Virus record (IMG/VR): IMGVR_UViG_3300028735_000033
Location: 1 to 24,399 of that record
Length of the DNA: 24,399 nucleotides
Reading direction: 5' to 3' (one strand)
Source of the DNA: a virus
Each line of letters begins with the position of its first letter. Within the stretch, counting starts at the first letter, position 1. The translations under genes and the position numbers were made by a program. Positions 1-24,399 of this stretch are shown piece by piece. The notes under the pieces were generated by a model. That model worked only from the letters and a program-made list of their open reading frames with translations, did not search any database and was not told the DNA's origin.

Positions 1-2
1 GA

Positions 3-2501
3 TTACAATCCGATATAATATTAAAACTAGAAGAAGCGAGACTTACGGGTAAATTAACATTTCAAAGTGTTAAGGCAATAGCTATATCTGCATTTGAATC
101 AATATCGACGGCAATTAAAACATTGTTGTCAAATCCGTTATTATTAATTCTTGCATCTGTAGGTGTGGCATTTTTACAATGGAAAAAAACACTAGATGTT
201 GCTAAAGCTATTCGTGATGAAACTGGTCTTACTGGAGTAAAAGCTAAATCATTATCCGAAGACGCATCTTTAATTGCAACACGTTTTACCGCAGTTGGTG
301 CAGGATTAGAAGAATCAGGTAAAGCGATATCCGGTCTAGCGAAGGAATTTCAAAATGTTAATATATTAAGTGCAGGAATTAAAGAAAATGCTGCTCTAAT
401 GGTTGGAAGTTTAGGTGTTGCTCCTGATGTTGCTGCAAAAACACTTAGATTATTTAAAAATATGGGAATTAAATCTGATGAAATGTCCGGTAACTTGGCG
501 GCCGCTACTGCAAATCTCGCATCAGCGGCCGGAGTTTCGATAACAGACGCTTTTAATGATTTGGCACAGTCATCTAAAGAAATTTATACTTACTTTAGAG
601 GAAATGCAAAAGAAGCCGCAAAAGCAGTCGTTGAATTAAGAAAAATGGGAACAACATTAAAAGACGCTGTCAATACTGCCGATAACCTGTTAGATTTCGA
701 ATCGAGTATAACTTCAGAATTGGAAGCATCCGTATTGGCTGGAACTCAATTAGATTTTAGTAGGGCTAGATACCTTTCATATACAGGTGATATAGTTGCA
801 GCACAAGAAGAAATTTTAAATCAAATTGGAAAAATACGTAATTTTGATAAAATGGGTCCTATTCAAAAGAAAGCAATTGCAAAAGCAACGGGTATGGAAT
901 TAGATGTATTGGAAAATATGTTAGAGCAAAGAAAACAAATACGTGAAATAGAACGAGACCCTACTAGAAAAAGAGAATATCAAGAATCTTTAAAAGCTCT
1001 AAATGATTTTAGAAATCAAAATAAACTAGATTTAATTACTCAAAATCAAAGATTATTAGCACAAGAAAAAATGAATAAAATGTGGGAAGATTTAATATTT
1101 AAATTATCTAGTGTTTTATTTCCTTTGTTTGAATTTATCTATGATATTGTGGATGCTATAGCAACTACGCTTCAACCGGTTCTTAATATGACATCTAAAA
1201 TCACAAATCTTTTTTCCGGATTGAACACGGGCGGTGGAATTAAGTGGGGTGAAATATTGGGATATGCATCAATAATAAGTATATCTATTGCTATTATAAA
1301 AATAGTTAAGTCATTATTTAAAAATTTAGTGTCCAGTATATCAAATTCACTTTCAGGCTTATTTTCAGCCGGTAAAGAAGGAAAAATTGGAACATTTTTT
1401 AGTAAACTTTTTGGTAAAAAAGAAGAAATTAAAAATACAGAAGATGGAGCTAATAAATTAAAAGGATTAGGAAAAAAAATAGTTGATTTTATAAAAGAAT
1501 TTAAAAGAGTTAGACCTAAAGATTTAATAAATTTTGCATTATCAATGACGGCAATAATAGGAGCAATTGCAGGATTTGCTTTAGCAGTAAGATTATTTAA
1601 AGATGTTGATTTTAAATCATTCAGTTTAGGTATGATAACTTTATTCGGATTAGTAGGTGCAATTAAATTATTGGGTTCTTATAGAAAAAAAATGATTGAA
1701 GGAGCAGTATCGATAGCAATTTTAGGTGCTTCTTTAATTCCAATGGCATACGGAATGAAATTATTAAACGGCGTTAACTTAAACGTGTTGACATTATTAG
1801 CAGGCGGAATAGCAATATTAACAGTTGCGGCAACTGCATTAGGAGCACTTCAACAATCTGGCTTGTTGTTAGCCGGATTAGCAGGATTGGCAGGATTAGC
1901 AGGAGTAACTTATTTATTAGGAAAAGCGTTACAAGAATTTATTCCTGTTGTGAAACCATTTGCAGAAGCAATATCTTTAGTAATAGATACGATAGGAAAT
2001 CAATTTAATAAAATAATAGATTCGATAGGAAGATTAGCAAATATAAATGCAATTAATTTATTAGGCGTAGCAGGAGGAATTACGGCAGTTGGATTAGCAT
2101 TGGCTAATTTTAATACACTAACGGCCGCCTCTACAGTAGGTTCAATTTTTTCTAGAATATTAGGAGGCGAAGACCCGATAGATAAAATTGAGAGATTATC
2201 GAATTTGGGTCCTAATTTACAAATAACTGCACAGGCGGTAAAATCTTTAAGTGATTCGATGAATAATTTAAGAGTACCAAATATTAAAGATATAGATGAA
2301 TTATCAAAAATAGCAGAATCTTCGGTTAAAATACAAAATAATAAACAAACGGATGTAAATGTTAATGTTCCTGAAAATCAAGAAATATTAAAAAAATTAG
2401 ACGAAATGATTCAAGCGATAAGTTCAATGCAAATAAATATGGATAGTAAAAAAGTCGGTGAAATAATATCAAAAACTGCTCCTAATTATGGCAGAGCGTA
2501 A
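3..2501 (+). CDS. Tail tape measure protein, 5'-truncated by the window
   Basis: The frame is open from the first bases of the window, so the start lies upstream and about 832 C-terminal residues are visible; the TTG at 123 is only an internal codon. Tape measure proteins fill the tail tube, set tail length and help DNA cross the host membrane. The visible part begins with an Ala-rich helical region. A long charged helical stretch follows (about 590-1090), then repeated glycine/alanine-rich hydrophobic segments between about 1250 and 2120, including a Leu-Ala-Gly run encoded by four 9-base repeats. That arrangement, the size and the position just before baseplate genes fit the family. The end is polar and ends in NYGRA. 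I did not identify a peptidase or lytic domain. The assignment rests on architecture, not on a catalytic motif, and could change if the upstream part shows another domain. Confidence 0.72.
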   Translation, partial: LQSDIILKLEEARLTGKLTFQSVKAIAISAFESISTAIKTLLSNPLLLILASVGVAFLQWKKTLDVAKAIRDETGLTGVKAKSLSEDASLIATRFTAVGAGLEESGKAISGLAKEFQNVNILSAGIKENAALMVGSLGVAPDVAAKTLRLFKNMGIKSDEMSGNLAAATANLASAAGVSITDAFNDLAQSSKEIYTYFRGNAKEAAKAVVELRKMGTTLKDAVNTADNLLDFESSITSELEASVLAGTQLDFSRARYLSYTGDIVAAQEEILNQIGKIRNFDKMGPIQKKAIAKATGMELDVLENMLEQRKQIREIERDPTRKREYQESLKALNDFRNQNKLDLITQNQRLLAQEKMNKMWEDLIFKLSSVLFPLFEFIYDIVDAIATTLQPVLNMTSKITNLFSGLNTGGGIKWGEILGYASIISISIAIIKIVKSLFKNLVSSISNSLSGLFSAGKEGKIGTFFSKLFGKKEEIKNTEDGANKLKGLGKKIVDFIKEFKRVRPKDLINFALSMTAIIGAIAGFALAVRLFKDVDFKSFSLGMITLFGLVGAIKLLGSYRKKMIEGAVSIAILGASLIPMAYGMKLLNGVNLNVLTLLAGGIAILTVAATALGALQQSGLLLAGLAGLAGLAGVTYLLGKALQEFIPVVKPFAEAISLVIDTIGNQFNKIIDSIGRLANINAINLLGVAGGITAVGLALANFNTLTAASTVGSIFSRILGGEDPIDKIERLSNLGPNLQITAQAVKSLSDSMNNLRVPNIKDIDELSKIAESSVKIQNNKQTDVNVNVPENQEILKKLDEMIQAISSMQINMDSKKVGEIISKTAPNYGRA
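1872..1907 (+). repeat. Four 9-base tandem repeats coding Leu-Ala-Gly
   Basis: Four consecutive copies of GCNGGATTR (1872, 1881, 1890, 1899; the last ends GAGTA) encode a repeated Ala-Gly-Leu unit in a hydrophobic segment of the tape measure protein. They keep the reading frame, so a change in copy number would alter the segment by three residues at a time. Confidence 0.85.
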
Positions 2502-2515
2502 GGAATATATAAAAA

Positions 2516-5500
2516 ATGGAACAAAAAAATTCTAAAATATTAGAAATATATAAAAACAGTACGTTTGCTAATATTGGAAAAAAAGTATCCGACTTACAGT
2601 CTGGTAAAATAACTAATTTATCTACACAGAACATAAATAAATTGGACAAAAAATCTATTTTAGAAATACAAAAAGATTTTCAAAAAGTAGTTGTATTACC
2701 TTATAAAACTATTTTATCAGAACATAGTTTCTTAGAATTCGGTAAAATAAAAATAAATCCAACACAGGGCGTTATTAAATTATTTAATGCAATTAATAAT
2801 AATGTTGGTCCTGTTCCGATTTCCAATCGGTTCGGCGTTTTGAGAGTACCGGTTCAAAATATAAATATAAAAAATAGTGATTTTGATTTATTAAAATATA
2901 AAAAACTTCCGGAAATTAATAATTTAAAAAAACGTTCGGTTTTAGAGCAAAAAACCGACGATATAATTATATCAAAAAATAAAAATAGTTTATTAAGTTT
3001 TAATTTACCAAAAATAAATGAATTTAATACTAATAGTATTTTAAATTTAAATAGTAATTTTGATGATATAGTTAAACTAAAAATTTCGTCTTTATTGGAT
3101 AAAAAATTACCGTTTGAAATAAAAGATTTGCCATATTCTGATGTGCTGCAGTTTAATAGTAGATATGATGATTTAATTATAAAAGATATAAATTCGGTAT
3201 TAAAATTATATCTTTCTTCAAATTTATATAATTCAATACCAGGTCAAGTTAATTTCTTTAGTGATGAAAACGCAGTTGGATTTATGAAATCTGCGCAAAT
3301 CGGACAATCATTTTTCAATTTTAAAAATTTACCTAATATAAAATCTCCGAACAAAACTCCGGAAAAAATTCCCGGCAATATAAAAGAAATGCCAAAAACT
3401 CCGGATAAACCGATAAGTGATATAAATCCTCCTGCAAAAACTTTAGAAAAACCAATTAGTAAATTAATTGATATTGAAAAAACACCAGAAAAAAAGCCGG
3501 CAATAATAAATTTAATGAAAGAAACTCCGGTTAAGAAATATATAGACCCATTACCAATTAAAAAAACTCCGGAAAAACTTGGTTCTGAACTAAATGATAT
3601 GAAAGAAACTCCGGAAAAACTCGGTTCTAAATTAAGAGATATGAGAGAAACTCCAAAAAAAGAATCGATTCCTTTAGGAGTTGTAAATTTTATTCCAGAT
3701 GAATATGCAAAGGGATTTACTCCGAATATTAGATTTTTAGTTACACAGTATGATTTGTCTAAAGTGCCTGAGTTAGAAGCATTTAATTGGAACAATCCTC
3801 CTGGTTATCCTGGAGTTTTAAATCAGTATGTAATATTTTTTTCTAAAAATAGTTCTTCATTTTTATTTAATTCTACAGCATCTGATTTATTAATTAAAGG
3901 ATTTAAAACTCCAAAGGTTCCTATAAATAACTCACAATTAATTATACCTCCGTATCAATATGCTGATGAAAGATTGCCGTCGTGGGCAAAATCATTTGAA
4001 AGCGGAATGTCAAATGCTGCTTCCAAAGCAGCAACATCATTTGCAAAACAAATCAAAAACAGTTTAATATTAAAAGTATTGGATTTAAATCCTCAATTTA
4101 GAAACGATGTTTCAGGAGATTCGAATCCTTTAATTCAAAGTGAATTGATATGGCAACAATTAGCGGGAGAAATATATTTTAAATATAATGAATTTGGCAC
4201 CGTAATTAGAAATGTCAGAGAAAGTGTAATAAATATTACTTCTGGTTTAGTAGGAAGACAGGTTGCTGAAGCTGTAATACCTAAAATAGAATCTGCCGTT
4301 GCATCGTCAACATCAAAATTAATAAATTCTGTTTTAGGAATGCCTTTAGTTAATGAAGAAATGATTTTAATGATGTATCATATTTCTATGGGTACTAAAT
4401 ATACGAAATCAAAAGCATATTTTGATAGGTTGGCTAAAATATATAATAGTAAATATAATTTAGTTGGTGACAATGCAATAAATTATTATGACGAGGAAAA
4501 TAAATACACCACAAAAGGAAATGTAAATAGTAGTAATATTAATACTACAAGTCCAAAATCAACAGCGTCATCTTTATCAAACTTTGTTTCTTTAGAAGAC
4601 GATGCTGAAATGTCTAATTTAAAAGCACTATTAAAAACATTTTCTAAAAAGGATTCTGATTTAGATTATTATAAAATACCTATCGGAGATGTCAATACAA
4701 GCGGTTTAGTAAATACATATTTATTTAAAAATGAATCGGCAACATTTGGTAAAATAGATTTATCAGATAGACCTTACTTTTCAAATAATATTAAAAGCGA
4801 AGGTAAAATTTTTAATTACGGAGAACAATCAAGAACCGGCTCTATAGATATTAATTATTTAATTACTGGAAGTAAAAACGAAAATGACGTTCAAGGTAAA
4901 TCTTTAAGACCAAAAAACAAATCAGTAATACCGTCGAATAACTTTTTACCTAAATCTACTGTGAGCGGTCGTTCTAAAAAAGCGCCTTCGAGTGCAGATG
5001 ACGTGGATGCAGAAAGAACATATTCATATTTATTATCAAAAAAATTAAGAGAGCTAAATAAAAAAACTTTAACTGATATAGGATTTCCAAACAGCGAAAA
5101 TAATTTCTCAGACAGAAAAAATAAAGCCTATATGTCTATAATGCCATCGGAAGATAGTACTGATTATATAAAACCTAAAAAATATGAAGATGATGATTTA
5201 ATCGATTTCTATTTTGAAGATTTATCTACATTATCAGAACGTGATGAAACTATTGTAATTCCTTTTAGAGCTAATATAACATCAATCGGAGATTCAGTAA
5301 ATGCAAATTGGTCTCCTCAGGATTATATGGGCAGAGCTGATAAATTTTGGATTTATCAAGGATTTGAAAGAAGGCTTTCAGTATCTTTTGATGTAGCGAT
5401 AAACAGTGAAGATGAATTTATTGCTAGTTGGAATAAAATAAATTATTTACATGGAATGTGTTATCCTGTATCTTATCCAGCTGAAATTTCGATGAAAGCA

Positions 5501-5905
5501 CCAATAATGGCAATAACGATAGGAAATTTATTTAATAAAGTTAAAGTTATATTAAATAGTTTTAGTGTAAATATGGATGGCAATACTTTATGGGAAATAA
5601 AAGAAAATTTTCAATTGCCGATGTATATAAAAATTCAAGTTGAATTTACAGTATTGTTTGATGATACACCTATTGCGAGAGCAAGACATTATGCTCAGGA
5701 TACTGGAGAAATTGATTGGATTAGACCAGTATGGTATGAATATACTGAAGGTAATGTTTCTCAGAATAATAAAAATCGAACTTCGATTGGTAATGATGCA
5801 AATGGAAATATTATATCGACAAATGAAGTAGAGAAAGCAAATTCATCGGAGTTATCTGGCAGATTAACCGGTTTAAATTTTAATTCAATTAATTTTAGAA
5901 GATAA
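2516..5905 (+). CDS. Large baseplate protein, tail-tube initiator-like C-terminus
   Basis: This is an 1129-residue protein starting at ATG 2516, with TAAGGA at 2499-2504 overlapping the tape measure stop. Three zones can be seen. Residues 1-275 are Asn/Lys/Ile-rich. Residues about 277-386 are a Pro/Lys-rich linker with recurring TPEK units. The rest is mixed and includes an Ala-rich helical stretch near residue 500. The last 200 residues (about 905-1065) contain a compact beta-rich domain with the signatures DYMGRADKFWIYQGFER and YLHGMCYP. I read this as like the tube-initiator/baseplate proteins that sit between tape measure and hub in contractile tails (gp48/gp54 role in T4). Position between the tape measure gene and a LysM baseplate gene supports this. 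The fold assignment is inference. A general virion structural protein is the fallback. Confidence 0.55.
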   Translation: MEQKNSKILEIYKNSTFANIGKKVSDLQSGKITNLSTQNINKLDKKSILEIQKDFQKVVVLPYKTILSEHSFLEFGKIKINPTQGVIKLFNAINNNVGPVPISNRFGVLRVPVQNINIKNSDFDLLKYKKLPEINNLKKRSVLEQKTDDIIISKNKNSLLSFNLPKINEFNTNSILNLNSNFDDIVKLKISSLLDKKLPFEIKDLPYSDVLQFNSRYDDLIIKDINSVLKLYLSSNLYNSIPGQVNFFSDENAVGFMKSAQIGQSFFNFKNLPNIKSPNKTPEKIPGNIKEMPKTPDKPISDINPPAKTLEKPISKLIDIEKTPEKKPAIINLMKETPVKKYIDPLPIKKTPEKLGSELNDMKETPEKLGSKLRDMRETPKKESIPLGVVNFIPDEYAKGFTPNIRFLVTQYDLSKVPELEAFNWNNPPGYPGVLNQYVIFFSKNSSSFLFNSTASDLLIKGFKTPKVPINNSQLIIPPYQYADERLPSWAKSFESGMSNAASKAATSFAKQIKNSLILKVLDLNPQFRNDVSGDSNPLIQSELIWQQLAGEIYFKYNEFGTVIRNVRESVINITSGLVGRQVAEAVIPKIESAVASSTSKLINSVLGMPLVNEEMILMMYHISMGTKYTKSKAYFDRLAKIYNSKYNLVGDNAINYYDEENKYTTKGNVNSSNINTTSPKSTASSLSNFVSLEDDAEMSNLKALLKTFSKKDSDLDYYKIPIGDVNTSGLVNTYLFKNESATFGKIDLSDRPYFSNNIKSEGKIFNYGEQSRTGSIDINYLITGSKNENDVQGKSLRPKNKSVIPSNNFLPKSTVSGRSKKAPSSADDVDAERTYSYLLSKKLRELNKKTLTDIGFPNSENNFSDRKNKAYMSIMPSEDSTDYIKPKKYEDDDLIDFYFEDLSTLSERDETIVIPFRANITSIGDSVNANWSPQDYMGRADKFWIYQGFERRLSVSFDVAINSEDEFIASWNKINYLHGMCYPVSYPAEISMKAPIMAITIGNLFNKVKVILNSFSVNMDGNTLWEIKENFQLPMYIKIQVEFTVLFDDTPIARARHYAQDTGEIDWIRPVWYEYTEGNVSQNNKNRTSIGNDANGNIISTNEVEKANSSELSGRLTGLNFNSINFRR
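3566..3649 (+). repeat. Two 42-base tandem repeats (TPEKLGS units)
   Basis: Two adjacent 42-base units (3566-3607 and 3608-3649) encode 14-residue repeats beginning TPEKLGS. A third partial copy starts at 3650. They lie inside a longer Pro/Lys-rich linker (about 3346-3670) with further degenerate TPEK and TPDK units, suggesting expansion by tandem duplication followed by drift. Confidence 0.85.
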
Positions 5906-5920
5906 AAAATCGGAGATTAA

Positions 5921-5929
5921 TATATTTAT
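5921..5929 (+). promoter_or_regulatory. TATATTTAT motif overlapping a start codon (weak candidate)
   Basis: An exact copy of the motif found before the replication units lies here, but its last two bases are the first two of the ATG at 5928. If it were a promoter, transcripts would begin inside the LysM gene, so it may be chance or may serve the following genes. Confidence 0.2.
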
Positions 5930-6227
5930 GGTAGGAAGATATGATATACCGAATAATAAAATAAGATTAACTAACGGAAAAATAGTATATAAAAGTATAT
6001 TATTTCCTAAAATAGAAGAATCTGAAGATGATATATATATAATATCAAAAGCCGGTGATAGATTGGATTTATTAGCAAAAAAATATTATAATGATGTTAC
6101 TAAATGGTGGATTATAGCACATGCGAATAAAATAAAAGGAACTTTAATTGTTACTCCTGGAAAACAAATTAGAATACCTATGAATATAAGTAAAATAAAC
6201 AGAAATTTATTGGAGTTAAACACTTGA
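5928..6227 (+). CDS. LysM-domain baseplate wedge protein (gp53/gpX-like)
   Basis: A 99-residue protein. Residues about 36-84 form a LysM-type module: a turn around KAGDRLDLLAKKYY, then WWIIAHANKIKG, then a TPGKQIRIP end, which is the usual closing strand. Short LysM proteins next to tail genes are known in contractile phages (T4 gp53, P2/Mu gpX) and related injection systems, where the module works as a structural piece of the baseplate rather than as a cell-wall binder. T4 gp53 is about twice this length, so this is a minimal version. The start ATG has CGGAG at 5911-5915, a rather long spacing of 12 bases. The 3' end overlaps the next gene (TTGA), so the two are probably translationally coupled. 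Confidence 0.8.
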   Translation: MVGRYDIPNNKIRLTNGKIVYKSILFPKIEESEDDIYIISKAGDRLDLLAKKYYNDVTKWWIIAHANKIKGTLIVTPGKQIRIPMNISKINRNLLELNT

Positions 6228-6784
6228 ACGAGAAATATATATCAGATTACGCAAATGCAAAAGAATTTATCTCGCATTATGATAAATTAAAAAAAGTTGA
6301 AATTTATATTCCAACTCCAGGAATGTCAATTCCGTCGGATTCAGACTATAAAAAGGGATATTATTATAGATATTTTTATAGATTGTCAAATGATAAAAAT
6401 TCTACAATATATGAATGTAAAGAAAGTGAATATAATAAAATAAAAAATGACCCGATATACAGAGTTTTAAAAATAAAATGGAAATTAATAGGTCCTTCTG
6501 CAAAAGAAATAAACGAAAAGATTATAAATACTGCTAATAATATTATGCCTGGTATAAAATCTATATTAATAGAACCGTTGCAGTTTTGGAAAAATTTACC
6601 TGATGTCGTTCGGGATTTTGATGTTACAGATAAAATTCCGAGAATTGAAATAAAAAAAAAGCGGTATAATATAAATGTTATATCTGCAGTATTATTTGAT
6701 GATACCGGCCTGATATATCTGTTAACTGAGTTAAATGATATAATTTATACTGAAGACGGATATGGTTTATTAATAGAAATGTAA
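6224..6784 (+). CDS. Putative tail/baseplate protein of unknown role
   Basis: A 186-residue protein that starts at TTG 6224 inside the stop of the preceding gene, with TGGAG at 6211-6215 as a plausible ribosome site. No catalytic motif, signal peptide or membrane segment is seen. The N-terminal half is rich in Tyr and Lys (KKGYYYRYFYR at about residues 43-53). The middle has a KWKLIGPSAKEIN segment, and the C-terminus contains short beta-like stretches ending in GYGLLIEM. Its place between the LysM wedge protein and the hub, with tight coupling to the former, suggests a tail or baseplate component. I do not recognise the family, so the function is inferred from context only. Confidence 0.55.
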   Translation: MNEKYISDYANAKEFISHYDKLKKVEIYIPTPGMSIPSDSDYKKGYYYRYFYRLSNDKNSTIYECKESEYNKIKNDPIYRVLKIKWKLIGPSAKEINEKIINTANNIMPGIKSILIEPLQFWKNLPDVVRDFDVTDKIPRIEIKKKRYNINVISAVLFDDTGLIYLLTELNDIIYTEDGYGLLIEM

Positions 6785-6808
6785 AATAAAAAATAAGGAT
6801 ATAAAATC

Positions 6809-9800
6809 TTGGCTAATACAAATGAATATCTTGGTTTTCCTTTTATATCAAATATAAATGAATATGTTCAAAGAGAATTAAATACTAGGTCTAAAGACAG
6901 AATTCGTGGAATAACTCCATATATAAAAGTAACTCCGGGTTTTACTGTCGATGGCACAGTTGATAGTAAAATAGTTTTAAAAGGTATAGAATCTTTGGCA
7001 TTTACGAATCCTTCGGAATATACTTTTACTGAACTATATAGACCTCAGCTTTATTTTAGGCCTTTGCCGGCAGTTAAATCAGTTTCTGTTGATTATTTAA
7101 ATCAATTTGGTAGTGTTAAGAAAGCAGTAATAAGCTGGGTTTGTCATACATTAGAAGACTTAGAAAGATTATCTCCTTATTTTTTAAATCCTGGACAAAC
7201 AGTTTTTATAGAATGGGGATGGAGTAATAAAGCAATACAAGCGATAGAAAATGACCCTAAAATAAATTTAAGAAATTATTTGTGTTATGTTAAAAGAAAA
7301 AGACTTGAAACGAATGGAAACTACGATGGAATGTTAGGAATAATAGTAAATTATTCATTTTCATTAAATCGAGATGGCGGATTCGATTGTACAACCGAAG
7401 TTGTTTCTGCTGGTTATTTGATGGAAGGATTAACTCTTCCAAATCAATATACTAAAGATTTGAGTGGAAATGAATTTAATAATAAAAATCCAGAAAATCA
7501 AGAATCGCAAGAAGAAAAAGTATTTAAGCCACTTAAATATTTTTTAGAAAATGATTTCTATGCTCAAATAAAAAATCATTTAGGAAATCCAAATTTCGGA
7601 AATTTAGATTCTGATTATTTTTTATTAAAAGACGATAGTCTTGGTAAAGGAACGCAGTATTTGGATAATGATAAAAATAGAACAAATAAAACCGAAGATG
7701 TGGAGGTATCGACAGGCGACGGTAGCAAAGAATTAGAAATAACAGTGCGTGCAGCAGTATATGCGAGTTGGGGATATTTAGAAGATTATGTTATAAATCC
7801 GCATATATCAATACAACTTTCCGATGATAATTTATTATTTAAATTTGATAGTAGTGGTGTTAAAATATCATCGCATCCATATTTAAGAACTACAGATTTA
7901 TCTGTTTTTATTTTACCTCAACCTAATAATAACACGGATTTAATTCCAAGCAATTACTTTAATTCAGGTAGTGAAGAAAATGGTTTTGGTTATGTTAGAA
8001 GATTACTAATAAATGTAGAATATTTTAAAGAAGTTTTTTTAAATTCTACAACTTTAAATGATGCTGTAATACAATTGTTTTCTGGTATAAATGATGCATG
8101 TATAAATTATTGGAATTTTAGAATATCTCCGCAAGAAAGTAGCGAGTGTGATGAAAATTTACAAGAAAATAATAATTTAAATAAAAATGAATTAAATACA
8201 ACAACAACAAATGAAGCATTTGTTTCGGAAAATTATCAAGGATTAACTCAAACTTATACTGCTCCAGCAGATAAAACCTATGTTAACATTAATAAAAATA
8301 ATAAGTTACAACAAGATGTAACACCGAGTGCTGTAATAAATAAAAAATCAATTGTAAAACAGAAAATTGTAGATATTAATTATTCTGGTACAAAAAATGC
8401 AGAATTGGATATAATAAGACAGAATGTATATGCTTTTAGAACTAAAACATTCAATGAAGAACCGTATGGAAAAGATTTAAATAGTGTTGTTAGGAATGTT
8501 TCTTTACAATCTAAATTATCTAGCCAGGCAGCAATGAATGTTTTCTTTTCGGCGCATTCTGCAAATGGTGGTGTTATGGGAACTCCAAGTAATAATACAT
8601 TTAAAAGTTTATATAATTTTTCAATAAATGGTATTGAATACGATAAAGCTAGAGACACATTTTCTTTAGGTCCATATCTTGCTGTAAATACAGGACTTCC
8701 AACTCCCGAACCCGAAGAAAATGAAAGTAAGTTAACTCCAGGAATTGATGATGAACTTGAATTACTTGCCCAATCACAAGCATATGGTAAAAAATTATCT
8801 AACTTTTTACCTATTAAAAACAGCGGATATACATGTGAAGTTACTGGAATGTATTTTATAGAAAATACCGGAAAGAGTACATACGAAAAGAAAGAAACTG
8901 AAGAAACGAAGATAAATATTAGTTTACCGACTGTTTTTGGTCCCGATATACCAATGTCTTTTACTAAAAAAGAAGAAAAAACAAAAACGGTGAAAGTAAA
9001 TAAAGATTCAAGAGTATATTTGACCGGAATAGAAGGCATGAGAATGGCAGTTCTCTGTTCTCCCGATGGAGGTCCTCCACAAAATGCATCCGAGGCTTTA
9101 GTTCCTTTAGAATGTGAAATTGAATTAGAGGGTATATCCGGAATTAGAATAGGAGATGTTTTTACTATTGACCATATACCACAAATATATCAAAACCATG
9201 GATTATTTCAAGTGATAGGAATAACAGATTCAATAGATAATAATTCCTGGATTACAAAATTAAAAGCTCAGTTTAGAGTATTTAGAACTGCAATTAATTA
9301 TGCCAAAATCAAAAAATCTAAAATTAGAAGACCCGAACAAGACGTTAACATTATTAATTATTCTCTTCCTGTTCCAGACAGTATAAAAGATAAAATATTA
9401 ACTGAAGATGATTATATAAATGCGGCCAATGAATTAAATATAGAACTCGCTGTTATAAAGGCGGTTGCTGAAGTCGAATCTTCGGGAATCGGATTTCTTA
9501 GCGATGGAAGTCCGAAAATATTATTCGAAGCTCATATATTTAGTAGATTAACAGGCAGACGCTACGATAAAACTAATCGTAATATAAGTAGTCCAAGATG
9601 GAATAAAAGTTTATATGTTGGCGGTTTCGGAGAACATAAAAGACTTAAATTAGCGATGAGTTTAGATAAAGAAGCCGCTTTACAATCCGCAAGTTGGGGC
9701 AAATTTCAAATTTTAGGAATTAATTATAAAATAAGCGGATGGAATAGCATCAATAGTTTTGTTGATGATATGTATAAGCATGAAAATCAACATTTAAAGG

Positions 9801-9961
9801 CTTTTATTGGCTTTGTTAAAAGTAAAAAATTGGTTGAATATTTACGAAAAAAAGATTGGAATAGTTTTGCTTATTATTATAATGGACCTAAATATAAAGA
9901 AAATCATTATGATTTAAAATTACAGCGTGCCTATGAAAAATATAAATTTCAAGAAAAATAA
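6809..9961 (+). CDS. Baseplate hub fused to C-terminal N-acetylmuramidase
   Basis: A 1050-residue protein from TTG 6809, with AAGGAT 8 bases upstream. The N-terminal region (about residues 25-200) contains segments such as HTLEDLERLSPYFLNPGQ and FIEWGWS, which I read as a contractile-tail hub of the gp27 type. Residues about 770-830 form another beta-rich hub-like segment (GISGIRIGDVFTIDHIP). After a linker, residues about 865-1050 are a muramidase of the DUF3380 kind. AEVESSG (887-893) would hold the catalytic Glu, probably E890. ILFEAH, RWN, SWGKFQILG and YYYNGP follow in the expected order. The enzyme would cut peptidoglycan glycan strands when the tail contracts, as the T4 gp5 lysozyme domain does. 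The muramidase call is strong, the hub call moderate. No needle-like repeat is obvious. Confidence 0.82.
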   Translation: MANTNEYLGFPFISNINEYVQRELNTRSKDRIRGITPYIKVTPGFTVDGTVDSKIVLKGIESLAFTNPSEYTFTELYRPQLYFRPLPAVKSVSVDYLNQFGSVKKAVISWVCHTLEDLERLSPYFLNPGQTVFIEWGWSNKAIQAIENDPKINLRNYLCYVKRKRLETNGNYDGMLGIIVNYSFSLNRDGGFDCTTEVVSAGYLMEGLTLPNQYTKDLSGNEFNNKNPENQESQEEKVFKPLKYFLENDFYAQIKNHLGNPNFGNLDSDYFLLKDDSLGKGTQYLDNDKNRTNKTEDVEVSTGDGSKELEITVRAAVYASWGYLEDYVINPHISIQLSDDNLLFKFDSSGVKISSHPYLRTTDLSVFILPQPNNNTDLIPSNYFNSGSEENGFGYVRRLLINVEYFKEVFLNSTTLNDAVIQLFSGINDACINYWNFRISPQESSECDENLQENNNLNKNELNTTTTNEAFVSENYQGLTQTYTAPADKTYVNINKNNKLQQDVTPSAVINKKSIVKQKIVDINYSGTKNAELDIIRQNVYAFRTKTFNEEPYGKDLNSVVRNVSLQSKLSSQAAMNVFFSAHSANGGVMGTPSNNTFKSLYNFSINGIEYDKARDTFSLGPYLAVNTGLPTPEPEENESKLTPGIDDELELLAQSQAYGKKLSNFLPIKNSGYTCEVTGMYFIENTGKSTYEKKETEETKINISLPTVFGPDIPMSFTKKEEKTKTVKVNKDSRVYLTGIEGMRMAVLCSPDGGPPQNASEALVPLECEIELEGISGIRIGDVFTIDHIPQIYQNHGLFQVIGITDSIDNNSWITKLKAQFRVFRTAINYAKIKKSKIRRPEQDVNIINYSLPVPDSIKDKILTEDDYINAANELNIELAVIKAVAEVESSGIGFLSDGSPKILFEAHIFSRLTGRRYDKTNRNISSPRWNKSLYVGGFGEHKRLKLAMSLDKEAALQSASWGKFQILGINYKISGWNSINSFVDDMYKHENQHLKAFIGFVKSKKLVEYLRKKDWNSFAYYYNGPKYKENHYDLKLQRAYEKYKFQEK

Positions 9962-9989
9962 AATTTTTTATATTTTAGCGTAAAAAATA

Positions 9990-9998
9990 TATATTTAT
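9990..9998 (+). promoter_or_regulatory. Candidate phage promoter element before the polymerase gene
   Basis: TATATTTAT lies between the tail genes and the polymerase gene. GCGTAA stands exactly 6 bases upstream (9978-9983), the same arrangement as before the gp32 gene. If it acts like a -10 element, transcription would start at about 10003-10006, downstream of the ATG at 10001, which favours the ATG at 10025 as the true polymerase start. Confidence 0.45.
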
Positions 9999-10000
9999 GT

Positions 10001-11392
10001 ATGATAAAAAGGTTATATAGTAAAATGATTGTTGAAACAAAACAAGAATTTAATCAATTCCTCGATGAATTTAAAAAAAATGATGTTATAATAATACCAA
10101 TTTTATGCGATAAAAATAGAAATATTTTAAATAATGAGCTTTGCTTTTTATTTATTAAGATACTAAAGCAAAATATTTATTATATTTTACCATTCAACCA
10201 CAGCGAAACAATCAATTTAAACATCAAGATATTAAAATATTTAAAAGATACGACAAATAAAAAATATGTATTTGATAAAAAGGAATTTTTAAATATATGC
10301 GATTTTAATAATTTAATTGATATTAATTTATTATATTATTTAAAATATAACAATCATCTATCAATAAAACAAAAGTACTCGAATGCAGAAATTTTTATAG
10401 TAAATAAAAATATTGATGAGGAGAATATATATAAATCTGTTCCGATATTAAAATTAAAAGAGAGGTTGATTCATTTATCAAACGAACTAGAAAAGTCAAT
10501 CTTAGAAAATTTGGATTCTGAAAGTGAGCCGGCATTTGAATTATTGAATAATGACACTATAGTAAATTTACATAAAATAGAAAAAAATGGAATTTATGTA
10601 GATGCTGTAAAATTATTAAAATTTTTTCCTAATTATAAAACTCACATCGATAAAAACGGATTTATATATAGTCAATATAATATATATACTTTAACAGGCA
10701 GACCATCGAATCGTTTCGGAAATTTAAATTTTTCAGCTCTTAAAAAAAATAACGGCGAGAGAGAATTTATAATATCTAGATTTAATGAAGATGGATTTTT
10801 ATTATATTTTGACTACGAAGCATATCATTTAAATTTAATTGCGAATTTAATAAACTATAAATTCGACTCGTCCATTTCAATACATGAATATTTAGGAAGA
10901 CAATATTTTAATAAAAATGTCTTAACTGAAGATGAATATAATAAATCTAAAACGTTATCATTTGAATTTTTATATGGCGGTATAGATGATTCTATTGCGG
11001 AAGCAATACCATTTTTTAAAAAAGTAAAAGAGTTTATAAATTCGATGTGGATTGAATATAATAAAAACGGATATATAGAATCAAGTCTTTTTAAGAAAAA
11101 AATTAATGGAAAAAATATATTAAATTTAAATTCAAACAAATTATTTAATTATTTTTTACAGAATTTAGAAACCGAAAAAAACATTTTAATCATAAAGAAG
11201 ATAAATAAATTGTTAGAAAACTATGATACTAAATTAATAATGTATTTATATGATGGATTTTTATTTGATTATAAGAAATCTGACGGTAAGGATTTACTAT
11301 TTAAAATTAAAAATATATTAATTGAAAATGGAAATTTTAAAACTAAGCAATATATAGGCAAAAATTTTGGAGAATTAACAAAAATTGATTAA
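10001..11392 (+). CDS. Compact, divergent family A DNA polymerase
   Basis: A 463-residue protein that would copy the phage genome. The C-terminal half carries family A polymerase motifs in order: a TGRPSN segment (232-237), motif A FDYEAYHL with D271, an IHEYLG segment matching the usual IH site, motif B with K317, F321, Y325, G326 (SKTLSFEFLYGG), and motif C LYDGFLFD with D418. Both metal-binding Asp are therefore present. Odd points: the usual Glu of motif A (DYSQIELR in Taq) is His, motif C has Tyr-Asp-Gly instead of His-Asp-Glu, and an Arg that starts the O-helix is replaced. The first 190 residues could be a decayed 3'-5' exonuclease fold, but I see no DxE site. ATG 10001 has no ribosome site; ATG 10025 has AAAAAGG at 10006-10012, so the protein may be 455 residues. 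Confidence 0.85.
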   Translation: MIKRLYSKMIVETKQEFNQFLDEFKKNDVIIIPILCDKNRNILNNELCFLFIKILKQNIYYILPFNHSETINLNIKILKYLKDTTNKKYVFDKKEFLNICDFNNLIDINLLYYLKYNNHLSIKQKYSNAEIFIVNKNIDEENIYKSVPILKLKERLIHLSNELEKSILENLDSESEPAFELLNNDTIVNLHKIEKNGIYVDAVKLLKFFPNYKTHIDKNGFIYSQYNIYTLTGRPSNRFGNLNFSALKKNNGEREFIISRFNEDGFLLYFDYEAYHLNLIANLINYKFDSSISIHEYLGRQYFNKNVLTEDEYNKSKTLSFEFLYGGIDDSIAEAIPFFKKVKEFINSMWIEYNKNGYIESSLFKKKINGKNILNLNSNKLFNYFLQNLETEKNILIIKKINKLLENYDTKLIMYLYDGFLFDYKKSDGKDLLFKIKNILIENGNFKTKQYIGKNFGELTKID

Positions 11393-11405
11393 TTAATTAA
11401 AATTA

Positions 11406-11442
11406 TTATATTTATTTGGGTAGAAAACTCAAATAAATATAA
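11406..11442. repeat. 15-bp inverted repeat containing the promoter motif in both arms
   Basis: Positions 11406-11420 pair with 11428-11442 along 15 base pairs with a single G-T wobble (11419/11429), around a 7-base loop TAGAAAA. The left arm holds TATATTTAT reading right; the right arm holds the same 9-mer reading left (11433-11441). It sits 14 bases after the polymerase stop. No T-run follows, so it is not a standard terminator. Confidence 0.8.
11407..11415 (+). promoter_or_regulatory. Candidate phage promoter element before the 11488 gene
   Basis: An exact TATATTTAT located 72 bases before the next start codon and within the left arm of the inverted repeat. It would drive the pair of genes at 11488 and 11903. 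Placement matches the other copies, one per apparent transcription unit. Confidence 0.45.
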
Positions 11443-11487
11443 AATTAAAATGAGTAATATTGATTAATTCTAAAATAAGGAAAAATT

Positions 11488-11883
11488 ATGGAAACTCAAT
11501 TGTTGTTGACTTTCACTAAAGCAAATAAATTAAAAGAAACTATTGAAGAAATAAAAAAATGTTATGTTTTAGCATTTAATAAAATATACATTTTAGAAAA
11601 TTCCTCGAATCCTAAAGAATTAATTTGTAGTTATAATATAGATATAAATGCCGGAGTTAATGATAAAATACCTGTAAATACAATATCCGTACACAGGAAA
11701 AAAGATACTAATACAATCTATACAATAAATGCATTAAATTATGTTATAGCTTTATTAAATGATGGTGAGATTGATAATAAATTTTCAGTTCCTTGGAATA
11801 ATTATAAAAATATGATTTTAGTCACGGGACCTGAAGGATTAAAAAAAATTGAAACTAAAATACATTCTGTAATAACAGTCTAA
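11488..11883 (+). CDS. Unknown 131-residue protein of the replication region
   Basis: A soluble-looking 131-residue protein with AAGGA just before ATG 11488. I do not recognise it. The sequence has an N-terminal helix, a middle stretch with VSVHRK-like basic residues (the actual segment is ISVHRKKDTNTIYTINALN, about residues 67-85), and an end with MILVTGPEGLKKIETKI. No nucleotide-binding loop, metal site or membrane segment is evident; the GPEG segment is too short and lacks the GK[ST] of a P-loop. Position between the DNA polymerase and gp32-like genes, with its own candidate promoter, suggests a replication or regulatory accessory role. The size would suit a small nucleic-acid-binding or regulatory protein, but nothing in the sequence proves that. 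Confidence 0.6.
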   Translation: METQLLLTFTKANKLKETIEEIKKCYVLAFNKIYILENSSNPKELICSYNIDINAGVNDKIPVNTISVHRKKDTNTIYTINALNYVIALLNDGEIDNKFSVPWNNYKNMILVTGPEGLKKIETKIHSVITV

Positions 11884-11902
11884 CTTTGGATTAAATATTT
11901 AA

Positions 11903-12631
11903 ATGCTTAAATTAAAAAAATTTTTAATAAAAGAAGAACTACACGGAATTCAAATGGATGAAAAACGTCTAAAATTTATTGATGATTTGATATTATATTG
12001 TTTAGAAATGGGAGAAAATTCCAAGGTTTTATGGAAGGGAATAAAAACTAACGAAAATAAAGTTATTTTACATGTTATTAATAGTGTTATTAATAATAGA
12101 AATGAATTTTATAATAATAATTTAGGAGTTAAAGTTATATTAAAAAAATTAAATATTAAAAATCCGATTTTTTCATACTTAGGCATTATGAGAAAAGCGG
12201 CGACTTTTTTTGGAAAGGAATTTGCATTAATATTAAAAAAACCATATAAATTTTATCAATCTGATATTGTAAGTGATATATCTGCGTGGTCTAAAGAAAC
12301 TATATATTTAACTACAAAAGTAGATGGCGGAGATAAAACGAAATCGATTGGAAATAGAAGCAAAATTCAGCAAATTAAAAAAGCAATCGAAGGCGCAAAA
12401 ACCTATAAATCTTATAATAATATAAATGAAATTGAAAGTGAAAAAAACGAAATTATTATTGATTGTAAAGAATATTACGCTATTAATATTGATAGATTGT
12501 TTTTTATTTTAGAGAATTTTTCAGAATCAAATCCTGATATTAAATTTACTAAAAAAATAAATACCTATTCAGATATTATTTATTTATTAAAATTATATAA
12601 AAAATTCGTAAAATTTAAATTAAAAAAATAA
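11903..12631 (+). CDS. Unknown 242-residue basic protein of the replication region
   Basis: A Lys/Ile/Asn-rich 242-residue protein starting at ATG 11903, 19 bases after the preceding stop and probably in the same transcript. Its ribosome site is weak (TTGGAT). The N-terminus MLKLKKFLIKEEL is a short amphipathic Lys-rich helix. The central part contains RKAATFFGKEFALILKKPYKFYQ (here split: RKAATFFGKEFALI, then LKKPYKFYQ, about residues 95-118) and a TKVDGGDKTKSIGNRSKIQQ stretch. The C-terminus ends in a Lys run. No known domain, catalytic motif or membrane segment was recognised. High charge and location among replication genes are compatible with nucleic-acid binding, but that is only inference. 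Confidence 0.58.
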   Translation: MLKLKKFLIKEELHGIQMDEKRLKFIDDLILYCLEMGENSKVLWKGIKTNENKVILHVINSVINNRNEFYNNNLGVKVILKKLNIKNPIFSYLGIMRKAATFFGKEFALILKKPYKFYQSDIVSDISAWSKETIYLTTKVDGGDKTKSIGNRSKIQQIKKAIEGAKTYKSYNNINEIESEKNEIIIDCKEYYAINIDRLFFILENFSESNPDIKFTKKINTYSDIIYLLKLYKKFVKFKLKK

Positions 12632-12676
12632 TTTTTTTTAAATGAAAAAAAAAAATAAATTAATGCGTAAGTTTTT

Positions 12677-12685
12677 TATATTTAT
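12677..12685 (+). promoter_or_regulatory. Candidate phage promoter element before the gp32 gene
   Basis: An exact TATATTTAT with GCGTAA 6 bases upstream (12665-12670), the same arrangement as before the polymerase. It would give an untranslated leader of roughly 100 bases for the ssDNA-binding protein gene. Confidence 0.5.
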
Positions 12686-12692
12686 CCATATA

Positions 12693-12786
12693 AAATAAGT
12701 TGTATCGATTAAATAAGTTATTTCTTATTTAACCAATGATAACTTAACGAATTAACTAATTAACTAATTATTATAATTTAAAGGAG
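12693..12786 (+). promoter_or_regulatory. Structured, repeat-bearing leader of the gp32-like gene (candidate autoregulatory operator)
   Basis: A 9-bp perfect hairpin (12709-12717 with 12724-12732, 6-base loop) is followed by three tandem octamers: TTAACGAA, TTAACTAA, TTAACTAA (12744-12767). An A/T-only stretch then leads to the ribosome site AAGGAG (12781-12786). The loop bases 12718-12722 can also pair with 12738-12742, a possible though sterically tight pseudoknot. The sequence AAATAAGTT at 12693 repeats at 12711, so an alternative hairpin is possible. T4 gp32 represses its own mRNA by binding such an upstream structure plus unstructured A/U-rich sequence. The match here is in layout, not in sequence. 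Confidence 0.5.
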
Positions 12787-12793
12787 TAACGTT

Positions 12794-13639
12794 ATGAATA
12801 CCGAGTTATTACGTGAGCGTTTAAAAACCCTCATGAATCAAACCAAAAAACAAGATTCTTTCTGGAAACCAACACCTGGAAAACATGTAATAAGGATAGT
12901 TCCTTACAAATACAATAAGGAAAATCCATTTATTGAATTGTTATTCCACTACAATATAGGTCCAAAACCTTATTTGTCACCCCAAACATTTGGAAGACCC
13001 GACCCAATAGTTTCTTTTGCGGAAGAATTAAAAAGTACAGGAAAAAAAGAAGATTGGAAATTAGGTAAAAGTTTAGAGCCTAAACTGAGAACTTTTGTTC
13101 CTATCGTAGTTCGAGGTAAAGAAGAGGAAGGTGTTAAATTTTGGGGATTCGGAAAAACTGTTTATCAAGAGCTGTTAGGATTAATTTCGGACCCTGAATA
13201 CGGAGATATTACCGACATAACACGTGGTCATGATATAACAGTTGAATTTAAATCTGCTGAAGAAGTTGGAAAATCATATCCATCTACCACGATAAGACCA
13301 AAACCTGCCAAAACAAAATTGGTTGATGGAGCAGAACAGTTGAAAGCATTGTTCGATACGCAGAAAAACATTCTCGAAATATATAAAGAACCGACTTACG
13401 AGGAGTTAGAGCAGGCTTTAGCTAATTGGTTAAAATCAGGAGATAAAAAAGATAAAGAATCACAATCGAATTCAGACGATTATGAAGACGACGGAGCACC
13501 TACTACTGTAAAAAGTTTCGTTAATGCTAAAAAAGAATCTAATACTGCCAGCACATCGAAAAGTAATTTGCGTGATTCTGTTATTAGTTCTAATGTTGAC
13601 GATATTTCGGACGATTTGGATAAATTATTTGAGGATTAA
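12794..13639 (+). CDS. Single-stranded DNA-binding protein, T4 gp32-like
   Basis: A 281-residue protein with a strong AAGGAG site before ATG 12794. The N-terminal 30 residues are basic and would give cooperative binding as in gp32. The core has the FWKPTPGKHVIRIVPYKYN start (about residues 23-41) typical of gp32-like OB-fold proteins, aromatic residues such as FWGFGKTVYQELL, and ITVEFKSAEE. The last 65 residues are low-complexity and acidic, ending in DDISDDLDKLFED, as expected for the tail that recruits partner proteins. I do not see the Cys/His zinc cluster of T4 gp32, so zinc may be dispensable here. It would coat single strands during replication and recombination together with the UvsX gene 10 bases downstream. 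Confidence 0.85.
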   Translation: MNTELLRERLKTLMNQTKKQDSFWKPTPGKHVIRIVPYKYNKENPFIELLFHYNIGPKPYLSPQTFGRPDPIVSFAEELKSTGKKEDWKLGKSLEPKLRTFVPIVVRGKEEEGVKFWGFGKTVYQELLGLISDPEYGDITDITRGHDITVEFKSAEEVGKSYPSTTIRPKPAKTKLVDGAEQLKALFDTQKNILEIYKEPTYEELEQALANWLKSGDKKDKESQSNSDDYEDDGAPTTVKSFVNAKKESNTASTSKSNLRDSVISSNVDDISDDLDKLFED

Positions 13640-13649
13640 AATATAAGTC

Positions 13650-14855
13650 ATGGCAAAAAAGAAAAACGCAGATGAAATGACAAATGAAATTTCAAATGAT
13701 GCTAGTTCAGTTAGAGATGAATTAGCATCTTTGATAACAAAAAATTTGTCTAAAACATTTAAAGAAAAAGAGCAATTGGTTTGGTATTTAGATGGTCCTG
13801 AAGAATCGCCGAGTGATATTATAGATTGGGTATCAACCGGCAGTTCTTTATTGGATTTAGCAATATCAAACCGTCCCAACGGAGGATTTCCTGTCGGTAG
13901 AATAACCGAATTAAGTGGTTTAGAAGGTACGGGAAAATCTCTGATTGCGGCGCACGCTTTAGCCGAAACACAAAAGAAAGGTGGCGTCGCTGTTTTCATA
14001 GATACAGAAGCGGCAGTTAGCAGAGAATTTTTAACTGCAATTGGTGTTGATACTTCTAAATTGATGTATATACCGCTTGAAACTATTGAAGATATATTCA
14101 TGGCAATAGAAAATATTATTAACACTGTTCGTAACAATGAAAAAAGAAAACTGGTTACAATAGTAGTCGATTCTTTAGCAGGAGCAACCACTAAAGTTGA
14201 AATGGATGCAAACTATGATAAAGATGGTTATGCAACAACAAAAGCAATTCTTTTATCAAAAGCAATGAGAAAAATTAATAATCTTATTGCTAAAGAAAGG
14301 ATTTGTTTAATATTTACAAATCAACTGAGACAAAAAATGAATTCTCCGGCATTTTCCGACCCATGGACTACAAGTGGTGGAAAAGCAGTTGCTTTTCATG
14401 CATCTGTTAGAGTTAGGCTGACAAATACCGGTTTCTTAAAAAAGAAAGATTTCGGCGGTGTTGATATGATAGTTGGAAATAAAATACAAGCGAAAGTTAT
14501 TAAAAATCGAGTTGGTCCTCCTCAGAGAAAGGCTACATTTGAATTATTTTATGATTCCGGAATTGATAACTACAGCGGCTGGATTTCAGTATTAAAAACT
14601 TATAAATATATTTCACAGGCTGGCGCATATAATAAATATAAAGTATTGGATGAACAGGGAAACGAAATCGAAGAGATACAATTCAAGACTGTTGAATTAC
14701 CAAAACTATTTGAAAAGAGACCGGAAGTATATAATTCTATGTATAGAGATTTGTGTAACATTATGATAATGCGATACCAAAACAATGGTGAACAAATAAA
14801 AATGAATGAGGATATTGAAGAAACTGATGGAGATGTTGAGGTCGATTTTGAATAG
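13650..14855 (+). CDS. uvsX: UvsX/RecA-family recombinase
   Basis: A 401-residue ATPase that would pair single strands with homologous duplex DNA for recombination-dependent replication and repair. Seen in order: Walker A GLEGTGKS (residues 90-97), a TEAAVSREF segment after FID that marks the ATP-activating Glu region, Walker B TIVVDS (170-175), the FTNQLRQKM switch (222-230) and SGGKAVAFHASVRVRL (242-257), the family signature for the second DNA-binding and subunit-contact region. The end is acidic (ETDGDVEVDFE), as in many RecA/UvsX proteins. Length matches UvsX (about 390 residues). The start is 10 bases after the gp32-like stop with only a distant GAGGA, suggesting coupling to the upstream gene. 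A terminator follows. Confidence 0.93.
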   Translation: MAKKKNADEMTNEISNDASSVRDELASLITKNLSKTFKEKEQLVWYLDGPEESPSDIIDWVSTGSSLLDLAISNRPNGGFPVGRITELSGLEGTGKSLIAAHALAETQKKGGVAVFIDTEAAVSREFLTAIGVDTSKLMYIPLETIEDIFMAIENIINTVRNNEKRKLVTIVVDSLAGATTKVEMDANYDKDGYATTKAILLSKAMRKINNLIAKERICLIFTNQLRQKMNSPAFSDPWTTSGGKAVAFHASVRVRLTNTGFLKKKDFGGVDMIVGNKIQAKVIKNRVGPPQRKATFELFYDSGIDNYSGWISVLKTYKYISQAGAYNKYKVLDEQGNEIEEIQFKTVELPKLFEKRPEVYNSMYRDLCNIMIMRYQNNGEQIKMNEDIEETDGDVEVDFE

Positions 14856-14884
14856 TATAAAATTATTTATTTAAAAAATAAAAT

Positions 14885-14930
14885 ATGCGGGAATTATTTT
14901 AATTTTTCCCGCATTTTTATTATTTTTTTT
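14885..14930 (+). terminator. Intrinsic terminator after uvsX
   Basis: A 9-bp perfect stem, ATGCGGGAA (14885-14893) with TTCCCGCAT (14906-14914), encloses a 12-base loop and is followed by T-rich sequence (14914-14918 and 14923-14930). It is the only G+C-rich hairpin with a T-run in the window and closes the gp32-uvsX unit. Confidence 0.88.
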
Positions 14931-14938
14931 ATATTTAT
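14930..14938 (+). promoter_or_regulatory. Candidate phage promoter element after the terminator
   Basis: An exact TATATTTAT starting at the end of the terminator T-run and 54 bases before the next start codon. This is the expected place to restart transcription for the 14993-18121 genes, which makes it one of the best-supported copies. Confidence 0.5.
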
Positions 14939-14945
14939 TTCTAAA

Positions 14946-14967
14946 ATAATGCAGTAGGATGCATTAT
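14946..14967 (+). other. 8-bp leader hairpin before the 14993 gene
   Basis: ATAATGCA (14946-14953) pairs perfectly with TGCATTAT (14960-14967) around the 6-base loop GTAGGA. It lies between the candidate promoter and the true ribosome site AAGGAG (14981-14986). The loop itself resembles a ribosome site but has no start codon at a suitable distance. It may stabilise the 5' end of the transcript. Confidence 0.5.
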
Positions 14968-14992
14968 AATTTTAAAGTTTAAGGAGTTTATA

Positions 14993-15586
14993 ATGTTAAA
15001 CAATAAAAATAAGTTATTCTTTCCTAAAATTGTATTTGAAAAATCCATCGAATTAAAACACAACACATCGGAAATTAAAATAATAAATTTATATTATCTA
15101 GATTGGACGAATAAAGAAAAGAAATGCAATAACGGTAATATAGAACTACCAATGGAATATGAAGATGTAATTAAACAACTTAGATATGCAATTACTGATG
15201 ATTATTTAGATGAAATTAGAAGAGTTTCTTGGTTATCTATAAATGAATTTAATGTAATAAGAAAATTAGATTCTTCTATGAAAAAAATATATTTAAAACC
15301 TGCTGTTGCTTACATAACAACCGCATTTACATTATTAGGTGATTGCGCATTTGATTTAAATACTAATTTCTATTATAGAGGTGCATATAAGGTAATTTTA
15401 AAAAACTTACTATTATATAAATTTTGGAAAAATCAAAGACAAATCACACCATCGATGATTTTAGAATTTGCTAATATACCAGAATTATTAACAATATCAA
15501 TGGATGAAACATTAACAGAAGAACAAATGATGTTTCTAAACGATTTCTTATACTATGTAAATAATGAAATAAATAATAATAAGTAA
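14993..15586 (+). CDS. Unknown 197-residue protein upstream of FEN and helicase
   Basis: A 197-residue protein with a good AAGGAG site before ATG 14993. I do not recognise the family. The N-terminal third is beta-rich and charged. The C-terminal two thirds appear helical, with DDYLDEIRRVSWLSINEF, a fairly hydrophobic helix near AYITTAFTLLGDCAFDL, and KVILKNLLLYKFWKNQRQ. No catalytic motif is visible. It opens the unit that continues with the 5' nuclease and the replicative helicase. A helicase loader, the role of gp59 in T4 (about 217 residues), is a reasonable guess from size and place, but I could not match any gp59 motif. It should be treated as hypothetical. Confidence 0.6.
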   Translation: MLNNKNKLFFPKIVFEKSIELKHNTSEIKIINLYYLDWTNKEKKCNNGNIELPMEYEDVIKQLRYAITDDYLDEIRRVSWLSINEFNVIRKLDSSMKKIYLKPAVAYITTAFTLLGDCAFDLNTNFYYRGAYKVILKNLLLYKFWKNQRQITPSMILEFANIPELLTISMDETLTEEQMMFLNDFLYYVNNEINNNK

Positions 15587-15601
15587 TGAAGGAAAAATTT
15601 A

Positions 15602-16684
15602 ATGCTTGAAAATGAAAGATATTTTTCTATTTTAGAAAATTTAAAAAAACGACATGAAACAGATTTTGTAGAAAATATTAATAGTAGAATATTAATTGTA
15701 GATTTTTTAAATTCTTTTATTAGAGCATATTCTGGTAGTCCTGCACTGAATAATAATGGAGAACACGTTGGCGGTATTACTGGATTTTTATATTCAATTG
15801 GATTGGCAATTAAAACATTTCAACCAACTAGATGTATATTGGTTTCAGACGGAAAAAACAGCGCAGCTAGAAAAAGAAAAATATATTCTGATTATAAGAA
15901 AAAAAGAACCGTTAAAATTAATTTAAATAGATATTATGATTTTAAAGATGAAGATGAAGAATTACAATCAATGCATAATCAAATGAAAATGTTACTTTCA
16001 TATTTAGAAAGTATGCCTTTGCAAATAATAACAGTTGATTCTACGGAAGCAGATGATGTAATAGCTTATTTAGCCAAAGAGGTGTTCTATAAAAACGAGA
16101 ATAAGGTTATAATAATGTCGTCGGATAAAGACTTTTTGCAATTAATCGATGAGAGAATTAGCATTTGGTCTCCGACTAAAAAAAAGTTATATACTCCGAA
16201 TTCCGTTCTGGATGAATACGGAGTTTCAGTAAATAATTTCTTGTTTTATAGAACACTCGATGGCGATATTTCAGATAATATTTCCGGAGTTAAAGGCGTT
16301 GGAATTAAAAAAATAAAAAAATATCTTCCTATTTTATCAGAATCTAGAGATGTTACGCTGGAAGAGGTTTTTGAATATATAGAAAAACAAAACGAAGGTA
16401 AAAATAAAAAAAAGTTTTATGATAATATTTTAAATTCGAAAGATATTATAATTACCAATGAAAAATTAATGAATTTAAAAAATCCTAATATATCAGAAGG
16501 AAATAAAGCAATCATAAGACATCAATTAAATAAAAGTATTCCGCAATTAAATAAAGTTAAATTAATATCTATGTTTATTAGAGACGGATTAACAAATGCA
16601 TTTCCAGATTTCAATGTATGGTTAAATCAAACTTTTATAAAATTAAATTCATATGCAACAAAAAATAATGATAATGAGGAATAA
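15602..16684 (+). CDS. FEN-family 5'-3' exonuclease (T4 RNase H-like)
   Basis: A 360-residue metal-dependent nuclease that would remove RNA primers and 5' flaps during lagging-strand synthesis. The metal-binding acidic residues appear in the family order: D34 in ILIVDFLNS, D83 in LVSDGKNS, the TEADDVIAYLA cluster (E149, D151, D152), SSDKDFLQL (D175, D177) and DGDISDNISGVKGVGIKK, in which D222 and D225 are followed by the helix-three-turn-helix DNA clamp. Basic residues KRKIYSDYKKKR (91-102) fit the arch region. Length is close to T4 RNase H (305) with an extra C-terminal part. GAAGGA precedes ATG 15602, and the helicase gene starts 3 bases after its stop, consistent with shared expression. 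Confidence 0.9.
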   Translation: MLENERYFSILENLKKRHETDFVENINSRILIVDFLNSFIRAYSGSPALNNNGEHVGGITGFLYSIGLAIKTFQPTRCILVSDGKNSAARKRKIYSDYKKKRTVKINLNRYYDFKDEDEELQSMHNQMKMLLSYLESMPLQIITVDSTEADDVIAYLAKEVFYKNENKVIIMSSDKDFLQLIDERISIWSPTKKKLYTPNSVLDEYGVSVNNFLFYRTLDGDISDNISGVKGVGIKKIKKYLPILSESRDVTLEEVFEYIEKQNEGKNKKKFYDNILNSKDIIITNEKLMNLKNPNISEGNKAIIRHQLNKSIPQLNKVKLISMFIRDGLTNAFPDFNVWLNQTFIKLNSYATKNNDNEE

Positions 16685-16687
16685 TTT

Positions 16688-18121
16688 ATGACTACTGATT
16701 CTTTATATGAATATGGACATTCATTTCAAATAAAAATAATATCTAATTTATTAAAACCTATAAATAATTCGGGAAATAATAACGCAGACTTTTTATTTCA
16801 AATAATTGATATATTGTCTCCAGATTTTTTTGAATCTGATGCAAACAAGTGGATTGTATCAAAAATAATAGAATATTATCATAAATATTTAAAGACTCCG
16901 ACAATAGATTATTTTAAAGTTGAAATGCTTTCTGTCGATGAAGTTTTAAAAGAATCAATAAAAGAAAATTTAAAAGAGGCATACAAATATATAGTCAATG
17001 CGGTAGATTTAGATTATACAAAAGATGCATTTTTAAGTTTTTGTCAAAATCAAGCTGTAAAAATGGCAATTCTAAAATCAGTCGATTTGATGAAGAAAAA
17101 GAAATATGATGAAATAAGAAAAGTTGTTGATGATGCTTTAAAATTCGGAACAAATAATACAGATTTGGGTTATTCCTATGAAAATATGATTGAAGACAGA
17201 ATATTGAAAAGTCCTAGAAATAAAGTGTTGCCTACAGAATGGGCTATTATTAATGAAATAACAGATGGTGGTGCCGGAGCAGGAGATTTAGTTACTGTTA
17301 TTGGTGGTCCTGGTTCTGGAAAATCTTGGTCTCTTGTGTCGATTGGATTGACAGCTTTAAAAATGGGTAAAAATGTTGTACATTTTACTTTAGAATTGAA
17401 TGAAAAATATTCGGCAATGAGATATGATTCTAAATTAACAGGAATAACATCTCAAAATTTAAAATATCATTTAGATGAAGTTAAAGAAAAAATATTATCA
17501 AACATTAAAGGTAAATTAATTATTAAATATTTTCCAACAAAATCGGTTGGTGTTTCGGTATTAAAAGCACATTTAAATAAACTCATCGGAACAGGATTTG
17601 AACCAGATTTAGTTATTGTCGATTATGCAGATATTTTAAAATCTGATAATCCTCATTCTTCAAAAGGAGGTTCATATATAGAAGTAGGAAATATATATGA
17701 AGATTTAAGAGGAATGGCAGGAGAATTTCAAGTGCCTATTTGGACCGCATCTCAGGCACAAAGAAGTTCTACAGATGATGATATTATAACCGGAGAACAG
17801 GTTTCAGAATCATATAAAAAAATAATGATAAGTGATATAGTAATTTCTCTATCTAGAAAAATACAAGATAAATTAGCCAATACTGCGAGATGGCATGTTA
17901 TTAAAAATAGATATGGAATCGATGGAATAACATTTCCTTCTAAATTCGATGCTTCGACCGGCAAAATAGATATTTTTTCTCCGGATTCAATCAATGGATA
18001 TAACACTAGAAAAGAAATGAAAAATTCAAATGAATTAGTTAAAAAAGAATTGGCTGAAAAATATAAGGATTTTCAAATCGAGGCAAAAAATAAAACAGAA
18101 ATAAAAGACGATTTTGAATGA
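16688..18121 (+). CDS. Replicative DNA helicase, DnaB/T4 gp41-like
   Basis: A 477-residue hexameric 5'-3' helicase for fork unwinding. The N-terminal 150 residues are helical, as expected for the collar domain. The RecA-like motor follows, with Walker A GGPGSGKS (206-213), the catalytic Glu in HFTLELNE (E236), Walker B LVIVDYADIL (D312), the WTASQAQRS sensor (352-360) and an arginine finger region at IKNRYG (R408). The C-terminus ends in a charged tail (KTEIKDDFE). The DnaB family normally works with a DnaG-type primase, but none is in this window. GAGGA upstream overlaps the end of the nuclease gene. Assignment to the DnaB superfamily is firm; the closeness to gp41 rather than bacterial DnaB is inferred from the T4-like partners. 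Confidence 0.92.
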   Translation: MTTDSLYEYGHSFQIKIISNLLKPINNSGNNNADFLFQIIDILSPDFFESDANKWIVSKIIEYYHKYLKTPTIDYFKVEMLSVDEVLKESIKENLKEAYKYIVNAVDLDYTKDAFLSFCQNQAVKMAILKSVDLMKKKKYDEIRKVVDDALKFGTNNTDLGYSYENMIEDRILKSPRNKVLPTEWAIINEITDGGAGAGDLVTVIGGPGSGKSWSLVSIGLTALKMGKNVVHFTLELNEKYSAMRYDSKLTGITSQNLKYHLDEVKEKILSNIKGKLIIKYFPTKSVGVSVLKAHLNKLIGTGFEPDLVIVDYADILKSDNPHSSKGGSYIEVGNIYEDLRGMAGEFQVPIWTASQAQRSSTDDDIITGEQVSESYKKIMISDIVISLSRKIQDKLANTARWHVIKNRYGIDGITFPSKFDASTGKIDIFSPDSINGYNTRKEMKNSNELVKKELAEKYKDFQIEAKNKTEIKDDFE

Positions 18122-18183
18122 AAAAATTAAATAAAAAAATATAAAAATTCGATTTTAATTAATTATAAGAGTTAAAAAAAAAT

Positions 18184-18192
18184 TATATTTAT
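18184..18192 (+). promoter_or_regulatory. Candidate phage promoter element before nrdJ
   Basis: An exact TATATTTAT in the middle of the 217-base gap, 146 bases before the reductase start. It would drive the reductase, membrane protein and dUTPase genes and give the longest leader in the window. Confidence 0.45.
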
Positions 18193-18224
18193 CGAATATA
18201 GTATTTAAAATCCTATGATATAAA

Positions 18225-18291
18225 TTTTAATCGGTCTATTTTAATAAAAATAAATTCAATATTTTTCAAGAAGAATAGATAGAAATTAAAA
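18225..18291 (+). other. Nested three-helix stem-loop in the nrdJ leader
   Basis: Three stacked helices are possible: 18225-18231 with 18285-18291 (7 bp), 18235-18242 with 18272-18279 (8 bp, one G-T wobble) and 18246-18252 with 18260-18266 (7 bp, 7-base loop). The structure lies between the candidate promoter and the ribosome site CAGGAG (18326-18331). In such A/T-rich DNA, chance pairing is likely enough that this needs a folding test. The rest of the 217-base gap (18122-18338) shows no open frame. Confidence 0.4.
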
Positions 18292-18338
18292 AAACAAATT
18301 ATTTTATATTAATTGAAATAAATTACAGGAGAAATTGA

Positions 18339-20936
18339 ATGATAAAATATGAAGATGTTAGACATCAGAGTACAGAAGAATATTTTAATAATAATATATT
18401 TTCAATAGACGCATTTAAAAGAAAATACGCAAAAGATTCAAACGAGACATATGTACAAGCACTTAAACGAGTTTGTGATTATGTAGCATCGGTCGAATCA
18501 ACTAAAGAATTACAAAAATATTGGTCTGAAAGATGGTTTGATGAAATATATAATGATTGGTGGCATCCCGCCGGTTCTATTATGCAAGGCGCCGGGTCTG
18601 GAAGGAAAATATCCATGGCGAATTGCAGCACCATCTCATTAGGAAGTATAGATGAAAAAAACGAATGGGATAATTTAGAATCAATTTTTAAGAATGCCGC
18701 TTATACAGTAGCAAAAACCGCCGCATATAGACAAGGGTTGGGGGTCGATTTTTCACGGTTGCGTCCCAGAGGCTCACGAGTATTAAACTCCGCAGTTGAA
18801 AGTACCGGCGCAATACATTGGATGAAATTTATAGATTCAATTGGTTATTATGTTGGACAAAAAGGTAGAATTCCTGCAATGCTATTTTCTCTTAATATTA
18901 AACATCCTGATATAGAAGAATTTATTACAGTTAAATCCGATTATACAAAAATTCAAAACGCAAATATTTCTGTTCAAATCACGAATTCGTTTTATACAGC
19001 AGTATATAATGATGACGATTGGGAATTATATTTTAAAGTTCCTAAAATAAAAAAAGGTCAAAGAATATATTTAGATGTACATTCAATTGATTCAGAATGT
19101 ATATATGATGAAGAACTTAAAAGTTGGTATAAAATCGCAACGCATGATAAGCAAGAAGAAATAATAACTAAAAAAGTTAAAGCTAGAAAATTATTAGAAT
19201 TGATTGCTGAAAACATGTTTAAAAATGCAGAGCCTGGAATTCAAAATATAGACATTGCTAGAGAATATTCAAATTCTGATGCAGTATATGACCCGAAAGA
19301 TGAATATGATAGTAGAATAATTAGCACTAACGCATGTTCAGAGCAATACCTTTCAAGAGAAAGTCTTTGTGTATTAGCTTCGATAAATATGGAAAAATTT
19401 TCAACTAATGTAGATGAATATAAAACAGAATTACAGAAAATTGGAGAATCAATACAAAGATTTTTAGATAATGTAAATGAGTGTGAATTAAAATATCAAA
19501 CATATGCAACTCCGCATCAAAAATTAGCAATTCAAAAATTAAGAAGAACCGGAGCTGGCGTTACTAATATCGGAGGTTGGCTATTTAAATTAAATTTAGA
19601 ATATGGAAGTAATGAAGCAAATGAAAATGTTGAAGAATTTATGAAATATTATGCATATTATTTGTACTTGACTAATATTAAATTGGGAAAAGAAAAAGGC
19701 AATTTTGAATTATTTGATGCTAAAAAAATAAAAAAGTCTAAATTCATACAAAACATGATTAAAGAATTTCCAGACTTAAAATTTGATACAATGAGGTGTG
19801 TTACATCAATCTCAATAGCGCCGACTGGAACTTTAACACTTATGTTTACACGTATGCCAATGAGTTATGGAATAGAACCTTCATTTGGAATGTACTATTG
19901 GAAAAGAACTAGAATTTCAGGAAAATATGAATATTATTTTATAGTACCTAATATAGTCAGACAAGTTTTTGAAAAGGCAGGATATAAAATTCCTATGGAA
20001 TCAGATACTATCAAAGATACATGGGATGGAAAATATGGACTTCCGATAGTCAAATATATTGAAGAAAATATAAATAAAATAGGAATACATTTTAAAAAAT
20101 CTACTGAAATTTCGGCATTTGATAAATTAGATTTCATGGGAAAAATAATGAAATGGGTTGATTCTTCAATTTCTGTAACATATATGTTACCAGAAAATAC
20201 GTCGGTTAAAGATGTATATAATTTTATATTAAAAGCATATGAAAAAGGAGTAAAATCAATTGCTGCATTTCCCGATAAAAAAATATATGGTATTATATCA
20301 TATATGCCTTTTAAAGAGTTGGCATTAAAATTAAAAAATGAAGGTATAGAAATACATGCACAAAATTTTGATGAAAAAGAATTAGAAGTCATGAATATAT
20401 CAAAAGAAAATATATCAACAACTTTTGCTCCAAAAAGACCAAAAGTATTGCCGGCAGATATTTATTCTGTTACTGTCAAGGGAGAAAAATTTGTTGTTGC
20501 TGTTGGATTATTAAATAAAAATCCATATGAAATTTTTTGTGGAAAAATGAATGGATTAAATTTTAAATTTCAACATAAATCTGGAATTATAGAAAAAATA
20601 AAAAAAGGACAATATAAATTAGAAATAGAAGATGAGATAACAATAGAAGATTTTTCTGGATATTTTAAACCGGTCGAATCTAGTTTATTTAGAATGGTTT
20701 CTACTTCATTAAGACACGGCGTTCCATTGAAATTTATAGTCGAACAGTTAAGCAAGTCTTCAGATGATATTAGTTCTTTAACATCAGCGGCAGCTAGAGT
20801 TTTAAAAAAATATATAAAAGAAGGAGAGATTGTAAGCGGAATGTCTTGTCCAGCTTGTGGTTCTCCGGTATCATATGATAATACGGGTTGTAAATCATGT
20901 ACAAATTCAAATTGTGGTTGGAGTAAGTGCGAATAA
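18339..20936 (+). CDS. nrdJ: Adenosylcobalamin-dependent (class II) ribonucleotide reductase
   Basis: An 865-residue enzyme that would turn ribonucleotides into deoxyribonucleotides using a B12 cofactor instead of an oxygen-made radical. C96 (ANCSTISLGS) and C344 (SLCVLASINM) would be the redox pair. N331, C333 and E335 in NACSEQ are the active-site triad, with C333 as the thiyl radical site. PTGT (495-498) is the phosphate-binding loop. The last 31 residues carry six Cys (837, 840, 851, 854, 859, 864) in a CPxCG...GCxxC...CGWSKC arrangement typical of NrdJ and used to re-reduce the active site. Length suits single-chain bacterial NrdJ rather than the shorter monomeric form. CAGGAG precedes ATG 18339. 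No separate small subunit is present, as expected for class II. Confidence 0.93.
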   Translation: MIKYEDVRHQSTEEYFNNNIFSIDAFKRKYAKDSNETYVQALKRVCDYVASVESTKELQKYWSERWFDEIYNDWWHPAGSIMQGAGSGRKISMANCSTISLGSIDEKNEWDNLESIFKNAAYTVAKTAAYRQGLGVDFSRLRPRGSRVLNSAVESTGAIHWMKFIDSIGYYVGQKGRIPAMLFSLNIKHPDIEEFITVKSDYTKIQNANISVQITNSFYTAVYNDDDWELYFKVPKIKKGQRIYLDVHSIDSECIYDEELKSWYKIATHDKQEEIITKKVKARKLLELIAENMFKNAEPGIQNIDIAREYSNSDAVYDPKDEYDSRIISTNACSEQYLSRESLCVLASINMEKFSTNVDEYKTELQKIGESIQRFLDNVNECELKYQTYATPHQKLAIQKLRRTGAGVTNIGGWLFKLNLEYGSNEANENVEEFMKYYAYYLYLTNIKLGKEKGNFELFDAKKIKKSKFIQNMIKEFPDLKFDTMRCVTSISIAPTGTLTLMFTRMPMSYGIEPSFGMYYWKRTRISGKYEYYFIVPNIVRQVFEKAGYKIPMESDTIKDTWDGKYGLPIVKYIEENINKIGIHFKKSTEISAFDKLDFMGKIMKWVDSSISVTYMLPENTSVKDVYNFILKAYEKGVKSIAAFPDKKIYGIISYMPFKELALKLKNEGIEIHAQNFDEKELEVMNISKENISTTFAPKRPKVLPADIYSVTVKGEKFVVAVGLLNKNPYEIFCGKMNGLNFKFQHKSGIIEKIKKGQYKLEIEDEITIEDFSGYFKPVESSLFRMVSTSLRHGVPLKFIVEQLSKSSDDISSLTSAAARVLKKYIKEGEIVSGMSCPACGSPVSYDNTGCKSCTNSNCGWSKCE

Positions 20937-20957
20937 TAAAAATATAAGGAGATTAAA

Positions 20958-21413
20958 ATGGAATTAATATTATTTTTTATATTATATATTATATTTTGGA
21001 TTGTTTATTATTATATAGAAGGTCGCCATGATGCTGCAATAATACATTGGTTAGATTCTACATATGTTACTGATATAAACGAGTTATCTTATTATAGTGA
21101 AATTTGGCATAAATTCGACGCATATGAAAAAGCCTTAGTACATTTAGTGATAACATCAATTTTACTTTTTATTGAATTTAATGTATTAGCATATCTTTCT
21201 TTGCTTATATTATCGCTTTCAATTAGAATTATAGTTCATAATCTAATAATAAATAAATTTAGAAATTTGCCGAATGACTATTTAGGTACAGATTCTTTTG
21301 ATGTATTTTTAAAATATTTAGAAAGTAAGTTGGGTATATCACAATGGACTTTTAAATTATCAATATTTTTTATTTCTTTGTTTTTTTCTATATTATTATT
21401 ATTTTTTAAATAA
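20958..21413 (+). CDS. Small membrane protein of unknown function
   Basis: A 151-residue protein with AAGGAG before ATG 20958. Hydrophobic segments are at about residues 2-20, 62-82, 80-98 (the last two nearly continuous) and 129-150, so three or four membrane spans are likely. Between the first two lies a polar loop ([16 protein letters not shown] onward) with several His, Asp and Glu. No signal cleavage site or known motif is recognised. It sits 21 bases after the reductase and 14 before dUTPase, so it is probably co-transcribed with nucleotide metabolism genes. Nothing shows whether it acts in that pathway, in lysis or in superinfection exclusion. Confidence 0.65.
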
Positions 21414-21427
21414 AAAAGGATTATTAT

Positions 21428-21865
21428 ATGCTAATTTCTTTCAAAAAATTCGACGAAAATAAACAATTTTATGAACCGGCTTATCAAACAGACGGTGCTT
21501 CTGGTATGGATTTAATGTCAGCAGTTGAAGTAAGTATACCATCTGGAAAATGGGCTGTCGTGAATACTAATTTATCGGTTGAAATTCCTAGAGGATATGA
21601 AATACAAATACGACCACGTTCAGGACTTGCTGCTAAACACGGTATTACTGTATTAAATACTCCAGGAACAGTGGATTCTGATTATAGAGGTGAAATTAAA
21701 GTAATTTTATTTAATGTTTCAAATGAAGATTTCCTAATAAAACCAGGCGATAGAATCGCTCAAATGGTTTTAATAAAAGTTGAAAGAATTACATTATTAA
21801 AAATTAATTCAGATTTGTCTAAGACGGGTCGTGGCGAAGGTGGATTTGGTTCGACCGGAATTTAA
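21428..21865 (+). CDS. dut: dUTP diphosphatase (trimeric dUTPase)
   Basis: A 145-residue enzyme that hydrolyses dUTP to dUMP and pyrophosphate, keeping uracil out of DNA and feeding dTMP synthesis. All five family motifs are present in order: ASGMDLMSA (24-32), [11 protein letters not shown] (63-73), [11 protein letters not shown] (80-90) with the catalytic Asp D83, [11 protein letters not shown] (105-115) and the C-terminal glycine-rich [11 protein letters not shown] (134-144), which closes over the active site. Length is normal for the trimeric family. AAGGAT stands just before ATG 21428. It follows the reductase and membrane protein genes, consistent with a deoxynucleotide-supply unit. Confidence 0.96.
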
Positions 21866-21909
21866 TTTTTTTATTTTTATTTTTAAATTGTATTTTTTAC
21901 TAAAATTTG

Positions 21910-21918
21910 TATATTTAT
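21910..21918 (+). promoter_or_regulatory. Candidate phage promoter element before the 21955 gene
   Basis: An exact TATATTTAT, 36 bases before the start codon and after a T-rich stretch following dUTPase. It would drive the overlapping 21955 and 22734 genes. Confidence 0.45.
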
Positions 21919-21954
21919 AGTATATATTATTAATATTAAAAAACGGAGATTTAA

Positions 21955-22737
21955 ATGAAAAATGTAAAAATAAAAACATTTGATGCTGACGATTTGTTTA
22001 AATATTATTATAAAAGAATATTAAATGAATCTAAAAAAGAAAAAATTGTCGAAAGAGAGATAGTTCTCAATTTCGATTCTCCTAAAATTAAAAATAAAGA
22101 ATTAGAATTAAAAATAAAAAATGAAGTTCCAAAGAGATGTAAAACAGTTTTATATTATGAAGATGACCCAACTTTACTACCATCATCTTTTCAAATATCA
22201 TATTCTTATTATTTGAATTTTAATTTAGATGAGATTAGAAATGATTTTATTAAAGAAAAAATAGATTTAAAAAAATCTTTTCCAAAAAGCGATGATGATT
22301 TTGATAAAATGATTCAGCAAAAAATACAGAAAAAAGATTCTGAGAATAAAATAGTTAAAAAGAAAGTTATCGATTTCGATTCTTTTTATGTTGAAATACT
22401 TAAAAAGAATTTTCCTAGCTATAAAATAACAGGAAAAATAAACGATTTAGTTGCAAGCAATAAGTTAAATTTAAAAGATTATTCAGTATATTCTTTAGTT
22501 TATTCAACTCAAGTTGATTTTGATTTATTAAATAGACACCTACAAACAGCACTCAAACAAGGAAAGAAAAGCATTTCAATTCCTTTTGGATATGAAGTTG
22601 GATTTGCCTCAAATGATAAAAAACGTGAAAAATCTTTAGAAGAGGTTTTGGAATTTGCAATAGAATTTTCAAAAGCATTCGATAAATATATATTAACAGA
22701 TACTAAATATTATACTATTTCGAAAACAAAACAATGA
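21955..22737 (+). CDS. Unknown 260-residue charged protein
   Basis: A Lys/Asp/Glu-rich protein with CGGAG before ATG 21955. No family is recognised. The N-terminal 75 residues are highly charged. A Tyr-rich stretch (FQISYSYYLNFNLDE, about residues 80-94) is followed by a charged helical segment with repeated Lys-Lys (about 100-140). A C-terminal half contains YSLVYSTQVDFDLLNRHLQ and SISIPFGYEVGFASNDKKR. No catalytic, zinc or membrane feature is seen. The stop overlaps the next start (ATGA), so the two products are probably made together. The gene begins a separate unit after the nucleotide-metabolism genes; whether it is structural or regulatory cannot be told. Confidence 0.55.
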   Translation: MKNVKIKTFDADDLFKYYYKRILNESKKEKIVEREIVLNFDSPKIKNKELELKIKNEVPKRCKTVLYYEDDPTLLPSSFQISYSYYLNFNLDEIRNDFIKEKIDLKKSFPKSDDDFDKMIQQKIQKKDSENKIVKKKVIDFDSFYVEILKKNFPSYKITGKINDLVASNKLNLKDYSVYSLVYSTQVDFDLLNRHLQTALKQGKKSISIPFGYEVGFASNDKKREKSLEEVLEFAIEFSKAFDKYILTDTKYYTISKTKQ

Positions 22738-22994
22738 TTAAATTAAAAAAAATAATTTTAGATATTTTGAAAGAACTCGAATTAACTCCAGACGATTTAA
22801 AAAAATTTAATAAAATAATGCGAAATAAAATTAAAATTAAAAATAGCATTCGCTCTGATGATGAACCTGATTATGGAAGAGAGGGATTTGGATACGGAGG
22901 TCCCATTAGTCCTATATATAAAGACGGACCGGATAGGACCTTCGTAACCAGAAAAAATTCTGTCGGTTCGATTAAAATCAATACAAATCAATAG
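22734..22994 (+). CDS. Unknown 86-residue protein, coupled to the preceding gene
   Basis: Starts at ATG 22734 within the stop of the 260-residue gene (ATGA overlap), so translation is probably coupled by reinitiation. The first half is a basic amphipathic helix region (MIKLKKIILDILKELE and a Lys/Asn-rich follow-up). The second half is a flexible-looking Gly/Pro/Asp/Arg stretch (YGREGFGYGGPIS, then KDGPDRTFVTRK). The N-terminus loosely resembles that of the 242-residue protein at 11903 (both begin with hydrophobic and Lys-rich residues). No domain is recognised. The size and split composition fit a small adaptor or nucleic-acid-binding protein, but this is speculation. Confidence 0.5.
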   Translation: MIKLKKIILDILKELELTPDDLKKFNKIMRNKIKIKNSIRSDDEPDYGREGFGYGGPISPIYKDGPDRTFVTRKNSVGSIKINTNQ

Positions 22995-23062
22995 TTATAA
23001 AAAAAGAAAATGTTATTTTTTAACAATAATATAATATAAAAATCATAAAAAAAATATTTTTT

Positions 23063-23071
23063 AATATTTAT
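23063..23071 (+). promoter_or_regulatory. One-mismatch copy of the promoter motif before the TnpB-like gene
   Basis: AATATTTAT, differing from the motif at the first base, lies 26 bases before ATG 23098. It follows an A/T-only palindrome (AAAAAATATTTTTT). The rest of the gap 22995-23097 has a weak 5-bp hairpin at 23011-23025 and nothing else I can name. Confidence 0.25.
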
Positions 23072-23097
23072 AATAAAATAAAGAACTTATTTAAAAA

Positions 23098-24399
23098 ATG
23101 AAAACGATTAAACTTCCATATAAATCATCTGAAGATTTGACGCCTATACTTAAACAATATTCGTCTGTTGTTAGATATAGTTACAATCGATTTCTTGAGG
23201 GTAGTACTGAAAAGGATATCCGTCAATTAACTAAATCACTAAACAATATTGATTTACTTAATTCTTGGTTAATTCAATGCGCTATCAAAGATGCTAAAGC
23301 AATCCATTCTCGATTTAAAAATGAAAAAGTTATATTTGGTGGTAAAATAAATTTTATTAATCGACTTAAAAACAAGATATCAAAACAAGAATATCAACTT
23401 AAAAGATTAGTACCAATTAATATACAAGGTGAAGTACTTAGAAACGGCAATCGTTTATTTAAGTTAGATATAATTGAAAACAACCAAATTATCTTTAAAT
23501 TAAATAGAAACAAATATATAATATTAGAACTACCAAATTTAAGAAATAATATCAAGAAGGAACTATTCAAACTTCAACAACTTAATGAAGTTAAATATAA
23601 ACAAAAGGGCTATACTTATTCAGTTAGATTTGATTTGAATTATATTTATATTTCATTTGAAGAATTTAAAAATGAAAAAGTTAGAAATTTAAATGAAAAC
23701 AGATACTTAGGCATTGATTTAAATCCTGACACAATCGGAATTTCAATTTTAGAAAATGATAGAATTATTCATACCCAAGAATTTAGTTTAAAACAAATAT
23801 TTAATAAAATTTTAAATGAAAAACTAAGTTCGAATTCAAAAAGAATGAAATACTTTCAAAACAAGTTAAAGTTTGAAACGTTTGAAATAAGTAAAACAAT
23901 ATCTAAATTAGCAAAACAATTTAATTGTAAATCAGTTTTCATTGAAGATTTACATTTTAAAGATTCTTCTGATATAAAAATAACAAATCGAAAAAATAAA
24001 AACCTTTGGAAAAAAGAATTATTTATTAATAATTTAACTAAAAGATTAAACATAGAAGGAATTAAACTATACACTGTTAATCCAGCATATAGTAGTTTCA
24101 TAGGTAATTTACAATATGATTATACTGATTCGGTAAATGCATCAATTGAAATAGCACGGCGTGGTTTTGAATGTAAAATAAAGAAAAACAAGGAAGGTTT
24201 TTATCCAAAACTGTTAGTGAAACACCAATGGAAGGAAATGGCCACTAAATATTCAGATTGGAAGAAATTGTTCCTTGAAATAAAAAACTTGAAATTGAAA
24301 TATCGGGTTTCTTTAAATGATGTTAAATATCCATTTAAAGTTTTTCAGCAAAATTCAAGCCATAAAAGCATGGTTTTAAATTATGTTTTTTATGGTAAT
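23098..24399 (+). CDS. TnpB/Cas12-related RuvC nuclease without zinc finger, 3'-truncated by the window
   Basis: ATG 23098 opens a frame that runs without a stop to the last base; 434 residues are visible. It has the TnpB layout: an N-terminal helical and beta region with VVRYSYNRF (about 25-33), then a split RuvC nuclease. RuvC-I is LGIDLNPDTIGISIL with D207, RuvC-II is VFIEDLHF with E283, and RuvC-III is DSVNASIEIARRG with D344. TnpB proteins cut DNA guided by an RNA usually encoded at their 3' end. Odd points: between NPAYSS (328-333) and D344 there is no Cys, so the usual CxxC zinc finger is absent, and 90 residues continue past RuvC-III. No ribosome site precedes the start. Leu CTT and Asn AAC are more frequent than in neighbouring genes, hinting at separate origin. 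No transposase tnpA lies upstream. Confidence 0.82.
   Translation, partial: MKTIKLPYKSSEDLTPILKQYSSVVRYSYNRFLEGSTEKDIRQLTKSLNNIDLLNSWLIQCAIKDAKAIHSRFKNEKVIFGGKINFINRLKNKISKQEYQLKRLVPINIQGEVLRNGNRLFKLDIIENNQIIFKLNRNKYIILELPNLRNNIKKELFKLQQLNEVKYKQKGYTYSVRFDLNYIYISFEEFKNEKVRNLNENRYLGIDLNPDTIGISILENDRIIHTQEFSLKQIFNKILNEKLSSNSKRMKYFQNKLKFETFEISKTISKLAKQFNCKSVFIEDLHFKDSSDIKITNRKNKNLWKKELFINNLTKRLNIEGIKLYTVNPAYSSFIGNLQYDYTDSVNASIEIARRGFECKIKKNKEGFYPKLLVKHQWKEMATKYSDWKKLFLEIKNLKLKYRVSLNDVKYPFKVFQQNSSHKSMVLNYVFYGN

What the first reader, a model, noticed from the sequence alone, without database searches (positions are those of the whole stretch)
23098..24399. Phage TnpB/Cas12-like protein without zinc finger and with an extended C-terminus
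RuvC-I, -II and -III acidic residues are all visible, yet the Cys pairs normally between the NPAY segment and RuvC-III are absent and the chain continues at least 90 residues beyond RuvC-III. No tnpA is nearby. This may be a domesticated or homing-type RNA-guided nuclease, or one that uses another means of target-strand handling. Codon use hints at a separate origin.
Basis: partly seen in the sequence, partly recalled or inferred. Interest (0 to 1): 0.6.

Follow-up and report, generated by a model that had tools for sequence, protein, structure and literature searches.

The report
Zinc-finger-less TnpB of phage IS607 elements
The gene at the window's edge is the RNA-guided DNA-cutting protein (TnpB) of a small jumping element found in large phages; it lacks the usual zinc finger, and its extra tail is largely the protein reading of a conserved, folded guide RNA written into the same DNA, which makes it an unusual but recognisable variant of a known system.

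Summary
ORF 23098-24399 keeps a RuvC triad (D207, E283, D344), has no CxxC, and runs about 80-90 residues past RuvC-III. The protein is essentially complete (close relatives end at 432-437 aa) and no relative has a zinc finger. This is tnpB of an IS607-family insertion sequence: relatives in other phages carry an intact IS607 serine-recombinase tnpA directly upstream; in the window tnpA is deleted and only the left end (23013-23097) remains. Element ends are sharp, and one site is shown empty in related phages, with a single TTA at the junction. The long C-terminus is mostly the coding overlap of a guide-RNA scaffold: synonymous change drops over the last ~50 codons in two independent sets, and a multi-helix RNA covaries across 19 divergent members (41 of 48 pairs with double changes, 0/500 shuffles). 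No Rfam family matches. The inferred guide follows the right end; one guide matches 21 nt after TTA at an empty site in two other phages. Most likely an RNA-guided nuclease that maintains or homes the element; cleavage was not shown. The clade includes ISCaje4 (Campylobacter phage CP220) and Lak megaphage copies. Verdict: new variant of a known kind.

The parts
23013..23097 (+). left end of the IS607-type element; TTA (23013-23015) is the junction/target-motif triplet; tnpA is deleted between here and tnpB
   Evidence: 63-69 identical positions of 74-82 aligned to the left ends of L004-L011; TTA precedes the element at 8 of 8 sites; single TTA at an empty site
23098..24399 (+). tnpB-like gene, 434 aa, running to the contig end (close relatives 432-437 aa; at most a few codons missing)
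23716..23718 (+). codon of RuvC-I aspartate D207 (GIDLNP; lacks the D-hydrophobic-G signature of most TnpBs)
   Evidence: invariant in alignment A4
23944..23946 (+). codon of RuvC-II glutamate E283
   Evidence: invariant in alignment A4
24079..24126 (+). NPAYSSFIGN...YT: place where the C4 zinc finger sits in canonical TnpB; only about 10 residues separate SSF from RuvC-III, no Cys
   Evidence: canonical motif from PMC3627910
24127..24129 (+). codon of RuvC-III aspartate D344
   Evidence: invariant in alignment A4
24163..24399 (+). C-terminal extension (residues 356-434) beyond RuvC-III
24214..24248 (+). 5' helix of the RNA scaffold (TTAGTG pairs with CACTAA)
   Evidence: helix 1 of A2: 5 of 6 pairs with double changes, all cells paired; letters read directly in the window
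24285..24397 (+). inferred omega-RNA scaffold core inside the tnpB reading frame: stem-loop 24285-24310, stem-loop 24311-24340, hairpin about 24360-24396; outer 3' arm and right end lie beyond the contig end
   Evidence: covariance model hit E 7.3e-11; fold z -3.25; covariation in relatives

Best explanation
It is the tnpB gene of an IS607-family insertion sequence living in a tailed phage; in this copy the serine-recombinase gene tnpA has been lost. The protein is a RuvC-type, RNA-guided endonuclease of the TnpB/Cas12f fold without the zinc finger. The 3' end of its own mRNA, which doubles as the coding sequence of the C-terminal extension plus about 29 nt of right end, folds into the guide-RNA scaffold. 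The flanking DNA just past the right end (..TATTTTA|) supplies the guide. The complex cuts the empty allele (TTA target motif plus guide match), so that the element is kept, or copied into element-free phages by repair from the occupied copy. Shown: family, ends, one empty site, conserved RNA structure, triad, natural empty targets matching one guide. Inferred: processing of the RNA, guide length, exact target motif, cleavage, homing.
For: Intact IS607 transposase upstream of relatives (L010: NF033518 173 bits against cut-off 110; L031 73% and L035 40% identical to it). Sharp right boundary with unrelated flanks. Empty site: joined L004 flanks restore an intact coiled-coil tail (RL|TEENNKLKIK*) whose counterpart is present in L091-L095. 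Synonymous O/E in the last 50 codons 0.35 against 0.67 (permutation p<=5e-5), and in an independent set 0.64 against 0.88 (p 4e-3; last 60 codons 0.59, p 2e-4). Covariation: 14 pairs with double changes against 6.0 shuffled in the close set; 41 of 48 against 23.7 in 19 divergent members; both 0/500, and the signal collapses when the helices are slid. The model built from close copies finds the tnpB 3' end in divergent members including ISCaje4 (E 3e-7) and Lak, usually scoring 10-30 bits above a sequence-only model (exception L079). Fold matches to Cas12f and TnpB. Guide of L006/L011 matches 21 nt after TTA at empty sites in L110 and L111.
Against: No experiment. In the window copy the right end and guide lie beyond the contig, and the last codon (GGTAAT against GGTTAA in L008) hints at a small indel, so this copy may not be intact. 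Family scores fall below curated cut-offs. Global TM-scores to solved TnpB/Cas12f are low (0.25-0.3, rmsd about 17 A); the fold call rests on E-values and full-length alignment of a two-lobed protein. The covariation alignment A5 was fitted to the model structure and leans towards it. Of the 21-nt guide match, 19 nt were demanded by the search pattern.
Confidence: 0.85

Rival explanations
1. The conserved 3' structure is a DNA feature (transposase-binding ends or DNA hairpins) rather than a guide RNA, and the protein is an inert passenger or has another role.
For: IS200/IS605 ends form DNA hairpins that would also covary; the structure reaches the element's right end.
Against: The associated transposase is a serine recombinase acting on double-stranded DNA (PMC10711439), not a hairpin-binding HUH enzyme; the structure covers about 150-200 nt inside the coding region, where TnpB guide RNAs lie; the RuvC triad is invariant across the clade.
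Confidence: 0.08
2. A binding-only, regulatory TnpB derivative (TldR-like) domesticated by the phage.
For: Phage-encoded; tnpA lost in the window and in most copies.
Against: All three catalytic residues are invariant in 24 of 24; copies sit at many unrelated sites with flanking-derived guides, as expected of a mobile element.
Confidence: 0.04
3. A type V CRISPR effector that uses a nearby CRISPR array.
For: Fold matches are headed by Cas12f; phage TnpB-like genes near CRISPR-like arrays have been reported (PMC11437467).
Against: No CRISPR-like repeat array around the window, L010 or L004 copies; the guide-RNA scaffold lies in cis at the right end.
Confidence: 0.02

Closest known systems
IS607-family TnpB (ISXfa1, ISFba1; PMC10711439, PMC11061315)
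   Same: IS607 serine-recombinase partner, RuvC D-E-D, guide RNA at the right end, target motif overlapping the recombination core
   Different: no zinc finger; DLNP instead of D-hydrophobic-G at RuvC-I; inferred TTA instead of GGG or AGGAG; about 150-nt scaffold without any Rfam match
ISCaje4 of Campylobacter phage CP220 (PMC2853527)
   Same: same clade: 38% identical protein, scaffold model hit E 3e-7
   Different: tnpA truncated to 80 aa; filed under IS200/IS605 (IS608 subgroup), although its tnpA remnant is a serine recombinase
ISDra2 TnpB (IS200/IS605; PMC10097598)
   Same: TnpB fold; guide RNA overlapping the C-terminal coding region
   Different: zinc finger present (C331, C334, C351, C354); C-terminal domain short, poorly conserved and dispensable; single-strand-acting TnpA
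NCBI 'TnpB-related protein' of Thermus plasmids and unnamed Acetobacter plasmid relatives (22-26% identical)
   Same: the proteins read (L107, L108) have the SSxIG / TSAIG motif without the CxxC pairs and long C-termini
   Different: cellular plasmids, no IS607 tnpA annotated in the flanks examined; guide RNA not tested
Cas12f
   Same: best PDB fold matches
   Different: zinc fingers and CRISPR arrays; none here

Membership tests
TnpB (transposon-associated RNA-guided endonuclease) | RuvC D-E-D triad | tested here: met
   invariant in 24 of 24
TnpB (transposon-associated RNA-guided endonuclease) | C4 zinc finger between RuvC-II and RuvC-III ([TS][TS]xx-C4-RD, PMC3627910) | tested here: not met
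   no CxxC in 24 of 24; later work says only that 'many' TnpBs have it (PMC10711439), so it is not strictly defining
TnpB (transposon-associated RNA-guided endonuclease) | TnpB/Cas12f fold and profile similarity | tested here: met
   Foldseek hits to Cas12f, ISFba1 and ISDra2 TnpB; TIGR01766 and NF040570 significant but below cut-offs
TnpB (transposon-associated RNA-guided endonuclease) | structured guide RNA at the 3' end of tnpB and the right end | tested here: met
   covariation, synonymous constraint, covariance model; the RNA itself was not observed
TnpB (transposon-associated RNA-guided endonuclease) | RNA-guided DNA cleavage | not testable with these tools
   needs biochemistry
IS607 family element | serine-recombinase TnpA next to tnpB | tested here: met
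   met in relatives L010, L031, L035; lost in the window copy
IS607 family element | insertion without target duplication at a short core shared by both ends | tested here: met
   single TTA at the empty site and TTA at both ends
Type V CRISPR-Cas (Cas12) | CRISPR array in cis | tested here: not met
   three loci examined
TldR (nuclease-dead TnpB regulators) | degenerate RuvC triad | tested here: not met

The most novel reading that the evidence does not exclude
A phage-specialised, zinc-finger-less TnpB clade whose tnpA-less members spread between co-infecting large phages as RNA-guided homing elements. Its previously undescribed omega RNA is written almost wholly into an extended, RNA-constrained C-terminal reading frame, and the nuclease works without the zinc-finger module of canonical TnpB.
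Probability: 0.45. Interest if true: 0.65.

Novelty: new variant of a known kind. Interest (0 to 1): 0.52.

Why it matters
Compact TnpBs are the ancestors of Cas12 and candidate genome editors. A naturally zinc-finger-less clade with a distinct scaffold tests whether that module is needed. It also gives a concrete, testable case of RNA-guided homing between phages (element, guide, empty targets in other phages), and it corrects the filing of ISCaje4 and names unannotated Lak-phage genes.

Tried and rejected
Pfam and PHROGs on the protein: nothing. PDB by sequence: nothing meaningful. Neighbour protein 21955-22737: no relatives in viral contigs, so no empty site for the window's own insertion. 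Joined flanks searched in the held phage records: no empty site there; found instead through the interrupted gene's relatives. Guide of L010: only its own contig. Rfam: no match in four relatives at E up to 1, none in the window at gathering threshold. Separate-origin codon signal: not supported. CRISPR array: none. Papers: nothing joining Lak phages with TnpB in the held library; the main TnpB classification paper (PMC10691335) is not held, so prior description of this clade cannot be excluded.

Full report
Observation. The window is a whole IMG/VR virus record, a linear fragment of 24,399 bp. The frame 23098-24399 gives 434 aa and is open at the contig end. D207, E283 and D344 form a RuvC triad that is invariant in all 24 family members aligned; no member has a CxxC pair. 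Close relatives stop at 432-437 aa, so nothing substantial is hidden beyond the end. The contig probably ends here because the element is repeated (inference): one related contig of 129.7 kb holds three copies.

What the gene belongs to. Thirteen close loci were found in IMG/VR and more with a profile. Their flanks show a sharp right boundary: after the stop codon, TTATTTAATTTATTGAATTTTGTATTTTA and then unrelated DNA in each copy. Upstream, L010 has an intact 198-aa transposase that passes the IS607 model (NF033518, 173 bits against a cut-off of 110). L031 (73%) and L035 (40%) also have near full-length tnpA; L008, L009 and CP220 keep 3' parts; L003, L004, L006, L011 and L012 keep only an N-terminal helix-turn-helix piece. 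The window keeps only the left end, 23013-23097, then tnpB. So the window copy is a tnpA-less IS607 derivative.

Insertion site. At eight sites with a readable left end the element is preceded by TTA, and the near-clade right ends close with TTTTA. In L004 the element sits in the last codons of a 593-aa gene. Joining the flanks with one TTA restores ..TEVERL|TEENNKLKIK*, and relatives without the element (L091-L095) have just such a tail. Insertion therefore adds no duplication beyond the shared TTA, as expected for an IS607 recombinase acting on a short core (PMC10711439).

Guide RNA. Synonymous change falls over the last 40-70 codons: O/E 0.35 against 0.67 elsewhere in the close set (permutation p<=5e-5, last 50 codons), and 0.59-0.64 against 0.87-0.88 in an independent divergent set (p from 1e-4 to 9e-3 depending on window). 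Raw amino-acid change in the same stretch is as high as or higher than average while synonymous change is lowest, which points to constraint on RNA. The last 150 nt fold better than shuffles (z -2.3 to -6.0 in six relatives; -3.25 in the window). In the close set 14 of 62 pairs carry double changes (6.0 expected from shuffles; 0/500) and every slide of the helices destroys the signal. A covariance model of nine close copies finds the 3' end of tnpB in divergent members, including ISCaje4, Lak copies and the window. It usually scores 10-30 bits above a sequence-only model; L079 is the exception. On 19 divergent sequences 41 of 48 pairs carry double changes against 23.7 shuffled (this alignment leans towards the structure). 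No Rfam family matches. Most of the 'extended C-terminus' is therefore the reading of the RNA scaffold, although W388 and the KYR motif are also kept at protein level and the model predicts some order there. ISDra2 shows the same kind of overlap on a smaller scale, with a dispensable C-terminal domain (PMC10097598).

Fold. AlphaFold pLDDT 86.7, pTM 0.79. The top PDB matches are Cas12f; ISFba1 TnpB (7e-8), Fanzor2 (4e-7) and ISDra2 TnpB (2e-5) follow. TM-scores are low, probably because the lobes are placed differently, so I rely on E-values and alignment length. NCBIfam gives TIGR01766 (7e-7), TIGR01765 (1.4e-5) and guided_TnpB (1.5e-5), all under cut-off.

Mechanism. By analogy with studied TnpBs, the flank after the right end is the guide and TTA the target motif. 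For L006/L011 the guide TGGCAAAATACGAAGAACCAT, preceded by TTA, occurs intact and without the element in two other phage contigs, at the start of similar genes (19 of the 21 nt were required by the search). These are natural empty targets. Cleavage there, with repair from the occupied genome, would copy the element. This last step is inference.

Distribution. Copies occur in a 462-kb phage (LR756500), Lak megaphages (read with TAG as glutamine), Campylobacter phages including ISCaje4 of CP220, and many environmental phages. Only two short contigs of bacterial bins carry members found by the genome scan. Distant zinc-finger-less relatives sit on Thermus and Acetobacter plasmids.

Standing. Works like TnpB: likely. 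Member of TnpB: yes by triad, fold, IS607 context and guide RNA; it fails the classical zinc-finger criterion, which recent work treats as common rather than universal. I class it as a new variant of a known kind. That phages carry TnpB is known (PMC12607003); prior description of this very clade could not be excluded.

Noticed in passing
L010 3177-5315: DnaB-like helicase gene with an apparent intein inserted at the P-loop (GVGK|AQPLNRK ... THN|TT).
   Followed up: no
L043 just upstream of 3001; L079 upstream of 1552; L036 upstream of 4001: A stand-alone small helix-turn-helix ORF, resembling the N-terminal part of IS607 TnpA, precedes tnpB where the catalytic part is absent; possibly a kept regulator or end-binding protein.
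   Followed up: partly
L042 2735-4371 (CP220 ISCaje4): Filed as IS200/IS605 (IS608 subgroup), but its truncated tnpA aligns with the IS607 serine recombinase.
   Followed up: yes
L006 654-2212 and L011 3260-4818: Two copies share the same right flank but have different left flanks: recombination between copies or a chimeric assembly.
   Followed up: no
window 23004-23015 and L011 3251-3262: The left flanks of the window copy and of L011 share AAGAAAATGTTA; chance in AT-rich DNA or a related target site.
   Followed up: no
L008 4959-5117: Fragment of a different, classical-looking TnpB N-terminus joined to the 3' part of the IS607 tnpA: nested or recombined IS remnants.
   Followed up: no
L079 2901-2957: A second, partial copy of the scaffold's 3' part lies just downstream of tnpB (sequence-only model, 18 bits).
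   Followed up: no
window 22083-22122: Near-perfect 20-nt tandem duplication inside ORF 21955-22737.
   Followed up: no
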